Source of the DNA: Actinocorallia populi
Lineage (GTDB): Bacteria > Actinomycetota > Actinomycetes > Streptosporangiales > Streptosporangiaceae
DNA length: 64,000 nt
Direction of reading: 5' to 3'
NCBI RefSeq assembly: GCF_002995495.1
Contig: NZ_PVZV01000005.1
Coordinates: forward strand, 1-64,000
The notes beneath the pieces were generated by a model. The model was not told the DNA's origin, searched no databases, and saw only the letters and a program-made list of their open reading frames with translations. The number at the start of each line of letters is the position of its first letter. The stretch's first letter is position 1. A program made the translations under genes and the position numbers. This document shows, piece by piece, positions 1-64,000 of the stretch.

Positions 1-1
1 C

Positions 2-76
2 CACGGCAACGCCCTGAGCGTCAGCGGCTACCCGATCCTGGTGAAGCTCGACGAGATGAAGGCCAAGCTCAAGTAG
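2..76 (+). CDS. C-terminal end of an unidentified protein (truncated by window edge)
   Basis: An open frame enters from the left edge and stops at TAG 74-76. It encodes about 24 residues that include a GYPILVKLDEM stretch and end in a lysine-rich tail. A strong hairpin terminator follows directly, which supports this as a real gene end. Too little is present to name a family. Because it converges on the acyl-CoA dehydrogenase operon that ends at 135, its function cannot be inferred from context. Confidence 0.6.
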   Translation, partial: HGNALSVSGYPILVKLDEMKAKLK

Positions 77-87
77 CTCCGGACACG

Positions 88-120
88 AAGAAGGCCAGGC
101 TGCGAGCAGCCTGGCCTTTT
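88..120. terminator. Intrinsic hairpin terminator between convergent genes
   Basis: AAGGCCAGGCTGC and GCAGCCTGGCCTT form a 13 bp stem with a 2-base centre, followed by TTTT on the plus strand. It sits between the gene ending at 76 and the minus-strand operon ending at 135, and could serve both directions. Confidence 0.85.
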
Positions 121-134
121 CCGTGGGTCCCGGG

Positions 135-944
135 TCAGAGGTGGACGAGCCGGGGCGCCGAACCGCGTTCGCGCAGGAGGGCACCGGCCTCGCGGGTCAG
201 CTCCCGCGCGCTGCCGAGCAGGCCGTCCAGGACGAGGACGCGCCGGACGTGCCGGTGCAGGTCGTGCTCGGCGGTGAAGCCGATCCCGCCCAGGACCTGC
301 TGGCAGTGCCGGGCCGCGGTCAGCGCCGCCTGCCCCGCCGCCGCCTTGGCCAGCAGCGACCCCAGATCGTCCTCGGCCGCCAGCAGCACCGCCTCGGCGC
401 CTTCCAGAGCGACGAGGGTCTCGGCGAGCCGGTGCCGTACCGCCTGGAAAGAGGCGATCGGCCGGCCGAACTGGGCGCGGTCCAGCGCGTGCGAACGGGC
501 CAGGGCGAGCATGGCCCGCCCGGTGCCCGTCAGCCACCAGCCGAGGGCACGCCGCCCCGCCGCCAGCGCCGCACCTTCCGGGATGTCTCCGGAGGAGACG
601 GCGCGCAGCGGCAGGTCCGCGTCCAGCGTGTTCGCTTCGCCCTGCCCGTCGCGTTCCCACACCACCAGGGAGCCGCCCGCGTAGGGGAGGGGAAGAGTCC
701 CCCCGAGGAGATTTCCGGCGGCCTGGAGCAGCACGTCGTTGAGGACGGGTGCGTGCGCCCCGGTCTCGCCGAGCAGCTCGAAGACCAGCGGGACCGCGAC
801 GTCCGGGGCCTCGGCGAGCAGGTCGGGCCAGCCCAGCTCGACCAGGGCCTTGTCGAGGTCCCGACCGTGCGCGGTCGTCGTCATGGTCCTGCGCAGCGCC
901 TCGGCGAGCAGCTCCCGCTCTTCGGCGTCCATCACTTCGGCCAC
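135..944 (-). CDS. Acyl-CoA dehydrogenase, short subunit (FadE-like)
   Basis: The 269-residue protein resembles the C-terminal part of acyl-CoA dehydrogenases. It has the helix motif RAQFGRPIASFQAVRHRLAE near residue 170 and a QVLGGIGFTAEHDLHRHVRR motif near residue 220. It is much shorter than the usual 380 residues and its N-terminal and middle domains are reduced. It lies 4 bases downstream of a second dehydrogenase gene. In actinobacterial steroid degradation (ChsE1/ChsE2 type), such paired genes encode alpha2-beta2 enzymes in which only one subunit type carries a full active site, so a heteromer with the 949-2040 product is likely (inference). The GTG start at 944 has an AAGGAG site 7 bases upstream. 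It is the last gene of the minus-strand operon. Confidence 0.85.
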   Translation of the reverse strand: MAEVMDAEERELLAEALRRTMTTTAHGRDLDKALVELGWPDLLAEAPDVAVPLVFELLGETGAHAPVLNDVLLQAAGNLLGGTLPLPYAGGSLVVWERDGQGEANTLDADLPLRAVSSGDIPEGAALAAGRRALGWWLTGTGRAMLALARSHALDRAQFGRPIASFQAVRHRLAETLVALEGAEAVLLAAEDDLGSLLAKAAAGQAALTAARHCQQVLGGIGFTAEHDLHRHVRRVLVLDGLLGSARELTREAGALLRERGSAPRLVHL

Positions 945-948
945 GCTG

Positions 949-2040
949 TCACTCCTTTCCCAGGTCGAGGAGGCGGCGGGCGATGATGTTGCGCTGGATC
1001 TCGGCCGTGCCGCCGTAGATGGTCGCCGCCCGCGAGTACAGGTACTCCGGGCGCCACGGCGAGTCGGTGAGCTCCAGCACGCCCGGCAGCAGGTCCCGCG
1101 CGGTGTCGAACAGCTGCTGCTCGGCGGTGGCCAGCAGCACCTTGTCGACCGACGTCTCCGGGCCGAGCCGTGCTCCTTCGGCCAGCCGCCGCTGGGTCAC
1201 GTGGGAGCGGCAGCGGGCGGTGTGCAGGGCCAGGTAGGCCGAGCCGAGCGCGGCGTCATCGGGGACGCGGGTCTCGTCGATCAGCTGGTCGAGGCGCGCG
1301 AACAGGTAGGCGATCCGGTGCCAGAAGCAGGTGGAGCGCTCGTGGGGGAGCAGGTCCATCGCCAGCCGCCAGCCGTCACCGGGGTTTCCGAGCATGCGGT
1401 CGGCGGGCACCACCACGTCGTCGAAGAACACCTCGGCGAACTCGTCCACACCGTGCATGGTGCGCAGGGGCCGGACGGTGATGCCGGGGGTGTCCATGTC
1501 GACGAAGAACGCGGTGATCCCGTCGTGGCCCGGCGCGGTGCGGGTGAGCAGGACGCAGCGCTGCGCGTACTGGGCGAGGCTCGTCCAGACCTTCTGCCCG
1601 CTGACCGTCCAGGAGCCGTCCGGGCGGGGCGTCGCCCGGGTGCTCAGGGACGCCAGGTCACTGCCGGAGCCGGGCTCGGAGAAGCCCTGGCACCACTGCT
1701 CCCGCCCGCTGAGCAGCCGCGGGACCATCTCCGCCGCCAATTCGGGACGGGCGTAGGAGATCATCGTGGGGGCCAGGACCTCGATCATCGAGTAGATGCC
1801 GGGCTCGGCGAGGTCGCGGGTGGCGACCTCCTCGCCGAGCACCGCCCGCAGCACCGCGGGACCCCCGAGCCCGCCCACCTCGGCGGGCCAGCCGTAACGC
1901 ATCCAGCCCGCGTCGTACAGGGCGCGCCGCACCCGCGCCAGTTGGGCGACCTGTCCGTCCAGCGAGTGGTCGGGCCCGGGGGTCAGATCGTTCTCGGCGA
2001 GCCACTCCTGCACGCTCGCCCGGAATTCAGCGACGTCCAT
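949..2040 (-). CDS. Acyl-CoA dehydrogenase, long subunit (FadE-like)
   Basis: The 363-residue FAD-dependent acyl-CoA dehydrogenase shows the family order: an N-terminal helical domain, the middle beta-domain motif WCQGFSEPGSGSDLASL near residue 137 followed by WTVSGQKVWTS, and the C-terminal YGGTAEIQRNIIARRLL motif. The classical catalytic Glu of the EGT motif is Gly here, as in many FadE proteins of steroid and branched-substrate pathways, where the base lies elsewhere. It is expected to introduce an alpha,beta double bond into an acyl-CoA. It lies 6 bases after the SnoaL-like gene and 4 bases before its short partner, so co-transcription and hetero-oligomer formation are likely. The substrate is unknown. 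Confidence 0.92.
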   Translation of the reverse strand: MDVAEFRASVQEWLAENDLTPGPDHSLDGQVAQLARVRRALYDAGWMRYGWPAEVGGLGGPAVLRAVLGEEVATRDLAEPGIYSMIEVLAPTMISYARPELAAEMVPRLLSGREQWCQGFSEPGSGSDLASLSTRATPRPDGSWTVSGQKVWTSLAQYAQRCVLLTRTAPGHDGITAFFVDMDTPGITVRPLRTMHGVDEFAEVFFDDVVVPADRMLGNPGDGWRLAMDLLPHERSTCFWHRIAYLFARLDQLIDETRVPDDAALGSAYLALHTARCRSHVTQRRLAEGARLGPETSVDKVLLATAEQQLFDTARDLLPGVLELTDSPWRPEYLYSRAATIYGGTAEIQRNIIARRLLDLGKE

Positions 2041-2046
2041 GGAGGC

Positions 2047-2490
2047 TCATGCGTCCGCGCGCTTGTGGGCGTGCGGGATCCCCGAGTCGTGGGCGCCGCT
2101 GCGCCGCAGGAACGTCATGGCCCGCGTCCGCAGCCGCCAGCCGTCGGCGGTGCGCACATAGGTGTCGCTGTAGTAGCCGATGCGCATGTGGTGGTTGGTC
2201 TGGTCCACGAAGCACAGCGGCTGGGTGCCGGTCGCGTTCTCGCCGTCCTCGGCGAACACCACGAGCGGGGTGCCCGTCATGAACAGGCCCTTGGGCGCGG
2301 CTTCGACCAGCTCGGGGAACTCGTCCAGAGGATAGGTGTCGCCGAAGGCGCTGTAGGTGCCGTCGGGGGTGAAGACCGAGACCAGCCCCACGATGTCGCC
2401 CTGGGTGATGGTCACCGCGTACTTGGCCAGCAGCTGCTGGATCTCCACGAGGTCGTCGGTGCGTCGTTCAGCGGTCAAAGACCTTCCCAC
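2047..2490 (-). CDS. SnoaL/NTF2-like small protein
   Basis: The 147-residue protein has the alpha+beta cone of the NTF2 superfamily: an N-terminal helix (VEIQQLLAKYAVTI), a VSVFTPDGTYSAFG strand pair, and the terminal YVRTADGWRLRTRAM strand typical of SnoaL_4-type proteins. These proteins are found as isomerases, hydratases or non-catalytic partners in steroid and polyketide catabolism, and no specific reaction can be assigned. The GTG start at 2490 lies inside the end of the upstream amidohydrolase gene (23 bp overlap), indicating translational coupling. A TTG at 2478 is an alternative start. Confidence 0.8.
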   Translation of the reverse strand: MGRSLTAERRTDDLVEIQQLLAKYAVTITQGDIVGLVSVFTPDGTYSAFGDTYPLDEFPELVEAAPKGLFMTGTPLVVFAEDGENATGTQPLCFVDQTNHHMRIGYYSDTYVRTADGWRLRTRAMTFLRRSGAHDSGIPHAHKRADA

Positions 2491-3676
2491 CTTTCATAAC
2501 GAACCGCACGTTCTGCGTGACGGTGATGTCCTGGAGGGGGTCGCCGGGGACGCCGATGACGTCGGCGAGCAGGCCTTCGGCGAGCCGGCCCCGGTCGGTG
2601 ACGCTGATCAGCTCGGCGGCCCGGACGGTCGCCGCGCGCAGCACCTCCAGCGGGGACATGCCGCGGGTGGTCAGCGCGACCAGCTCGCTGGCGTTCTTGC
2701 CGTGCGGGATGGCCGGGGCGTCGGTGCCGACCGCGATCTTCACCCCGGCCTCGATGGCCTTGCGCACCGACTCGCGGGCGCGCGGGAACATCTCGGCCGC
2801 CTTGGCCTTGAGCTCGGGCGCCGCCTTGGAGACGTCCATGCCGTCGGCCAGGAAGGTGGTCGGCACCAGCCACGTCCCGCGCTCGAGCATCAGCTCGATG
2901 GTCTCGTCGTCGATGAGGAAGCCGTGCTCGATGCAGTCGATGCCCGCCCGCACGGCTGACTTCACCGCGTCGGCGCCGTGGGTGTGCGCCGCGACCTTCA
3001 GGCCGCGCCGGTGCGCCTCGTCCACGATCGCGCGCAGCTCCTCGTCGGAGTAGTGCTGCGCGCCGGGCAGCCCGGTGTGCGACATGACGCCGCCCGAGCA
3101 GCACACCTTGATCAGCTGCGCGCCGTGCTTGATCTGGTACCGGACGGCCTTGCGGACCTCGTCGACGCCGTTGGCGATGCCCTCCTCCAGCGTCAGCGGG
3201 AGGACGCCGGGCGCGAACGCCGCGAACATGGTCGGGTCGAGGTGGCCGCCCGTCGGGGTGATGGCGTGCCCGGCCGGGATGACGCGGGGCCCGTCGATCC
3301 AGCCGGAGTCGATCGCCTTGGCGAGGGCGACGTCCAGCAGGTAGCCGCCGGTCTTCACGAACAGGCCGAGGTTGCGGACGGTGGTGAAGCCGGCCCGCAG
3401 CGTGCGGCGGGCGTTGCCCACCGCACGCAGCATGCGCAGCGCCGGGTCGTCCTGGACGGGCGAGTACGCGGCGGTCTCGCCGCGCCCGCCCATCAGCAGG
3501 TTGACCTCCATGTCCATCAGCCCGGGCAGCAGGATCAGGTCGCCCAGGTCGATGATCTCGCCTTGCGGCGCGCCGCCGACCCCGGCGATCCGGTCTCCCT
3601 CGATGCGCAGGATGCCCGGCCGGACGATCTCCCCCGTGTCGAGGTCGAGCAGTCCGGCCGCCTTGAGCGTCAGCAT
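2468..3676 (-). CDS. Amidohydrolase-family protein with altered HxH metal motif
   Basis: The 402-residue protein has the amidohydrolase TIM-barrel fold (imidazolonepropionase/Xaa-Pro-dipeptidase-like): an N-terminal beta-sandwich segment, LLPGLMDMEVNLL at strand 1, RNLG at strand 2, the candidate carboxylated-lysine strand LIKVCCSGG, then AAHTHG, CIEHGF and VGTDAPA. The last three carry the expected His, His and Asp ligands. The strand-1 HxH that normally binds the first metal reads E-V-N, so metal binding or catalysis may differ. I chose the ATG at 3676 (MLTLKAAG) because the frame upstream of it is arginine-rich, non-coding in character and overlaps neighbouring genes. It starts 2 bases after the small gene upstream. 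Confidence 0.85.
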   Translation of the reverse strand: MLTLKAAGLLDLDTGEIVRPGILRIEGDRIAGVGGAPQGEIIDLGDLILLPGLMDMEVNLLMGGRGETAAYSPVQDDPALRMLRAVGNARRTLRAGFTTVRNLGLFVKTGGYLLDVALAKAIDSGWIDGPRVIPAGHAITPTGGHLDPTMFAAFAPGVLPLTLEEGIANGVDEVRKAVRYQIKHGAQLIKVCCSGGVMSHTGLPGAQHYSDEELRAIVDEAHRRGLKVAAHTHGADAVKSAVRAGIDCIEHGFLIDDETIELMLERGTWLVPTTFLADGMDVSKAAPELKAKAAEMFPRARESVRKAIEAGVKIAVGTDAPAIPHGKNASELVALTTRGMSPLEVLRAATVRAAELISVTDRGRLAEGLLADVIGVPGDPLQDITVTQNVRFVMKGGKVFDR

Positions 3677-3678
3677 CG

Positions 3679-4002
3679 TCAGATCACGGGCTCGACGAGG
3701 AGGTCGATCTGGGCGGCGCCGCTGTCGGGGACGCGGGCCTGCTTCCAGACCTCGATGGGGAAGGAGACCATGACGAGCGACTGCATCAGGTGCATGAGCG
3801 TCCTGGCGTCGTCGGGCAGGTCGTCGATCGGGAACTTGTCGCAGTAGGCGATGGCGTCCTCCAGCAGCGGGAAGGCGACGTCGTAGAAGGCCTGCATCTC
3901 CGCCATGGAGGAGGCCAGGCGCCTGGCGTAGCGCTCGGCCTCGGTGGCCAGGTCCCACTCCAGGTAGGGCTCGAGGGCGGCGAACTCAGTGGGCAGCGGC
4001 AT
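3679..4002 (-). CDS. Small acidic hypothetical protein in oxygenase operon
   Basis: This is a 107-residue, mostly helical protein with two predicted long helices (residues about 18-50 and 65-85) and a conserved-looking YCDKFPIDDLPDD centre. No cofactor motif or signal peptide is visible and I do not recognise the family. Its start overlaps the end of the Rieske oxygenase gene by 17 bp, and its stop is 2 bases from the amidohydrolase start, so it is tightly embedded in the operon. It may be an accessory protein of the oxygenase, but this rests on position only. Confidence 0.75.
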   Translation of the reverse strand: MPLPTEFAALEPYLEWDLATEAERYARRLASSMAEMQAFYDVAFPLLEDAIAYCDKFPIDDLPDDARTLMHLMQSLVMVSFPIEVWKQARVPDSGAAQIDLLVEPVI

Positions 4003-5269
4003 TGGTGCGCTCCTTGTGCTTCTCGACGTACTCGGCGGCGGTGTGGTGGAGGTGGCGCAGGAGGAGTTCCTGGTCGCACAGGGGGAATTCGGTGACCGCC
4101 CGGGAGTTGACCATGGTCTGGGTGGCCTCCAGGGTGTTGGCGTCCTGGAGCGCGTACTCCTTGAACGTCACCGCGGCCAGCTCCTGGGCGAGGCGCTCGC
4201 GGGCGTTCTTCGGGGGCACGAAGTAGAGGTTGGCCTCGAAGATGTGCCTGTCCACGGCGGTGGGCCAGTAGTGGTAGGTCAGGTACCAGCCCGGAGCCCA
4301 GAACAGCAGGGTGAAGTTGGGGAAGAACTCGAAGGAGTCCGTGCCCCAGGACCTGTGCCGCGAGGGGTTGATGGCGGGCGGGAGCTCCTCCGGCGCCAGG
4401 CCCGGGACGTCGGGCCGGTCCCACGGGCCGAAGAGTCCGCTGCGCAGCACCCGCTCGATGGGCTTGACCATGTTCGGGTCCTTCGGCGGAGCCATGCCGC
4501 CCCAGGAGGAGATCATGGAGTGCTGGCCGAACAGCTGGTAGTGCAGGGCCTCGAAGCCGTAGCCCATGAGCTTGTCGGCTTCCTCCTTCACCGCCTGCTT
4601 CTGGTGCAGCACCGGCGCGTGGTAGAACTCCGTGAACGCGTCGATGAACAGCTTCCAGTTGCTGCCGATCTCGGACTTGTAGGTGTAGACCTCGGTCATC
4701 TCGTGGAAGGGGTAGCCCTCCAGCCCCTCGGCCATCTCGCCCAGGTACTCCTTCAAAGGAGCGGCGTCCGGGTCGAGGTTGACGAAGATGAAGCCCTCCC
4801 AGACCTCGCAGCGCACGTCCTTCAGCCCGTAGTCGGCCTTGTCGAGGTCGAAGAACTCGCCCTCCTGCTGGACGAAGGTGAGCTTGCCCTCGAGGTCGTA
4901 GCGCCAGGCGTGGTACTTGCAGGTGAACTGCCTGCAGGTGCCCTTGACCTCCTCCTTGGGGTAGTCGTTCCACACCAGCTTGTTGCCGCGGTGGCGGCAG
5001 ACGTTGTGGAAGGCGCGGATGACCTTGTCCTTGCCGCGCACCAGGATCAGGGAGGTGTCCGCGACGGGGAGTTCCTTGGTGAAGTAGCTGCCCGTCTTGG
5101 GCAGCAGCTCCACCCGCCCGACGTTCAGCCAGGTCCTCTTGAAGATGGCCTCGCGCTCGGCCTCGTAGTGGGCCGGGTCGATGGAGTCGGTGTAGTCGAC
5201 GGGGGCGGTGCCGAGCTCGGGGTACTGCTCGGTCCAGCTACCCGCCGGAGGCTTTGCGAAATGGGGCAC
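3986..5269 (-). CDS. Rieske non-heme iron oxygenase, large subunit
   Basis: The 427-residue protein has the two halves of an aromatic-ring-hydroxylating oxygenase. The Rieske [2Fe-2S] site is CRHRG (about residue 81) with CKYHAW about 20 residues later. The mononuclear iron motif is FIDAFTEFYHAPVLH, giving two His ligands and the acidic neighbourhood. It probably hydroxylates or demethylates a ring substrate and needs an external reductase, since none is encoded nearby. I chose the GTG at 5269 because the first domain begins right after it and AAAGG lies 6-10 bases upstream. An upstream in-frame extension is low-complexity Ser/Pro/Thr sequence overlapping the previous gene. It lies 4 bases after the CMD-fold gene. 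Confidence 0.92.
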   Translation of the reverse strand: MPHFAKPPAGSWTEQYPELGTAPVDYTDSIDPAHYEAEREAIFKRTWLNVGRVELLPKTGSYFTKELPVADTSLILVRGKDKVIRAFHNVCRHRGNKLVWNDYPKEEVKGTCRQFTCKYHAWRYDLEGKLTFVQQEGEFFDLDKADYGLKDVRCEVWEGFIFVNLDPDAAPLKEYLGEMAEGLEGYPFHEMTEVYTYKSEIGSNWKLFIDAFTEFYHAPVLHQKQAVKEEADKLMGYGFEALHYQLFGQHSMISSWGGMAPPKDPNMVKPIERVLRSGLFGPWDRPDVPGLAPEELPPAINPSRHRSWGTDSFEFFPNFTLLFWAPGWYLTYHYWPTAVDRHIFEANLYFVPPKNARERLAQELAAVTFKEYALQDANTLEATQTMVNSRAVTEFPLCDQELLLRHLHHTAAEYVEKHKERTNAAAH

Positions 5270-5273
5270 GGGT

Positions 5274-5867
5274 CTACCTTTCGTGTTCCGGCTGGGTGCC
5301 GAAGGTCTCGTGTTCGAAGGTCTCGTGTTCGAGGGGCTCGTCCTCGGGCCGGACGCCGAAGGCGTTGAAGGCCGCGGCGAGCATCGTGTAGGCGCCGATC
5401 GTGAAGACCAGGTCCATCCGCTGGCGCTCGTCGAAGTGCTCGCTGAGCACCTCCCAGGTGGCGTCGGACAGGCCGGAGGTGTCACCGAGCTCGTCGACGG
5501 CGCGCAGGACGGCCTGCTCGAGCACGCCGTCGGCCCTGCCCTCGCCGGCCGCCTCGACCTCGGCCTCGGTCATGCCCATCTGCTGGACGGCCATCTGCGC
5601 GTGGTGGGTCCACTCGTAGGCGCAGTCGCAACGCCTGGCGACCCGCAGGATCGCCAGCTCGCGCAGGCGGGGCGGCAGCGTGGAGCGGAACAGGAGGTAC
5701 ACGTTGAAGCCGAGGAAGGCCTCGGTCAGGTCGGGGTGGCGGATCAGCGTGCTCAGGGCGACGCCCGCACCCTCCGGGTTGCGGCGGTCGCGGGGCAGCA
5801 GTCCCCGGAGCGCTGCGTTCTCCTTCTCGCCCCACAGGTCGCCGGGCAGCGGAGGCACCCGCATCAC
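5274..5867 (-). CDS. Carboxymuconolactone decarboxylase-family (AhpD-fold) protein
   Basis: This is a 197-residue CMD/AhpD-like helical protein. The core motif RVARRCDCAYEWTHHAQMA (around residue 78) carries the E-x-x-H pair of the family, and the segment FRSTLPPRLRELAIL is also diagnostic. Such proteins act as lactone decarboxylases, hydroperoxidases or undefined partners in aromatic catabolism. The C-terminus has a duplicated EHETF(E/G) stretch encoded by a 15 bp tandem repeat near 5300-5335. It is the first gene of the minus-strand operon. Overlapping GTG (5867) and ATG (5864) starts share a GGGGAG ribosome-binding site, and the ATG is equally plausible. Confidence 0.85.
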   Translation of the reverse strand: MMRVPPLPGDLWGEKENAALRGLLPRDRRNPEGAGVALSTLIRHPDLTEAFLGFNVYLLFRSTLPPRLRELAILRVARRCDCAYEWTHHAQMAVQQMGMTEAEVEAAGEGRADGVLEQAVLRAVDELGDTSGLSDATWEVLSEHFDERQRMDLVFTIGAYTMLAAAFNAFGVRPEDEPLEHETFEHETFGTQPEHER

Positions 5868-5919
5868 GCGCTCCCCTCACCTAGGTACCGCCTGCTCATA
5901 CGGCCCCCTTCTCACTCAA

Positions 5920-5934
5920 GAGAATGTCATTCTC
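5920..5934. promoter_or_regulatory. Palindromic operator candidate GAGAAT-N3-ATTCTC
   Basis: GAGAATGTCATTCTC is a perfect 6-3-6 palindrome in the 307 bp between the divergent catabolic operons, about 55 bases upstream of the minus-strand operon start. Its size and symmetry suit a TetR- or GntR-type repressor. The regulator is unknown. Confidence 0.5.
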
Positions 5935-6027
5935 ATTTATGAGTCGAAGGTTTTCATGAGGAGGGGGGTTCCGTCAACGCCGCCGGCCGATCGCCGGGTG
6001 GTCATCGCTTTTCCTTCAGGTGAATGG

Positions 6028-6056
6028 TTGATTCTCGGCTGACGAGAAGCTAGTTT
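6028..6056 (+). promoter_or_regulatory. Likely promoter of the LIV transporter operon with operator in the spacer
   Basis: A TTGATT (6028) and TAGTTT (6051) pair with 17 bp spacing precedes the transporter operon. The spacer holds the palindrome TTCTCG-gctga-CGAGAA (6032-6048). A repressor there would block RNA polymerase. The remaining roughly 115 bases to the ATG form the leader, in which I see no gene. Confidence 0.45.
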
Positions 6057-6174
6057 CCTCTCACCGAGTACAGGACGCCAACCGGGCCAGGTGAGCGGGA
6101 AAACCCCAGCTCACGACGGCGGCGAGCACGGATGCCCAACCGGTCGGGGGACAGGACTGAGGAGGACCCCCCCA

Positions 6175-7545
6175 ATGAAACTGAAGAACAGCGTGGCCGT
6201 CCTCGCGGCGGTCGCGCTTCTGGCCGCCGGGTGCGGCCGCGATGGCTCCGGTACCGAGGAGACGACGGACGGCAGCGCGACACAGGCCGTCTCGGGCGAC
6301 TTCGGCGACCTGAAGAACCTGTGCCAGGCCGGTGACGCCAAGAGCAAGTCCGCCCAGGGCGTCGACGCGGAGATCAAGCTCGGTGTCTTCACCGACGTCG
6401 GCTTCACCAAGAAGACGGAGTTCGTGGACGCCGCCGAGGTGTTCACCAAATGGTGCAACGAGGCCGGCGGCATCAACGGCCGCAAGCTCGTCGCCAACAC
6501 CAGGGACGCCAAGTTCATGGAGGTCCGCCAGCGGATGATCGAGTCCTGCCGCGAGGACTTCTTCATCGTCGGCGGCGGTTCCGGGCTGGACGGCCTGGGC
6601 GTCAAGGACCGGTTGTCCTGCCTGCTGCCGGCCTTCCCCGCCCAGGCGAGCCAGATGCAGAACACCGGCTCGGACCTGCAGATCGAGACGGTCGCCGGCG
6701 GCGCGTTCTACAGCCCGTACGCCGGCTACTACACCTGGCTGCTGAAGGAGGGCTACCCGGGCTCGGCGAAGAACGTCGGCCTGATCTCCGGCGACTCCCC
6801 GGTCACCAAGGCCCTCGAGGGCCAGACCAAGGAGATGATCCAGGCGGCCGGCGGGACGCTGTCCTACAGTGAGCTGTACCCGGCCCAGGGCGTCTCGGAC
6901 TGGACCCCCTACGCCCAGGCCATCAAGAGCAAGGGCGTCAAGGGCCTGGTCTTCCTCGGCGACTTCAACAGCCTCTCCAAGCTCGAGCAGGTCCTGACCA
7001 GCATCGACTACAAGCTCGACTGGATCGACGCCAACAGCAACGCCTACGGGCCGGCGTTCCTGCAGCTCGCGGGCCCGGCCATCGCCGGGCAGAACAACCT
7101 GGCCGACCTCGGCGGCGTCCACCCGCTGGAGGACGCGGCGAACAATCCGGCGACCCAGCAGGTCGTCGACCTGTTCAAGAAGTACGCGCCGGACAAGCCG
7201 GTGACCCTGCAGGTGGTGCGCGCCTTCACGGCCTGGACGCTGTTCGCCAAGTCGGCCGCGAGCTGCGGTGACGACCTCACCCGCAAGTGCGTCTACGAGG
7301 CGGCGCAGAAGGAGACCGCGTGGACGGGAGGCGGCCTGCAGGCCCCGCTCGACCTGTCGCAGCCGGACGCACCCGCCAAGTGCTTCAACATCGTGCAGGC
7401 GACACCCGAGGGATGGAAGCCCGCGGACTTCAAGCCGGACACCGGCGCCTACCGCTGTGACGCCCCCGCCTACAAGTTCAAGGGCGACTACGGCAAGCCC
7501 ATGACCCTCGCCGACGTCGGCAAGACCATGAGCGACTTCAAGTAA
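6175..7545 (+). CDS. LIV-type ABC transporter substrate-binding lipoprotein
   Basis: The 456-residue exported lipoprotein starts with a classical signal: Lys-rich start, hydrophobic run, lipobox LAAGC with Cys at about residue 20. The mature part is a periplasmic-binding type 1 fold of the branched-chain amino acid receptor family, seen in IKLGVFTDVGF, WCNEAGGINGRKL, the GLISGDSP hinge region and KGLVFLGDFNS. This family in catabolic operons often binds aromatic or aliphatic acids rather than Leu/Ile/Val, so the ligand is probably the substrate of the surrounding enzymes (inference). I chose the ATG at 6175 because it gives a clean signal peptide and follows GAGGAGGA. It overlaps the permease start by one base. 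Confidence 0.92.
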   Translation: MKLKNSVAVLAAVALLAAGCGRDGSGTEETTDGSATQAVSGDFGDLKNLCQAGDAKSKSAQGVDAEIKLGVFTDVGFTKKTEFVDAAEVFTKWCNEAGGINGRKLVANTRDAKFMEVRQRMIESCREDFFIVGGGSGLDGLGVKDRLSCLLPAFPAQASQMQNTGSDLQIETVAGGAFYSPYAGYYTWLLKEGYPGSAKNVGLISGDSPVTKALEGQTKEMIQAAGGTLSYSELYPAQGVSDWTPYAQAIKSKGVKGLVFLGDFNSLSKLEQVLTSIDYKLDWIDANSNAYGPAFLQLAGPAIAGQNNLADLGGVHPLEDAANNPATQQVVDLFKKYAPDKPVTLQVVRAFTAWTLFAKSAASCGDDLTRKCVYEAAQKETAWTGGGLQAPLDLSQPDAPAKCFNIVQATPEGWKPADFKPDTGAYRCDAPAYKFKGDYGKPMTLADVGKTMSDFK

Positions 7546-9659
7546 TGGAACAGTTCCTCATCTTCGGGGTCGTAGGACTGAGCACCGCAGCCATCTACGC
7601 GATCGTCGGCAGCGGGCTGGTGCTCACCTACACCACGACCGGCGTGTTCAACTTCGCGCACGGGGCGGCGGGCATGCTGTCGGCATTCGCCTACTGGCAG
7701 CTCTCCGTCGGGTGGGGATGGCCGGTTCCGCTGGCGCTGGCCGCGGTGCTCCTCGTCCTCGCCCCGGCCTTCGGGCTGCTGGTCGAGAAGGTGGTGCTGC
7801 GGCCGGTCCAGAACCTGGGCGAGGCCGAACGGCTGGTGATGACGGTCGCCCTGCTGAGCGGCCTCATCGCCGCCGCCCGCTGGATCTGGGACCCCAATCT
7901 CCCCCGGCCGCTGACCACTTTCTTCACCGAGCGCGAACCCCTCCACCTGGGCCCGGTGACGGTCACCTGGCACCAGGCGCTGACCATGATCGTCGCGGTG
8001 CTGGTCGCGCTGGCCCTGTGGTTCCTGCTCAACCGCACCCGCATCGGGGCGGAGATGCGGGCGACCGTCGACGACCGGGCCCTGGTCGGGCTCACCGGCG
8101 CCGACCCGGTCAGGGCCAACCGCGTCGCGTGGGTCCTGGGCACCCAGCTCGCGGCGATCGGCGGCATCCTCATCGCGCCGACCGTCGCCCTGGACGCCGC
8201 CCAGCTCTCCCTGCTGATCGTCAGCGCCTACACCGCCGCGATCTTCGGCCGGCTGCGCAGCCTGCCGCTGACCTTCCTCGGCGCGGTCGTCGTCGGCTGC
8301 CTGGAGAGTTACCTGACCGGTTACCTGCCGCAGAACCAGTACCTGCCGGGACTGCGGCTCGCCGCGCCCGCGCTGCTGCTGTTCCTGGCCCTGCTGCTGT
8401 TCCCGCACGGGCGGCTGCGCGGCCGGGACCGCAGGCTGCGCCCCGTCCCGACGCCGACCATGCGCGGCAGCGTCGTCTTCGCCGGGGTGATCGTCCTGTT
8501 CGCGGTGGTGCTGGCCACGGTGCTGGACGAGGTCGACGCCATCTCCTACGGGCCGATGTTCGCGCTCGGCGTGGTGGCGTTGTCGTTCGTGCCGCTGTCG
8601 GGGTTCGCGGGCCAGATCTCGTTGTGCCAGCTGAGCATCGCGGGCGTCGGCGCGGTCGTCTGGGGCCAGCTGGCCCCGGACGGGCAGCCGTGGGCGCTGG
8701 TCGCCGCGTTCGCGGTCTCCGCGCTGGTCGGCGCGCTGATCGCGGTGCCGGCGCTGCGCCTGTCCGGGGTCTACCTGGCGCTGGCGACCGCGGCCTTCGC
8801 CGTCGTCCTCGACCGGTGGATCTTCACCCTGCCGTCGTTCGAGCTGTTCGGCGTGCGGATCGCGGTGTTCAACCAGAGCTCGGTGGAGATGGCGGGGCCT
8901 GACTTCTTCGGGTTCCGGCTGGAGGAGCCGGCCGAGCTGATGGTGTTCTCCGCGCTCTGCCTCGCCCTGGGCTCCCTCGGGGTGGCGGCGCTGCGGCTGA
9001 GCAGGTTCGGGCGCAGGCTGATCGCGCTGCGCGACAGCGAGGCGGCCTACGCGACGCTCGGCGGCAGCCTGCTGGCCGCCCGGGTCCTGGTGTTCGCGCT
9101 GAGCGCCGGGATCGCGGGGGTCGGCGGTGCGCTGTACGGGATGCAGCTGCAGTCGGTGACCGCCGAGCAGTTCAACTTCGTGGCGGGCCTCCCGATCTTC
9201 CTGATCGCGGTGATCGGCGGCCTCGGGGCGGTGGGCAACGGCCTGTTCGTCGGCACCGCCTACCTGGGCCCGATCCACCTGCTGAACGCGGTGGCCCCCT
9301 GGACGCACAACATCGTCCAGTTGCTGCCCGCCCTGGCGGGGCTGGGCTTCGCCCGGCACCCCGAGGGCATCGTGCCGGGGATGCGGCACAGCTGGGAGCC
9401 GCTGGCCCGCAGCCGCGTCGCGCTGTCGGCCCTGCTCGGCGGGTTCGCGGTGCTCTGGCTGCTGCGGATCGGCGACGTCGTCGGCAACGCCGTCCTCCTC
9501 CTCGGCACGGCGGTCCTGGCGCTGGCACTGCGCACCTGGGCGCAGGCGAAGGAGGCGACGGCCACCGAACCGGAGGTCCCGGTCGAGTGGTGGGGCGTGC
9601 GGCGCCCCTGGCGCAAGGAGGACGAGGAGGTGTTGTCCCGTGGGATCGCTGGAGGTTAG
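7545..9659 (+). CDS. Fused LivH-LivM ABC permease
   Basis: The 704-residue integral membrane protein contains both branched-chain permease subunits in one chain. Residues about 1-285 match LivH (GSGLVLTYTTTGVFNFAHGA near the start) and residues about 305-620 match LivM (GFAGQISLCQLSIAGVGA, then GRRLIALRDSEAAYATLGG, the EAA-type cytoplasmic loop that contacts the ATPase). A C-terminal extension with two more hydrophobic segments and a charged tail (about 625-704) follows. Most bacteria encode the two halves separately, though actinobacterial fusions are known. Its start overlaps the receptor stop (TAATG). Confidence 0.93.
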   Translation: MEQFLIFGVVGLSTAAIYAIVGSGLVLTYTTTGVFNFAHGAAGMLSAFAYWQLSVGWGWPVPLALAAVLLVLAPAFGLLVEKVVLRPVQNLGEAERLVMTVALLSGLIAAARWIWDPNLPRPLTTFFTEREPLHLGPVTVTWHQALTMIVAVLVALALWFLLNRTRIGAEMRATVDDRALVGLTGADPVRANRVAWVLGTQLAAIGGILIAPTVALDAAQLSLLIVSAYTAAIFGRLRSLPLTFLGAVVVGCLESYLTGYLPQNQYLPGLRLAAPALLLFLALLLFPHGRLRGRDRRLRPVPTPTMRGSVVFAGVIVLFAVVLATVLDEVDAISYGPMFALGVVALSFVPLSGFAGQISLCQLSIAGVGAVVWGQLAPDGQPWALVAAFAVSALVGALIAVPALRLSGVYLALATAAFAVVLDRWIFTLPSFELFGVRIAVFNQSSVEMAGPDFFGFRLEEPAELMVFSALCLALGSLGVAALRLSRFGRRLIALRDSEAAYATLGGSLLAARVLVFALSAGIAGVGGALYGMQLQSVTAEQFNFVAGLPIFLIAVIGGLGAVGNGLFVGTAYLGPIHLLNAVAPWTHNIVQLLPALAGLGFARHPEGIVPGMRHSWEPLARSRVALSALLGGFAVLWLLRIGDVVGNAVLLLGTAVLALALRTWAQAKEATATEPEVPVEWWGVRRPWRKEDEEVLSRGIAGG

Positions 9660-10365
9660 CGACGTGACGGTCGTCTTCGGCGGCCACCGGGCTTTGGACG
9701 GGGTCGCCCTGGACGCCGAGCCCGGCCAGGTCACCGGCCTGATCGGGCCCAACGGAGCGGGCAAGAGCACCCTGTTCGACGTGGTGTCCGGGCTGCGCAG
9801 GCCCTCCTCCGGACGGGTGGTGCTCGACGGCAGGGACGTCACCCGGATGGGGCCCGCCCGCCGGGCCAGGCGCGGGCTGGCGCGCACGTTCCAGCGGCTG
9901 GAGCTCTTCGGCCGGCTGACCGTGCGCGACAACCTGCTCGTCGCCGCCGAGATGGGCCCCGACCGGCGGCTGGCCGGGCACGCCGTGACGGGGATCCTCG
10001 ACCGGATCGGCCTGCACCACGTCGCCGACACCTGCGCCGACGAGCTGTCCACCGGGGCCGCCCGCCTGGTGGAGGTCGGCCGGGCGATGGCGGTCCGGCC
10101 CAAGCTCCTCCTGCTGGACGAGCCCGCGGCCGGGCAGGACGGCGAGGAGACCGAGCGGTTCGCGGCCCTGCTGCGCTCGCTGGCCGACGACGGCACCACC
10201 GTCGTCCTCGTCGAGCACGACATGGGCCTGGTCATGAGCGTGTGCGACCGGCTGCACGTGCTCGACCTCGGCAGGATCATCGCCTCCGGTCCGCCGGAGG
10301 AGGTCCGGCGGGACAGGGCGGTCCTGGCCGCCTATCTGGGCGAGTCACCGGTGGAGGAGTCATGA
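9640..10365 (+). CDS. LIV-type ABC transporter ATPase, LivG-like
   Basis: The 241-residue ABC ATPase has Walker A GPNGAGKST (about residue 37), a Q-loop region (RTFQRLELF), an altered signature LSTGAARLVEVGRA in place of LSGGQ, Walker B LLLLDEPAAGQD and the switch His in VEHDMG. The family-specific C-terminal segment (GRIIASGPPEEVRRDRAVLAAYLGE) identifies it as LivG rather than LivF. It should pair with the downstream LivF to energise the fused permease. The GTG start overlaps the permease gene by 20 bp and the stop overlaps livF (ATGA). Confidence 0.92.
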   Translation: MGSLEVSDVTVVFGGHRALDGVALDAEPGQVTGLIGPNGAGKSTLFDVVSGLRRPSSGRVVLDGRDVTRMGPARRARRGLARTFQRLELFGRLTVRDNLLVAAEMGPDRRLAGHAVTGILDRIGLHHVADTCADELSTGAARLVEVGRAMAVRPKLLLLDEPAAGQDGEETERFAALLRSLADDGTTVVLVEHDMGLVMSVCDRLHVLDLGRIIASGPPEEVRRDRAVLAAYLGESPVEES

Positions 10366-11069
10366 GCGCCCTTCTCGAACTGCGCGGGGTGCGCGCCTCG
10401 TACGGCGGCATCACCGCCCTGCACGGCGTGGACCTGAGCGTCTCCGCCGGTCAGGTGGTGGCGCTGCTCGGCCCCAACGGGGCGGGCAAGACGACGACGC
10501 TGAAGGTCGCCGCGGGCGTGCACCCGGCCGACTCGGGCCGGCTGCTGCTGGGCGGCCGGGACGTGTCCGGGGCGAACCCCCGCGATCTGGCACGGGCGGG
10601 CGTCTGCCTGATCCCCGAGGGCCGCGGCGTCTTCCCCAACCTGTCCGTCCGCGACAACCTCCTGATGATGACCTTCACCGGACGCGGCCGCGAGGAGATC
10701 GAGGAGATCGCGTTCGCGCGGTTCCCCGTCCTGGCCGAGCGCGCCTCGCAGGCCGCCGGGACCATGTCCGGGGGCGAGCAGCAGATGCTCGCCCTCGCCC
10801 GCGGCCTGGCCACCGACCCGGCCGTGCTGCTGCTGGACGAGCTGTCCATGGGTCTGGCGCCGCTGGTCGTGGCCGAACTGTACGAGCAGGTCGCCGAGAT
10901 CGCCCGGCAGGGCGTGGCGGTCCTGGTCGTCGAGCAGTTCGCGGCCGCCGTCCTCGACATCGCCGACCACGCCGCGGTCCTGGTGCGCGGCCGCGTCGAA
11001 CGGCGGGGCGACCCCGACGCGGGGTTGCGCGCCGAGCTTTCCGACCTTTACCTGGGGAGTGCACGATGA
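10362..11069 (+). CDS. LIV-type ABC transporter ATPase, LivF-like
   Basis: The 235-residue ABC ATPase has Walker A GPNGAGKTT, the LivF-typical LIPEGRGVFPNLSVRDNL segment, the signature MSGGEQQMLALARGL, Walker B LLLDELSMGLAP and switch His region VVEQFA (His replaced by Gln, as is common in LivF). I chose the ATG at 10362 because it overlaps the livG stop as ATGA and begins the fold at the proper point. With LivG it forms the nucleotide-binding heterodimer of the importer. Confidence 0.93.
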   Translation: MSALLELRGVRASYGGITALHGVDLSVSAGQVVALLGPNGAGKTTTLKVAAGVHPADSGRLLLGGRDVSGANPRDLARAGVCLIPEGRGVFPNLSVRDNLLMMTFTGRGREEIEEIAFARFPVLAERASQAAGTMSGGEQQMLALARGLATDPAVLLLDELSMGLAPLVVAELYEQVAEIARQGVAVLVVEQFAAAVLDIADHAAVLVRGRVERRGDPDAGLRAELSDLYLGSAR

Positions 11070-11419
11070 CCTCGACCGAGACGCGTGCGGACCGCTTCGT
11101 CCGCGAACTGGCGGAGCTGAAGATCGCCGATCCGGCCGCCGGGCGGTCCGCGTTGTGGCTGCGCCTGGGCGCGGTCCTGATGGCGGTCGGGCCGGTGCTC
11201 GGGGCGGCCGCCTACTTCATGTCCCACGGCACCACCGACCCGCTGGCCCAGCGCGACGCCCTGGCACTCGGCCTGGCCGGGGTGTGCGCGTCCGTGGTCG
11301 GTTCGGCGCTGTTCCTGCGCTACTCGCTGACGGGGTTCCTGCGGTTCTGGATGGCCCGCCAGTCCTACGACCTGTCGGTCCTGGCCGACCGCCTGCCGGA
11401 AAAGGAGAAACTGCAATGA
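11066..11419 (+). CDS. Small two-helix membrane protein of the transporter operon
   Basis: The 117-residue protein has two hydrophobic segments (about 30-51 and 67-89) separated by a short loop, with a charged N-terminus and a C-terminal helix containing FLRFWMARQSYDL. I recognise no enzyme motif. It starts by ATGA overlap with livF and ends by ATGA overlap with the next gene, so it is translated with the transporter. It may be a membrane accessory factor of the importer, but no function is established. Confidence 0.8.
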   Translation: MTSTETRADRFVRELAELKIADPAAGRSALWLRLGAVLMAVGPVLGAAAYFMSHGTTDPLAQRDALALGLAGVCASVVGSALFLRYSLTGFLRFWMARQSYDLSVLADRLPEKEKLQ

Positions 11420-11730
11420 CACCACCGACCCTGCGCGCGGGGGAGCAACTCGCCAGCACCGCCTGCACCACGCGGGTGGTCGTCGTGCGAGCCCCCGCGG
11501 GCGGGGGCGCGGAGCTCGGCTGCGGCGGGAACCCGATGGTCCCCGCCGCCTCCGCGCCGTCCGCCGCCCCCTCCGCCGGAGGGGACGCCGCAACGCTCAT
11601 AGGCAAGCGCTACGTGAACGCCGACGAGACGATCGAAGTGCTCTGCACCTCCTCCGGAGCGGGGGAGCTCAGCTGCGACGGAGTTCCGATGACCATCAAG
11701 GCGGCCAAACCGCTGCCCGCCTCGGACTGA
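11416..11730 (+). CDS. Small Cys-containing protein with two repeated halves
   Basis: This is a 104-residue protein built from two similar units joined by an Ala/Ser/Pro linker (about residues 39-55). Each unit has a similar order: Gly-x-x-h, a beta strand ending near a Cys, then GAELGCGGNPM in the first and GELSCDGVPM in the second. The paired cysteines in each half suggest a small metal- or disulphide-stabilised fold. There is no signal peptide. It overlaps the preceding gene by ATGA and ends 12 bases before the amidohydrolase, so it belongs to the transporter operon. I do not recognise a named family with confidence. Confidence 0.75.
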   Translation: MTPPTLRAGEQLASTACTTRVVVVRAPAGGGAELGCGGNPMVPAASAPSAAPSAGGDAATLIGKRYVNADETIEVLCTSSGAGELSCDGVPMTIKAAKPLPASD

Positions 11731-11742
11731 CAGGGAGACGTC

Positions 11743-13038
11743 ATGCGCAAAGAAGACATGATCTTGATCAGCGTCGACGACCACATCATCGAGCCGCCGG
11801 ACATGTTCGTGAACCACCTGCCGGCCAAGTACAAGGACGACGCCCCGCGCCTGGTGCACCGCGAGGACGGCACCGACGTCTGGCAGTTCCGCGACACCGT
11901 CATCCCCAACGCGGCGCTGAACGCGGTGGCGGGCCGCCCCAAGGAGGAGTACGGCCTGGAGCCGCAGGGCCTGGACGAGATCCGGCCCGGCTGCTACGAC
12001 GTGCACGAGCGCGTGAAGGACATGAACGCCGGAGGGATCCTGGCGTCGATGAACTTCCCGTCCTTCCCCGGCTTCGCCGCCCGCCTGTTCGCCACCGAGG
12101 ACGTGGACTTCTCCCTCGCCCTGGTCCGCGCCTACAACGACTGGCACATCGACGAGTGGTGCGGCGCCTACCCCGGCCGGTTCATCCCGATGGCCCTGCC
12201 GGCGATCTGGGACGCCGAGCTGTGCGCCCAGGAGGTCCGGCGGGTGGCGGAGAAGGGCTGCCGTTCGCTGACCTTCACCGAGAACCCGGCCGCCCTGGGC
12301 TACCCGAGCTTCCACAGCGAGCACTGGGACCCGCTGTGGCGCGCCCTGACCGACACGGGCACGGTCCTCAACGTGCACATCGGCTCGTCGGGCCGGCTCA
12401 CGATCCCGGCGGTGGACTGCCCGCCGGACGTGATGATCACGCTGCAGCCGATGAACATCGTCTCGGCCGCGGCCGACCTGCTGTGGTCGCGGGTCATCAA
12501 GGAGTTCCCGTCCATCAAGATCGCCCTGTCCGAGGGCGGCACGGGCTGGATCCCCTACTTCCTGGAGCGGGTGGACCGCACGTTCGAGATGCACGCGACC
12601 TGGACGCTGCAGGACTTCGGCGGCAGGCTGCCCAGCGAGGTGTTCCGCGAGCACTTCCTGACCTGCTTCATCTCCGACCCGCTGGGCGTGCGGCTGCGGC
12701 ACGACATCGGGATCGACAACATCTGCTGGGAGGCCGACTACCCGCACAGCGACTCGATGTGGCCCGGCGCCCCCGAGGAGCTGCACGAGGTCCTGGAGCG
12801 CTATGACGTCCCGGACGAGGACATCGACAAGATGACCCACGAGAACGCGATGCGCTGGTACTCCTTCGACCCGTTCGCGCACGTCCCGCGCGAGCAGGCG
12901 ACGGTGGGCGCGCTGCGGGCGGCCTCGGCCGACCACGACGTGTCCATCAAGTCGCGCAGCCACCGCATCATCGCACCCGAGGAGAAGCTCGAAGGTTTCC
13001 GGCAGCGGGCCCGTGCCGCCACGGGGGCCGGTAAGTGA
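11743..13038 (+). CDS. Amidohydrolase (ACMSD-like TIM-barrel metal hydrolase/decarboxylase)
   Basis: The 431-residue member of the amidohydrolase-2 (ACMSD/resorcylate decarboxylase) clan begins with VDDHIIEPPDMF, the D-x-H version of the strand-1 metal motif. It continues with TVLNVHIGSSG (metal His) and IALSEGGTGWIPYFLER, and ends with ICWEADYPHSDSMWP carrying the catalytic Asp region. It probably hydrolyses or decarboxylates a ring-derived acid in the pathway fed by the transporter. The ATG at 11743 follows GGGAGA by 5 bases. It overlaps the enoyl-CoA hydratase start (GTGA). Confidence 0.9.
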   Translation: MRKEDMILISVDDHIIEPPDMFVNHLPAKYKDDAPRLVHREDGTDVWQFRDTVIPNAALNAVAGRPKEEYGLEPQGLDEIRPGCYDVHERVKDMNAGGILASMNFPSFPGFAARLFATEDVDFSLALVRAYNDWHIDEWCGAYPGRFIPMALPAIWDAELCAQEVRRVAEKGCRSLTFTENPAALGYPSFHSEHWDPLWRALTDTGTVLNVHIGSSGRLTIPAVDCPPDVMITLQPMNIVSAAADLLWSRVIKEFPSIKIALSEGGTGWIPYFLERVDRTFEMHATWTLQDFGGRLPSEVFREHFLTCFISDPLGVRLRHDIGIDNICWEADYPHSDSMWPGAPEELHEVLERYDVPDEDIDKMTHENAMRWYSFDPFAHVPREQATVGALRAASADHDVSIKSRSHRIIAPEEKLEGFRQRARAATGAGK

Positions 13039-13760
13039 GTGATCTCGTGCTGACCGAACAGGTCGGCAACGTGCTGGTCGTGACCCTGAACCGGCCCGAG
13101 GTGCGCAACGCGCTCAATCCCGAGCTGATGGAGGAGCTCTCGGCGGTGCTGCGCGCCGCCGAGGCCGACACCGAGGTGCGGGCGATCGTCCTGACGGGCT
13201 CGGGGACGGTCTTCTGCTCGGGGCTCGACCTGAAGGCGTTCGCGGCCGGGGGGAGCATCAAGGCGCTGGTGTGGTTCTACCACCGCAGCGTCGCCACCCC
13301 GGTCGTCGCGGCGCTGAACGGCTCGGCGCTGGGCGGCGGCTTCGAGCTGATGCTCGCCTGCGACCTGGTCGTCGCGGCCGAGGGGGCGAAGCTGGGCATC
13401 GCCGAGGTCAAACGCGGCCTGTTCGCGGCGGGGGGCGGCACCGCGCTCTCCGCCCGCGTGCCGATGGCGGCGGCGCTGGAGATGGGGCTGACCGGCGATC
13501 CGGTCACCGCGGAGCGGGCCCTGGAGCTGGGCCTGGTGAACCGGGTGGTCCCGGCCGACCGGGTGCCGGCCGAGGCCATGGGGCTGGCCGAGCGGATCGC
13601 GCAGAACGGTCCGCTCGGCGTCGCCATGACCAAGAAGCTGATGCGCGAGCAGCGGTGGTGCACCCCCGCCGAGGTCGACGAGGTCTTCAAGAGCGCCGAC
13701 GCGATGGAGGGCGCGCGGGCGTTCGCCGAACGCAGGCCGCCGGTATGGACGGGAAGGTGA
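13035..13760 (+). CDS. Enoyl-CoA hydratase/isomerase (crotonase family)
   Basis: The 241-residue crotonase has the oxyanion-hole segments CSGLDLKAFA (about residue 60) and NGSALGGGFELMLACDLVVA (about 95). Both acidic residues of true hydratases appear present: Glu in LGIAEVKRGLF and Glu in AALEMGLTGDPV. A hydratase reaction on an unsaturated acyl-CoA is therefore likely. The start is a GTG overlapping the preceding stop. It is followed 6 bases later by an acyl-CoA dehydrogenase, forming a beta-oxidation pair. Confidence 0.92.
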   Translation: MSDLVLTEQVGNVLVVTLNRPEVRNALNPELMEELSAVLRAAEADTEVRAIVLTGSGTVFCSGLDLKAFAAGGSIKALVWFYHRSVATPVVAALNGSALGGGFELMLACDLVVAAEGAKLGIAEVKRGLFAAGGGTALSARVPMAAALEMGLTGDPVTAERALELGLVNRVVPADRVPAEAMGLAERIAQNGPLGVAMTKKLMREQRWCTPAEVDEVFKSADAMEGARAFAERRPPVWTGR

Positions 13761-13766
13761 TCCGCG

Positions 13767-14933
13767 GTGGATTTCGAGCTGAGTGAAGAGCAGCGGCTGT
13801 TCCGGCAGACGCTCAGGGACTTCGCCGAGAAGGAGATCATGCCGGTCGCGCCCGAGTGGGAGCGGACCGGGCGGTACCCGACGGAGATCGTCGAGAGCTT
13901 CAAGGAGTTCGGGCTGTACGGCCTGAACGTTCCCGAGGAGTACGGGGGGCTCGCCGCCGACCGCGTCTCCTACGCGCTGGCGTTCGAGGAGATCGCCCGC
14001 GCCTGGCTGGGCGCGGCCGGCCTGTTCGGGCCGCACTCCGTGGCCTGCTGGCTGGTGGCGCGCAACGGCACCCCGGAGCAGAAGGAGCGGTGGCTGCCCC
14101 GGATGGCGACCGGCGAGGTGCGTTCGGGCATCTGCCTGACCGAGCCGGGCGCGGGCACCGACCTGCAGGGCATCAGGACGACGGCGGTCCGGGACGGCGA
14201 CCACTACGTGGTGTCGGGCAGCAAGACCTGGATCACCAACGCGCGGGTCGCCGGCATGTTCCCCGTCCTGGTCAAGACCGGGAGGGCGGACGGCGGGCAC
14301 GAGGCGATGTCGGTGCTGCTGGTGGACACCTCCTCGCCGGGCTTCACGGTCACCCGGGACCTGCCCAAGATGGGCTACAAGGGGCCGGAGAGCAGCGAGC
14401 TCGTCCTGGACAAGGTGCGGGTGCCGGTGGAGAACCTCCTGGGCGGCGAGGAAGGCCGCGGCCTCCAGCAGGTGCTGGGCGGGCTGGAGATCGGCCGGAT
14501 CAACATCGCGGCCCGCGCGGTCGGCGTCGCGCAGGCCGCCTATGACGCCGCGCTGGGCTACTCGCGGGAGCGGGAGGCCTTCGGCAAGCCGATCTCGGAC
14601 TTCCAGGCGATCCAGCTGAAGATCGCCGACATGGCCACCGAGATCCAGGCGGCGCGGCTGCTGACGTACTGGGCCGCGGCCAGGTCCGACGCCTCCGGCG
14701 GCCGGGTGGACATGGAGGCGGGCATGGCCAAGATGTACGCCTCCGAGGTCGCGATCAAGTGCTCGCTGGAGTCGATGCGCATCCACGGCGGTTACGGCTA
14801 CTCGTCGGAGTTCGTCGTCGAGCGCCTGTACCGCGACGCGCCGCTGATGGCCATCGGCGAGGGGACCAACGACGTGCAGCGCCTGGTCATCGCCAGGTCG
14901 CTGGTCTCGGGCAAGGGGCGTCTGGGCTGGTGA
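13767..14933 (+). CDS. Acyl-CoA dehydrogenase (full-length)
   Basis: The 388-residue acyl-CoA dehydrogenase has all three domains: an N-terminal helical part, the FAD/substrate motif ICLTEPGAGTDLQGI (about residue 120), YVVSGSKTWITNA, REAFGKPISDFQAIQLKIADM, the flavin motif MRIHGGYGYSSEFVVERLYRD, and the catalytic EGTNDVQRLVIARSL near the C-terminus. Unlike the 949-2040 paralogue it keeps the Glu of the EGT motif. The start is a GTG at 13767. It is the last gene of the transporter operon and is followed by a strong terminator. Confidence 0.93.
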   Translation: MDFELSEEQRLFRQTLRDFAEKEIMPVAPEWERTGRYPTEIVESFKEFGLYGLNVPEEYGGLAADRVSYALAFEEIARAWLGAAGLFGPHSVACWLVARNGTPEQKERWLPRMATGEVRSGICLTEPGAGTDLQGIRTTAVRDGDHYVVSGSKTWITNARVAGMFPVLVKTGRADGGHEAMSVLLVDTSSPGFTVTRDLPKMGYKGPESSELVLDKVRVPVENLLGGEEGRGLQQVLGGLEIGRINIAARAVGVAQAAYDAALGYSREREAFGKPISDFQAIQLKIADMATEIQAARLLTYWAAARSDASGGRVDMEAGMAKMYASEVAIKCSLESMRIHGGYGYSSEFVVERLYRDAPLMAIGEGTNDVQRLVIARSLVSGKGRLGW

Positions 14934-14960
14934 GACCCGCGTTGCGAGCAGGGCGCGGAG

Positions 14961-15002
14961 CGGGCCTCCCGGTCGGATGACGACCGGGAGGCCCCTTCTT
15001 TT
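14961..15002 (+). terminator. Terminator of the transporter/catabolic operon
   Basis: GGGCCTCCCGGTC and GACCGGGAGGCCC form a 13 bp stem around a 7-base loop, followed by CTTCTTTT. It lies 30 bases after the last operon gene, in the correct orientation for it. Confidence 0.88.
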
Positions 15003-15039
15003 CCCGGCGGTTCTCCAGTAAGTGGGAAATTACGAATAT

Positions 15040-15076
15040 GTGACGCTTGTCACGGCGGGGAGAACCGACTTAATGT
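15040..15076 (+). promoter_or_regulatory. Promoter and palindromic operator of the TetR gene
   Basis: GTGAC-GCTT-GTCAC (15040-15053) is a perfect palindrome overlapping a TTGTCA -35 box (15047). A CTTAAT -10-like box follows at 15069 with 16 bp spacing. This arrangement fits autorepression by the TetR protein encoded just downstream. Confidence 0.5.
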
Positions 15077-15106
15077 GTGTTCGGTCAGTTCTGGGAGGAG
15101 GCCGAC

Positions 15107-15727
15107 GTGAACGATCCACTGGCGGACCAGCGGCCGTACGCGACCCTCCTGGCGAAGGGGGAGGACCGGAGGCAGCGGATTCTGGCGGTCGCACAGCGCC
15201 TGCTGACCCGCAACGGGTGGCGCAACACGACGCTCGGGCAGATCGCCCGGGAGGCCGGAGTCACCCCCGCCGGCCTGCTGCACCACTTCGAGTCCAAGGA
15301 GCAGCTGCTCCACGCGGTGCTGGACGCCCGGGACGCCTACGACGACGCCAGTGTCGACCTGTCGGGCGACGTCATCGAGCAGCTGGAGAGGGTGGCCGAG
15401 CGGTTCCGCGAGGCGCCCGAGCTGGTCGGTACGTTCGCGGTGCTCCGGATGGAGAACCTCGACCCTGGCTCACCGCTGCACGAGCGCTTCCTCAAGCGGC
15501 ACCAGCTCTCGCTCGAGCTCACCGCCGAGTGCATTCGGCGGGGGCAGCGCGCGGGCCGGTACCGCACGGACCTGGACCCGGTCGCCAAGGCCGGGGAGAT
15601 CGTCGCCTTTCTGAACGGGATAGAGGCAACATGGCTACTCGACCCTTCGATTCCGCTGGCCGAGATGTTCAGGGAGTACACCCGGTCACTCGCGAGCCGG
15701 CTCGCCCGACCCTCACCGCCCCCCTGA
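15107..15727 (+). CDS. TetR-family transcriptional regulator
   Basis: The 206-residue TetR protein has its N-terminal HTH in RRQRILAVAQRLLTRNG, TTLGQIAREAGVTPAGLLHHFESKEQLLHAV (about residues 20-65), followed by a helical ligand-binding domain. I chose the GTG at 15107 because GGGAGGAG lies 8 bases upstream. A GTG at 15077 is in frame but lacks this. It follows the terminator of the transporter operon and may regulate the adjacent catabolic genes. A palindrome upstream suggests self-control. Confidence 0.9.
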   Translation: MNDPLADQRPYATLLAKGEDRRQRILAVAQRLLTRNGWRNTTLGQIAREAGVTPAGLLHHFESKEQLLHAVLDARDAYDDASVDLSGDVIEQLERVAERFREAPELVGTFAVLRMENLDPGSPLHERFLKRHQLSLELTAECIRRGQRAGRYRTDLDPVAKAGEIVAFLNGIEATWLLDPSIPLAEMFREYTRSLASRLARPSPPP

Positions 15728-16203
15728 GGCCCCGGCTGGCGGTGGCCGCCACGAGCAAGGCCGAGGCGGTGCGCTCCGCCGGAGGCCTGATGTTCGACCG
15801 GGTGACGGCGGGCTGGGACGTCGTCGTCCTCACCGCAGACGGCGGGGACCCCCGTTCCCTGCGCATCCTCGGCGCCCGCTCCCTCGACCTGGACATCGCG
15901 CTGGCCTGCCGCTTCAACGGCATCCGCCCGCAGGTCATCGCCGTGGACGCGGGGCTGTGCGACGCCGACCCGCGCGTGCGCGGCCGCCTCCTGAAGGCGC
16001 TGGAGGAAGGCGGTTGCGAGGTGCGGATCTGCGGCGGCCACCGGACTGCCCCCGCCGTTTCCGGGACCCTCCGCCACCGCCTGAGCGCCGCCGCCCGCGC
16101 CTTCAAGGCCCAGGCCCTCGCCGCCGTCGCCACCTCCGAGACGGGCGGGATCGAGGAGGTCTTCCAGAAGGGGGACCTGTTCCACCACTCCAAGAGCGCC
16201 TGA
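15631..16203 (+). CDS. Conserved-looking hypothetical protein overlapping the TetR gene
   Basis: This is an up to 190-residue protein. The part from about residue 38 is convincing: SKAEAVRSAGGLMFDRVTAG, WDVVVLTADGG, a Leu/Ile-rich helix, RPQVIAVDAGLCDADPRVRG and a Cys-containing C-terminal third. The pattern suggests a compact alpha/beta fold. No family is recognised. The ATG at 15631 has AGAGG upstream but would overlap the TetR gene by 97 bp in another frame. A GTG at 15742 gives a shorter version without overlap, so the start is uncertain. A large hairpin follows the stop. Confidence 0.6.
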   Translation: MATRPFDSAGRDVQGVHPVTREPARPTLTAPLRPRLAVAATSKAEAVRSAGGLMFDRVTAGWDVVVLTADGGDPRSLRILGARSLDLDIALACRFNGIRPQVIAVDAGLCDADPRVRGRLLKALEEGGCEVRICGGHRTAPAVSGTLRHRLSAAARAFKAQALAAVATSETGGIEEVFQKGDLFHHSKSA

Positions 16204-16205
16204 CG

Positions 16206-16252
16206 CGCGGGGGTCCGGGGAGCCGTCGTGGAGGAGGCTCCCCGGACCCGCG
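16206..16252. terminator. Bidirectional hairpin terminator
   Basis: GGTCCGGGGAGCC and GGCTCCCCGGACC form a 13 bp stem, extended by CGCG pairs, around an 11-base loop. It separates the plus-strand hypothetical gene ending at 16203 from mftF ending at 16271 on the minus strand. Confidence 0.75.
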
Positions 16253-16270
16253 GGTCCTCCGGTGCGCGGC

Positions 16271-17692
16271 TCAGCCCCGCCTGCCCGGCCGGGGGAGCCG
16301 GACGGAGGGCAGCAGCGGCCGGAGGGAGCGGTGCCGCAGGGCGGAGGCGGCGACCCCCGAGCCGTAGGCGACGTCCTCGGCGAGCCGCAGCGCCGTGTAG
16401 CGGACGGGATCGAGCGCGGGCCGCCGGCACCACTCCAGGGCGACCGGGGCGAGCATGGCGGCGGCCGCGCCCCTGGCGAGGCGGCTGCGGCCGCCGGCCG
16501 CCAGGCACACCAGGCCCAGCGGCCACCACTCGCGGCGCAGCGCGTGGCCGAGGGCGGCGGCGTCGGCGACGACGCCCTTGCCGACGACAGACGCGCTGAG
16601 CGTCCGGCTCCCCGGCATGCCGGCCAGGCTCCGGTCGAGCAGCACCGCGGTGAGGGCGGCCGAGGCGGCGGCGGGCAGCGGGCGGCCGAGGGCCAGGCAG
16701 CCCAGCGTGAGCAGGTTCCAGCCCGACAGGTGAGCCGGGGCCAGCCGTCCGGGATGGCGCTCGGCCAGTGCGGCGGCCGACGTCCCGTACTCGTGGCGGC
16801 GCCGCGCCCAGGCCAGGAGGGCGAGCCGCGGCGTGTGGGCGACGCGGGCCTCCGGCTGGTAGCGCACGTTCAGGCCCCGGTCGGCGAGCCGCCAGACGAA
16901 GTCGACGTCCTCGCCGAGCCGCATCCCCTCGTCGAAGGGAAGGTCCGCCACGGCCTCCCTGCGCACGACCAGGGTCGCGGTGGGCACGAATCCCAGCTTC
17001 GCCCCCGGACGGACCAGCGCGGGCCGCGTCCCCATGTCGAGAGCCGACCGTGCGGCCTCGTACCGCGCCATGGCTCCCCGACCCCCGCCGTCCGGGACGA
17101 TCCGGGGCGCCACAGCCGCCACCTTGGGATCGTCGAAGTGCGGCAGGAGCAGGTCCAGCCACCCCTCCTCCGGGCGGCAGTCGGAGTCCACGAACGCGAC
17201 GAACGGCGTCCGCGCCAGCCGCAGCCCCGTGTTGCGCGCGGCGGCGGGACCCCGGTTGACCGCATGCCGCTCCAGCCGCACGCCGTAGGCCTCCGCCACG
17301 CGCCGCATCGGCTCGGGGTCGGGCGAACCGTCGTCCACGACGATCACCGGCACGCCCTTGACGGCCGTCAGGCAGCGCTCCAGCTCGTCCGTCCTCCCGA
17401 ACGCGGGGACGACGACCGTCACCTCGTGCGGACCGGGCCTGGGCGACGGGACCGGATGCGCGAAGCCGAGATCGAGCAGCTGCCGCCCCAGTGCCCGCTC
17501 CATGGCGGACGAGACGGCCACGCCCTCGCCTCCCGCACGCCGCCACTCCCGGAGGTGCGGCCTGGCCGCCTCCTTGAGCCGCACGACCTTCCAGGGCGCG
17601 CCGCCCGTGGCCACGAGCCCGTCGCCCCAGAAGGACGTCCGGGAGTCCAGCGCCACGGGGAAGCCCTGCGGCAGCGCGAAGGACCGTGTCAC
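16271..17692 (-). CDS. mftF: Mycofactocin glycosyltransferase MftF
   Basis: The 473-residue protein carries an N-terminal module typical of MftF (residues about 1-85) and then a GT2 catalytic domain: VTVVVPAFGR, VIVVDDGSPDP, NRGPAAARNTGLRLA and FVDSDCRPEEGW (DxD metal site). MftF adds a glucan chain to mycofactocin in mycobacteria. A C-terminal part with hydrophobic stretches may associate with the membrane. It begins with a GTG that overlaps the mftE stop (GTGA), making it the last gene of the mft operon. Confidence 0.93.
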   Translation of the reverse strand: MTRSFALPQGFPVALDSRTSFWGDGLVATGGAPWKVVRLKEAARPHLREWRRAGGEGVAVSSAMERALGRQLLDLGFAHPVPSPRPGPHEVTVVVPAFGRTDELERCLTAVKGVPVIVVDDGSPDPEPMRRVAEAYGVRLERHAVNRGPAAARNTGLRLARTPFVAFVDSDCRPEEGWLDLLLPHFDDPKVAAVAPRIVPDGGGRGAMARYEAARSALDMGTRPALVRPGAKLGFVPTATLVVRREAVADLPFDEGMRLGEDVDFVWRLADRGLNVRYQPEARVAHTPRLALLAWARRRHEYGTSAAALAERHPGRLAPAHLSGWNLLTLGCLALGRPLPAAASAALTAVLLDRSLAGMPGSRTLSASVVGKGVVADAAALGHALRREWWPLGLVCLAAGGRSRLARGAAAAMLAPVALEWCRRPALDPVRYTALRLAEDVAYGSGVAASALRHRSLRPLLPSVRLPRPGRRG

Positions 17693-18444
17693 GGATGCTC
17701 CACGGGCCGCAGGAGGCGGCCGCGGGTGTCGGCCCGGTTCGCGGCGATCCGGCGGACGGCGTCCGCGACCATCGCCTCGACGAGTTCGCGCCCCCGCTCC
17801 GCGGTGGCCCCGGACGGATCACCGAGCACGCCCGAAGGGGAGACGCCGCGCACGCCCCGGGCGACCAGCTCCGGCATGAGCGTGGCGAGCGGCCGGGTGT
17901 CACCGGGAACGGCCGCGTCCACGCGCACCAGCTCGGGCGCCAGGTGCAGCATCACCGAGGTCTCGGTGAACCCGGCATGGGCGTCGCCCCCCGGAGCCTC
18001 GCAGGACAGCCAGCCGGTGTCGTGGCCCTCGCCGCGCAGCTGCCCGACGGCGGAGCCGAGCGCGCGCACGTTCCCGCCGTGCCCGTTGACGAGGACCACC
18101 CGCCAGGCCCACGGGGTGAGCGAGCGCACCATCTCGAGCAGGAGCACGTGCAGCGCCTCGTGCCCGATGGAGATCGTCCCGGGGAAACCGCCGTGCTCAC
18201 CGCTGGCCCCGTACTCGACGGCGGGCGCCACCAGCACCGGCCCGGACGCCTCCGGAACGAGGGCGGCGGCCACCCGTTCGGCGACGGCGCGCGCGATCAC
18301 GGTGTCGGTGGAGAGCGGCAGGTGGGGCCCGTGCTGCTCGGTCGAGCCGACCGGCACGAGCACCAGGCCGCCCACCGGCACCGACGGCCAGGCGGTCTCC
18401 GCCAGCCGCACGGCGCCCTCCTCGGTCCCCCCGGGTCGTGTCAC
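17689..18444 (-). CDS. mftE: Mycofactocin peptidase MftE (creatininase family)
   Basis: The 251-residue creatininase-fold metallopeptidase shows the metal and active-site motifs GSTEQHGPHLPLSTDT (about residue 33), GASGEHGGFPGT, LVNGHGGN and AHAGFTETS. MftE cleaves the MftC-modified precursor to release the C-terminal Val-Tyr-derived product. I chose the GTG at 18444, which directly follows the mftD stop (1 base apart). It overlaps mftF by 4 bases. Confidence 0.94.
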   Translation of the reverse strand: MTRPGGTEEGAVRLAETAWPSVPVGGLVLVPVGSTEQHGPHLPLSTDTVIARAVAERVAAALVPEASGPVLVAPAVEYGASGEHGGFPGTISIGHEALHVLLLEMVRSLTPWAWRVVLVNGHGGNVRALGSAVGQLRGEGHDTGWLSCEAPGGDAHAGFTETSVMLHLAPELVRVDAAVPGDTRPLATLMPELVARGVRGVSPSGVLGDPSGATAERGRELVEAMVADAVRRIAANRADTRGRLLRPVEHP

Positions 18445-18445
18445 C

Positions 18446-19645
18446 TCAGCCCGCCGGCGCGTCTTCGACGTCCCCGCCGCCCAGGGTGACCTGGAAGTCG
18501 CGCGGGATGTAGAGGTCCGCGGGGGAGAGGTCGTGCACGCTGGAGTGGCCGAGGCCGAGGACGGCCGAGTCGAGGCCGCCGCGCATGATGTCCAGCACGT
18601 TCTCCACGCCGGCCTGCCCGTTGGCGGCCAGGCCCCACAGGTAGGCGCGGCCGATGAGGACGGCGCGGGCGCCCATGGCCAGGGCCTTGGCGACGTCGCC
18701 GCCGCGCCGGACGCCGCCGTCCAGCAGCACCTCCACCTGGTCGCCGACGGCCTCGGCGATGGCGGGCAGGAGGCGGATGGTGGCGGGCGTGGTGTCGAGG
18801 TTGTTGCCGCCGTGGTTGGACACCGACAGCGCGGTGACGCCGAGGTCGGCGGCACGCCTGGCGTCGTCGACGCGGGTGACGCCCTTGAGCATGAAGGGCC
18901 CGCCCCACTCCTCACGCAGCCACTTGACGTCCTCCCAGGTGGGGGGAGGGGTCTGCATCCACTCGTAGTAGGCGCCGAAGAACGTGGGGGCCTCGCCGCC
19001 GGGCGGCTGGAGGTTGGGCGCGGTCAGGTCCGGGATCTTGCCGGTCTTGCCGAACCGCCACAGCCACCCCGGCCGGTTGACGACCTTGGGGGCCAGCTTC
19101 ACCATCGTCTTGAGGTCGACCCGCTCGGGGATGGCGGGGCTGCCCCAGTCGCGGCCGTTGGAGAACGACCAGTCCAGGGTGGCGATGAGGGCCTTGGCAC
19201 CGGCCTTCTTCGCCCGCTCCATGCGCTGGGACATCGCCTCGCGGGTGCCCGTCCAGTACATCTGGTAGAAGACGTTGGGGTTGGCGGCGCAGACGTCCTC
19301 CACCGACCGGCTCGCGAACGAGCTGAGCCCCATGATCACGCCCCGGTTCGCGGCGGCGCGGGCCACCGCGACCTCGCCCTCGGGGTCCACGGCCTGCACC
19401 CCGGTGGGGGAGATCATGACGGGGAACGACGACTCCACCCCCATGATCGTGGTGGCCAGGTCGCGTTCGGCGTGGTGGCCGACGACCTTCGGCGCGAAAC
19501 CCAGGTCGGCGAACGCCTTGGTGTTGTCGCTGATGGTGCGCCCGCGCTCGGACCCGGCGACCAGCGCGCCGTAGACCATGCCGGGCAGCCGCTTCTTGGC
19601 CCGCCGCTGGGCCTCGGCGACGGTCTCGAACCAGGTGTTGCTCAT
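18446..19645 (-). CDS. mftD: Mycofactocin FMN-dependent oxidase MftD
   Basis: The 399-residue FMN enzyme belongs to the alpha-hydroxy-acid oxidase (LldD) fold: FPVMISPTGVQAV near residue 95, FMLKGVTRVDDARRAADLG with the flavin Lys, SVSNHGGNNLD with the active-site His/Gly-Gly-Asn, and LDGGVRRGGDVAKALAMGA binding FMN phosphate. MftD oxidatively deaminates the pyrrolidinone intermediate to the redox-active premycofactocin. The ATG at 19645 (MSNTWFETV) is the natural start, and the frame upstream of it is antisense-like shadow over mftC. It lies 23 bases after mftC. Confidence 0.95.
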   Translation of the reverse strand: MSNTWFETVAEAQRRAKKRLPGMVYGALVAGSERGRTISDNTKAFADLGFAPKVVGHHAERDLATTIMGVESSFPVMISPTGVQAVDPEGEVAVARAAANRGVIMGLSSFASRSVEDVCAANPNVFYQMYWTGTREAMSQRMERAKKAGAKALIATLDWSFSNGRDWGSPAIPERVDLKTMVKLAPKVVNRPGWLWRFGKTGKIPDLTAPNLQPPGGEAPTFFGAYYEWMQTPPPTWEDVKWLREEWGGPFMLKGVTRVDDARRAADLGVTALSVSNHGGNNLDTTPATIRLLPAIAEAVGDQVEVLLDGGVRRGGDVAKALAMGARAVLIGRAYLWGLAANGQAGVENVLDIMRGGLDSAVLGLGHSSVHDLSPADLYIPRDFQVTLGGGDVEDAPAG

Positions 19646-19668
19646 GGGGCTCTCTTCGGGAAGGAGGG

Positions 19669-20892
19669 TCAGGAAAGGCTCAGCCCGGCCAGGGGGTCCT
19701 CGGCGCAGGCGCTCACCGGAGGGCGCTCGGGACGGCGGGTGCTGAGGGTGACGGGCACCGGCCGCGGCTTGCGGGGCGCGCGGCGGGAGTGGTCGGCGGA
19801 CGGCTTGGGGATGTTCGCCCGGTCCTCGGGCCGCTGGGCGAGCAGCGCCTCGCCGTAGCCCTGGACGCATTCGGGGTCGGGGCCGTCCAGGGGGATGCCG
19901 GTGAAGAACTTCGCGGCCATGCAGCCGCCCTTGCAGGTGTCGTAGAAGGAGCAGGACGAGCAGGCGCCGCCCGTCTGCGGCTCGCGCAGCTCGCGGAACA
20001 GCTCCGACCCGCGCCACACCCCGGCGAAGCCGCCCTGCTCGCGGACGTTCCCGGCGAGGAACTCGTCGTGGATGGCGAACGGGCAGGCGTAGACGTCGCC
20101 GACCGGGTCGATCAGGCAGACGACGCGCCCGGCGCCGCACAGGTTCAGGCCCGGCAGGGCCTGGCCGTAGGCCGACAGGTGGAAGAAGGAGTCGCCGGTC
20201 AGGACCTGGTCGCCGTTGGCGATCAGCCAGTCGTACAGCTCGCGCTGCTGGCCGGGCAGGGGGTGCAGCTCGTCCCACACGTCGGCGCCGCGGCCGGACG
20301 GGCGCAGCCGGGTCAGCCGCAGCTGGGCGCCGTAGCGGTCGGCGATCGCCTTGAACTCGTCCATCTGCGGGATGTTGTGGCGGGTGCACACGACCGACAG
20401 CTTGAAGTTCTTCATCCCGGCGTCGTGCAGGTTCTGCATGGCGCGGACGGCGGTGTCGTAGGAGCCGGGGCCGCGGACGGCGTCGTTGACCTCGGGCGTG
20501 GCGCCGTCGAGGGAGATCTGGACGTCGACGTAGTCGTTGGCGGCCAGGCGGCGGGCGGCCTCGGGGGTGATGCGCACGCCGTTGGTGGAGAACTTCACGC
20601 CCACGCTGTGGGAGGTGGCGTAGTCCAGCAGCTCCCAGAAGTCCGGCCGCACGGTCGGCTCGCCGCCGCCGATGTTGACGTAGAAGACCTGCATCGCCTG
20701 GAGCTCGTCGATGACGGCCTTGCACTCGTCGGTGGACAGCTCGCGCGGGTCGCGCCGGCCGGAGCTGGACAGGCAGTGCTCGCACGCCAGGTTGCAGGCG
20801 TACGTCAGTTCCCAGGTCAGGCAGATCGGGGAGTTCAGCCCGTGTTCGAACAGGTCGACCAGCCGGGGGCTCCGGTCGGGCGCGATGGTCAT
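19669..20892 (-). CDS. mftC: Mycofactocin radical SAM maturase MftC
   Basis: The 407-residue radical SAM/SPASM enzyme has the CxxxCxxC cluster motif in TYACNLACEHC (about residue 33), NIGGGEPTVRPDF, and SPASM-domain cysteines in NLCGAGRVVCLIDPVGDVYACPF and GACSSCSFYDTCKGGC. MftC decarboxylates the C-terminal Tyr of MftA and cross-links it to the preceding Val. A Pro/Arg-rich tail (about residues 355-407) extends past the SPASM domain. Its ATG overlaps mftB by 4 bases. Confidence 0.96.
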   Translation of the reverse strand: MTIAPDRSPRLVDLFEHGLNSPICLTWELTYACNLACEHCLSSSGRRDPRELSTDECKAVIDELQAMQVFYVNIGGGEPTVRPDFWELLDYATSHSVGVKFSTNGVRITPEAARRLAANDYVDVQISLDGATPEVNDAVRGPGSYDTAVRAMQNLHDAGMKNFKLSVVCTRHNIPQMDEFKAIADRYGAQLRLTRLRPSGRGADVWDELHPLPGQQRELYDWLIANGDQVLTGDSFFHLSAYGQALPGLNLCGAGRVVCLIDPVGDVYACPFAIHDEFLAGNVREQGGFAGVWRGSELFRELREPQTGGACSSCSFYDTCKGGCMAAKFFTGIPLDGPDPECVQGYGEALLAQRPEDRANIPKPSADHSRRAPRKPRPVPVTLSTRRPERPPVSACAEDPLAGLSLS

Positions 20893-21167
20893 GGGGCGGT
20901 CCTTTCGACGACCATGGACGACTGGACGAGCGCCGCCAGCGCGATGCCGTAGCGGGGCAGGTCCGGGTCGGGGACGCCCGCCGCCGCGCAGGCGGCGCGG
21001 GCGGAGGGCGCGTCCCGCAGGCCGCGCACGACCTCCAGCAGCGTCAGGTCCTTGAGGAACGACAGCTTGCGGGTGCCGAAGTGGTACAGCAGCGCCCCGA
21101 AGGGTTCGGGCCGCACCGAGACCTGCGGGTGCAGGTCCCAGGCGCGGTCCAGGTCGATCTGCGACAT
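20889..21167 (-). CDS. mftB: Mycofactocin peptide chaperone MftB
   Basis: This 92-residue PqqD-like RiPP recognition element has the winged-helix core WDLHPQVSVRPEPFGALLYHFGTRKLSFLKD (first strands) and the following helices LLEVVRGL and ALAALVQSSMV. It binds the MftA leader and presents the core to MftC. It starts 10 bases after mftA and overlaps mftC by 4 bases. Confidence 0.95.
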   Translation of the reverse strand: MSQIDLDRAWDLHPQVSVRPEPFGALLYHFGTRKLSFLKDLTLLEVVRGLRDAPSARAACAAAGVPDPDLPRYGIALAALVQSSMVVERTAP

Positions 21168-21177
21168 CCCGGCGGTC

Positions 21178-21273
21178 TTAGTAGACGCCGCACATGCCGT
21201 CGATCGAGACCTCCTCGATCAGCGACTCGACGACGGACTCCTCGTTCTCCAGGGGGGCCTGTGCCTCGTTCAT
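21178..21273 (-). CDS. mftA: Mycofactocin precursor peptide MftA (31 aa)
   Basis: This is a 31-codon gene too short for ordinary gene finders. The peptide has an acidic leader (NEAQAPLENEESVVESLIEE) and ends in the family signature IDGMCGVY, whose last two residues, Val30-Tyr31, are the atoms kept in mycofactocin. The ATG at 21273 is preceded by GAGGAGA 6-8 bases upstream and the stop is TAA at 21178. Position directly before mftB and mftC confirms the assignment. Confidence 0.97.
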   Translation of the reverse strand: MNEAQAPLENEESVVESLIEEVSIDGMCGVY

Positions 21274-21314
21274 GGCGCTCTCCTCTCGTTTCGCGGCCGG
21301 ATCGTGAGCTGGGC

Positions 21315-21355
21315 TTCACACCGGCGGGGCTTGAGGGGATACTAAATGCATCAAG
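21315..21355. promoter_or_regulatory. Shared mftA/mftG divergent promoter with inverted repeat
   Basis: Only 101 bases separate mftA from mftG. On the plus strand TTCACA (21315) and GATACT (21338) are spaced by 17 bp. On the minus strand TAGTAT covers the same AT-rich centre. The inverted repeat CTTGA (21330-21334) / TCAAG (21351-21355) brackets both -10 regions and is a candidate site for MftR. Confidence 0.5.
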
Positions 21356-21374
21356 TGCCAAAAGGAAGGCCGCC

Positions 21375-22916
21375 ATGGGAGTTCCCGATGTCCTGGTGGT
21401 CGGCGCGGGCGGGAGCGGAGCGGTGCTGGCGGCACGGCTCAGCGCGGATCCCGCCCGCGAGGTCCTGCTGCTGGAGGCGGGTCCCGTGCCGCGGAGCCTC
21501 GCGGAGTTCCCGCCGGAACTGCTGGACGCGCGCGTCGTCCCCGGCGCGCAGCCGGGTAGCGAGTTCGTCACCCACCATCCCGCGCACCTCACCCCCGACC
21601 GCCCGTACGCCGCGCCCCGCGGCCGGGTCCTCGGCGGCTCGACGACCGTGAACGGCGGCTACTTCGTCCGGGCGCGGCGCGAGGACTTCGACCGCTGGTC
21701 GGTCCAGGGCGGCCCGGCCTGGTCCTATGAGCGGGCGCTGCCGCTCCTGCGCGCCCTGGAGAACGATCTCGACCTGGGGGCCGGGCCGCTGCACGGCGAC
21801 AGGGGACCGGTCCGGATCTCCCGCACCGACCTGAGCCACCCCGCCGCCGAGGCCTTCCGCGCCGCCGCCAAGGAGCGCGGCCTCCCCGAGGAGCACGACA
21901 AGAACGCGCAGGACGAACCGGGCTTCGGCCCCGTCCCGTCGAACGCCGTCGGCGGCCTGCGGATCAACACCGGCCTGGCCTACCTGGCCGAGGCGGCCGC
22001 CCGGCCCAACCTCACCGTGCGGGGCGGCTGCACGGTGCGCTCGGTGCGCTTCTCCGGGAACCGCGCGACCGGCGTGGAGGTCGAGCACGCCGGGCGCAGG
22101 AGCGTGGTGGAGGCAGGGGAGATCGTCCTGTGCGCGGGGGCCTTCGGCTCGGCGCACCTGCTGCACCTGTCGGGGATCGGGCCGGGGGAGGACCTCGCAC
22201 GCCTGGGCGTCCCCGTCGTCCAGGACCTTCCCGCCGTCGGAGCCGCGCTCGGCGACCACCCGCAGGTGGTCCTGGAGTGGACGCCCCGGGAGCCGATGGC
22301 GGCCCCGGCCGGCTCCTGGCTCGGCGGCGCGCTGCACCTGACGTCCTCCGGCGGCGAGCACCGGGGAGACCTGGAGATCCTGCAGTCCCTGGTGCCCCTG
22401 ACGGCGCTGATCGGGGGGACGGCGGCTCCCGGCTCCCCGCTGGCCTTCCTCCTCTCGGACCAGGCGCCCCGGCGGAGCGGCGGGCTGCGCACGGAGTCGG
22501 CGGACCCGGCGGTGCCGCCGCACATCGACTACGGCTACCTGGAGACGGAGGCCGACCGGCGGAGGCTCCGGGAGGCGGTCCGCGCGACGGCGTCGCTGCT
22601 CGCCACGAGCGCCTTCACGGAGATCTCCTCCGGGCTGCTGGAGCCCGGTCCCCGGACGCTCGACGACGACCGCGCCCTCGACCTGTGGATCCGCTCCCGC
22701 CTCGGCACCTCCCAGCACACCTGCGGCACCGTCCCGATGGGCTCCGCCGGGGATCCGTCCGCCGCCGTCGACGGCCACGGCAGGGTGCACGGCGTGCGGG
22801 GGCTGCGCGTCGCCGACACCTCGATCCTGCCCACGGCCCCCCTACGGGGCCCCGCCGCCACGGCCGTCCTCATCGGGGAGCTCGTCGCCGACGCGATGAT
22901 CCGGGAGGTCCGCTGA
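21375..22916 (+). CDS. mftG: Mycofactocin-associated GMC oxidoreductase MftG
   Basis: The 513-residue glucose-methanol-choline oxidoreductase has the N-terminal FAD motif VVGAGGSGAVLAARL followed by LLLEAG, the GMC signature GRVLGGSTTVNGGYFVRAR, a substrate domain, and the C-terminal active-site segment TSQHTCGTVPMGSAGD with His. MftG links reduced mycofactocin to the respiratory chain in mycobacterial ethanol metabolism. The ATG at 21375 follows AAAGGAAGG. Its last 75 bases overlap the end of mftR on the other strand. Confidence 0.93.
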   Translation: MGVPDVLVVGAGGSGAVLAARLSADPAREVLLLEAGPVPRSLAEFPPELLDARVVPGAQPGSEFVTHHPAHLTPDRPYAAPRGRVLGGSTTVNGGYFVRARREDFDRWSVQGGPAWSYERALPLLRALENDLDLGAGPLHGDRGPVRISRTDLSHPAAEAFRAAAKERGLPEEHDKNAQDEPGFGPVPSNAVGGLRINTGLAYLAEAAARPNLTVRGGCTVRSVRFSGNRATGVEVEHAGRRSVVEAGEIVLCAGAFGSAHLLHLSGIGPGEDLARLGVPVVQDLPAVGAALGDHPQVVLEWTPREPMAAPAGSWLGGALHLTSSGGEHRGDLEILQSLVPLTALIGGTAAPGSPLAFLLSDQAPRRSGGLRTESADPAVPPHIDYGYLETEADRRRLREAVRATASLLATSAFTEISSGLLEPGPRTLDDDRALDLWIRSRLGTSQHTCGTVPMGSAGDPSAAVDGHGRVHGVRGLRVADTSILPTAPLRGPAATAVLIGELVADAMIREVR

Positions 22917-23483
22917 GGCCAGCCCCTCACCCGTCCGGCGGATGGCCTCGTCGAGCAGCGCGGACAGCTCCGTGTCCGGCTCGGCCGCCAGCCAGTGCTC
23001 GTACGCGGCGATCGCGGCGGCCAGCACGGTGTACCCGGCGAGCCGGGGGAACATCGCGGACGGCGGCAGCCCGGAGCGCTCGGCCGCGAAGTCCCGGACG
23101 ATCCGCCGCCAGGAGGCGTAGCGCAGGGTCGCGTCGGCCTGCAGCGTCGGCACCCGCAGGATGAGCCGCATGCGCTGCCGGTGCCAGGGCACGTCCTCGG
23201 GATCGAAGCGGTTGAACTCCACGACGGCCCCGCGCAGCGCGGTCATCATCGGCGTGCGCGGATCCGTCCCGGCCAGCAGCTCCCGGAACCGCTGCAGATG
23301 GCCCTCGAAGTCCCCCCACACCAGGTCGTTCTTGGACTGGAAGTAGCGGAAGAACGTCCTCCGCCCGATCCCCGCGGCCCCCGCGATGTCGTCGACCGTG
23401 GTCTCGTCGAAGCCCTTGCGCGCGAACAGCTCGAAGGCCAGCCGCTCCAGCGCCGCCCGCGACGTCGCCTTCGGCCTGCCCAT
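22842..23483 (-). CDS. mftR: Mycofactocin-system TetR regulator MftR
   Basis: The 213-residue TetR protein has the HTH in RAALERLAFELFARKGFDETTVDDIAGAAGIGRRTFFRYFQSKNDLVWG, characteristic of MftR. The C-terminal domain has the PWHRQRMRLILRVPTLQADA segment of this subfamily. In mycobacteria MftR represses the mft genes and is released by long-chain acyl-CoAs. I chose the ATG at 23483 (MGRPKATSR), and a further upstream in-frame start is possible. It converges on mftG with a 75 bp antisense overlap of the two 3' ends. Confidence 0.9.
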   Translation of the reverse strand: MGRPKATSRAALERLAFELFARKGFDETTVDDIAGAAGIGRRTFFRYFQSKNDLVWGDFEGHLQRFRELLAGTDPRTPMMTALRGAVVEFNRFDPEDVPWHRQRMRLILRVPTLQADATLRYASWRRIVRDFAAERSGLPPSAMFPRLAGYTVLAAAIAAYEHWLAAEPDTELSALLDEAIRRTGEGLASADLPDHRVGDELPDEDGRGGGAP

Positions 23484-23581
23484 GACCGCCTGCCGGCCGC
23501 CGCTCCCTCTCCCTGCCACGACTCCAGGGTGTCACGAAGGGACGGCGGCTCGGCGGCAACTCCCGACATCCAAGGGGTTGT

Positions 23582-25549
23582 GTGTGGTTATGTGACGGGG
23601 TGATTGATTCGGATGATCTTGTCGTTGGCCGGTATCGGCTGACGGCGCTGCTGGGCGAGGGCGGCATGGGGGAGGTCTGGCGCGCCCGGGACGAGCAGCT
23701 GGACCGGGACGTGGCGGTCAAACGACTGCGGGTGCCGCCCGAGTTCGGCAGGACGGAGGCCGCCCACCGGATCGCCCGGATGGAACGCGAGGCACGGGCC
23801 GCGGGCGTGCTGCGGCACCGGGGCATCGTCACCGTCTACGACCAGTTCACCGACGCGAAGGGCACGCCCTGGATCGTCATGGAGTACGTCCCCGGCCGGT
23901 CCCTCGCCCAGATGATGGGAGACGGCGGCAGGTTCTCACCCGAGCGGACCGCCCGGATCGGCGCGCAGATCGCGGACGCCTTGGCCGCGGCACACGCGGC
24001 GGGCGTCGTCCACCGCGACATCAAACCCGCCAACATCCTGCTGGACGGGGACCGGACGGTCCTCACCGACTTCGGTATCGCCGCCTTCGAGGGAGCCACC
24101 ACGCTCACCGCCGAGGGCAGCCTCATGGGAACCCCCGCCTACATGTCGCCGGAGCAGGTCAACGGCGACCGCGGCACCCCCGCCTCCGACCTGTGGTCAC
24201 TCGGCGTCACCCTCTACCACGCGGTCGAAGGGCAGCAGGCCTTCCAAGGCCCCAACATGGCCGTGATCCTCCTGGCGGTCAGCCGCGGCGTCCCCGCGCC
24301 CATGGTCCACGCCGGCCCGCTCGAACCGATCCTGCGCAGCCTGATGTCCAAGGACCCCGCCCACCGGCCCACCGCCGCCGAGGCGGCGGCCAGGCTCTCC
24401 GCCCCCGCCGGGTCCCGGCTTCCGACCGTGCCGGGCTCGCCTCCTTCCGTCGGACGGTCCCCGCTCACCCGCCGCCGTCTGCTGATCGCCCTGGGAGCCG
24501 TCGGCGCGGCCGTCGCCCTCCCGGCCGCCTACTACGCCTTCGACGAGGAGGCGCCGTCCCGGAAGACGGACGCCCCTGCGCCGACGTCGACGCCGAGTGC
24601 CGCTCCGTCGTCCTGGAAGGCCCCCGAACAGGACGGAAAGCCCCTGGTCAAGTCCGGAGACGTCTCGTCCGTGGTCTTCAGCCCCGACGGCCGGCTCCTC
24701 GCCGTGGCGACCGACACCCCGCGAGGCGACGGCGTGCAGCTGTGGGACGTGGCCGCCCGCACCATGCAGAGCGAGTTCGCCAACGCCTCCGACGACCGGG
24801 CCAGCGCCGACGGCCAGATCCTCAGGCTGGCCTTCAGCCGGGACGGCCGGATCCTCGCCGCCGCGGACCTGGAGGGAACGGTACGGATGTGGGACATGAC
24901 GTCCCGCACGGAGTTCGGGATGCCGCTCGAGCACGCCGGAACGGTCAGGGACATCTCGTTCAGCCCGGACGGCAGGCTCCTCGCCACCGTCGGCAAGGAC
25001 AAGCTGGTGCGGTTGTGGGACCTGACCACCTACCAGGTCGTCCGAACCCTCGACCCGAGGTTCCGGCACCTCGAGATCACCGCGGTGGCGTTCAGCCCGA
25101 AGGACGACCTCCTCGCGGCGGGAAGCGAGGAGGTGGTGCGGCTGTGGGACCTGAACACCGGCACCACCCGGCCCCTGAAGGCCGAAGGGGTGATCGGGCA
25201 GCTGGCGTTCAGCCCCGACGGCGGGCTGCTGGCCGCGGGAGGCAGCGGGGAGAGCGGGACCATGATGGTGTGGGACGTGGCCACCCGCACCCGGCTGAAG
25301 CGGCCATTCAAGGGCGCCGCCGAGTACGAGTACATCGCCTCCGTCGCGTTCAGCCCGGACGGCGGAACCCTCGCCGCGGGTAGCAGTAACAACGTGCTGT
25401 GGTTGTGGGACGTGGCCACCGGTGAACGGCTGGGGAAGCCGATCGCCCACTCCGGCACCGTGGGGGCCGTGGCCTTCAGCCCGAAGGGCGGGCTGCTGGC
25501 CACCGGCACAGAAATCGGCGAAGGCGCGGTCCGCCTGTGGCGCCCCTGA
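23582..25549 (+). CDS. Ser/Thr protein kinase with C-terminal WD40 propeller
   Basis: This is a 655-residue PknB-like kinase (about residues 16-275): glycine loop GEGGMGEVW, VK lysine, catalytic loop HRDIKPANIL, DFG, and SPEQ in the activation segment. A Pro-rich juxtamembrane region is followed by one membrane helix (about 296-318), an Ala/Ser/Pro linker, and an outer part with seven WD40 repeats. Each repeat has a FSPDGRLLA-type strand and most end in LWD. Seven blades make a closed propeller, probably extracellular. Starts at GTG 23582 (AAGGGG 4 bases upstream) and GTG 23600 are both possible. No partner gene is adjacent. Confidence 0.93.
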   Translation: MWLCDGVIDSDDLVVGRYRLTALLGEGGMGEVWRARDEQLDRDVAVKRLRVPPEFGRTEAAHRIARMEREARAAGVLRHRGIVTVYDQFTDAKGTPWIVMEYVPGRSLAQMMGDGGRFSPERTARIGAQIADALAAAHAAGVVHRDIKPANILLDGDRTVLTDFGIAAFEGATTLTAEGSLMGTPAYMSPEQVNGDRGTPASDLWSLGVTLYHAVEGQQAFQGPNMAVILLAVSRGVPAPMVHAGPLEPILRSLMSKDPAHRPTAAEAAARLSAPAGSRLPTVPGSPPSVGRSPLTRRRLLIALGAVGAAVALPAAYYAFDEEAPSRKTDAPAPTSTPSAAPSSWKAPEQDGKPLVKSGDVSSVVFSPDGRLLAVATDTPRGDGVQLWDVAARTMQSEFANASDDRASADGQILRLAFSRDGRILAAADLEGTVRMWDMTSRTEFGMPLEHAGTVRDISFSPDGRLLATVGKDKLVRLWDLTTYQVVRTLDPRFRHLEITAVAFSPKDDLLAAGSEEVVRLWDLNTGTTRPLKAEGVIGQLAFSPDGGLLAAGGSGESGTMMVWDVATRTRLKRPFKGAAEYEYIASVAFSPDGGTLAAGSSNNVLWLWDVATGERLGKPIAHSGTVGAVAFSPKGGLLATGTEIGEGAVRLWRP

Positions 25550-25667
25550 ATCCACTCCGCCGACCCCGGCGCCTGGTTGGCATATTGCAGGGAATGTCAT
25601 TGTTTGGTGCGAGAACGTGCTTATTGTCAGGGGACGGGTGAGGGGCGGGGAGACGTGTTCTTCGCGC

Positions 25668-25790
25668 ATGGACCGGCGGGTGGCCTGTGGCCGGCGCGGG
25701 AGGCGCTGACCATCCACCTGGAGTGAGCATGGGACTCGCTGGATCCCTCGCGCGATCGGCGCCGGCCGTCGCCCTCGTCTCCACGGCCCG
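25668..25790 (+). pseudogene. Truncated duplicate of a lipase promoter, RBS and signal peptide
   Basis: This segment aligns with the upstream region and first codons of the secreted lipase gene at 38646. They share CTGACCATCC, CTGGAGTGAGCATG, and GTCGCCCTCGTCTCCAC in the leader. Weaker similarity runs upstream through TTGTCA and a GGGGACGG-like stretch near 25630-25650. The leader encoded from ATG 25729 (MGLAGSLARS) matches RSACAVALVSTA of the lipase in its second half, then similarity stops just before the convergent TetR gene end at 25801. No lipase body is present. The rest of the 25550-25800 gap contains no other gene that I can see. Confidence 0.7.
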
Positions 25791-25800
25791 CGCCGTGCCG

Positions 25801-26358
25801 TCACCCGCCGGAGCGCAGGAGGGCGAGGAAGGCCTGGAAGAGGCCGGACATGTCGATCTCGTCGGGGGACAGGAGCCACTGGAGCTGGAGGCCGTCCATG
25901 ACGGCGAAGAGCAGGGGGGACGCCTGTTCGGGGGTGACGCCGCCGGGCAGGACCTCGCCGAGCTCGGCCCGGACGACCTGGGCCATCCAGGCGCGGGAGC
26001 CGCCGTAGCGTTCGCGGAAGAAGGCGGTGGCGGGGTGTCCGTCCTGGACGCTCTCGGCCGACAGCACGGTGAAGGACTGGACGATGCCGCGGCGCTGCTC
26101 GTTGTACTCGACGATCGCGGCGACGGTGTCGAGGGTGATGCGGCCGCTCTCGCCGGGCAGCGTGATGAGGTCGAGGTTGCGCTCGTCCCGCAGCCGCAGG
26201 ACCTCGGCGAGCAGCCGGTCCTTGCTGGGGAAGTAGTGCAGCACGCCCTGCTGGGTGAGCCCGACGCGGTCGGCGACGGCCGTGATGGAGGCCCCGGTGT
26301 AGCCGCGTTCGGCGAAGACCTCCAGGGCGGCCAGCAGGATCTCCTCGCGACGGTTCAT
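25801..26358 (-). CDS. TetR-family regulator divergent from GH3 gene
   Basis: The 185-residue TetR protein has the HTH RREEILLAALEVFAERGYTGASITAVADRVGLTQQGVLHYFPSKDRLLAEVL (residues about 3-52) and a TetR_C helical domain with QLQWLLSPDEIDMSGLF at the end, a pattern shared with sugar-hydrolase regulators. The ATG at 26358 has AGGA 8 bases upstream. An ATG at 26367 is in frame but has its AGG too close. It is divergent from the beta-glucosidase gene 108 bases away and is its likely regulator. Confidence 0.9.
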   Translation of the reverse strand: MNRREEILLAALEVFAERGYTGASITAVADRVGLTQQGVLHYFPSKDRLLAEVLRLRDERNLDLITLPGESGRITLDTVAAIVEYNEQRRGIVQSFTVLSAESVQDGHPATAFFRERYGGSRAWMAQVVRAELGEVLPGGVTPEQASPLLFAVMDGLQLQWLLSPDEIDMSGLFQAFLALLRSGG

Positions 26359-26397
26359 GTCCGGCATCCTAATCGGGTAACGAAGAGATAACATCAG

Positions 26398-26415
26398 CTA
26401 CCTGTTGCTCGGTAG
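26398..26415. promoter_or_regulatory. Inverted repeat between TetR and beta-glucosidase genes
   Basis: CTACC-TGTTGCTC-GGTAG is an 18 bp inverted repeat near the middle of the divergent gap. A TACTAT -10-like element follows at 26423 for the plus-strand gene. It is a candidate operator for the adjacent TetR protein. Confidence 0.4.
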
Positions 26416-26465
26416 GTGGGCTTACTATTCCGACATATCGTGCAATCGTCACTGAGGAGCCGCTC

Positions 26466-28811
26466 ATGCACCCCCACGACCAGGCACCGGTGGAGGCCAG
26501 GGCACGGCTGCTGGCCGGGCGGGACATGTGGAGCCTGCCCGCCGTGCCCGAGCTCGGCTTCGACGGCCTCGTGATGTCCGACGGGCCCGTCGGCGTGCGC
26601 GGCACCGAGTGGTCGGCCGCCGACCCGTCGATCGCGCTGCCCAGCCCCACCGCGCTGGCCGCCACCTGGGACACCGCCCTCCTCCGCCGGGCGGGGGAGC
26701 TCCTCGCCGGGGAGGCGAGGCGCAAGGGGGTGCAGGTGCTGCTGGCCCCGACCGTCAACCTGCACCGCTCCCCGCTGGGCGGAAGGCACTTCGAGTGCTT
26801 CTCCGAGGACCCGCTGCTCACCGGCGAACTGGCCGCCGGCCTCGTCCAGGGCGTGCAGTCCGGCGGGGTGGCGGTGACCGTCAAGCACTTCGTGGCCAAC
26901 GACTTCGAGACCGAGCGCATGACGGCCGACGTCGTGGTGTCCGAACGCGCGCTGCGCGAGCTGTACCTGCTGCCGTTCGAGATCGTCGTCCGCAAGGCGT
27001 CCCCGTACGGGATCATGACGGCCTACAACGGCGTCAACGGCACCACCATGAGCGAGCACGACGAGCTCGTCAACGGGGTCCTGCGCGGCGAATGGGGCTT
27101 CGACGGCTTCACGGTGTCGGACTGGTTCGGCGCGCGCGACACCGTCCGGGCCGCGCTCGGCGGGCTGGACGTCGCGATGCCCGGCCCCGACACGGTGTAC
27201 GGGCCCGCGCTGGCCGAGGCCGTGCGCGCGGGAGAGGTGCCCGAGGAGGTGCTCGACCAGCACGTCCAGCGGGTGCTGGAACTGGCGCGGCGCACGTCCG
27301 TCGACGTGGACCTCCCCGAGGTGGACGGGCAGGCGCTCGCCCGCGAGATCGCCGCGCGCTCGTTCACCCTGCTGCGCAACGAGGGAGTCCTGCCGTTCGA
27401 GGGCTCCCCGCGCGTCGCGCTGATCGGCGGGCTCGCCAAGGAGGCGCGCGTCATGGGCGGCGGCAGCGCGCAGGTCTTCCCCGCGCACGTCGTCTCCCCG
27501 CTGGAAGGCCTGGAGAGCGCCGGACTCGACGTTTCGTACGCGCGCGGCGCCGACCCGAGCCTGCGGCTCAACCCCGCCGCCTTCACCCTGCGGACCACCG
27601 CCTACGCCGAGGACGGGACGGTCCTCGGCGAGTTCCCGCAGCCGGACGGCGCACTGCAGTGGGTCGGCCAGATGCCCGAGGGCGTCGACTACGCCACGCT
27701 CGGCTCCGTCGCCATGCGCGGCACCTTCACCCCCGACGTGAGCGGCGACCACCAGATCGCGATCGAGGGCGTCGGCGAGTTCCGGCTCACGGTCGGCGGC
27801 GACGTCCTGTTCGACGGCACCACCGCCGCGGAGAGCGACGACCCGTTCGCCGCGTTCTTCTTCGCGCCGCAGAAGGTGTTCTCCGTGCCGCTCCGGGAGG
27901 GCGCGGAGGTCGAGATCGAACTGGTGCACCGGCTCGCCAGGGGCGAGATGCCCCTGCCGTTCGTCGGGTTCGGCCTGGCGCACCGCGAGCCCACCGCCGA
28001 CCCCGACACCCTGCTGGCCGAGGCGGAGGCCGCCGCCGCTGCCTCCGACATCGCGGTCGTGGTCGTCGGCACGTCCAAGGAGGTCGAGAGCGAGGGCTTC
28101 GACCGCACCTCGCTGCGGCTGCCCGGCCGCCAGGACGAGCTGGTCGGGCGGGTCGCCGCCGCCAACCCGCGCACGATCGTGGTGGTCAACGCCGGTTCCC
28201 CCGTCGAGATGCCGTGGCGCGACGACGTCGCCGCCGTCCTGCTCACCTGGTTCCCCGGCCAGGAGGCCGGGCACGCCCTGGCCGACGTCCTGACCGGCCG
28301 TGCCGAGCCCGGCGGCCGCCTCCCCACCACCTGGCCCGCCGTCCTGGCGGACTGCCCCGTCACCGACGTCACCCCCGTCGACGGCGTCATGCGCTACGAC
28401 GAGGGCGTCTTCATCGGCTACCGCGCCTGGCAGCGCTCCGGCACCGCCCCGGCCTACGAGTTCGGCTCCGGCCTGGGCTACACCACCTGGTCGTACGAGA
28501 AGGCCGTCCACGAGGAGGGCGTGCTGCACGTGACCCTGCGCAACACCGGCTCCCGTCCCGGCCGTGAGGTCGTCCAGACCTACCTGGCCCCCGCCGTCCC
28601 GGACGAGAACCGCCCTTCCCGATGGCTGGCCGCCTTCGCCGTGGCCGAAGCCGCCCCCGGCGAGTCCGTCACCGTCACCCTGGACGTCCCCGAACGCTCC
28701 TTCTGCACCTGGCAGGACGGCGCCTGGCGCCCCGTCCCCGGCGGCTACGTCCTGCACACCGGCCACTCCCTGACCGACACGCCCCTCACCACCCGCCTCG
28801 ACCGCTCCTGA
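26466..28811 (+). CDS. Glycoside hydrolase family 3 beta-glucosidase
   Basis: The 781-residue GH3 enzyme has the catalytic (alpha/beta)8 domain with VKHFVANDFETER (about residue 139) and the nucleophile Asp in FTVSDWFGARD (about 219). The (alpha/beta)6 sandwich is interrupted by a PA14-like insert (about 375-510: GTFTPDVSGDHQIAIEGVGEFRLTVGG). The acid/base Glu lies in the TSKEVESEGFDR region (about 540) and a C-terminal fibronectin III-like domain follows. The PA14 insert usually shapes specificity for oligosaccharides. No signal peptide is present, so the enzyme is probably cytoplasmic. The ATG follows GAGGAG by 6 bases. The gene is monocistronic. Confidence 0.95.
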   Translation: MHPHDQAPVEARARLLAGRDMWSLPAVPELGFDGLVMSDGPVGVRGTEWSAADPSIALPSPTALAATWDTALLRRAGELLAGEARRKGVQVLLAPTVNLHRSPLGGRHFECFSEDPLLTGELAAGLVQGVQSGGVAVTVKHFVANDFETERMTADVVVSERALRELYLLPFEIVVRKASPYGIMTAYNGVNGTTMSEHDELVNGVLRGEWGFDGFTVSDWFGARDTVRAALGGLDVAMPGPDTVYGPALAEAVRAGEVPEEVLDQHVQRVLELARRTSVDVDLPEVDGQALAREIAARSFTLLRNEGVLPFEGSPRVALIGGLAKEARVMGGGSAQVFPAHVVSPLEGLESAGLDVSYARGADPSLRLNPAAFTLRTTAYAEDGTVLGEFPQPDGALQWVGQMPEGVDYATLGSVAMRGTFTPDVSGDHQIAIEGVGEFRLTVGGDVLFDGTTAAESDDPFAAFFFAPQKVFSVPLREGAEVEIELVHRLARGEMPLPFVGFGLAHREPTADPDTLLAEAEAAAAASDIAVVVVGTSKEVESEGFDRTSLRLPGRQDELVGRVAAANPRTIVVVNAGSPVEMPWRDDVAAVLLTWFPGQEAGHALADVLTGRAEPGGRLPTTWPAVLADCPVTDVTPVDGVMRYDEGVFIGYRAWQRSGTAPAYEFGSGLGYTTWSYEKAVHEEGVLHVTLRNTGSRPGREVVQTYLAPAVPDENRPSRWLAAFAVAEAAPGESVTVTLDVPERSFCTWQDGAWRPVPGGYVLHTGHSLTDTPLTTRLDRS

Positions 28812-29133
28812 TCCGGGCGAGCCGTCCCCGGCCCCGCCGAGTATCGGACTGCGTAATCCAAAACTGTTGCGCTGCCGCCATGGCGAGGCCGAGCACTACA
28901 CCCGGACGGCGGCGGACGAGCAGATCGCCCTCCTGGAGGACGCGGACCGGTCGCCCGCCGACCGGCTGCGCGCCCTGTTCCTCAACGCCGCGATCGCGGG
29001 CATGCGCGTCTCGGCCTGCTCTCCCTCCTGCCGGAACTCGGCCGCCGCCGCGTCCAGGATGTCCGGCGGGCTCCGACCCCGGTCGCCGTTCCCTGAGGGG
29101 AGGCCGCGGTCCGGCGTTCACCGCCCGCACGGG
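28812..29133 (+). other. 322 bp without an intact gene; possible decayed coding remnant
   Basis: Between the GH3 stop and the leuA terminator no intact gene is evident. One plus-strand frame around 28880-29005 reads like protein (TAADEQIALLEDADRSPADR and an Ala/Leu helix), and the next frame continues with LLSLLPELGRRR to a stop near 29096, as if a helical regulator fragment had been frameshifted. No start, RBS or homologue can be named, so this remains weak. Confidence 0.3.
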
Positions 29134-29167
29134 CCGGGTGCCGCCGGCTTCTGGCGGCGGCACCCGG
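29134..29167 (-). terminator. Hairpin terminator of leuA
   Basis: CCGGGTGCCGCC and GGCGGCGGCACCCGG form a perfect 12 bp stem around a short loop, 9 bases past the leuA stop. There is no T-tract, as is common for actinobacterial terminators. Confidence 0.7.
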
Positions 29168-29175
29168 GCGGCGGG

Positions 29176-30966
29176 TCAGCGGGCGCGGTTCACGGCGGCG
29201 AGGACGGCGTGGACCGAGGCGGTCAGGAGCGAGGTGTCCCGGCCCGCGCCCCAGCGGACGGCGCCGTCGACCTCGCAGCGGGCGTAGGCGACGGCCGGGC
29301 TGTCGGGGCCGGAGCGGACGGCGTGCTCGGCGTAGTCGAGGACGTCCACGGTGACGCCCGCGGTGCCCAGCGCGTCGGCGAAGGCGGAGAGGGGGCCGTT
29401 GCCGGTGCCGGTGAGCTTGTGCTCGGCGCCGTCCTCGGCTCGCAGGACGCAGTGGAACTCGTGTTCGCCGGGGAACGGCTCGGCGGTCCGCCAGTCCGCC
29501 AGCGTCCACGGGCCGTCGGCGGCGGGGGAGAGGTAGGTGGCGTGGAACAGGCTCCACAGGTCGTCGGGGGTGGCCTCCGCGCCGGTGCCGTCGGTGAGGC
29601 GCTGCACCTCGCGGGAGAAGTCGATCTGCAGGCCGCGCGGCAGGTCCAGGCCGTGGTGGGCGTGCAGCAGGTAGGCGACGCCGCCCTTGCCGGACTGGCT
29701 GTTGACGCGGATGACGGCCTCGTAGTCGCGGCCCACGTCCGCCGGGTCGATCGGCAGGTACGGGACCGCCCACGGGGCCTCACCCTCCGGGACGCCCAGC
29801 TCGGCGGCGCGTTCCGCGTGGTGGGCGAAGCCCTTCTTGATGGCGTCCTGGTGGGTGCCGGAGAAGGCCGTGTAGACGAGTTCGCCCGCGTACGGGTGGC
29901 GCGGGTGGACCGGCAGCCGGTTGCAGTGCTCGACGGTCCGCCTGATCTCGTCGACGTCCGAGAAGTCGATCATGGGGTCGACGCCCTGGGCGTGCAGGTT
30001 GAGCGCCAGGGTGACCAGGTCGACGTTCCCCGTCCGCTCCCCGTTGCCGAACAGGCACCCCTCGACGCGCTGCGCCCCCGCCAGGACCGCCAGCTCCGCG
30101 CAGGCCACGCCGGTGCCCCGGTCGTTGTGCGGGTGCACCGACAGGATCACCCCGTCGCGCCGCTCGAGGTGGCGGTCCATGTACTCGATCTGGTCGGCGT
30201 AGACGTTGGGGGAGGCGATCTCGACGGTCGCCGGGAGGTTGTGCACCACGGGGCGGTCCGGGCAGGCGTCCCACAGCTCGCTGAGCCCGTTGCAGACCTC
30301 CAGGACGAAGTCGGGTTCGGTCAGGTTGAACACCTCGGGCGAGAACTCGAACCGCACCGGCCGCCCCTCGCCGAGCCGCGCCACCAGCTCGGCGGCCTCC
30401 CGGATCATCCGGTGGACCTCGGCGCGGTCCTGCCCGAGCACCACGTCCCGCCAGGTCGGCGCCGTCGCGGTGTACAGGTGCACCAGCGCCCGGGGCAGCC
30501 CCTCGATGGAGGCGAAGGTCCGCTCGATGAGGTCGGCCCGAGCGGGGGTGAACACCGAGACGGTCAGGTCCTCCGGCAGGTCGCCGGAGGCCGCCAGGTG
30601 CCGTACGAAGTCGAAGTCCGTCTGGCTGGCCGAGGGGTAGCCGACCTCGATCTCCTTGTAGCCCATGGCCGTCATCAGGTCGAACATCCGCCGCTTGCGC
30701 GGGGTGTCCATGGGCTCCACCAGCGCCTGGTTGCCGTCGCGCAGGTCGACCGGGACCCACAGGGGCGCCCGCTCCAGCCGCCGCCGCGGCCAGTCCCGCT
30801 CGGTCAGGGGCAGCTCGACCCGCTCGTGCACGGCCCGGTACCGGTGGCTCGGCATCGCGCTGTGCCGCTGCGGGTTCCAGGCGGGGGCGTCGGCGGGGAC
30901 GGGGCCGGACGGGGTGCGGATCTTCGACGGGCGGCGTACGGACGCGGACGTGCCGTTGAAAGACAT
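29176..30966 (-). CDS. leuA: 2-isopropylmalate synthase
   Basis: The 596-residue enzyme condenses acetyl-CoA with 2-oxoisovalerate, the first committed step of leucine synthesis. Visible motifs are the substrate/metal segment [15 protein letters not shown] (about residue 72), [21 protein letters not shown], the metal-binding [16 protein letters not shown] and [18 protein letters not shown]. The C-terminal leucine-sensing domain (about 440-596) contains [14 protein letters not shown]. It is the long actinobacterial type, like Mycobacterium LeuA. The ATG at 30966 has AAGGA about 10 bases upstream. Expression appears to be controlled by the leader peptide described separately. Confidence 0.96.
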
Positions 30967-30992
30967 GCTCTGTGTTCCTTCTTCAAAGCCGG

Positions 30993-31033
30993 ACGACCGG
31001 CAGCGCCGAACCCCGCGGAGGGGTGCCGGTCGT
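30993..31033 (-). promoter_or_regulatory. Attenuator-type hairpin in the leuA leader
   Basis: ACGACCGGCA and TGCCGGTCGT form a 10 bp stem around a 21-base loop, placed directly after the stop of the Leu-codon leader peptide and before the leuA ribosome-binding site. There is no clear T-run, so the hairpin may act on transcription or on ribosome access to leuA. Confidence 0.6.
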
Positions 31034-31034
31034 T

Positions 31035-31082
31035 TCAGGCCCCGCCGCGGCGGTCGAGAAGAAGAAGTCCACAAAGACGCAT
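31035..31082 (-). CDS. leuA leader peptide, 15 aa, five Leu codons
   Basis: This short open frame reads [15 protein letters not shown] and then TGA. Five of 15 codons are Leu, and four of those are CTT, a rare codon in this GC-rich genome. Charged Leu-tRNA shortage would stall a ribosome here and change folding of the adjacent hairpin. The ATG lies only 9 bases from a -10-like box, so the transcript is probably leaderless at this ORF. The order promoter, leader, hairpin, leuA matches ribosome-mediated attenuation known for actinobacterial leu genes. Confidence 0.85.
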
Positions 31083-31090
31083 GATCGAGG

Positions 31091-31120
31091 ACCTTAACCG
31101 CCCGCCGCCGCCCGCCGCAA
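31091..31120 (-). promoter_or_regulatory. leuA promoter
   Basis: On the minus strand TTGCGG (31120-31115) and TAAGGT (31096-31091) are spaced 18 bp apart. The -10 box fits the actinomycete TAgRRT form. Transcription would start near 31083, at the leader peptide ATG. Confidence 0.5.
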
Positions 31121-31231
31121 CCGGTCTCGCTCCCGCCGCCCGGACAAAGCCGAGGCAAGAAGCCGGTAACGGCACGACACACCCTCGGTGATTCGAACAT
31201 GTGATCGAGTCTCTTGGGTAGGTTCTCGAGC

Positions 31232-31456
31232 GTGCTGAGAGATGAACCGATCACCGCGGAGACCGACACGTCCGGGACGCCCAGATGCATCGTCCGCCGG
31301 GGCCGCCGCTACCGCGTCCGCGTCCTGGACACCTGGCAGGCCCCCGGCGGCGCCCGCCTCTACCGGCTGCAGGCCCGTGCCGAGGACGGCGAGTGCGCCG
31401 TCGCCGAAGTGCGGCGCACGGGTGCGATCTTCCGCCTGTCCCGCTGGTGGGACTGA
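31232..31456 (+). CDS. Small basic hypothetical protein
   Basis: This is an approximately 74-residue basic protein with a beta-rich pattern: [41 protein letters not shown] and a terminal FRLSRWWD. The Trp residues and alternating strands suggest a small barrel or sandwich. It resembles small actinobacterial DUF proteins, but I cannot name one with certainty. The GTG at 31232 is preferred over a TTG at 31214. It is divergent from leuA and 47 bases upstream of the next gene. Confidence 0.65.
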
Positions 31457-31503
31457 CCGTCCGGCTCGTGGAGCCGGTCGTCGACGAAAGGAGTACGGTT
31501 TCG

Positions 31504-32265
31504 ATGAACGACATCAGAGTCGTCGCCCTGCGCGACGCCGATCGGGACTTCGGCCTGCGGTCGTTGTTCTCCCTGCACAGGGCTCCCGACGACGCGAAGG
31601 TCGTCGTCTGCGTGGGAGACACCGCGCTGGAGGGCCTGCCCCTGGATTTCCGCGCTCTCGAAGCCCTGGCGGGGCTCCCGGAGGCGGGGCCGTTCCTGGG
31701 CGTGGCCGTCTACGGGGACCTCACCGTCGCGGGCGGGATCATCAACGCCGATCGGGACTTCGGCCCGTTCCTGTGGGTGCGCGGCGGCGTCCGGACCGGG
31801 AACTTCGCCGTCACGGGCAGCGAGGTCCGGATCGAAGGCGTCCTGGAGGCGGCGCAGACGATCGCCGGTGCCCCCGGCCGCGGACGGACGGTGGTCAAGG
31901 GCGACGCCAGAGCCGAGGTGGTCCTGTCCCGAGAGCACCTGCTGGAGTTCCACGCGGGCCTGACCGCCGAACTCGTCGTCGCGGGAGACCTCCTCCGGAT
32001 CGCCGACCCGGGCCGCGTGGAGGTCGGCGCCTGGTCCGGCCGCGCGCACGACCTGTGGGGCCGCCCGCTGCCCGGACCGGACCCGGCCGCCACCCGCACG
32101 CCGCACCCCGCACCCGGCCTCCACCACCTCGACGGCGACCTCGACGGCGCCCTGGCCGCCATCGGGCAGGGGCGTTCCCTCCTGCGCACGTCCGCGCCGC
32201 CCCGCGATCCGGCCATCCCCGCCGAAACGGTCCGCGCCGCCTTCGGACGGCCGCCGGCGGCATGA
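31504..32265 (+). CDS. Hypothetical protein with beta-solenoid-like centre
   Basis: This is a 253-residue protein of unknown family. Residues about 65-160 alternate short strands and turns (GVAVYGDLTVAGGII, FLWVRGGVRTGNFAVTGSEV, RIEGVLEAAQTIAG, TVVKGDARAEVVLS), a pattern of right-handed beta-helix or bactofilin-like repeats. The sequence ADRDFG occurs twice (residues about 12 and 81). A C-terminal helical region follows a Pro-rich linker. The ATG at 31504 has AAAGGAG about 10 bases upstream. There is no signal peptide. Confidence 0.7.
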   Translation: MNDIRVVALRDADRDFGLRSLFSLHRAPDDAKVVVCVGDTALEGLPLDFRALEALAGLPEAGPFLGVAVYGDLTVAGGIINADRDFGPFLWVRGGVRTGNFAVTGSEVRIEGVLEAAQTIAGAPGRGRTVVKGDARAEVVLSREHLLEFHAGLTAELVVAGDLLRIADPGRVEVGAWSGRAHDLWGRPLPGPDPAATRTPHPAPGLHHLDGDLDGALAAIGQGRSLLRTSAPPRDPAIPAETVRAAFGRPPAA

Positions 32266-32329
32266 CCGACGGCGACCGTTACGTCAGTGACGGCGGCCGC
32301 GCGGGGAGTGGTCCGCGTGGTCGCCGGGG

Positions 32330-33166
32330 TCAGCCGGTGACGGGGCTGAAGACGCCGGAGGCGTGGACCACTCCCGGGCCGTAGCGGGAGTCGAGGTCCT
32401 GCTGCAGCTCCTCGGTGGCGACGAAGACGGTGACGTCCACCCGGTTCTCGAGAACGCTCACACCGCTGCTCTGCAGTCCCGAGATCTCTCTGTCCACCTT
32501 TTTCTGGATGCGCCTGAGCTCGGCTTCGGTGTGCTCGGCGGGGGAGACGCAGAGCGCACCGCCCCAGACCTTGCGCACCCGCTGCTCATGGGCTTTGAGA
32601 TCACCGGTGAACATGAAATTGAGCACGAGTTTCGTGGGATCGTTGGCTTCGGATTCCTTGATGGGGCCGTCGCCGAGGTAACTCTGGTCGACCCAGGTGC
32701 CCGCGTGCTGCGGGGACTTGCGAGCGATCCGTATCGCGGCCTGCAACGCTTTCTCGTTCGTCTTCGCCGGATCGACCGGCTTCCAGCCGCCCTCGGGCTT
32801 CGGGCACGGTGACGTGGAGGAGCGCTCCTCGCGTTCGGCGGGTCGCGGTGCCTTCGGGGGTTCGGTCAACGTGATCCGCGTACCGTCCCACGTGCCGACG
32901 ATCGTGTACTCGCCCCATTTCACATCGTTCTGGGTTTCATGCCGCGTGGAGCTCCAGTCCCAGCCCACGAGGTCGGTGCCACCGCACTGCGGCGGCAACG
33001 ACGAGGTGACGATCGTGCAGAACTGGGGGCCGTGGCTCGCGTTCTCGAGCACCGTCCCGGTCGCCGTGTAGCGCGGCGCGGACGCGGACATGGGCGCCGT
33101 CTCCGATCCGCAAGCCGTGACCAGTGCCAGAAGGAGCACACCTGCAAAGAGCCTCATGCCTGTCAT
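32330..33166 (-). CDS. Putative secreted lipoprotein of unknown function
   Basis: The 278-residue protein begins with a short basic region, a hydrophobic helix and a lipobox (LVTACGS), so it should be lipid-anchored outside the membrane. The mature part has four Cys that could form disulphides (FCTIV, PPQCGG, SPCPK, ALCVS), a Trp-rich centre and a C-terminal alpha/beta segment with RIQKKVDREISGL. It has no recognised enzyme motif. Starts at ATG 33166 and ATG 33157 are both possible, and the second has a weak RBS. Confidence 0.8.
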   Translation of the reverse strand: MTGMRLFAGVLLLALVTACGSETAPMSASAPRYTATGTVLENASHGPQFCTIVTSSLPPQCGGTDLVGWDWSSTRHETQNDVKWGEYTIVGTWDGTRITLTEPPKAPRPAEREERSSTSPCPKPEGGWKPVDPAKTNEKALQAAIRIARKSPQHAGTWVDQSYLGDGPIKESEANDPTKLVLNFMFTGDLKAHEQRVRKVWGGALCVSPAEHTEAELRRIQKKVDREISGLQSSGVSVLENRVDVTVFVATEELQQDLDSRYGPGVVHASGVFSPVTG

Positions 33167-33210
33167 GACGTTCGCGGCACGCGTCGGCGTTGCTTCCCCG
33201 GGCCGCGCGG

Positions 33211-33741
33211 TCACCAGTCCTTGTCGAGCTCCGCGGGGACGGTGCTGCGCAGGGCCTGGGTGACGGCGGTGACGGCGGGATGGCGGGCGGCGCCGCTCCG
33301 AATGGCGATCTTGGTGCGGCGGCGGATCGGCACCGGGGTCAACGTCATTGCGGGTGGTGCGTCCACCGTGCCGAGGTGCGGCACCAGGGCGACGCCCTGC
33401 CCGGCGGCGACCAGGGCGAGCACGGTGGCGAACTCGTCGATCCGGTGCCGGACGCGCGGGGTGAACCCCGCTGCCTGGCAGGCCCGGACGGTCATCTGGT
33501 GGCAGGCGGTCCCGGGGGACGCGGTGATCCACGCGGCGTCCTCGCACCGGGCGATCGGCGACCCGCCGCCGGGGTCCAGGGGAAGGCGCGAAGCCACGTA
33601 CATGGGCTCGCTGAACAGCGGTTCGACGGTAAGACCCGGCTCCGCGGCCCGCGGGACGAAGTCGTAGTCATGGATCAGCGCCACCTCCAGCTCGCCCGCG
33701 CGCAGGGCGTCGGCCATCTCGGCCGGGTCGATCTCCCCGCG
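33211..33741 (-). pseudogene. LysR-family regulator, C-terminal half only
   Basis: About 175 residues of a LysR effector-binding domain remain: ADALRAGELEVALIHDYDF, a strand with PMYVASRLPLDPGG, and the hinge-return segment RIDEFATVLALVAAGQGVALVPHLG, ending with the usual LysR C-terminal helix. The N-terminal HTH and the first half of the effector domain are missing. At about 33741 the frame passes into sequence antisense to a dapA-like fragment. The open frame continues through that antisense region, but it is not LysR sequence. This is a truncated gene, most likely non-functional. Confidence 0.8.
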
Positions 33742-34074
33742 GACTTCACGGTCCTGGCCGGTGACGATGTGCTCCTCGCCCCGCTCATGGCCCTCGGCGC
33801 AAGCGGCGGCATCCTCGCCTCCGCGCACCTGGCCACCGGGAAGTACGCCGAGCTGGCCGCCGCCTGGCACCACGGGGACGTCTCGCGAGCACGCCCTCTC
33901 GGCCACGCCTTGGCCGCCCTCTCCTCTTCGGTGTTCGTAGAACCCAGCCCCGGCATCCTTAAGGGCGTCCTGCACGCCCAGGGCCGCATTCCCACCCCTG
34001 ACGTACGGCTCCCGCTGCTTCCCGCCGCCCAAGACAACGTTGAGGCGGCACTGGCGCGCCTCGCCTGCCTGTGA
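33728..34074 (+). pseudogene. DapA-like (dihydrodipicolinate synthase family) C-terminal fragment
   Basis: About 115 residues match the C-terminal half of DHDPS/NAL-family aldolases: FTVLAGDDVLLAPLMALGASGGILASAHL, then the helices YAELAAAWHHGDVSRARPL and the VEPSPGILKGVLHAQGRI segment, with DVRLPLLP near the end. The catalytic lysine and N-terminal barrel half are absent. The fragment begins where the LysR fragment on the other strand ends, so the two genes are joined tail to tail by a rearrangement. No start codon or RBS is evident. Confidence 0.8.
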
Positions 34075-34105
34075 GCCGCGGTCGGCGAGCGTGAGGCTTC
34101 GTTCC

Positions 34106-35059
34106 TCAGGCGGCCGCGGCTCTGCGGTAGGCGCCCGGCGTGGTGCCGTACCACTGGCGGAAGGCCACATGAAAGCCCACGGCGGAGTCGTAGCCGACGC
34201 GCCGGGCGACGGCGCTGTGCGGCAGGTCCGTCTCGATGAGCAGCCGCGCGGCCTCCTGCATCCTGCGTGCGGTCAGGTACCGGATCGGAGCCTCGCCTAC
34301 GAGCTTGCGGAACGTCGCCGCGAACACCGACCGTGACAATCCGCCTTCGGCGGCGAGAGCCTCCACCGTCCACGGCTCGGCGAACCTGGTCTGCACGGCC
34401 AGAAGCGCCGCCCCTACGGCCGGATGCCGCAGGGCCCGCAACACCGGCTCGTCCTCGGCGAGGTGGGTCAGTGCGGCACGCAACGCGAGCACGAAGGCCA
34501 GCTCGAACGCCCGCAGCGCCACCAATTCCAGCCCGTCTCGTCCGCTCGCCGGCGGAGAGTGGGAGCCGGTCGGGTCCCAGGCGTCCGCCAACCGGTGCAG
34601 CAGGTCGCCGAGCAGCGGTTCGCCCGCGACCGCGTCCCTGTCGAGGACGAGCACGTGCGGCAGCGCCCGGTAGAGGGGTGAGGCGGCGGACGCCGTGTAG
34701 TGCAGCCCGCCGCACAACATCGTGGTCACCGGCCCGGGTCCGTCGATCCGGACCGTGCCCACCGCACCGGGCTCGCGGTCGGGCAGCAGCCCACGCAACG
34801 GCACGGTCGGGCTGCCCGGAGGGTCGACGATACGGTGGGCGGTGCCGTGCGGGAACACGGCCAGTTCACCTGCGCCCAGCCGCACCGGCCTTGATTCCGG
34901 AAGTTCCACCGTGCACGAGCCCTCTTTGACGTAGTGCAGCAGCGCGCAGTCCTCCCGTTCCCCGGCCACGCCCCACGGCGCCCGTGCCGACCAGCGGCTG
35001 TGGAACACGCCCTGCAACCGCAGCGGAGCCAACAGCTCGCTGAGGAGATCTGCACCCAC
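34106..35059 (-). CDS. AraC-family regulator with cupin sensor domain
   Basis: The 317-residue protein has an N-terminal cupin_6-type domain (residues about 1-190; ALLHYVKEGSCTVEL, LGAGELAVFPHGTAHRI) and a C-terminal double HTH (about 210-317; WTVEALAAEGGLSRSVFAATFRKLVGEAPIRYLTARRM, then DSAVGFHVAFRQWYGTTPGAYR). It is probably a regulator of the divergent NTF2-like gene 70 bases away. The GTG at 35059 is the start. Confidence 0.9.
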   Translation of the reverse strand: MGADLLSELLAPLRLQGVFHSRWSARAPWGVAGEREDCALLHYVKEGSCTVELPESRPVRLGAGELAVFPHGTAHRIVDPPGSPTVPLRGLLPDREPGAVGTVRIDGPGPVTTMLCGGLHYTASAASPLYRALPHVLVLDRDAVAGEPLLGDLLHRLADAWDPTGSHSPPASGRDGLELVALRAFELAFVLALRAALTHLAEDEPVLRALRHPAVGAALLAVQTRFAEPWTVEALAAEGGLSRSVFAATFRKLVGEAPIRYLTARRMQEAARLLIETDLPHSAVARRVGYDSAVGFHVAFRQWYGTTPGAYRRAAAA

Positions 35060-35129
35060 GGACGATCCTTAAATTCCCGAAGACTTCCCTTTATCGAACG
35101 TATCGCGGGAGATAGGGAGGCTGGTCCGC

Positions 35130-35606
35130 ATGAGATTTCTGACGGGCGCTTCGGACGCCCAAGGCGGTGCGGGCGTCTCCCACGTGGCCGGGCCGGAACA
35201 TCGGGTAGGGAGCCCCGCGCGGACGGAGAGCGCTTTCCAGGCGGCTGAGGCCGAGGTGGTGCGGCACCATCGGGTGATCGAACGCTGGTTGTCCGGAGCG
35301 GCGGATCCTGTGGAATTCGCGGCCTTCGCCGATGCCCACGCCCCGGCCTTCCGCATGGTCGGCGTCGACGGTGTGGCGCTGGAGCGGAGGGAAGTGCTGA
35401 GCCGGGTCCGTTCGGCCCACGGCCACGCACCGAACCTGACGATCGGCATCCGTGACGTCCGCGTGATCGCTGAGGGTCCCGAGCTGTTGTTGGTCTCCTA
35501 CGAGGAGTGGCATGGCGCGGGCCAGGGCCGCCACGCGACCGCCGTACTCGTGAAGGGAGCGGCTCTGCGCTGGTTGCATCTCCACGAGACGAGGATCCCG
35601 GCGTAG
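35130..35606 (+). CDS. NTF2/SnoaL-like (DUF4440-type) protein
   Basis: This is a 158-residue protein. After a variable N-terminus (about 35 residues) the NTF2-like fold appears: a helix EVVRHHRVIERWLSG, AHAPAFRMVGVDGVALERREVL, and the terminal strands ELLLVSYEEWHGAGQGRHATAVL and ALRWLHLHETRIP. Such proteins bind small ligands, and no catalytic residues are identifiable. It is divergent from the AraC regulator, which probably controls it, and is followed by a strong terminator. Confidence 0.75.
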   Translation: MRFLTGASDAQGGAGVSHVAGPEHRVGSPARTESAFQAAEAEVVRHHRVIERWLSGAADPVEFAAFADAHAPAFRMVGVDGVALERREVLSRVRSAHGHAPNLTIGIRDVRVIAEGPELLLVSYEEWHGAGQGRHATAVLVKGAALRWLHLHETRIPA

Positions 35607-35627
35607 ACGACCCCGGTGAGCCGAGCG

Positions 35628-35662
35628 GGGAAGGGGCCCGGGACCGTCCCGGGCCCCTTCCC
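35628..35662. terminator. Strong bidirectional terminator
   Basis: GGGAAGGGGCCCGGGAC and its perfect complement form a 17 bp stem around a single central base. It separates the plus-strand gene ending at 35606 from the MFS gene ending at 35694 on the minus strand. Confidence 0.85.
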
Positions 35663-35693
35663 ACCGTGCATGCGGTGCGGTCGGTCGTGCGCG

Positions 35694-37166
35694 TCAGGCG
35701 TCGGGGGCGTTCGCGTGCCGGGGGAGCAGGAACATGAGCGCGGCCGCGGCGATGTAGCAGGCGAACTGCCAGGGCAGGATCATGGTGAGGGCGTCGGAGT
35801 GGGCGAGGAGCGCGGTCGCTCCGTCGGCGAGGGAGTCCTCGAGCACGGTGAAGAACACGAGGCCGAGGACGGCGACGCCGAGCGCGTTGCCGATCTGGGT
35901 GATGGTGGTCAGGACGCCGCCCGCGGCACCGGCGTCCTGGGCGGGCACCCCGGCGAGGACGACGTTGATCAGGCACGGGGCGGTCAGGCCCAGCCCCAGG
36001 CCGCCCAGGAACAGCGGCGCGGCGAGCGCCCAGAAGGAGGGGTCGGCTCCGTCGCGGACGACGAGGAGGAGGGCGAGCTGGGACGCGGCCAGGGTCAGCG
36101 CGCCCGTCACGAGGATCGTGCGGCCCGCGCGGTGGGCGAACTGGACGCCGACCCCGGAGGTGATGATCGAGCCGATGGCGTAGGGCAGGATCACGAGCCC
36201 GGTTTCGAGCGCCGTGCGCCCGGTGCCGAGCTGCAGGTAGAGCGACAGCACGAGGAAGAAGGAGCCCAGCGCCCCGAAGAACAGCAGCGAGGCGGACAGC
36301 CCGCCGGTGAAGGCGCGTACGCGCAGGAGGGCCGGGTCGAGGATCGGCTGCCCGCCGCGTACGGCCAGCCGGCGCTGCCTGGCCAGGAACAGGGCCGTCA
36401 CCGGGACCGAGGACGCCAGGACGGCGAAGCCCCACCAGGGCCAGCCCCAGTCGCGTCCCTGCACGAGGGGCAGGAGCAGCAGCACCGCGGCGGCGGCGAC
36501 GAGCGCCGCGCCGGGCAGGTCCAGCCGGGCCGCGCCGGGCGCGCGGGAGTCGGGCATGAACCGGGCTCCCAGCACCAGCCCGGCGAGCGCGACCGGCACA
36601 TTGACCCAGAAGATCGCCCGCCAGCCCAGGCCGAGGAGGTCGGCTTCGACCAGGACCCCGCCGAGCAGCGGCCCGGCCACCGAGGCCAGGCCGAGCACCG
36701 CCCCGTAGGCGCCGAACGCCCTGGCGCGCGCGGCGGGCGCGAACGAGGCGCGGATGATGCCGAACACCTGCGGGATCATCAGGCCGCCCGCCAGCCCCTG
36801 CACGATCCGCATGGCGATCAGCGTGCCGGGGTCGGGCGCCAGCCCGCAGCCGACGGAGGCGAGCATGAAGGCGGCGAGGCCGAGGAGGAACACGCGGCGG
36901 CGCCCGTACTGGTCGCCGGCGCGGCCCCCGGTGATCAGCCCGGCTCCGATGGCGAGCGTGTAACCGGCGATCATCCACTGCAGGGCGGCCTCGCCGGCGC
37001 CCAGGTCCGCGGCGATGGCGGGGGCGGCCAGGCTGACGATGGTGGCGTCGAGGAGTTCCATGAAGGACGCCGCGAGGATCGCGGCCAGGACGGCGAGCGC
37101 CGCGCGTCCGGTGAGGAGGGCGGGGGCCGCGTCGTCGCCGCTGCGAGGGCGTGCGGAGGTGGTCAT
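35694..37166 (-). CDS. MFS drug-type exporter (DHA2/EmrB family, 14 TM)
   Basis: The 490-residue membrane protein begins its first helix at about residue 20 and shows the drug:H+ antiporter-2 pattern: ELLDATIVSLAAPAIAADL (motif D1), GRAGDQYGRRRVFLLGL (motif A) and GAYGAVLGLASVAGPLLGGVLVE (motif C of exporters). About 14 hydrophobic segments are present. It probably exports a toxic compound. The ATG at 37166 has GGGAG upstream. It is divergent from a MarR regulator whose repeated operators lie between them. Confidence 0.93.
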   Translation of the reverse strand: MTTSARPRSGDDAAPALLTGRAALAVLAAILAASFMELLDATIVSLAAPAIAADLGAGEAALQWMIAGYTLAIGAGLITGGRAGDQYGRRRVFLLGLAAFMLASVGCGLAPDPGTLIAMRIVQGLAGGLMIPQVFGIIRASFAPAARARAFGAYGAVLGLASVAGPLLGGVLVEADLLGLGWRAIFWVNVPVALAGLVLGARFMPDSRAPGAARLDLPGAALVAAAAVLLLLPLVQGRDWGWPWWGFAVLASSVPVTALFLARQRRLAVRGGQPILDPALLRVRAFTGGLSASLLFFGALGSFFLVLSLYLQLGTGRTALETGLVILPYAIGSIITSGVGVQFAHRAGRTILVTGALTLAASQLALLLVVRDGADPSFWALAAPLFLGGLGLGLTAPCLINVVLAGVPAQDAGAAGGVLTTITQIGNALGVAVLGLVFFTVLEDSLADGATALLAHSDALTMILPWQFACYIAAAALMFLLPRHANAPDA

Positions 37167-37207
37167 GCCTGTGATGCTCCCTGCGGAGGAGGGGTGGGAT
37201 AATATGA

Positions 37208-37269
37208 CTGCGCAGCGCAGTAGCTGCGCCACGCAGCTAACTTACCGTAAAAATGACTGCGTGACGCAG
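37208..37269. promoter_or_regulatory. Three MarR-type operator palindromes
   Basis: Three 13 bp copies of CTGCGY-N-RCGCAG lie at 37208-37220 (CTGCGCAGCGCAG), 37224-37236 (CTGCGCCACGCAG) and 37257-37269 (CTGCGTGACGCAG). Centres are 16 and 33 bp apart. They fill the divergent gap between the exporter and marR-like genes and flank the AT-rich TTACCGTAAAAAT core. Confidence 0.75.
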
Positions 37270-37297
37270 CGATATGGTCGGCGGGGAAGGCGGCACG

Positions 37298-37801
37298 ATG
37301 GCGAAGCACGTCGCGGGCAGGGAGGCGCTGTCCTCCGAGATCCTCCACAGCGCGATCCCCGGCTGGGCGATCCTGGTGGTGCGGCTCAACAAGGTCGTCG
37401 CCGACCGGCTGGGCGTCGCCGACGTCGACGTGCAGTGCCTGCACGTGCTGGACCATCACGGGCCGGCGACACCGAGCGCCCTGGCCAGGCACGTGAACCT
37501 CACCACCGGCTCGGCCTCCCGCATGATCGACCGGCTCGTCGCCGCGGGCTGCGTCCGGCGGGTGGCCGACCCCGGCGACCGCAGGCGTGTCCTCATCGAG
37601 CCCACCCGAGAGGGCCTCGAGCAGGTCACGGCCGCCTATGAGGGCCTGATCGCCGCCACCCGGGACGACCTCGCCGCCTTCACCGACGAGGAGGTCGACA
37701 CCATCCTCCGGTTCGTCCGGGCCGCCGAGCGCAGCACCGCCGCCGAGATCGACCGGCTCTCCTCGGCCTCCGGCGGGGAGGGCCCCGCCGGAGAGGCATA
37801 G
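37298..37801 (+). CDS. MarR-family regulator
   Basis: The 167-residue winged-helix MarR protein has VQCLHVLDHHGPATPSALARHVNLTTGSASRMIDRLVAAGCVRRV followed by the wing ADPGDRRRVLIEPT, flanked by dimerisation helices. The ATG at 37298 follows GGGGAAGG by 7 bases. It very likely represses itself and the divergent MFS exporter through the three palindromes in between. Confidence 0.92.
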   Translation: MAKHVAGREALSSEILHSAIPGWAILVVRLNKVVADRLGVADVDVQCLHVLDHHGPATPSALARHVNLTTGSASRMIDRLVAAGCVRRVADPGDRRRVLIEPTREGLEQVTAAYEGLIAATRDDLAAFTDEEVDTILRFVRAAERSTAAEIDRLSSASGGEGPAGEA

Positions 37802-37811
37802 CATCGCTATG
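37797..37811 (+). promoter_or_regulatory. TetR operator and promoter
   Basis: CATAGC-ATC-GCTATG is a perfect 15 bp palindrome 17 bases upstream of the TetR ATG, immediately followed by the AT-rich TTATATAT. It overlaps the marR stop codon. This fits autoregulation by the downstream TetR protein. Confidence 0.65.
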
Positions 37812-37828
37812 TTATATATCCTGCCGTC

Positions 37829-38452
37829 ATGGCGAGGACGAAGGACCCGGCGGTGCGCACCCTGCTCCTCGAGCGGGCCGCGCACATGCTCCGCACCCGC
37901 GAGCCCATCACCCTGCGCTCGCTGGTGGCCGGGACCGGCGTGTCGACGATGGCCGTCTACACCTACTTCGGCAGCATGGACGGCATGTGGAAGGCCCTGC
38001 GGCAGGAGGGCTTCACCCGGCTGGCGGCCAGGTTCACCACGGCGGCGGAGTCCGCGGACCCGGTGCGCGACCTGACCGCCCTGGTCGCCGCCTACCTCGG
38101 CAACGCCCTGGACCACCCCGACCTGTACCGGGTCATGTTCGACGCGAGCTTCGACCTCGAGGACCTCAAGGCCGCGGACGCGACCCTGGAGCACCTGGTC
38201 CAGGCCGTCCGGCGGGCCGAGGAGGCGGGCCGCTTCCGTACGGGCACCGACCCCCTGGACCTGGCGATCCAGAGCTGGGCCGTCGCCCACGGGCTGGTCT
38301 CCCTGGTCGCCAACGGCCCCCTGCCGCGCCGGACGCTCGACCACGGCGTCCCCATGCTGACCGCGCTGTTCGTCGGTGCGGGCGACGACCCGGACAGGTG
38401 CCGCCCGTCGGTCGAGGACGGCTGGAAGCGGCTGCGCCTCGAGGAGCGGTAG
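37829..38452 (+). CDS. TetR-family regulator (WHG-domain type)
   Basis: The 207-residue TetR protein has the HTH LLLERAAHMLRTREPITLRSLVAGTGVSTMAVYTYFGSMDGMWKAL (about 12-56) and a C-terminal TetR_C_13/WHG-like domain with HPDLYRVMFDASFDLEDL and WAVAHGLVSLVANGPLP. The ATG at 37829 follows the palindromic promoter. It lies 27 bases after the marR-like gene and may control itself or the lipase downstream. Confidence 0.9.
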   Translation: MARTKDPAVRTLLLERAAHMLRTREPITLRSLVAGTGVSTMAVYTYFGSMDGMWKALRQEGFTRLAARFTTAAESADPVRDLTALVAAYLGNALDHPDLYRVMFDASFDLEDLKAADATLEHLVQAVRRAEEAGRFRTGTDPLDLAIQSWAVAHGLVSLVANGPLPRRTLDHGVPMLTALFVGAGDDPDRCRPSVEDGWKRLRLEER

Positions 38453-38513
38453 GGCCATCGGCTCGACGGGCCTTCGGGCGGATCCGGCCGCGAAGGATCT
38501 CTCGTCAACGGAA

Positions 38514-38532
38514 ATTCTCCTCGGGCGAGAAT
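38514..38532. promoter_or_regulatory. Palindrome ATTCTC-N7-GAGAAT upstream of lipase gene
   Basis: ATTCTCctcgggcGAGAAT is a 6-7-6 palindrome about 115 bases upstream of the lipase start, followed by TTGTCA. The same arrangement (ATTCTC-N7-GAGAA) occurs in the transporter promoter at 6031-6048. Confidence 0.45.
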
Positions 38533-38645
38533 CATCTTGTCACGCAGGGACGGACGGGGCGGCGGCAGGTGTGATCCGGGCGTATAGACCGCCAGGTGGC
38601 GGACGGGCAGTGTGATCATCGCTGACCATCCCCCCTGGAGTGAGC

Positions 38646-39974
38646 ATGAGACCCGCTGTCCCCTTCGTGCGATCGGCGTGCGCCGTCGCCCTCGTCTCCA
38701 CCGCCCTCACCGGGGCGGCTCTCGCCGCGGATCCGGAGCCCGTGGTGTCCCGGGGCGTGACGATCCCCGCCTTCTACGACCCGCCCGCCGCGCTGCCCGC
38801 GGCCAACGGCGCGTTGATCCGCACCGAGCCGCTGCCCCTCGGCCTGAGCCTGCCGGGACTGGACGGCCGCCCGCTGCCCGGCACGGCGACGCGGCTGATG
38901 TACAGGTCCACCGACTCCAACGGGCGGCCCGTCGCGGTGACCGGCGCCTACATCGAGCCGTCGGCGGCCTGGAAGCGCGGAGGGCCCCGCCCGCTGGTGG
39001 CGCTGGCCTCGGGCACCATGGGCCAGGGCGACCAGTGCGCGCCCTCGTTCGCCCTGCAGCACCCGGCGACCCTGACCGGTGAGACCATGTCGGTCGCCTA
39101 CGAGGACCTGGCGATCTACCGGCTGCTGTCCACCGGCGCGGCGGTGGTCGTCACCGACTACGTCGGCCTCGGCGCGACCGACCGGCTCCACACCTACGTC
39201 AACCGCCGCGACGAGGCGCACGCCCTGCTGGACGCGGCACGCGCGGCGCGGGCCGTGCCGGGGGCGTCCATCACCCCCGACTCCCGCGTCGGCCTGTACG
39301 GCTACAGCCAGGGCGGCGGCGCCAGCGCCGCGGCCGCCGAACTCCAGCCGTCCTACGCACCGGACGTCAAGGTGGCCGGCACCTACGCGGGCGCGCCGCC
39401 CGCCGACCTGACCTCGGTCATGAAGGGCATCGACGGCAGCGCCCTGGCCGGGGCGCTGGGCTGGTCGATCAACGGCTTCGTCCAGTCCGACCCCGTCCTG
39501 GGCGGCATCGTGGAGGACAACACCAACGCCGCGGGCCGGGCCGCGCTCCGCGACCTGTCCACCATGTGCGTCGGCGACGCGATCCTCGGCTACGCCTTCA
39601 CCTCGAGCACGAAGTGGACCACCAGCGGCGAGTCCCTCGCCGACATCATCGCGGCCGAGCCCCGGGCGCAGGCCATCCTGGACGAGCAGCGCATCGGCGG
39701 GCTCAGGCCCGCGGGCCCGGTGCGGCTGACGACCGGCGTCCAGGACGACATCGTGCCCCACGCGCAGGCACGCCGGCTGGCCGTGGACTGGTGCCGCAAG
39801 GGCGGCAACGTCACCTACGTCCCCGTCGCCCTGTCGAACCTCGGCGACAGGACGCTCACGAACCACGTCGCCCCCCTCCTCACCGACCAGGGCGACGCGG
39901 TGTCCTGGCTGGCCGACCGCCTCGCGGGAGAGAAGGCCACCTCCAACTGCTGGAAACTGTCCGCCCAGCGTTGA
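38646..39974 (+). CDS. Secreted lipase/esterase (LIP family)
   Basis: The 442-residue exported alpha/beta hydrolase has a signal peptide (RSACAVALVSTALTGAALA, cleavage before ADPEP). The secretory-lipase domain contains GTMGQGDQCAPS, VVVTDYVGLGATDRLHTY, the nucleophile elbow GLYGYSQGGGAS (Ser near residue 223), the acid region TTGVQDDIVPHAQ and a C-terminal His region (LTNHVAPL). A Cys pair (CVGD, NCWK) may form disulphides. The ATG at 38646 follows CTGGAG. A truncated copy of its 5' region lies at 25668-25790. Confidence 0.92.
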   Translation: MRPAVPFVRSACAVALVSTALTGAALAADPEPVVSRGVTIPAFYDPPAALPAANGALIRTEPLPLGLSLPGLDGRPLPGTATRLMYRSTDSNGRPVAVTGAYIEPSAAWKRGGPRPLVALASGTMGQGDQCAPSFALQHPATLTGETMSVAYEDLAIYRLLSTGAAVVVTDYVGLGATDRLHTYVNRRDEAHALLDAARAARAVPGASITPDSRVGLYGYSQGGGASAAAAELQPSYAPDVKVAGTYAGAPPADLTSVMKGIDGSALAGALGWSINGFVQSDPVLGGIVEDNTNAAGRAALRDLSTMCVGDAILGYAFTSSTKWTTSGESLADIIAAEPRAQAILDEQRIGGLRPAGPVRLTTGVQDDIVPHAQARRLAVDWCRKGGNVTYVPVALSNLGDRTLTNHVAPLLTDQGDAVSWLADRLAGEKATSNCWKLSAQR

Positions 39975-39984
39975 CGGCACCCTT

Positions 39985-40020
39985 GGGACGAGTGCCCCGC
40001 CGCGGCGGGGCACTCGTCCC
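39985..40020. terminator. Bidirectional terminator
   Basis: GGGACGAGTGCCCCGCCG and its exact complement make an 18 bp stem between the convergent lipase and alpha/beta hydrolase genes. Confidence 0.85.
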
Positions 40021-40037
40021 GGCGGCCGGGGCGGACC

Positions 40038-40871
40038 TCAGCCCGTTCTGTGATCGAGGAAGTCCGCGATGAGGGAGGCGACCGCCTCCGGCTGCTCGGC
40101 GAGCATGTTGTGACCGGCGTCCAGCTCTTCGACGCGGATACCGGGCGGCAGGCCCGCGAGGTCGCGGCGGACGCCCCTGCGGAACGCCTCCATCAGCTCG
40201 CCGCCGGACATCCCCGGCGGGTCCTGCGTCGGGATCACCACCAGCGCGGGACAGGGGACCCGGCGCAGCAGCGGGATCGTGTCCCGGAACTCCGGGGTGT
40301 ACCGCACCGCTTCGAGGAGTTCCGGGCCGGGCCGCGCGTACGTCTTCCCGCCCCTTTCCACGAGGGTCCTCGCGGGGAGCATCGCCTGGACCTCAGGGGG
40401 CAGCGGCTGTCCCATGGCCGCGGCCTGCGCGTCGAACACGGCCTTGAGCTCCGCGAGCTCCCGGTCCCGGGCGGCCGGCTCCATCCCCGGATAGTTGTCA
40501 GGGTCGTTCTCGGCGGAGCGCAGCCCGTCCAGGTCGACGATGCCCGGACATTCGGGGTGGCGCAGGGACCACAGGACGGCGAGCATCCCGCCGAGCGAGT
40601 GCCCGACGACCGCCGGGACGCCGAGACCGAGGTGCTTCACCACGGCCTCGATGTCGTCCAGGACGTTCTCCCAGCTCCACGGCCCGTCGCCGGAGAGGCC
40701 GTGGCCCCGCAGGTCCATGGCGACGGTCCGGCGGCCTTCGAGGCCGAGGGCGTCCCACGCCTCCAGGGTGCCGCCGAGCCCGTGGAGGAGGAGCACGGGC
40801 TCGCCGTCCCCGCCGGAGTCCCGTACGGCGAGGGGGATGTCGTGGTCAGTGATGGTCACATCGTGCGGCAT
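40038..40871 (-). CDS. Alpha/beta-fold hydrolase
   Basis: The 277-residue cytoplasmic hydrolase has LLLHGLGGTLEAWD (oxyanion HG), the nucleophile motif VVGHSLGGMLAV (Ser near residue 92), the acid region VVIPTQDPPG and catalytic His in LDAGHNMLAEQPE. The cap region (about 120-190) is long. It is probably an esterase or C-C hydrolase of unknown substrate. Its ATG overlaps the upstream HTH regulator gene by 26 bp, so the two are co-translated. Confidence 0.9.
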   Translation of the reverse strand: MPHDVTITDHDIPLAVRDSGGDGEPVLLLHGLGGTLEAWDALGLEGRRTVAMDLRGHGLSGDGPWSWENVLDDIEAVVKHLGLGVPAVVGHSLGGMLAVLWSLRHPECPGIVDLDGLRSAENDPDNYPGMEPAARDRELAELKAVFDAQAAAMGQPLPPEVQAMLPARTLVERGGKTYARPGPELLEAVRYTPEFRDTIPLLRRVPCPALVVIPTQDPPGMSGGELMEAFRRGVRRDLAGLPPGIRVEELDAGHNMLAEQPEAVASLIADFLDHRTG

Positions 40872-41334
40872 GACGCTCCTGGGGTCGGTTCAGCCTTCGG
40901 CGTATCGATCGCGTGGTCACCCCGCCGTCGGGATGCCGGTCGAGCTTGGCGCGTTTGACGAGGTCGTGGACGCCCTGCCGGGTGATGCCGAGCATGGCCC
41001 CCGCCGTGGCGAACGGCACCGCCTCCCTGCCCGGGTGCCCCGCGCGTCTGGCGACCGCCCGGCCGAAGGCCGTGCGCCACCACTCGTCGGGCGGGTCGAA
41101 CGGCCCGTCTCCCGGGAAGGCCGCCGCGACCAGCCGCGCCGCCGTGCGGACGGCGAGTCCGTCGTCGGGCCCCAGCAGCTGCGCCGCCCACACCTCGGCC
41201 TCGATCCGCAGCCGGTCCCGGACCGGCCTCACCTGCTCGTCCGAGGCGAACAGGATCTCCAGCGGATCGACGATCCGCCGTTCGACCAGCTCGACCAGCT
41301 CCCGGACCAGCGCGACGTGCTCGCTCGTACTCAC
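40846..41334 (-). CDS. HTH regulator paired with an alpha/beta hydrolase
   Basis: The 162-residue protein has an all-helical N-terminal part (residues about 1-75) and a C-terminal DNA-binding region: VPFATAGAMLGITRQGVHDLVKRAKLDRH then TTRSIRRRL, a helix-turn-helix resembling excisionase or MerR-type readers. I do not recognise the full-length family. The GTG start at 41332-41334 sits inside one arm of a 42 bp nested palindrome, which suggests autoregulation and a near-leaderless transcript. Its end overlaps the hydrolase start by 26 bp. A MazG-like gene diverges 65 bases away. Confidence 0.75.
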   Translation of the reverse strand: MSTSEHVALVRELVELVERRIVDPLEILFASDEQVRPVRDRLRIEAEVWAAQLLGPDDGLAVRTAARLVAAAFPGDGPFDPPDEWWRTAFGRAVARRAGHPGREAVPFATAGAMLGITRQGVHDLVKRAKLDRHPDGGVTTRSIRRRLNRPQERHAARCDHH

Positions 41335-41374
41335 TTGACGAACGATAGCAAGTACTTGCTCTGGTTCGTCAAGT
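41333..41374. promoter_or_regulatory. 42 bp nested double palindrome in divergent promoter
   Basis: Outer arms ACTTGACGAAC (41333-41343) and GTTCGTCAAGT (41364-41374) are exact complements. Inside them AGCAAGTACTTGCT (41347-41360) is itself a perfect 14 bp palindrome. The structure overlaps the GTG of the HTH gene and lies 26 bases before the MazG-like gene, so one factor could control both. Confidence 0.75.
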
Positions 41375-41399
41375 AGTGTCCCTCCGGGAGGATCCATCC

Positions 41400-41732
41400 A
41401 TGGCGACAGGACTGGAAGAGCTGATCGGCCGGTTGCGGCAGGCCGTGCACGAGCGGGGCTGGGAACGGTTCCACACTCCGAAGAACCTCGCGATGGCGCT
41501 CGCGGGCGAGGCAGGGGAACTCCTGGCGGAGTTCCAGTGGCTGACGCCCGAGGAGTCGCGCCGGGTGATGGACGCACCGGAGAAGGCCGAGGCCGTGCGC
41601 TCGGAACTGGCGGACGTGTTCAGCTACCTGCTGGAACTCGCCGACGTGCTCGGCGTCGACCTGGTCGAGGCGGCGAACGCGAAGGCGGACGTCGTGGCGC
41701 GCCGGTACGCCGAGGGCCACTACGGGAAGTGA
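41400..41732 (+). CDS. MazG-like nucleotide pyrophosphohydrolase
   Basis: This 110-residue all-alpha NTP pyrophosphatase has the metal motif GEAGELLAEFQW (the E-x-x-E helix) followed by the second metal helix ELADVFSYLLELADVLGVDL, typical of RS21-C6/MazG-type dCTP or NTP pyrophosphatases. It probably removes unwanted (d)NTPs. The ATG at 41400 follows GGGAGGA. It diverges from the HTH regulator across the nested palindrome. Confidence 0.9.
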   Translation: MATGLEELIGRLRQAVHERGWERFHTPKNLAMALAGEAGELLAEFQWLTPEESRRVMDAPEKAEAVRSELADVFSYLLELADVLGVDLVEAANAKADVVARRYAEGHYGK

Positions 41733-41818
41733 TCCCGCTTTCCGTGCGCGTTCCCGGTATTCGCCGCCGATCACCGGGCTGTACCTTCAGTCGATCTTTT
41801 CTTTCACCGGAGGTTGAT

Positions 41819-42391
41819 GTGTTCTCGGTCCCCGCCCGTCTGATGCTGGCCGCCGCCGTGGCGGCCGGCGGGATCCTCGCCGTTCCGGCCTCGGCCGCGC
41901 CGAAGTCGTGCCTGGTGGGCAAGTGGAGGCTCACCAAGTACGAGACGAACAGCAATGTCGGGGGAGAGGTGTTCAACGCGCAGGGCGGCGGCGGAACCAG
42001 GCTGACCATCACCAAGAAGTCGGTGAAGTTCGACTTCTCGGGCTCTGAGCGGGTCGTCACCAAGGGCAAGATGCCTGGCGGCAAGGCGTACCGGATGGTG
42101 AACGTCTACAAGAAGAGCGTGAAGTTCAAGTCCGCGCTGCGCGGCTCGAAGAAGGGCGCGCTGATGCTGAAGCCGAAGTCCGCCACCGGCACGGCGACCT
42201 TCACCACCGTTCTGAACGGCGCGCCCATGGGCACCACCAAGATCGCCAAGTACCACCGCAGCGGCGAGACGGACCCGTTCATCCCGGCCTCCGCGCTCTT
42301 CACCTGCAAGGGCGGGATGATGAGCCTCCTGATGGAGGCCGACGGCCCCGACGGCGCGCAGTCCTCGGAGTTCTACTACACGCGTCGCTGA
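41819..42391 (+). CDS. Secreted small beta-barrel-like protein
   Basis: The 190-residue exported protein has a signal peptide (RLMLAAAVAAGGILAVPASA, cleaved before APKSC). The mature chain starts with CLVGKWRLTKYE and continues with many short strands rich in Lys, Gly and Thr, ending in SSEFYYTRR, a pattern like lipocalin-type barrels. Two Cys (KSC, FTCKGG) could pair. The GTG at 41819 follows CGGAGG by 5 bases. There is no named family. Confidence 0.8.
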   Translation: MFSVPARLMLAAAVAAGGILAVPASAAPKSCLVGKWRLTKYETNSNVGGEVFNAQGGGGTRLTITKKSVKFDFSGSERVVTKGKMPGGKAYRMVNVYKKSVKFKSALRGSKKGALMLKPKSATGTATFTTVLNGAPMGTTKIAKYHRSGETDPFIPASALFTCKGGMMSLLMEADGPDGAQSSEFYYTRR

Positions 42392-42503
42392 ACGCGCCGG
42401 GGCGGCGGCGGCGTCCGCCGCCCCGGGCACGGGTTCCCTGCATTTCATGCGATCACGGGGCGTGAAGGGGACAGGGCGGCGATGATGGGGACGGGGAGGT
42501 CCG

Positions 42504-43340
42504 ATGCCCGTCGATCACCGCGCGCCCAACATCAACGCCCGCCGCCTCGGCCTGTACCTGCAGCGGGCACGGGAGTTCCTCGAGTTGTCGTACGACGAGG
42601 CGGCGTTCGTGGCGCGCTGCGACGCCGAATGGCTGATCCGGGTGGAGACGGGCTTCGCGTCGCCCTCGCCCGCCCAGGTGGAGAGGATCCTGTCCGGTTA
42701 CGGAGTCCGCGAGGCCAAGGTCGCCGACATCATGATCGACCTCGCGTCCCGCCCCGACGGACCGCCCTGGCTCGCCCGCCACGCCGCCCGCATGAAGGCC
42801 TCCACCCGCGACGTCCTCATCTCCGAGGCCGAGGCCTGCTCCGTCCGCGCCTTCGGCGTCCGGCTGGTCCCCGACCTGGTCCGCTGCGAGGCCTACTTCC
42901 GCCTCCTGGAACCGAAGATCCACCCCGGCCGCGACGTCGACGAGGAGTGGGACCTCCTGCACCACCGCCAGACCCGCCCGTCCGCGAGCGGCCCCCGCAC
43001 CCTCGACGTCATCGTCGACGAGAGCGCCCTCACCCTGCGCATCGACCCCGCCGTCATGGCCGCCCAGCTCCGCCACCTGCTGGACCTGGCCGACGCTCCC
43101 CACACCACCATCCGGGCCATCCCGGAGACGGCGGCCTTCCACGAACTGCGCGCCCGTCCCTTCGGCATCCTCGACTTCCCCGGCGTGGGCGACCGCATCA
43201 GCCTCGCCCACACCGTCCTCGGCACCGGCTTCTGCCCCGTCGACCTCCACGGAGCCTGGGAGACCATCGAAGACGCGTCCGCCCTCTCCCCGGACGGGAC
43301 CCGGGCCCTCCTGCACGACCGCCTCGCCGCACTGGACTGA
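42504..43340 (+). CDS. XRE-family regulator with DUF5753 domain
   Basis: The 278-residue WhiJ-like protein has an N-terminal HTH (LYLQRAREFLELSYDEAAFVARCDAEWLIRVETG, about 17-50) and a DUF5753 domain: LVPDLVRCEAYFR, LDVIVDESALTLRIDPAVMAAQLRHLLDLA and TIRAIPETAAFHELRARPFGILDFPG. Such regulators act in actinomycete development and specialised metabolism, usually with DUF397 partners. No DUF397 gene is next to this copy. The ATG is at 42504. Confidence 0.9.
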   Translation: MPVDHRAPNINARRLGLYLQRAREFLELSYDEAAFVARCDAEWLIRVETGFASPSPAQVERILSGYGVREAKVADIMIDLASRPDGPPWLARHAARMKASTRDVLISEAEACSVRAFGVRLVPDLVRCEAYFRLLEPKIHPGRDVDEEWDLLHHRQTRPSASGPRTLDVIVDESALTLRIDPAVMAAQLRHLLDLADAPHTTIRAIPETAAFHELRARPFGILDFPGVGDRISLAHTVLGTGFCPVDLHGAWETIEDASALSPDGTRALLHDRLAALD

Positions 43341-43467
43341 CGGCCTCCCGGCCCCGCGCGGAAACTCTTCCATCCGTATTTTGGATATTGGGCATGTCAT
43401 TTATCTATTTCACAAATCCTCTGATCGGGGCCACCGTGGAGACCCGGCCGTTTCCGAGGAGGTCCCG

Positions 43468-44217
43468 TTGCGCCGCGTGCTCAGAGTCGAAGGCCGCACC
43501 GTCGTCGTCACCGGCGCGGCGGGCGGTATCGGCCTCGCGATGGTCCGGGCGCTGGCCGCGGAGGGCGCGAAGGTCGTCGCCGTCGACAGGTCCGAGCCGC
43601 AGGAGGACCCCGGAGCCGAGTTCCGCCTCCTGGACGTGACCGAGCCGGGGCAGTGGCGGGCGCTCGCCGCCGACCTCGGACGGGTGGACGGCCTGGTCAA
43701 CAACGCGGGCGTCACCTGGCGGGCCCGCATCGACGAGGTCCGCCCGCAGGACATGGCCCGCGTCCACGCCGTCAACGTGACCGGCCCGCTGCTGGGCATG
43801 CAGCACCTCGCCCCCGTCATGCCGCCCGGCTCGTCGATCGTCAACGTCGGCTCGCTGGCCGCCCTGACCGCCCACTACCCGGTCGCCTACACCACCAGCA
43901 AGTGGGCGCTGCGCGGCCTGTCCGCGACGGCCTGCCTGGAGTACGGTCCGCGCGGCATCCGCGTCAACACCGTCCACCCCGGCTTCATCGAGACCCCCAT
44001 GACGGGCTCGGCGCCCGAGGCCTTCCGGACGGCGAGCATCGCCGAGACCCCGCTCGGCCGCACCGGCACCCCCGCCGAGATCGCCGCCCTCGTGGTCTTC
44101 CTCATCTCCCCCGAATCCTCCTACATCACCGGTGCCGAGATCCCCGTCGACGGCGGCCACAGCGCCCACGGCGGCGTGAAGTCCCTCTCCGACGCCCTGC
44201 GGGAACCGGCCACCTGA
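43468..44217 (+). CDS. Short-chain dehydrogenase/reductase
   Basis: The 249-residue SDR has the cofactor motif VVTGAAGGIGLAMV, VVAVDRSEP (Asp after strand 2, favouring NAD(H)), VNNAGVTW, the catalytic Ser in NVGSLAALT and YTTSKWALRG with Tyr/Lys, and PGFIETPM. The TTG at 43468 has GAGGAG 5 bases upstream and is preferred over in-frame starts in the AT-rich upstream region, which looks like promoter sequence (43375-43420). The substrate is unknown. Confidence 0.88.
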   Translation: MRRVLRVEGRTVVVTGAAGGIGLAMVRALAAEGAKVVAVDRSEPQEDPGAEFRLLDVTEPGQWRALAADLGRVDGLVNNAGVTWRARIDEVRPQDMARVHAVNVTGPLLGMQHLAPVMPPGSSIVNVGSLAALTAHYPVAYTTSKWALRGLSATACLEYGPRGIRVNTVHPGFIETPMTGSAPEAFRTASIAETPLGRTGTPAEIAALVVFLISPESSYITGAEIPVDGGHSAHGGVKSLSDALREPAT

Positions 44218-44233
44218 CCCGCACGAAGCCCCG

Positions 44234-44659
44234 TCAGCGCGGGGCGTCGAACGACGCCCACACCCACTTGCCGCCCCCCTCGTCGGTCTGGACCCCACAC
44301 GAGGAGGAGAGCACCTGGACGAGGGTGAGGCCCCAGCCGCCGCCGTTGTCGAAGGTCTCGTCGGTCTCGTCGAGCGCCTCAGGGGTGAGGACCACGACCG
44401 GTCTCGGCCGCGGGCGGGCGGGGGAGGCATCCCACACGGCGAGGAGCACACCGCGCGCTTCGCGGCTCAACCGCAGCCGGATCCGCCGTCCCGGCGTGGC
44501 CTCGGCCGCGTTGCCGACGAGCTCGCTCGCCACGAGCAGGACGTCGCCGCGGAGCGCGGTGTATTCCCACCTGCGCAGCCGCTGCTCGAGCAGCGTACGG
44601 GCCAGCCCCGCGGCCACGGGCGAGCCGAGCAGATCCAGAGACAGGTCGTCCATCGTCAT
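44234..44659 (-). CDS. ATP-binding protein, anti-sigma/HATPase type
   Basis: The 141-residue GHKL ATPase of the RsbW/SpoIIAB-like actinobacterial family has the N-box VLLVASELVGNAAEATPG, LLAVWDASPARPRP in the G1 region and NGGGWGLTLVQVLSSSCGV in the G2 region. Such kinases-without-phosphate-partner lie beside XRE-DUF5753 and DUF397 genes. The ATG at 44659 is the start. It diverges from the XRE gene at 44775. Confidence 0.88.
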   Translation of the reverse strand: MTMDDLSLDLLGSPVAAGLARTLLEQRLRRWEYTALRGDVLLVASELVGNAAEATPGRRIRLRLSREARGVLLAVWDASPARPRPRPVVVLTPEALDETDETFDNGGGWGLTLVQVLSSSCGVQTDEGGGKWVWASFDAPR

Positions 44660-44774
44660 CGCGCCCACCGAGTCCTCCCAGTTCAACGGGCTTTCTGATT
44701 TCCTCCACGAGAATCGCACCGATGGATTACCGTCGGTTGTCTCCCTGTCAGATGAATACAGGAGATCGAAGCCG

Positions 44775-45596
44775 ATGCCGGTTTACGTACGTGATCAGCT
44801 CGACCCGAGACTCTCCCACTGGCACTTCCTCGCCTATGCCATGCGGATGCTCCGCGAACAGCACGGCCTCTCGCTCTCCCAGGTGGGAAAACTCCTCGAC
44901 GTGACGCGCGGGACTGTTTCCAACTTCGAGGCGGGCCGCCGCAAACTGTGCGACGAGTACGCCCGCGTGCTCGACGAGCGCTACGGGACGGGCGAACTCG
45001 TCCAGACGATCGCCTTCTACGCGCGCATGAGCCACGACCCCGACTGGCACAGGACTTTCACCGGCTACGAACTGGAGGCCCTGAGCCTCAAGATCTACCA
45101 CGGGCAGCTCATCCCGGTTCCGCTCCAGACCGAGGAGACCGTCCGGGCCCAGCTGTCGGCGGCGCGCACCGTCAAGGACCTCGAACGGTCGGTAGAGGCC
45201 CGGCTCGTGCGCCAGGAGTCGATTCTCCACCGCGAGGACCCGCCTTATGTCTGGGTGCTTCTGGACGAGTCGGCGCTGGAGCAGCTGACCGGAGGGCCGA
45301 AGGTGCTGCGCGCCCAGCTCGAATACCTCCACGAACTGAGTTTTCGCCCGAACATTGGAATTCGGGTCATTCCTCGGAGCGCCGGAGCACATATCGGAAC
45401 GGACGGCCCCATCCGTTTGGCGATCCTTCCCGACAGGGAGGCCGCCTTCCTGGGGGCCCAGCGCGGCGGGCGGCTGGTCGAATCCCCTGCTGAAGTCCGC
45501 GAGGTGAGCCTAGATTGGGATTTCATGAGCCAGACGGGGCACTCCGCTGAAGAATCGAGAGCCCTGATGATCCGGAAGATGGAGGCGCTAGGTTGA
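44775..45596 (+). CDS. XRE-family regulator with DUF5753 domain (WhiJ-like)
   Basis: The 273-residue protein has an N-terminal HTH (MRMLREQHGLSLSQVGKLLDVTRGTVSNFEAGRRKL, about 23-58) and a C-terminal DUF5753 domain with YVWVLLDESALEQLTGGPKVLRAQLEYLHEL and NIGIRVIPRSAGAH. It is co-translated with the following DUF397 gene (TTGA overlap) and diverges from an HATPase, forming the classical three-gene actinomycete regulatory unit. The ATG at 44775 lies about 10 bases after GGAGA. Confidence 0.92.
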   Translation: MPVYVRDQLDPRLSHWHFLAYAMRMLREQHGLSLSQVGKLLDVTRGTVSNFEAGRRKLCDEYARVLDERYGTGELVQTIAFYARMSHDPDWHRTFTGYELEALSLKIYHGQLIPVPLQTEETVRAQLSAARTVKDLERSVEARLVRQESILHREDPPYVWVLLDESALEQLTGGPKVLRAQLEYLHELSFRPNIGIRVIPRSAGAHIGTDGPIRLAILPDREAAFLGAQRGGRLVESPAEVREVSLDWDFMSQTGHSAEESRALMIRKMEALG

Positions 45597-45775
45597 CGGT
45601 CCAATGGCGTAAGAGCTCCTACACCGGCGGCGTCCAGGATGAGACCTGCGTCGAGCTGGCTCGTTTTCCCTCCGGCGTGGGCGTCCGGGACTCCAAGAAC
45701 CCCGATGCCGGGCACCTCACGCTGACCAGCGCACAGTTCGCCCTGCTGAACCGCCGCCTCAAGGCGAACGACTGA
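45593..45775 (+). CDS. DUF397 protein
   Basis: This is a 60-residue DUF397 protein with the family pattern WRKSSYTGG, CVELARFPSGVGVRDSKNP and a final LTLTSAQFALLNRRLK. DUF397 proteins bind or modulate XRE-DUF5753 partners. The start is TTG at 45593, overlapping the stop of the partner regulator. Confidence 0.9.
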   Translation: MTVQWRKSSYTGGVQDETCVELARFPSGVGVRDSKNPDAGHLTLTSAQFALLNRRLKAND

Positions 45776-45793
45776 AGCCGAGGCACGGCGGGC

Positions 45794-45862
45794 GTCCGCG
45801 CGCCGTGGACGGTCCTCGCCGACCCGGAGGGCGACGAGTTCCGCGCCCTCATCCCGCGCTGA
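45794..45862 (+). pseudogene. C-terminal remnant of a VOC/glyoxalase-family gene
   Basis: A 22-codon open piece ends in TGA and encodes APWTVLADPEGDEFRALIPR, the typical final strand of vicinal oxygen chelate proteins (VLADPEGNEF signature with the metal Glu). Everything upstream of it is missing, cut off at the end of the DUF397 gene. It is too short to be functional. Confidence 0.6.
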
Positions 45863-45909
45863 CGCGGAGCCCCTCCTCCTCGGGCCGTGCGGCGACTCCT
45901 TGAGGCGGG

Positions 45910-46557
45910 TCAGGCGGCGCGGCGGACGGCGATGACGGTGTCGGTGACGACGGCGGTCCGCCCGCCGGGGCCGGTGGCTTCGCGGCGGGGCGTGTCGAGG
46001 CGTTCGGGGGTCCACCCGGCGGGGTCGAGGCCGATGCCGGCGTAGATCTCCTCGGGGGTGGGGAAACGCGTGTCGGGGTCGACGCTCGACCAGGGATGCC
46101 GCGAACCGTGCTCGACGACGAGCAGGAGGCCGCCGGGGGCGAGGGCGTGCGCGGCCCGGCGCAGGACGCGCTCGCGCGGCAGGTCGAACGGGGTCTGCAG
46201 GTACTGGGCGGAGACGAGTTCGAAGGACCCTGACGGGAAGCCGCGGGCCAGGTCGTGCAGCTCGGTGGTGACGCGGTCGGCGACACCGGCTCGGGCCGCG
46301 TGCTCCGCGGTGAGTTCCAGGGCCGCGGGCGCGATGTCGACGGCGGTGACCTGCCAGCCGCGCGCGGCCAGCCAGGCGGCGTCGCCGCCCTCTCCGCAGC
46401 CGAGGTCCAGCGCCCTGCCGGGAGCCAGCCGTTCGGCGGTCTCGGCGAGCAGCGGGTTGGGGGTGCCCTTCCACAGCCTCCCGTGGCGGCGGTAGCGGTC
46501 CTCCCAGAACAGGGCCGCCTCGTCCGCGGCACGGCCGCCGTGCATGTCGTCGCTCAT
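45910..46557 (-). CDS. Class I SAM-dependent methyltransferase
   Basis: The 215-residue methyltransferase has the SAM motif ALDLGCGEGGDAAWLA, VTAVDIAPAALELTAEHA, DLARGFPSGSFELVSAQYLQTPFD and LAPGGLLLVVEHGS. The fold resembles tellurite-resistance (TehB)-like or ubiE-like enzymes. The ATG at 46557 (MSDDMHGG) is the start. It lies 98 bases downstream of the NRPS gene in the same direction and might tailor its product, though the gap allows independent expression. Confidence 0.88.
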   Translation of the reverse strand: MSDDMHGGRAADEAALFWEDRYRRHGRLWKGTPNPLLAETAERLAPGRALDLGCGEGGDAAWLAARGWQVTAVDIAPAALELTAEHAARAGVADRVTTELHDLARGFPSGSFELVSAQYLQTPFDLPRERVLRRAAHALAPGGLLLVVEHGSRHPWSSVDPDTRFPTPEEIYAGIGLDPAGWTPERLDTPRREATGPGGRTAVVTDTVIAVRRAA

Positions 46558-46655
46558 GCCGCAAGGGTGCGGCCATCGGCCTCCTCTATGCAAGAAACGT
46601 TGCCGTTCCGGCAAAAAGCGACGGCGGCGCCGCGCTACGGGGGCGGGTCCACCGG

Positions 46656-49600
46656 CTACGACCGGAAGGCTCCGGCCGCTCCCGAGCCGGCACGGTCCGG
46701 GACGGGTGGGGCGCCGGTGAGCCTGGCCGTGATGACCCGGGCGATCTCGGCGAGGGGGGCCGGGTCCATCAGGGACCGGTGCTCGACGTCCAGGTCGTGG
46801 TTCTCGACCTTTCCGCTGATGTAGGGGCCCCAGGTGGCCTCGCCCGTCGGGGACCCGGCGGTGCGGCCGCGCAGGGCGGTGAAGAACACGATGTCGCCGT
46901 CTACGGGGCCCGGCCTGTACTTGTCCGCGATGCGGAGGCCGTTCTCGTAGTTGCGGTAGAGGGCGATGAGGCCGTGGTCGTCGAGGGCGGCGAAGGGGCT
47001 GTTCTTCTCGCGGAGCGCCGCCATGATGCGGGGGACGTCCGGCGCGTGCCTGTCCCCCGCGACCTCCTCGGAGACCCCGGCGGCGTCGAGGAGCTCGGGG
47101 ATGATCTCCAGGTCGGTGCCGAGGTCCTGGGAGTGGAAGGAGTCGATGAGCGCCAGCAGCGCGACCTCCTCCCCGGCGGCCTGGAGTAGCCGAGCCGTCT
47201 CGTAGGCGAGGAGGCCGCCGAGGGAGTAGCCCGCCAGGTGGTAGGGACCGCGTGGCTGGACGCTGCGCAGACGTGCCGCGTAATCGCGGGCGGCCTCCTC
47301 CACCGACGGGTACAGGGTGTCGTCGGAGTCCAGGAAACCGCGTGCCTGGAAGCCGTAGACGGGCTGGTCGGCGGGCAGGTGGGGGAGCAGCCCGAAGTAG
47401 GGCCACGCCAGGCCGCCCGCGGGGGGCAGGCAGAACAGCGGGGGCTTTCCGCCTTCGGCGCGGATCGGCAGGAGCACGCCGAGGCCGAGTTCCTCGTCCC
47501 GGTGCCCGCCGCGTGCGGCGACCAGCGCCGCCACGGTCTGGTGGGTGAAGATCGCGCGGGGGGACAGGTCGAGTCCGGCGGTGCGCGCCAGACCTGCCAG
47601 GCGCATCGCGCGGATCGAGTCGCCGCCCAGGGCGAAGAAGCTGACGTCGGCGGGCACCTCCGGCAGCCCGAGGACCTGGGCGAACAGCGCGGCGAGCCGC
47701 TCCTCCTCGGGGCCTTCGGGAGCGCGGCCCGCCGGTCCGTCGGCGACGGCGGGGACGGGCAGCGCCTTGTGGTCGAGCTTGCCGTTCGGGGTGAGCGGGA
47801 ACTCCGGCAGGAACACGAACTCCGACGGCACCATGGACGACGGGAGGTGCTCGGCGGCGAACCGGCGCAGCTCCTCGGTGAACTCCTGCTCCGCCTCCAG
47901 GCCGCTCGCGGGCACGATGTAGGCGACCAGGCGCCTGTCGGCGGGACGGCCGCCGGCCGGACGCCGGTCGACGTGCTCCAGCAGCCCGTCGGCGGTGCGG
48001 CGGACCAGACGTCCGGTCCGGTACATCCGCCCGCCGGGCGCCCCGAACGGGCAGGCGACGAGCCGCTCCGCGGCCGGCCCCGGCCGTCCCGCGTACTCGC
48101 GCGCCAGGCCGTCTCCCGCCACGTACAGCTCGCCGACGACCCCGGCCGGGACGGGCCGCAGCGCCGGGTCGAGCACATAGGCCCGCCGATCGGCCGCCGC
48201 GGCCCCCGGCTGATGCGGTGCGGCGGATGTGGTGGCCTCAGCCGGTTCGTGGGGGTCGCGTGATTCCAGGTCTGCGGTGACCGTCTCCACGCGGTTGAGG
48301 CGTGCTGGGGCGGCGGATGCGGTGGTCTCAGCCGGTTCGTGGGCGTTGCGCGATTTCAGGTCTGCGACGGTCGGCTCCACGCCGTTGAGGCGTGCCGGGG
48401 CGGCGGATGCGGTGGCCTTGGCAGGTTCGTGGGGGTCGCGTGATTCCAGCTTGGCGACGGAGGCCTCCACGCGGTTGAGGCGTGCCAGGGCGGTGGCGTT
48501 CCGGTCGCTGACGAGCGTCTCCCGCTCCTCGGGGTCGAGCAGGTCGATCCGGCCGACGGGGGTGTCCGGCGACCGGGCGATCAGCCGGAGCGCCCGCTCC
48601 AGACGGCGGGCCAGCCGCCGCGCCTGCCCGGCGTCGAACAGGTCGGGCCGGTAGTCCATGCGCAGCAGCAGCCGCTCGCCGGGGACGGCGGCCAGCGCGA
48701 TCGGGTAGTGGGTGGCGTCGTAGCCGCCCGCGCCCGCGACCTTGAGGCCGTCCAGGTCGGTGGCCTCGGCCGACGGGCCGTGGGGGTAGTTCTCCAGCAT
48801 GACGATCGTGTCGAACAGGGCGCCCGCGGGGGTGAGCCGCTGGATCTCGGCGATCGACAGGTGCTGGTGCGGCAGCAGTTCGGCCTGCTCGTCCTGGATC
48901 CGCCGCAGCGCCTCGCGCACCGTGTCGGCGGGCCGGGTCCGCACCCGGACGGGCAGCGTGTTGATGAACAGCCCGACCATGGCGGCGACCCCGGGCAGCT
49001 CCGGCGGCCGTCCCGACACCACCCCGCCGAAGACCACGTCGGCGCGGCCGGTCTCGCAGCCGAGGACCAGCCCCCAGGCGAGCTGGAGGACCGTGTTGAG
49101 GGTGACCTTCTCGGCGCGGGCGCGGACGGCCAGCGCGGCACTCGTCGCGGCGTCGAGCCGCGACTCGATCATCTCCGGCGGGACCGCGGGCCCCTGCGCC
49201 CGCGGCCGGACGAAGGTCGGCTCCGCGACGCCGTCGAGCGCCGCCGTCCAGGCCGCGACGGCGGCCTCCCGGTCCTGGCGGGCCAGCCAGGCGAGATAGG
49301 CCTTGTAGGGGGTGACGCGCGGCAGCGCCCCCTCGTCGCCTTCGCCGAGGTACAGCGCGAACAGCTCGGTGGTGAGGACCGGGGTGGACCAGCCGTCGAG
49401 CAGCAGGTGGTGGTTGGTGCAGATCAGCCGGTGCCGTCCGGGCCCGAGCCGGGCGAGCACGAACCGGATGAGCGGCGGCCGGGTGAGGTCCCAGCGGTGC
49501 CGCCTCTCCCGCTCGACCAGCGCGGCGAGGCCGCCGGGATCGGCCGACAGGTCCACCTCCTCCCATGGCGTCCTGACCTCTCGGTGCACGATCTGCACGG

Positions 49601-49835
49601 GTTCGCCCTGCTTGCGCTGCCGGAAGGAGACCCGAAGGTTGGCGTGGCGGCGCAGGACCGCCTCGACGGCGCCCCGCAGCCGTCCGGCGTCCAGCGGCCC
49701 GGCCAGATCGAAGACCGTCTGGGCCGCGTAGACATCGGAGTCGCCGTCGTAGAGCGCGTGGAAGTACAGGCCCTGCTGAAGGGGGGCCAGCGGCAGCACG
49801 TCCTCCAGGTTGGACGGCTTCTTCGGGGTACCCAT
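46656..49835 (-). CDS. NRPS module C-(partial A)-PCP-TE with repeat linker
   Basis: This is a 1059-residue non-ribosomal peptide synthetase. Residues 1-435 form a condensation domain with an intact catalytic motif ([10 protein letters not shown]). Residues about 449-538 are three 30-residue repeats ([16 protein letters not shown]..). After them only the rear of an adenylation domain remains (about 545-690): [20 protein letters not shown] (A6), YRTGRLVRR (A7, with Asp changed to Arg), HLPSSMVP (A9) and NGKLD (A10). Motifs A1-A5 and most of A8 are absent. A carrier domain with [12 protein letters not shown] (Ser about 737) and a thioesterase with GYSLGG (about 870) follow. It cannot activate its own amino acid and would need loading in trans, or be inactive. 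Confidence 0.92.
48221..48490 (-). repeat. Three 90 bp tandem repeats inside the NRPS gene
   Basis: Three units of exactly 90 bp lie at 48221-48310, 48311-48400 and 48401-48490, recognisable by GCCGGTTCGT (or GCAGGTTCGT) at 48241, 48331 and 48421. They differ at scattered positions, so they are not a recent assembly artefact, and they preserve the reading frame. They occupy the place of the adenylation domain front. Confidence 0.92.
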
Positions 49836-50139
49836 AGGTCGTTCCGCTCTTCGAGTTCCACGGCGAGGTCGTCGGGCCCGTCCGGGCTCATGGACGCCGG
49901 ACCCGTGCCGGGAGGGGAAGGCCGTGCGCGGCCGTGCCGGATCCGGCGCCGTCCCCCACTCCGCTCACACGTCCCGCCTTCTCCTGCGCAGCATGTCGAT
50001 CTCGAATTGTTCCAGTTTCGAGCGAAAAGAGGGGAAGCAATGGAGTCGTCCGCCGGCGACCCCGCGTCCGAGCACCGGCCCGCGCGGGACGGCGCTCCGG
50101 GGGAGCTCCCGTCTCGAAACGAAGTCGCAGAACGTTGTC
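49836..50139. other. 304 bp upstream of the NRPS gene, no gene found
   Basis: No convincing gene lies between the NRPS start and the TetR gene end. Around 50136-50160 the inverted repeat TGTCTCA-N11-TGAGACA overlaps the end of the TetR gene and may terminate it or act as a regulatory site. The NRPS start has only a weak ribosome-binding site (GCGGAACG). Confidence 0.4.
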
Positions 50140-50874
50140 TCAGAATGAGGTTTTGAGACAGCGGTAGACGGTGGCGCGGGAGACACCGAAGAGTTCGGCG
50201 ATGTGTTCGGCGGAGTGGTCGCCGGAGGCGTGCATCCGGCGGATCTCGGCGGTCTGGTCCTCGTCCAGTGCCGGCGGGCGCCCGCCGCCGTGCCCGCGCC
50301 GCCGGGGGCGCGGGCGGCCCGCGGCCGGCGGCTCGCCGAGGAGGGTGCGGGCGCCGTCGAGCAGGAGGCGGCGGAGGCGGTCGGCGGGGACGTCGTGGAA
50401 CAGCACCAGCGGGTCGGTGAGGCCGGCGACCGCCTGCGCCGCGCGCACCCGCTGCTCGAGGCCGCGGCCGGGCCCGCGGACCAGATCGTTCGCCAGCGCC
50501 ATGATGGCACGGAACCGCTCCGCCACCGGGGCCTGTACCAGCAGCGTCATGTCCCGGACGAGCATGAGCAGCGTCTTGCGGTGGGCCAGGCCGACGTCCA
50601 CGAAGCCCTCGATCGCCCGCCACCGCACCTCCTCCGGGTCGTCGTGCGCCTCGGCGGCGTTCAGCGCGCTCTCGTACGCGTCCAGCAGCGGCAGCGTGAG
50701 GCGGTGGAGGATCTCCTCCTTGGACGCGAAGTGGTAGTAGAGGGCCGCCTTGGTGATGCCCACCCGCTCGGCGATCGACTGCATGGACGTCGCGCGGTAG
50801 CCGTGCTCGCCGAACAGCGTGCCGGCGGCGGCCAGGATCCGCTCGGCCGTGGTCCCGGGGTCCCGGACGGTCAT
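50140..50874 (-). CDS. TetR regulator with extra C-terminal resolvase-type HTH
   Basis: The 244-residue protein has an N-terminal TetR HTH ([45 protein letters not shown], about 12-56), a normal TetR ligand-binding domain to about residue 185, a basic linker ([15 protein letters not shown]) and then a second [42 protein letters not shown], which matches the Hin/resolvase HTH_7 type. The ATG at 50874 has AAGGAGGGG upstream. It diverges from an alpha/beta hydrolase gene 75 bases away. Confidence 0.9.
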
Positions 50875-50888
50875 CCGCCCCTCCTTGC

Positions 50889-50923
50889 TTACCATCGGTC
50901 AGTAACTTTGCTATTTTACCGAC
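50889..50923. promoter_or_regulatory. Divergent promoter with opposed ACCGA half-sites
   Basis: Within the 75 bp divergent gap, CCATCGGTCAGTAA and TTTTACCGACC form an imperfect inverted repeat (CGGT...ACCG) around an AT-rich centre with TTTGCTATTTT. This is the expected binding region for the adjacent TetR regulator. Confidence 0.4.
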
Positions 50924-50949
50924 CAGAGATCAACGAAGGGGAGGTTCTC

Positions 50950-51849
50950 ATGGTGGAGCGCGAACGGGTGACCTTCGCATCGGGCGGGGCGGACTGCGTC
51001 GGATACCTGTACCTTCCCGGCGAACGGCACGGTCCGCTGCCCTGCGTGGTGCTGGCCCACGGCGTCAGCGGCACCATGGACCGGCTCTTCCCCCAGGCGG
51101 AGGCGTTCGCCGCCGCGGGGCTGGCCGCGCTGGTCTTCGACTACGGCGGCTTCGGCGAGAGCGGCGGCGAGCCGCGTCTCGTCCTGGACGTCGGGCTCCA
51201 GCAGGAGAACCTGCGCGCCGCCGTCGCCTTCGCCCGCGCCGACGAGCACATCGACCCCGACAGGATCCTGCTGTGGGGCAACTCGCTCGGCGGCGCGCAC
51301 GTCATCACCGTGGCGGCCGGCGACCCCCGCGTGGCGGCGGTGGTCTCGCAGATCCCCTTCAACGGGTTTCCGCGCAAGGTGGAAGGCCGGTCGTCCTGGA
51401 ACACGATGCGGCTGATGGCCGCCATCCTCTGGGACGCGCTCCGCGGCGCCCTGCGCCTGCGTCCCCACTACATCCCCATGCTCGGCAGGCCCGGGGAGCA
51501 GGCCGTCGTCTCGACCGACGAGTCTGAGCAGCACATCCGGCTGCTGGCAGGGGAGGGCGGCCAGACGCGGTGGCGCAACAGCATCGCCCCCCGCGGCCTG
51601 CTGGGCATGATGCGCTACCGCCCGGCCGAGGACGCCGCGCACCTGACCATGCCGCTGCTGGTCTGCATCGCGGCCCAGGACCGGGAGACCCCGGAAGAGA
51701 CGACGCGGGAGCTCGCCGAACGCGCGCCGCACGGCGAACTACGGCGTTACGAAGGCTCGCACTTCGCCTTCTACACCGACCCGTCCATCCGCGAGGAGGT
51801 ACTGGCCGACCAGATCGCCTTCTACCGGCGCGGCCTCGCCGCCGTCTGA
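50950..51849 (+). CDS. Alpha/beta hydrolase (dienelactone hydrolase/FrsA-like)
   Basis: The 299-residue hydrolase has CVVLAHGVSGTMDRLFPQAEAFAAAGLAALVFDYGGFGESGG (oxyanion region and strand 4), the nucleophile motif ILLWGNSLGGAHVIT (Ser near residue 118), the acid region LLVCIAAQDRETPE and catalytic His in YEGSHFAFYTD. There is no signal peptide. The ATG at 50950 follows GGGGAGG by 6 bases. It is probably controlled by the divergent TetR protein. Confidence 0.9.
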   Translation: MVERERVTFASGGADCVGYLYLPGERHGPLPCVVLAHGVSGTMDRLFPQAEAFAAAGLAALVFDYGGFGESGGEPRLVLDVGLQQENLRAAVAFARADEHIDPDRILLWGNSLGGAHVITVAAGDPRVAAVVSQIPFNGFPRKVEGRSSWNTMRLMAAILWDALRGALRLRPHYIPMLGRPGEQAVVSTDESEQHIRLLAGEGGQTRWRNSIAPRGLLGMMRYRPAEDAAHLTMPLLVCIAAQDRETPEETTRELAERAPHGELRRYEGSHFAFYTDPSIREEVLADQIAFYRRGLAAV

Positions 51850-51924
51850 ACGGCCCGCGGCCCGTCGGAACAGCCCGGCGGCCGCGCGGCCGCGTGATCG
51901 CGTGAGAACCGCCCGCGCCCCCGC

Positions 51925-52458
51925 TCAGCCGGATTCCCGCTGCGGCTCTCCCGTGGGGAACAGGATCAGGCTCGTCAGGTGGGGGGCGCGGCCGGGGGCG
52001 GGCCCGTTGGCGCTCCGGGCGGCGAAGACCGCGCGGAGGTCGTCGATGAGACCGGTGAGCTCGTCCCGGTCGAGCCAGAGCACACCCTGCCGGTAGCCGA
52101 CGCGGTCGGCGAACGGATCGGCTCCGTCCCGGTCGAGGTAGGCGCCGAACTCGGCGAGCAGGGCGGCCACGGCCGAGGCGAAGCCCTGGCGGTGCTCGTC
52201 CGCGGTCATGGCCGCGCCGTCGATCTCCGTACGCTCGGCGCGCAGCCGGTAGTGGCGCTCGACGGCGCCGCGCACGCGCTGCTCGTCGGCGACCTCCAGC
52301 ACCCCTCCCTCGGCCAGCAGCCCGACATGCCGGTAGACGGTGGTCTTGGGGACGTCGGGGAGGCGGGCGCACAGCTCGGACGTGGTGCGGGTGCCGCCGG
52401 ACACGGCGTGCACGATGCGCAGCCGGATGGGGTGCAGGAGCAGGTCGAGCGGGTCCAT
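51925..52458 (-). CDS. ArsR-like winged-helix regulator
   Basis: The 177-residue protein has its wHTH at the N-terminus (LLLHPIRLRIVHAVSGGTRTTSELCARLPDVPKTTVYRHVGLLAEGGVLEV, about 5-56), followed by a helical C-terminal domain with LWLDRDELTGLIDDLRAVFA. This form (HTH_20 plus effector domain) is common in actinobacteria. The ATG at 52458 is the start. It diverges from an erythromycin-esterase-like gene with paired operator-like repeats between. Confidence 0.88.
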   Translation of the reverse strand: MDPLDLLLHPIRLRIVHAVSGGTRTTSELCARLPDVPKTTVYRHVGLLAEGGVLEVADEQRVRGAVERHYRLRAERTEIDGAAMTADEHRQGFASAVAALLAEFGAYLDRDGADPFADRVGYRQGVLWLDRDELTGLIDDLRAVFAARSANGPAPGRAPHLTSLILFPTGEPQRESG

Positions 52459-52467
52459 GCCCCAATG

Positions 52468-52500
52468 TTCCCATATCTGGTACCGTTCCCAAACTTGGAA
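52468..52500. promoter_or_regulatory. Two direct TTCCCA-N4-TGG operator repeats
   Basis: TTCCCATATCTGG (52468) and TTCCCAAACTTGG (52486) are direct repeats 18 bp apart, and each contains a small CCA-N4-TGG dyad. They lie between the ArsR-like gene (10 bases) and the esterase-like gene (17 bases), so they should control both. Confidence 0.6.
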
Positions 52501-52516
52501 AAGGGAGGGGGCGGCC

Positions 52517-53842
52517 ATGGACGGCACGAGGGCGGCGGCACGGCTGGGCGGCGCGGCGGTCATACCGCTGCGCACGTTGGACCCGGACGGCCCGCTGGAC
52601 GACCTGAGCCGGCTGGACGAGGCGATCGGCGACGCCCGGGTGGTGGCGATCGGCGAGAGCGCGCACTACAACCGCGAGTTCTTCCGGCTGCGCCACCGCC
52701 TGCTGCGCTACCTGGTCGAACGGCACGGGTTCGGCGCCTACGCGATGGAGACCGGGTTCGTCGAGGGGCGGCTGGTCGACGGCTGGGTCCGGGGCGGCGG
52801 AGACGCGCTCGGCGACGTCATGGCCAACGGCATGACGTCACTGATGGGTATGTGGACGCAGATGCGCGCTCACCTGGAGTGGATGCGGCGGTACAACGGC
52901 GCGGCCGAGCGCCCGGTCGGCTTCTACGGGATCGACCTGCCCGGCTCGAACGCGTCCCTGCTGCCCGGCCTGGACGCCGTGATCGCCTACCTCGCGGAGG
53001 CGGAGCCGGAGTTCCGGATCGACCCGGGCATCCGGGAGACGGCCGCGCGCTTCGCCGCGACGTCGGCCTTCTCCGCGCCCGAGGCCTTCTCCGCCTACAT
53101 GGGCCTCGCCCCCGCGGCCAAGGACGCCCTCACCGCGAGCCTCGCCGACCTCGCCGGACGCATGGCGGCCGGTCGCGTGGACCACGTCCAGCGGACAGGC
53201 GTCGAGGCCTACGAACGCGCATCGCGTTCGCTGGCCATCACGGCGGCCCTCGACACGGTCGTCCGCGCGATGGTCCGCGGCGACCAGTGGGCCGCGATGT
53301 CCGGCCGCGACGCCGCGATCGCGGACACCGTCGAGATGATCCTGCGCAAAGAGGGCAGGGTCGTCCTCGCCGCCCACAACGGCCACGTCCAGCGCCGGCC
53401 CGTCGCCCTTCCCGGCATCCCTCCGGTGCCGATGGCGGGCCTGCACCTCGCCGACCGGCTGGGCGACGGCTACCTCGCCATCGGCACGACCTCGGGAACC
53501 GGCCAGATGCTCAACGTGGGCCCCGACTTCGCCACCGGAACGCTGTTCACGGAGATGGAGGCACCGCGACCCGGCAGCCTGGACGCCCTCATGGACGCCA
53601 GCCACGACGGGCCCTTTGCCACCGACCTGCGAAACCTGTCCCCGGCCGACGCCGAAGCGGTCCGGGCCGCCACGCCGCACCGCGCCGGCAACGGGGCGTC
53701 CTACTGCGACCTGAACCCGCTGGAAGCCTTCGACCTCCTTATCCACCTCCCGCACGTCACGGCGGCCGACGTCGACACCACCGCACTCGCCCACGCCCCC
53801 CAAGACGTCCAGAAGGCCTTCTCCGGCTGGAAGCCGAAATGA
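52517..53842 (+). CDS. Erythromycin esterase-family protein
   Basis: The 441-residue protein of the EreA/ChaN-like clan shows the active-site strand VVAIGESAHYNREFFRLRHRLLRYLVERHGFGAYAMETGF with the catalytic His and two Glu, FYGIDLPGS, and LAAHNGHVQRRP near residue 290. True Ere enzymes hydrolyse the macrolide lactone, but many family members have other substrates, so resistance cannot be claimed. The ATG at 52517 follows AAGGGAGGGG. It is divergent from the ArsR-like regulator. Confidence 0.88.
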   Translation: MDGTRAAARLGGAAVIPLRTLDPDGPLDDLSRLDEAIGDARVVAIGESAHYNREFFRLRHRLLRYLVERHGFGAYAMETGFVEGRLVDGWVRGGGDALGDVMANGMTSLMGMWTQMRAHLEWMRRYNGAAERPVGFYGIDLPGSNASLLPGLDAVIAYLAEAEPEFRIDPGIRETAARFAATSAFSAPEAFSAYMGLAPAAKDALTASLADLAGRMAAGRVDHVQRTGVEAYERASRSLAITAALDTVVRAMVRGDQWAAMSGRDAAIADTVEMILRKEGRVVLAAHNGHVQRRPVALPGIPPVPMAGLHLADRLGDGYLAIGTTSGTGQMLNVGPDFATGTLFTEMEAPRPGSLDALMDASHDGPFATDLRNLSPADAEAVRAATPHRAGNGASYCDLNPLEAFDLLIHLPHVTAADVDTTALAHAPQDVQKAFSGWKPK

Positions 53843-53860
53843 CGCCGGGAACCCGCTGAC

Positions 53861-54000
53861 GGGGCGATGATCGCGGGAAAGGCGCCGGAGCGGGACCCAG
53901 GCGGGGGAGTGGTGCGGGGCGGTGATCGCGTGGAAGTGCCGCAGCAGGGCTCCGGCGGGGGAGAGGCGCGGGGTGGGAACGCGTGGCGGGGGGCGAGGGC
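53861..54000 (+). repeat. Degenerate 55 bp tandem repeats in intergenic DNA
   Basis: GGGGCGATGATCGCG at 53861 recurs as GGGGCGGTGATCGCG at 53916, with similar following sequence, and a more decayed copy starts near 53970 (GGGGTGGGAACGCG). The period is about 55 bp. No gene is seen in 53843-54137 on either strand. Confidence 0.55.
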
Positions 54001-54137
54001 CGGGACGAGCTGTCCTGGGGAGGGCCGCCCCGGGCCGGGAGGTGCTGGAAGAGGGCGGCCGTGGCGAGGGCGTGAGGGCCACCTGGCAAAGCAGCAGGTG
54101 TTCATCGAGTCGACAAGGACAGAACGCCCTCGGCGGG

Positions 54138-54962
54138 TCAGCCTTCGCGCCAGTCCGGGGTGTCGAGCGCGCCCGCCGCCTGCGGTCCCATCAGGCCGAG
54201 GGCGCCGTCGACGAACAGGGACGCGCCCGTGATGTAGGAGGCGGCGGGGGAGGCCAGGAAGGCGATGGCGGCGGCGACCTCGCGGGCGTCCCCCGGCCGG
54301 GCCAGCGGGTAGCCGGGGCGGGTGCCGGGCCGCGGCGGCTGGTCGTGCTGGCCGGTCATGGGCGTGGCGATCTCGCCCGGCGCGACCGTGTTGACCGTGA
54401 TGCCGTGCGACGACAACTCCAGGGCGAGCACGCGCGAGAAGAGCCGCAAGCCGCCCTTCGCCGCGCAGTAGGGGCCCGCGCCGACCCGCGGGTACTCCTC
54501 GTGCACGCTCGTCACGTTGACGATCCGGCCGCCCGCGCCGCGCTCCACCATGCGGCGGGCCGCGCGCTGGGAGCACAGGAAGGCGCCGTCCAGGTCGACG
54601 GACAGCACCGAACGCCAGTCCTCGAAGTCCATCTCCAGCAGGGGGGTGCTGCTGCCGGTGCCCGCGTTGTTCACCAGGACGCCGAGGCCGCCCAGCTCGT
54701 CCGCCAGCTCGTCGACGGCCTCCGACGCGGTGACGGGGTCGGTCAGGTCGTGGCGGCGGACGGCGGCGCGGCGGCCGTGCGCCATGATCTCGTGGACCGC
54801 CTGCTGGGCGCCGAGGTCGTCGCAGTGGAAGGTGATGCCGATGTCGAAGCCCTGCTCGGCCAGCGTCACCGCGGTCGCCTTGCCGATCCCCGAGTCCGCG
54901 CCGGTGATGATCGCCACCCGGTCGTAGTGGGCTTCGGAGACGGGCGCAAGGCCGGGCTGCAT
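54138..54962 (-). CDS. Short-chain dehydrogenase/reductase
   Basis: The 274-residue SDR has the cofactor loop IITGADSGIGKATAV, LVNNAGTGS, the catalytic Ser in NVTSVHEEYP, Tyr/Lys in YCAAKGGLRL and PGEIATPM. After strand 2 the sequence is FHCDD, which suggests a possible NADPH preference but does not prove it. It resembles YgfF/FabG-type reductases. It lies convergent to the esterase-like gene and downstream of the marR-like gene in the same direction. Confidence 0.9.
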   Translation of the reverse strand: MQPGLAPVSEAHYDRVAIITGADSGIGKATAVTLAEQGFDIGITFHCDDLGAQQAVHEIMAHGRRAAVRRHDLTDPVTASEAVDELADELGGLGVLVNNAGTGSSTPLLEMDFEDWRSVLSVDLDGAFLCSQRAARRMVERGAGGRIVNVTSVHEEYPRVGAGPYCAAKGGLRLFSRVLALELSSHGITVNTVAPGEIATPMTGQHDQPPRPGTRPGYPLARPGDAREVAAAIAFLASPAASYITGASLFVDGALGLMGPQAAGALDTPDWREG

Positions 54963-55032
54963 GGCGGACCTCCTGTCGGACGCGTTCCGTCGGAGGCCTC
55001 CCCGGTGTGATCGCCGCGAAACCGGGGACTCC

Positions 55033-55467
55033 TCAGGCGTCCTCGGGGAACGGAGGGCCCCAGTCCGCCGACAGGGCGCGGCGGAGCTCCCGGAGGGCGG
55101 CGCCGCCGATGCGTCCGGCGAGCTCCTCCTCCAGGCGGGCGATCTGGGCGCGGGCGACGCGGTCCACCCGGTGGCCCTCCTCGGTCATCACGGTGCGCAG
55201 GCGGCGGGCCGAGGCGGGGTCGGGGGACTGCTCGAGCAGGCCGAGCCGCACCAGCGCCTGCACGGCCTGGTGGGTGCTCTGGCGGGTCACGCCCATGCGG
55301 CGCGACAGCTCCGCGACCGTCGTGCCGCCGGGGTCCAGGGCGGCGAAGACGGCCTGCTGGCCGATGGTGACGGGCTTCTCGCCCGCCGCCCGCATCGCCT
55401 CGGCCAGCGCCTCGTCGAACCAGCGGCGCGCGTCGCCGAGGAGCTGCGGCAGGTTTCGCTCGGTCAT
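55033..55467 (-). CDS. MarR-family regulator
   Basis: The 144-residue MarR protein has the winged helix QQAVFAALDPGGTTVAELSRRMGVTRQSTHQAVQALVRLGLLEQ, then a wing with DPASARRLRTVMTEEG, flanked by dimerisation helices. It diverges from a cupin gene across a perfect 19 bp palindrome that is very likely its operator. The SDR gene follows 70 bases downstream and may be co-transcribed. Confidence 0.9.
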   Translation of the reverse strand: MTERNLPQLLGDARRWFDEALAEAMRAAGEKPVTIGQQAVFAALDPGGTTVAELSRRMGVTRQSTHQAVQALVRLGLLEQSPDPASARRLRTVMTEEGHRVDRVARAQIARLEEELAGRIGGAALRELRRALSADWGPPFPEDA

Positions 55468-55557
55468 CTCTCCCCGGAAGGTCGTCTCGCGGCGGGCCGG
55501 AGGATCCCGGCTCCACGGATCAAGTTACCGGTGGCCGGCCCTTGGATCCCCCACGCT

Positions 55558-55576
55558 ATGTCAGGTAGCCTGACAT
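55558..55576. promoter_or_regulatory. MarR operator palindrome
   Basis: ATGTCAGG-TAG-CCTGACAT is a perfect 19 bp palindrome 25 bases upstream of the cupin ATG and about 90 bases from the marR-like start. The size and position suit a MarR dimer. Confidence 0.7.
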
Positions 55577-55601
55577 CAGTCGAGAGAGACGGAGCCCCGC
55601 C

Positions 55602-56159
55602 ATGACCATGGAATACGCCACCCGGTACCGGACCCGCTCGTCCATCCCCCCGGAGCCCGGCAGGCCCTACTTCATCGAGAAGGGCCTCGGCGACCGCGCC
55701 CACCTGTTCACCGACCTGTTCACCGTCTACGCGGGCGGGGAGCAGACCGAGGGCACCTTCAACTTCTTCACCTGCGAGGGGCCCAAGGGCGACACCATCC
55801 CGTCGCACTCCCACCCCGACACGTACGAGGTCTTCTACATCGGCCAGGGGGCCGTCCGGCTGTTCGTCGAGGACCTCGAAGGCGAGCCGCACGAGAAGCT
55901 GCTGACCCAGGGCGACTTCGGGTTCGTGCCGAAGAACTGCCCGCACGCCTACCGCATCGAACGCCACCACAGCCTGATCATCGGCGTCGCGGCCGGCCCC
56001 GGCGGGACGTTCGAGCGCTTCTTCGAGAACCTCGGCGCCCCCGTGGAGGAGCTCGGCCTGCCCCAGGCCCCGGTCGTCCCCGAACCGCACAAGTTCGGCA
56101 CCGTGCCGCAGGAGTACGACGTGCGGTTCCTGCCCGACCACCGGTGGAGGGCGTCGTAG
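55602..56159 (+). CDS. Cupin-family protein (quercetin dioxygenase-like)
   Basis: This 185-residue single-cupin protein has motif 1, PSHSHPDTYEVFYIGQGAVRLFVED (two His, then Glu), and motif 2, GDFGFVPKNCPHAYRIE (third His), giving a 3-His-1-Glu metal site. It may be a dioxygenase acting on a flavonoid-like or enediol compound, or a quinone-responsive partner. It is regulated by the divergent MarR and lies just 2 bases before an XapX gene. The ATG at 55602 follows GGAG. Confidence 0.88.
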   Translation: MTMEYATRYRTRSSIPPEPGRPYFIEKGLGDRAHLFTDLFTVYAGGEQTEGTFNFFTCEGPKGDTIPSHSHPDTYEVFYIGQGAVRLFVEDLEGEPHEKLLTQGDFGFVPKNCPHAYRIERHHSLIIGVAAGPGGTFERFFENLGAPVEELGLPQAPVVPEPHKFGTVPQEYDVRFLPDHRWRAS

Positions 56160-56161
56160 CC

Positions 56162-56308
56162 GTGCTCTACCTCAAGGCGCTCGCGGCGGGCGTGCTGGTC
56201 GGCGTCCTGTACGCGGCGGTGCGGGTGGACTCCCCGGCACCGCCCCCGGTCGCGCTGCTCGGCCTCCTCGGCATGCTGGCGGGCCAGGCCCTTCTGGAAG
56301 CCCTGTGA
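56162..56308 (+). CDS. XapX-domain (DUF1427) membrane protein, first copy
   Basis: This is a 48-residue protein too short for most gene finders. It starts with GTG and reads as two short hydrophobic helices joined by a conserved VDSPAPPPVALLGLLGM turn, the XapX signature. Its stop overlaps the next gene (GTGA). It is probably a small inner-membrane protein, often found beside isoprenylcysteine-like or permease genes. It starts 2 bases after the cupin. Confidence 0.85.
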   Translation: MLYLKALAAGVLVGVLYAAVRVDSPAPPPVALLGLLGMLAGQALLEAL

Positions 56309-56517
56309 ACGCCCGCCCGCTGAAGGGCTTCGCCCGGCGGGGAGCCGTCGCGTTCGGCGCGGGCCTGCTGATGGGAGCGGTGTACTGGGCGCTGGGCATC
56401 ACCTCGCCCGCCCCGCCCCTCATCGGGCTGACCGGCCTCCTCGGCATCGTCGCGGGCGAACGCGCCGTCACCGCCCTGCTCTCCCGACGCCGTCCCGCCT
56501 CCGGCCCCGAGCAGTGA
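56305..56517 (+). CDS. XapX-domain (DUF1427) membrane protein, second copy
   Basis: The 70-residue protein repeats the pattern of the preceding gene: a first helix GAVAFGAGLLMGAVYWALG, the ITSPAPPLIGLTGLLGIVAGE turn and a second helix with a basic Arg-rich tail. It arose by duplication of the first or is its heteromeric partner. The start is GTG, overlapping the upstream stop. Confidence 0.85.
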   Translation: MNARPLKGFARRGAVAFGAGLLMGAVYWALGITSPAPPLIGLTGLLGIVAGERAVTALLSRRRPASGPEQ

Positions 56518-56660
56518 ACAGGCGGGCGACCCGGATCCCGCCCGCACCCGCACCGCGGCCATCCGGGATCCCGCCCGCACCCGCACCCGTTCCGAGGCGG
56601 CCGCGCCGGCCCCGGGCACGCGCCGCCGCCTCCGACCCCGACTCCGACAAGGAGGAGCCC

Positions 56661-57629
56661 ATGTCCTCGGGCTTCATCGACGTCCACGCCCACTTCGTCA
56701 CCGACTCCTACCTCGAGCGCGCCCGCGCCGCCGGACACGAACGGCCCGACGGCGTCCCGGCCTGGCCTTCCTGGTCGGCGGCCGCGCACCTGGAGCTGAT
56801 GGACGAGGCGGGCGTCGACACCGCGGTCCTGTCGATCTCCTCACCCGGCGTGCACTTCGGCGACGACGCCGCCGCCCGCGCCCTGGCGCGCGAGGTCAAC
56901 GAGGACGGCGCCGCCGTGGTGCGCGACCATCCCGGACGTTTCGGGCTCTTCGCGTCCCTGCCCCTGCCCGACGTCGACGGCGCGCTCGCCGAGATCGACC
57001 ACGCCCTCGACGTGCTGGGCGCGGACGGCGTCGTCCTGGAGACCAACACCCACGGCGTCTACCTCGGCGACGAGCGCCTGGAGCCGGTGTTCACCGAACT
57101 GGGCCGCCGCGGAGCCGCGGTGTTCCTGCACCCGACCTCGCCGGTGTGCTGGGAGAAGTCGGCGCTCGGCAGGCCGCGCCCGATGGTGGAGTTCGTCTTC
57201 GACACCGCCCGCACCGTCACCGACCTGCTGTTCGCCGGAACGCTCGACCGCCACCCCGGCCTGAAGGTCGTCGTCCCGCACTGCGGCGGAGCCCTGCCCG
57301 TCCTCGCCGACCGCATCAACGGCTTCATGCGCCTGTTCATGCCGTCCGAGACCGGCGCCCCCGACGCCCTCACCCAGCTGGGCCGCCTCTACTACGACAC
57401 CGCGGGCCCGGCCTTCCCCCGGCAGATCCCCGCGCTGCTGAACCTCGTGGGCCCCGATCGGCTGCTGTACGGCAGCGACTACTGCTGGACGCCCGCGCCC
57501 GCCGCCCTCGAGCACGCCGCGTCCTTCGCCGCCGCGCCCCCGCCCGTCGAAGGCCAGACCTGGCAGTCCCTCACCACCGCCAACGCCCTGACCCTCCTGC
57601 CGCGCCTCGAGACCGGAGGACGCCCGTGA
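56661..57629 (+). CDS. Amidohydrolase (ACMSD-like decarboxylase/hydrolase)
   Basis: The 322-residue TIM-barrel metalloenzyme has FIDVHAHFV (HxH metal motif), VFLHPTSPVCWEK (metal His), LKVVVPHCGGALPVLADR (His) and LLYGSDYCWTP (catalytic Asp). It is probably a non-oxidative decarboxylase or hydrolase of an aromatic or unsaturated acid. I chose the ATG at 56661 because AAGGAGGAG precedes it. The 143 bases before it contain a direct repeat of GGATCCCGCCCGCACCCGCA and no gene. Its stop overlaps the esterase start (GTGA). Confidence 0.9.
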   Translation: MSSGFIDVHAHFVTDSYLERARAAGHERPDGVPAWPSWSAAAHLELMDEAGVDTAVLSISSPGVHFGDDAAARALAREVNEDGAAVVRDHPGRFGLFASLPLPDVDGALAEIDHALDVLGADGVVLETNTHGVYLGDERLEPVFTELGRRGAAVFLHPTSPVCWEKSALGRPRPMVEFVFDTARTVTDLLFAGTLDRHPGLKVVVPHCGGALPVLADRINGFMRLFMPSETGAPDALTQLGRLYYDTAGPAFPRQIPALLNLVGPDRLLYGSDYCWTPAPAALEHAASFAAAPPPVEGQTWQSLTTANALTLLPRLETGGRP

Positions 57630-58513
57630 CCGGCTTCCCCTTCGAACTGCTCGCGCCCCCGGACCCGGCGGTCCTGCCGCTGCCCCCGGCGGCGCGCCCC
57701 GAGCCCGGGGTGCGGCTGCTGCGCGGAGCCGTCTACCACGTTCCCGACGGGAGCCGTCCGCTGGAGCTGGACCTGTGGCTCCCCGAGGAGGCGCCGGGGC
57801 CGCTGCCCGTCATCGTGTTCGTGCACGGCGGGGCCTGGCGCACCGGCCTGCGCGAGGACATGGGTCCCCGGTTCCACTCATGGCGACCCGGCCCGTTCGC
57901 CCGGCTCGTCCAGGCCGGTTTCGCCGTCGCCTGCCCGTCCTACCGGCTCAGCGGAGAGGCCGTCCACCCGGCCCAGCGCGACGACCTCGCCCGGGTCCTG
58001 GCATGGCTGCGCAGCCGCGCGGACGAGCTCGGCCTGGATCCGGAACGGACCGTTCTGTGGGGGGAGTCGGCGGGCGGCCACCTCGCCGCGCTCACGGCGC
58101 TGACCGCCCCCGCCGGAACGGTACGCGGCTGTGTCACCTGGTACGCCCCGTCCGACCTGGCCTCCCTGGCCGAGGACCATCCCCCGGGCCGCTTCGACCC
58201 GTCCGATCCGGGCACCTTCGAGGCGCTCCTCCTGGGCGCGCCTCCCGCGGAAGCCCCCGGGCGGGCCCGGGACGCGAGCCCCGTCGCCCACGTCACCCCG
58301 CAGGCGCCGCCCTTCCTCGTCCTCCACGGCACCGAGGACGGCCTCGTCCCCTTCGCCCAGTCCCGCCGTCTGGCCGAAGCCCTGCGCGCCCAGGGCGCGG
58401 ACGCCGCCCTGCACCCCGTGGAAGGCGCGGACCACCTGTGGGTCGGCCTGCCGGAACGGGAAGTGGCGGAGTGCTTCGCCCTCTCGCTGGACTTCGCGCT
58501 CCGCAACGTCTGA
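57626..58513 (+). CDS. Alpha/beta hydrolase, acyl-peptidase/carboxylesterase type
   Basis: The 295-residue esterase has IVFVHGGAWRTGL (HGG oxyanion motif), VLWGESAGGHLAAL (GxSxG nucleophile near residue 150), LHGTEDGLVPF (acid) and GADHLWVGL (His), the arrangement of BD-FAE/hormone-sensitive-lipase relatives. It is cytoplasmic. The GTG at 57626 overlaps the amidohydrolase stop, so both are co-translated. It converges on the SDR gene 2 bases away. Confidence 0.9.
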   Translation: MTGFPFELLAPPDPAVLPLPPAARPEPGVRLLRGAVYHVPDGSRPLELDLWLPEEAPGPLPVIVFVHGGAWRTGLREDMGPRFHSWRPGPFARLVQAGFAVACPSYRLSGEAVHPAQRDDLARVLAWLRSRADELGLDPERTVLWGESAGGHLAALTALTAPAGTVRGCVTWYAPSDLASLAEDHPPGRFDPSDPGTFEALLLGAPPAEAPGRARDASPVAHVTPQAPPFLVLHGTEDGLVPFAQSRRLAEALRAQGADAALHPVEGADHLWVGLPEREVAECFALSLDFALRNV

Positions 58514-58515
58514 GG

Positions 58516-59250
58516 TCAGGGCCAGGAGGGCTCGTTGCGCGGGACGATGACGAGTTCGCCGACGACGCTGCCGGCCGGGACGGACAGCGCGTACATGACG
58601 GTGTCGGCGACGATGTCCGGATCCTGGAGCTTGCCGGTGTCGGCGTCGGGGAAGCGCTCGAGGATGAAGCGCGTCTCCATGCCTCCGGCGATGATGCCGG
58701 TGACCCCGATGCCGAGGCAGTCGCGCTGCGCCTCCTTGAAGAGGGTGTGCGTGAACGCCCGCAGCCCCGTCTTGCTCGCCGCGTACGGCCCGGCCTCGGT
58801 CCAGGTCCGGTTGGCCGCGGTGGACAGGATGTTGACGATGTGGCCGCCGCCCTGCCGGATCATCCGCCGGTAGTTCTCCAGGCACAGGTGGATCGGGCCC
58901 AGCAGGTTGGTGGAGATGACCAGGTCGGCCTCCTCGGCCGTCAGGTGCTCGATCGGCTTGCTGACGTCGACCGCGGCGTTGTTCACCAGGATCTCCAGGC
59001 TGCCCGACGCCTGCCAGACGTCGCTCACCGCCGCCGCGACCTGCGTCCTGTCCCGGATGTCCAGCAGCAGCGGCTGGACCGCCAGCCCCTCCTCGCCGAG
59101 CGCCCGCGCCAGCTCCTTGAGCTCCTTCTCCCGCACGTCGGCCGCCCACACCATGGCCCCGGCCCCGGCCAGCCGCCGTGCGATCGCCGCCCCCAGCCCC
59201 CGCGCGGCCCCCGTCACCAGCGCGTTCCTGCCCCGCAGATCCACCTGCAT
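58516..59250 (-). CDS. Short-chain dehydrogenase/reductase
   Basis: The 244-residue SDR has the cofactor loop LVTGAARGLGAAIARRL, VWAADVRE (Asp after strand 2, favouring NAD), LVNNAAVDV, the catalytic Ser in NILSTAANR, YAASKTGLRAF with Tyr/Lys, and GGMETRFI. The ATG at 59250 begins the fold directly, but its RBS (GGGGAG) abuts the start. An ATG at 59298 would add about 16 residues. It is likely an alcohol or hydroxyacid dehydrogenase. Confidence 0.88.
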   Translation of the reverse strand: MQVDLRGRNALVTGAARGLGAAIARRLAGAGAMVWAADVREKELKELARALGEEGLAVQPLLLDIRDRTQVAAAVSDVWQASGSLEILVNNAAVDVSKPIEHLTAEEADLVISTNLLGPIHLCLENYRRMIRQGGGHIVNILSTAANRTWTEAGPYAASKTGLRAFTHTLFKEAQRDCLGIGVTGIIAGGMETRFILERFPDADTGKLQDPDIVADTVMYALSVPAGSVVGELVIVPRNEPSWP

Positions 59251-59369
59251 CTCCCCGTCCCCGTTCTTCCGTCCGCCCGACCCAGGCATCCCCGTCATCC
59301 ACAGCGTGAAACCGGCACGTCACTTTCCGTGCCAGGGTGGGAAAGGGCCGGTCGGGAGGGAGGGGCCGT

Positions 59370-59849
59370 ATGGATGTGAACGAGGTGCTCCTGCCGGGGG
59401 TGGGGCTGCGGTACGAGTTCACCAACCGGGACGGGGAGCGGATCGGGGTGATCGCGCGGCGGTCGGGCGACTTCGAGGTGGTGGTGTACGGGGAGGGGGA
59501 TCCGGACGAGTCGCGGCCGGTGTTCCGGCTGACGGGGGACGAGGCCGAGACGCTCGCGCAGATCCTCGGGGCGCCGCGGATCGCCGAACGTTTCGCGGAC
59601 CTGACGCGGGAGGTGCCGGGGCTGAACGCGGGCCAGGTCGAGGTGCTGCCGGGCAGCCCTTACGCCGGGCGGCCGCTGGGGGACAGCCGGGCCCGCACCC
59701 TGACGGGCGCGTCGATCGTGGCGGTCGTGCGGGGAGAGGAGGTGATCGCCTCACCGGGGCCGGAGCGGATGCTGCAGACGGGAGACGTCCTGGTGGTCAT
59801 CGGCACCGCCGAGGGCATCCTCGGCGTGGAACGGCTCTTCGGGGGTTGA
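59370..59849 (+). CDS. KhtT-like regulatory subunit of a CPA2 antiporter
   Basis: This 159-residue soluble protein has an N-terminal domain (YEFTNRDGERIGVIARRSGDFEVVVYG) and a C-terminal TrkA_C/RCK_C domain (GLNAGQVEVLPGSPYAGRPL, TGASIVAVVRGEEVIASPGPERMLQTGDVLVVIGTAEGI). The architecture matches KhtT, which gates the K+/H+ antiporter KhtU in response to nucleotides and pH. It overlaps the antiporter gene by 4 bases. The ATG at 59370 follows GGGAGGGAGGGG. Confidence 0.88.
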   Translation: MDVNEVLLPGVGLRYEFTNRDGERIGVIARRSGDFEVVVYGEGDPDESRPVFRLTGDEAETLAQILGAPRIAERFADLTREVPGLNAGQVEVLPGSPYAGRPLGDSRARTLTGASIVAVVRGEEVIASPGPERMLQTGDVLVVIGTAEGILGVERLFGG

Positions 59850-61021
59850 GCGGCTTGGACATCTCGGTCGCGTTCCTGCTGGAGCTGGGCCTGATCCTGG
59901 TCGTGCTGAGCGTGCTGGGTTCGCTGGCGCGCCGCTGGACGTTGTCGCCGGTCCCGCTGTACCTCCTCACGGGCCTGGCGCTGGGGGACGGCGGGCTCGC
60001 GCCGGTCCCCGAGGCCGCGGAGTTCGTGGAGGTCGGCGCGTCCATCGGGGTGGTGCTCCTGCTGCTGGCGCTGGGCCTGGAGTTCTCCCTCGCCGAGTTC
60101 GCCGTCAGCCTGCGCCGCCACGTGCCCTCGGCCGGCGTGGACCTCGTGCTGAACGCGCTGCCGGGCGCGGCGGCCGGCTGGCTGCTGGGCCTGAACGGCG
60201 TCGGCGTCCTGGCCCTGGCCGGAGCCACCTACGTCTCCTCCTCGGGCATCATCGCCCGCCTGCTGAGCGACCTGCGGCGCCTGGGCAACCGGGAGACCCC
60301 GGCGGTGCTGGCGGTCCTGGTGCTGGAGGACTTCGCGATGGCCGCCTACCTGCCGCCCCTGGCCGTCCTGGCCGTCGGCGGCACCTGGTGGCAGGCCGCC
60401 CTGGGCGTCCTGGTCGCGCTCGGCGCGCTGGCGGCGGCCTTCGCGGGCTCCTACCGCTGGGGCCACCGCGTGGGCCGGGTCGTCACCCACCCCGAGGCCG
60501 AGCAGTCGATGCTCCGGATCCTGGGCATCACCCTGATCGTCGCGGCGCTCGCGGAAGCCGTGCACGCCTCGGCGGCGGTGGGCGCCTTCCTGGTGGGCCT
60601 CACCCTCACCGGCGAGGCCGCCGACCGCGCCCGCGCCGTGATGGAGCCGCTGCGCGACCTCTTCGCCGCCGTCTTCTTCGTCGCCATAGGCCTGTCCGTC
60701 ACCCTCTCCGCGCTGCTCCCCCTCCTTCCCGCCGCGGCGGCCCTGGCCGCCGTCACCGCCGCCACCAAGATCGCCACAGGCTGGTACGCGGCCTCCCGCG
60801 ACGGCGTGGCCGCCCGAGGCCGCCTCCGCGCCGGCACCGCCCTGACCGTCCGCGGCGAGTTCTCCATCATCATCGTCGGCCTGGCCGCCCCCCAGTCCCC
60901 CCACCTGGTCCCCCTCATCTCGGCCTACGTCCTCCTCCTGGCCCTGGCCGGCCCGCTCCTCACCCGCCTGGCCGCGACCCCCCTCGCCCCGCTCCCGCCG
61001 GCACGGCGCCGAACCCGCTGA
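59846..61021 (+). CDS. CPA2-family K+/H+ antiporter (KhtU-like)
   Basis: The 391-residue membrane protein has about 12 hydrophobic segments and the Na_H_exchanger fold: LLTGLALGDGGLAPVPE, LLLALGLEFSLAEFAVSLRR, GATYVSSSGIIARLL and LAVLVLEDFAMAAYLPPL (ion-binding ED region), then HASAAVGAFLVGLTL and VRGEFSIIIVGLA. With the upstream KhtT-like subunit it forms a regulated potassium efflux system. The start is TTG at 59846 (overlapping the upstream stop) or TTG at 59855. Confidence 0.9.
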   Translation: MSGLDISVAFLLELGLILVVLSVLGSLARRWTLSPVPLYLLTGLALGDGGLAPVPEAAEFVEVGASIGVVLLLLALGLEFSLAEFAVSLRRHVPSAGVDLVLNALPGAAAGWLLGLNGVGVLALAGATYVSSSGIIARLLSDLRRLGNRETPAVLAVLVLEDFAMAAYLPPLAVLAVGGTWWQAALGVLVALGALAAAFAGSYRWGHRVGRVVTHPEAEQSMLRILGITLIVAALAEAVHASAAVGAFLVGLTLTGEAADRARAVMEPLRDLFAAVFFVAIGLSVTLSALLPLLPAAAALAAVTAATKIATGWYAASRDGVAARGRLRAGTALTVRGEFSIIIVGLAAPQSPHLVPLISAYVLLLALAGPLLTRLAATPLAPLPPARRRTR

Positions 61022-61156
61022 ACCCGCGCCCCTCCCGCCCACCCGGGCCCGCGAGAACGGCCGCCCCGCGAAGCCCGTTCCTCGCTACCCTGTTCCCGTA
61101 AAAGCGGCCCGACGGGCTTCCGCACGATCGTTCGATCTCGGACACGCTCCCACCCG

Positions 61157-61170
61157 CACGAGATCTCGTG
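61157..61170. promoter_or_regulatory. Perfect 14 bp palindrome before the DUF2075 gene
   Basis: CACGAGATCTCGTG is fully self-complementary and ends 18 bases before the preferred start at 61189. It may be a dimeric regulator site. A possible related half, CGATCGTTCGATC, lies about 30 bases further upstream. Confidence 0.4.
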
Positions 61171-61188
61171 CTGCCCGGGAGTGGGTTC

Positions 61189-63057
61189 GTGACGGCATTC
61201 CGGCATTCCGCCGAAAGCCTGGCCGCGTTGGCCTCGCCCGCCGAACAGAAGTTGAGCGATCGCATCGCCGAACAGCTCCGGAGGTCCACCAACGGGAATC
61301 CGGGCCCGGCCGAGCGGAGGTCCTGGGACCGCAGCCTGCCCGTGCTGGCGCGGGACCTGGTGGACGCCGGGCTCGGCGGCGTCGAGATGCTGGTGGAGTA
61401 CCAGCTGCCGCTCACGAGCCGGCGCGCCGACGTGGTCCTGGCGGGGGTGGACCACGGCGGCGGGGACGCCTACCTGGTGGTCGAGCTCAAGCAGTGGAGC
61501 CGGGCCGAGCTGTACGAGGACGACCCGGACCTGGTCCTCGTCGAGGGCGCGCCCGGCGGGCCGCGCCTGCACCCCGCACTCCAGGTCAGGGGCTACTGCG
61601 AGTACCTCCGCGACTTCGTGGGCGTGTTCGACGGCAGAGGCCCGGCCGGAGCCGCCTACCTGCACAACGCCGAGGACCTGGACGTGGCGGACCTCCTGCC
61701 GAAGGCCGACTCGGAGCAGGGACGGCTGTTCACCAAGAGCAGGAGAGGCGCGTTCCAGGAATACCTGCGAGAACGCTTCTCCCCCCGATCGGGCGCCGAG
61801 GCCGCCGACCGGCTCATGAACAGCGCGGTCCGTCCGTCCAAGCAGCTGATGAAACTCGGCGCGGCGGAGATCAAGGACCGGGAGCAGTTCGTCCTGCTGG
61901 CCGAGCAGCGGCTGGCCTACGAGCTGGTGCTGCACGCGGTGGAGGCCTCCCGGCGTGCGGACTCCAAGGAGGTCGTCATCGTGACCGGCGGTCCGGGCAG
62001 CGGGAAGAGCGTCATCGCGCTGTCGGTGCTCGGCGAGCTGTTCCGGCAGGGCAGGACGGCGCTGCACGCGACGGGCTCCTCGGCGTTCACGACCACCCTG
62101 CGCAACCACGTCGGCAAGGGCTCCGGACGGGTCAAATCGCTGTTCAAGTACTTCAACAGCTTCATGGCGGCGGAGAAGAACTCGCTGGACGTCCTGATCT
62201 GCGACGAGGCCCACCGGATCAGGGAGACGTCGGCGAACCGCTACACCAGGGCCGCGTTCCGGACCGGCAGGCCGCAGCTCGACGAGCTGATCTCGGTGGC
62301 CAGGGTCCCGGTCTTCCTGCTCGACCGGAACCAGGTCGTCCGCCCGGGGGAGCTGGGCAGCCCCGAGGAGATCCGGGCGTACGCGGAGAGCCGCGGCTTC
62401 AAGGTCCACGAGATCGCCCTGGACGGGCAGTTCCGGTGCGGGGGGAGCGCGCTGTACGAGGACTGGGTGCTGCGGCTGCTCGGCCTTCGGGGCGACGGCC
62501 CCGTCCCCTGGACCGGTGAGGACGACCACTTCCGGGTGGAGGTCGCCGACAGCCCCGCGGCTTTGGAGGCGCGGCTGGAGCGGGAGCACGAAGCCGGTTT
62601 CTCGGCGCGGATGACGGCCGGGTACTGCTGGCCGTGGAGCGAGCCGGAGGGGGACGGCTCCCTCGTGCCGGACGTGCGGATCGGCGGCTGGGCCCGGCCC
62701 TGGAACGTCAAGAGCGACAGGGCCGTCGGAAACGCGCCCGCGAGTTCCCTGTGGGCGACCTCGCCGGGCGGGTTCGGGCAGGTCGGATGCGTCTACACCG
62801 CTCAGGGGTTCGAGTACGACTGGAGCGGTGTCATTCTCGGGCCCGATCTCGTCGTCCGGGACGGCCGGTTCGTCGCGGTCAGGGAGGGCACGAGGGATCC
62901 GGTGTTCAGGAAGGACACTTCGCCGGCGGAGTACGAGCGGCTCGTGAAGCACACATACAAGGTGCTGCTCACCCGGGGCATGATCGGGACGGTGCTCTAC
63001 TCGACGGATGCCGAGACGCGGCAGTTCCTCGAGCGGCTGGTCGGTCCAGGGGCCTGA
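61189..63057 (+). CDS. PD-(D/E)XK nuclease-like domain fused to DUF2075 helicase
   Basis: This is a 622-residue protein. The N-terminal part (about 40-130) reads VEYQLPLTSRRADVVLAG then YLVVELKQWS, the D...ExK pattern of a PD-(D/E)XK nuclease. The rest is a DUF2075 superfamily-1-like helicase: Walker A VTGGPGSGKSV (about 265), Walker B ICDEAHRIRE (about 339), VFLLDRNQV, LDGQFRCGGS, VYTAQGFEYDW and KHTYKVLLTRGMIGTVLYS. DUF2075 proteins occur in anti-phage systems. The GTG at 61189 with GGGAG upstream is preferred over GTG 61168. No partner gene adjoins it. Confidence 0.9.
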   Translation: MTAFRHSAESLAALASPAEQKLSDRIAEQLRRSTNGNPGPAERRSWDRSLPVLARDLVDAGLGGVEMLVEYQLPLTSRRADVVLAGVDHGGGDAYLVVELKQWSRAELYEDDPDLVLVEGAPGGPRLHPALQVRGYCEYLRDFVGVFDGRGPAGAAYLHNAEDLDVADLLPKADSEQGRLFTKSRRGAFQEYLRERFSPRSGAEAADRLMNSAVRPSKQLMKLGAAEIKDREQFVLLAEQRLAYELVLHAVEASRRADSKEVVIVTGGPGSGKSVIALSVLGELFRQGRTALHATGSSAFTTTLRNHVGKGSGRVKSLFKYFNSFMAAEKNSLDVLICDEAHRIRETSANRYTRAAFRTGRPQLDELISVARVPVFLLDRNQVVRPGELGSPEEIRAYAESRGFKVHEIALDGQFRCGGSALYEDWVLRLLGLRGDGPVPWTGEDDHFRVEVADSPAALEARLEREHEAGFSARMTAGYCWPWSEPEGDGSLVPDVRIGGWARPWNVKSDRAVGNAPASSLWATSPGGFGQVGCVYTAQGFEYDWSGVILGPDLVVRDGRFVAVREGTRDPVFRKDTSPAEYERLVKHTYKVLLTRGMIGTVLYSTDAETRQFLERLVGPGA

Positions 63058-63065
63058 CGGGTTTC

Positions 63066-63094
63066 TTGTGGGGCGGGGCGCGGGCGCCTAGCGT
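63066..63094 (+). promoter_or_regulatory. Promoter of the LLM oxidoreductase gene
   Basis: TTGTGG (63066) and TAGCGT (63089) are spaced 17 bp apart and fit actinomycete vegetative promoters. Transcription would begin about 7 bases later, at or just before the ATG at 63102, implying a leaderless mRNA. Confidence 0.55.
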
Positions 63095-63101
63095 CGGAGG
63101 C

Positions 63102-63989
63102 ATGAAGATACGGATCGGGTACGCGCCGGGGACCAGGGAACCGCAGCGGGAGGACTTCACCGCGCTGGTGGAGGAGCTGGAACGGTTGAGGTTCGATTCG
63201 TTGTGGGTGACGGAACGGGCCACCGGGGCCGGCGGGGACCCGGTGGCGCTGCTGGCGTACGCGGGGGCGGTGACGTCGCGGATCAAGCTGGGGACCGCGG
63301 TGATGACGTTGCCGGGACGGCAGCCGGCGCTGCTGGCGCAGCAGCTCGCCACGCTCGACCGGTTGACGGGCGGGCGGCTGCTGCCGGCGTTCGGGCTGGG
63401 GCAGCGGAGGCAGGAGGAGCACCAGGCGTTCGGGGTGCGGCGCAACGAGCGGGTGGCGTTGTTCGAGGAGCTGCTGCCGCTGCTGCGGCGCTTCTGGGCG
63501 GAGGACGCCGTCACCCACCACGGGGAGCGGTTCCGCTTCGACGCGCTGAACGTGCTCCCCAAACCGGTCAAGGGCGGATTCGACGTCTGGATGGGCGGCA
63601 GCTCGGACGCCGAGCTGCGGCGCACCGGGCGTCTGGCCGACGGGTGGCTGGCCGCTTTTGTCACCCCCGCCGAGGCCGCCGCGGGACGGGAGAAAGTGGA
63701 GCGCGCCGCCGCCGAGGCGGGCCGCGAGATCGACCCCGAGCACTTCGGCGCGACCATCCCCTACCACCGGGGGACCGTCCCCGAAGAGCGCCTGGCCAGA
63801 GCCCGCGCCGTCCACGGCCCGGCGCCCCTGGCCGACCTGGTCCCCGCCCTGGACGACCTGGAGGCCCACCTGCGCCGCTTCGTTGACGCGGGCATCTCCA
63901 AGTTCGTCCTGGCCCCCGTGCACAGCCCCGCGGACTGGACGACCGAGCTCACCGAGGTCAGGGACGCCGCCCTCTGCCTCCAGACCTGA
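63102..63989 (+). CDS. LLM-class (F420-dependent type) oxidoreductase
   Basis: The 295-residue bacterial-luciferase-like monooxygenase fold has IRIGYAPGTREPQREDF, the early strand FDSLWVTERATG, IKLGTAVMTLPGRQPALLAQQLATLDRLTGGRLLPAFGLG and the flavin-binding FDVWMGGSS. Actinobacterial members mostly use F420 rather than FMN, but the cofactor cannot be proven here. The ATG at 63102 is used, and the GGAGG just before it is too close for a normal RBS, supporting leaderless translation. Confidence 0.9.
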   Translation: MKIRIGYAPGTREPQREDFTALVEELERLRFDSLWVTERATGAGGDPVALLAYAGAVTSRIKLGTAVMTLPGRQPALLAQQLATLDRLTGGRLLPAFGLGQRRQEEHQAFGVRRNERVALFEELLPLLRRFWAEDAVTHHGERFRFDALNVLPKPVKGGFDVWMGGSSDAELRRTGRLADGWLAAFVTPAEAAAGREKVERAAAEAGREIDPEHFGATIPYHRGTVPEERLARARAVHGPAPLADLVPALDDLEAHLRRFVDAGISKFVLAPVHSPADWTTELTEVRDAALCLQT

Positions 63990-64000
63990 GGACTCCGGGC

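Follow-up and report, generated by a model that had tools for sequence, protein, structure and literature searches.

Terminal NRPS modules such as EntF and SrfA-C have the domain order C-A-PCP-TE (condensation, adenylation, carrier protein and thioesterase), with the core of the A domain present. CmnI of the capreomycin system is an A-less module, reported to be loaded in trans by CmnA-A1, and both CmnI and VioI (viomycin) are reported to be without a working A domain of their own (PMC12400406). The corallorazine proteins Crz1/Crz2 are reported to form the first split A domain demonstrated by experiment (PMC11342130). Our search of the openly accessible literature found no other experimental precedent of this kind.

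Here we describe an orphan terminal NRPS module, C-[A relic]-PCP-TE, of Actinocorallia populi. It is encoded in a stretch of DNA of 64,000 nucleotides, called the window below, which corresponds to C5:1-64000 of an 8.25-Mb, 25-contig genome. Its layout is of the CmnI type, with no complete A domain in cis and with C and PCP motifs intact. It is likened to CmnI and VioI by this layout and not by sequence kinship, and differs from them as an orphan with A-domain debris and a TE. As in Crz1/Crz2, A8 is absent and A9-A10 are in cis; unlike Crz1/Crz2, the window gene retains A6-A7 debris and repeats and has no established partner. In sequence the window protein matches SrfA-C (structure 2vsq) over C and EntF (structure 5ja1) from A9-A10 to TE. 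Its nearest kin are the C-A-PCP-TE modules that terminate NRPSs of Actinocorallia, Actinomadura and related forms, which resemble it in the start of C, in domain order and in the sequence of C, PCP and TE (62% to the nearest). However, their A core is intact, while the window gene has neither an A core nor the upstream gene.

Results

Domains of the window gene

The gene occupies 46656..49835 on the minus strand, as do all features described below, and encodes 1059 aa from an ATG start. No stop codon or frame break was seen across the 1059 codons, and no clear Shine-Dalgarno sequence was recognized by eye in the upstream sequence. Codon-position GC is coding-like along the whole ORF and weaker in the repeats, where GC3 is 0.73-0.80 against 0.83-1.00 in nearly all other blocks. 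A full-length homologue shares 62% identity with it across C, PCP and TE, which excludes a wrong-frame or chance reading. The initial annotation, which had described an open NRPS gene of 1059 codons with an intact C domain, the PCP serine and the TE motif GYSLGG, is confirmed by the ORF, Pfam and motif analyses.

The C domain (residues 11-441, 48513..49805; PF00668, E 3.9e-82) carries the HHxxxDG motif of a terminal elongation module as HHLLLDGWS. The carrier protein (47517..47702; PF00550 over residues 712-773, E 3e-14) retains the serine of LGGDS. The thioesterase (46728..47444; PF00975 over residues 798-1036, E 2.6e-27) has GYSLGG together with the aligned Asp and His, which we take to be the catalytic ones. 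By Pfam and alignment, the A1-A10 set is reduced to A6-A7 debris and A9-A10. The A6-A7 relic with its preceding stretch (residues 541-628, 47952..48215) is matched by PF00501 (AMP-binding) over the last 44 profile positions only (340-383 of 384), at 24.6 bits and thus below the 29.9-bit cut-off. Its A7 motif reads YRTGRL instead of YRTGDL, exactly as had been noticed earlier. The A9-A10 piece (residues 629-700, 47736..47951) follows the A8 deletion, aligns with that of the relatives and matches PF13193 (AMP-binding_C) at profile positions 20-76 over residues 630-686; it contains LPSSMVP and retains NGKLD.

AlphaFold, run with a 22-row alignment, predicts C and most of TE with high confidence and PCP with moderate confidence. 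The pLDDT falls to 37-77 in the A relic and to 23-29 in the repeats, the latter indicating disorder. The window protein is without an amino-acid selection ability of its own, and must be loaded in trans if it is active.

Origin of the 90-bp repeats

Between C and the A6-A7 debris TRF finds an array at 48216-48493 with a period of 90, 3.1 copies, 83% matches and a score of 388, the highest among the 15 TRF rows of the window (runner-up 149). Three in-frame 90-bp repeats had been reported here, and both TRF and codon-position GC agree with this. Together with the direct repeats, TRF places copy 1 at residues 451-480 (48396..48485), copy 2 at residues 481-510 (48306..48395) and copy 3 at residues 511-540 (48216..48305). 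The copies differ from one another at 14-16 of 90 bases, which corresponds to changes at ~8% of sites in each copy.

In the alignment with relatives the window protein runs from the end of C over the missing A1-A4 to the three repeats, the A6-A7 debris and the missing A8, and picks up again at RLVAYIVPA of A9-A10. Copy 3 is collinear with motif A5, where the relatives read YGPTEATTYV. When the DNA of copy 3 and its tail is compared with the A5-region DNA of 60 relatives, the score is 36.1 against 26.9 ± 2.2 for codon shuffles, and 0 of 200 shuffles equal it. The score of copy 2 is equalled by 4 of 200 shuffles, and copy 1, equalled by 42 of 200, does no better than chance.

Protein comparisons give a weak signal. 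With copy 3 and its tail, 46 of 3000 shuffles equal the HMM score. For single repeats, 278 (copy 2) and 61 (copy 3) of 3000 shuffles are as good against the whole A core, and 115 and 55, respectively, against the A5 profile; copy 1 is not significant with either (1018 and 1928 of 3000). In pairwise protein scoring the mean of copy 3 is beaten by 1 of 300 shuffles and its maximum is reached by 49 of 300, and copies 1 and 2 are at chance or nearly so. Placed freely in the whole genes of five relatives, copy 3 goes to A5 in two (L167, L169) and elsewhere in three (L172, L208, L223).

Since copy 3 stands at the A5 position and its DNA resembles the A5 region, we suggest with moderate confidence, and with the support of these statistics, that the repeats are a decayed and tandemly triplicated A5 segment of the A domain itself. 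The earlier view that the front of the A domain had been replaced by three repeats is thus probably wrong as to their origin. Of the motifs A1-A5 given as absent, A1-A4 are indeed missing, and A5 would be better described, again with moderate confidence, as decayed and triplicated. A8, said to be mostly absent, is gone, and we can refine this to a second, separate in-frame deletion in which ~5 aa stand in place of ~37 aa of the relatives.

A foreign insert or a mobile repeat was also considered as the source of the array and rejected. There is no other copy of the 90-bp unit in the own genome (best other match 35.6 bits), and the search of 341 family genomes gave short matches only, none above 46.4 bits, in 43 genomes apart from the own. 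In five of these 43 (G261, G262, G278, G282 and G306) one common stretch of 74 bases from the array finds a match at 76-77%.

Relatives of the module and traces of a lost neighbour

A similar TE (E <= 1e-50) is found in 84 of the 341 family genomes, the own one included. Leaving the window aside, there are 88 places with a TE match, of which we retrieved 63. The comparison of homologues for a complete A domain, proposed at the outset, gives a clear picture: all 63 retain at least part of the A core, and 60 of them encode the complete module in a single frame. In L181 and L210 every domain is present but frame breaks occur, and in L195 part of the A core is visible in an incomplete sequence stretch; these three were left out of the 61-row alignment.

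A quick tree of C, PCP and TE places the window protein as sister to a group of three terminal modules from Actinocorallia (SH-aLRT 100), one of which is the C3 copy of the same genome (C3:509650-513465). Its end branch is long (0.51). A recent duplication of the C3 gene was tested as its source and rejected, with C 62-65% identical, TE 55-56% identical and the branch lying outside the three Actinocorallia copies. No closer plasmid copy was found either, as 0 of 1168 matching records reach at least 60% identity.

In relatives, an NRPS ending in a tail like GGFTPSDLSLVDVSQDEIDELAAELD is encoded beside the terminal module. The one in C3 has a C-terminal condensation-family domain, which is of the epimerase type by its motif. 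The DNA just upstream of the window gene was compared with the upstream stretches that 44 of the 63 relatives yielded. The mean score is 52.6, while 150 control stretches drawn at random from the window give 28.9 ± 4.6 and include none that scores as well, and in the printed alignment with relative L170 34 of 41 bases are identical. By this DNA similarity, 49839..49958 (minus strand) is probably a relic of the 3' end, the docking tail, of a lost upstream NRPS gene. A protein-level HMM scan for the tail gave nothing at the expected place (best match elsewhere 4.5 bits), so the tail is likely out of frame or decayed.

Further upstream lies a gene for a TetR-type regulator with a C-terminal resolvase-type HTH (50140..50895, minus strand; PF00440, PF02796), and downstream one for a SAM-dependent methyltransferase (45910..46545, minus strand; PF13649 and others). 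Besides the window gene, no AMP-binding or Condensation match occurs in the 64-kb window. The operon around the gene looks eroded. The flanks match scattered places in two congeners, hence the locus may be dispensable.

Constraint after the loss of the A domain

On a fixed tree, the branch of the window protein was divided by the mean of its three sisters. The ratio is 1.15 for C, 0.86 for PCP, 0.64 for TE and 0.88 for the three jointly, against 2.44 for the A relic, in which the A6-A7 stretch gives 2.71 and the A9-A10 piece 2.05. Relaxed constraint is thus confined to the A relic. The same picture comes from sites whose conservation reaches 95% or more among 57 outside relatives. In C, PCP and TE together the window protein is changed at 30 of 259 such sites and the sisters at 24, 26 and 29; in C alone it is changed at 21 of 178, the sisters at 19, 17 and 20. 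In the A relic it is changed at 9 of 55 sites and the sisters at 3, 2 and 2. The outcome for C depends on the panel. With clade mates left in, the value for conserved-site changes in C is 0.096, above all 60 relatives (maximum 0.092), as are both A pieces, while PCP is matched by 7 and TE by 4 of the 60; with clade mates removed, C equals the sisters.

The repeat copies provide a neutral clock of 0.081 substitutions per site. Under neutral evolution of the gene from the triplication onwards, one would expect 63.9 changes at the conserved sites of C, PCP and TE, and 30 are seen (P(<=30) = 1e-7); in the A relic 10.9 are expected and 9 seen, so that neutrality fits. By the same clock 4.3-5.3 stops are expected and 0 seen (P 0.005-0.014 under three mutation models, lower with indels), and no frame-breaking indel was seen in the gene. 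Neutrality of C, PCP and TE gives P 0.005 at half the clock rate, and at a quarter of the rate it is no longer rejected (P 0.16).

The initial annotation had proposed that selection kept the C, PCP and TE functions, which the conserved-site counts and the ratio of 0.88 against 2.44 support. Its suggestion of a dN/dS check helped less, since the pairwise values are uninformative (0.39-0.66 for pairs with the window gene, 0.22-0.66 for functional pairs), and it is the relative rates and conserved sites that speak for constraint. We suggest that C, PCP and TE have been constrained about as in intact sisters since the death of the A domain, as these sequence statistics support. This contrast argues against a simple pseudogene, provided that the divergence of the repeats is a fair clock.

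A split adenylation system in the same genome

The genome contains 78 AMP-binding matches, the A relic included, and two MbtH genes. It also has two other modules without an A core, one each in the C3 and C4 synthetases. Both have the form C-[A9-A10]-PCP, and each of the scanned stretches has 3 AMP-binding_C and 3 carrier matches against 2 AMP-binding matches. Upstream of the C3 split-module gene there is a stand-alone A1-A8 protein of 490 aa (C3:531034-532503), which stops just short of where the cis pieces start. At E <= 1e-110 its homologues occur in 68 of 341 family genomes, the own one included, their A1-A8-only status being verified for part of them. The sole match of the own genome at this threshold is that in the C3 cluster.

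We surveyed 22 split loci, namely C3, C4 and 20 from other genomes, with stand-alone proteins of >55% identity. All 21 stand-alone proteins read terminate after A8, and 19 of the 22 loci have a module with A9-A10 alone; in the fetched stretches of L290, L292 and L296 no split module was seen. In all 19 split modules the A9 tyrosine has given way to S, A or T, and a fifth split module type from a first, smaller set (L069) has P at this position. Judged by these loci, a split A domain, with an A1-A8 protein and A9-A10 in the module, looks conserved across Actinomadura and relatives. An SbnA-like neighbour gene in C3 (2,3-diaminopropionate synthesis, above the cut-off) makes diaminopropionate a candidate substrate of the split system. 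The C4 synthetase has an epimerase-type domain followed by a docking-like tail at its end, and contig C4 is free of PF00975 thioesterase matches.

Discussion

We suggest, with a probability of somewhat less than 0.6, that the window gene encodes an A-less module that has been retained and that, if active, is loaded in trans. It would be the final gene of an NRPS operon that is widespread, possibly of the siderophore type, and present here as a second copy in an eroded state. Its ancestor would have encoded an ordinary terminal module with the full C-A-PCP-TE set, and the NRPS gene upstream would have been lost with the DNA of its 3' end spared. In the A domain, A1-A4 would have been deleted, the A5 segment triplicated and decayed, and A8 deleted, all surviving changes being frame-preserving.

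If the protein works, its C domain would accept the chain of a synthetase that acts upstream and is encoded in the same genome, for which the C3 or the C4 synthetase is a candidate donor. An A enzyme encoded elsewhere would load the PCP in trans, and product release would fall to the TE. Candidate loading enzymes are the A domain of the C3 sister module and the stand-alone A1-A8 enzyme. We infer the present activity, the trans loading and the partner from this arrangement. Trans loading, already considered in the initial annotation, is plausible in view of the 78 AMP-binding matches, the two MbtH genes and the two further modules without an A core; however, no partner is present in the 64-kb window.

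Decay, another possibility raised before, describes a part of this history, since the operon looks eroded and the A domain dead, but it does not extend to C, PCP and TE, which appear still constrained. A recent pseudogene would require that the operon was lost lately, that the A domain broke and that the rest is still open for no other reason than the short time elapsed and the rarity of stops at 72% GC. Long ORFs are indeed common in all frames of the window (174 of at least 150 aa), and the missing NRPS neighbours, the lack of synteny of the flanks with congeners and the acceleration of the A relic are in line with it. Yet each repeat copy has accumulated its ~8% of changes with no stop or frame break in the gene, and changes at the conserved sites of C, PCP and TE are not in excess. 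We thus regard a recent pseudogene as unlikely, although it deserves serious attention. A protein whose TE, together with PCP, merely hydrolyses stalled chains, with C kept as a docking unit, would explain why TE is the part most constrained relative to the sisters. But C and PCP are retained about as well as in the sisters, and three further strong thioesterase matches are found elsewhere in the genome, within short frames of 258-462 aa, so that a release-only role is very improbable. An assembly artefact might be thought of in a 25-contig draft with the gene ~47 kb from the contig start. The gap, however, holds diverged in-frame repeats and no clean junction, and copies that differ at 14-16 of 90 bases are not expected from a simple collapse or duplication error, which leaves this explanation a very small chance.

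The window protein could also be an acceptor of the split system, with A9-A10 in cis and A1-A8 provided by the stand-alone enzyme C3:531034-532503, which would serve the C3 and C4 modules as well. The end of the A8 deletion coincides with the start of the cis pieces in split modules, and A9-A10 are in cis without A8. The A9 tyrosine is replaced by serine (LPSSMVP), a loss of tyrosine shared with all 19 split modules, and S, A or C stands there in just 7 of 216 other non-split pieces (first set, window piece excluded). With A9 masked, five split pieces rank 2, 4, 5, 13 and 53 of 221 for similarity to the window piece (Mann-Whitney p 4e-4); the same five rank 38-96 and 28-80 of 222 for two sister terminal modules. 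On the other side, a split-versus-intact profile, also with A9 masked, gives the window piece -25.8, a value equalled or exceeded by 23 of 216 intact pieces, while the lowest of 22 split pieces reaches +5.8. Moreover, the gene keeps A6-A7 debris (within 47952-48215) and repeats, neither of which is seen in the inspected split modules, its A9-A10 piece evolves faster than in the sisters, and a partner A1-A8 gene is not near, the sole AMP-binding match of the window being the relic. The evidence on membership in the split class thus points both ways, and we give such an acceptor a low probability. The same low probability applies to the wider scheme in which one free A1-A8 enzyme serves the C3 and C4 acceptors and the window C-[A9-A10]-PCP-TE protein, which would itself be in transition to a split A domain and would supply the missing terminal step of the C4 synthetase.

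If the reading of a retained A-less module is true, the window gene would preserve, in a natural example, the way to an A-less, trans-loaded module by stepwise loss of the selector under continued constraint on the other domains. The split A domain found in the same genome is possibly the weightier by-product of the analysis. For engineering it provides a cut point made by nature, and the split system makes it testable whether one free A core can load several modules.

Split adenylation domain

In this genome an adenylation domain occurs in a split form, with motifs A1-A8 carried by a stand-alone protein and motifs A9-A10 residing in C-[A9-A10]-PCP modules. The stand-alone A1-A8 gene lies at 9031-10503 of locus L168 (contig C3:531034-532503), near an SbnA-type diaminopropionate synthase gene (L168:10844-11812). 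The corresponding modules are the second module at L168 and the second module at locus L251 on contig C4. The NRPS harboring the latter (L251:4299-13709) ends C-terminally in an epimerase-type domain, and no thioesterase match was found on its contig. The A9 tyrosine is absent from all 19 split modules found across 22 loci. At three loci (L290, L292 and L296) stand-alone A1-A8 genes are present, with no NRPS module within the fetched stretch.

Terminal module and its surroundings

Frame breaks occur in two relatives of the window's terminal module, L181 and L210, and reflect either decay or sequencing error. Within the repeat array of the window gene, a 74-base part (48275-48348, query bases 153-226) has 76-77% matches in five Actinomadura-group genomes (g82). 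Another tandem repeat, with a period of 54 bp and 2.3 copies, is located at 53860-53986. The gene at 52340-53842 resembles erythromycin esterase, scoring far under the EreB cut-off, and 50140-50895 encodes a TetR-type regulator, whose C-terminus bears an additional resolvase-type HTH.
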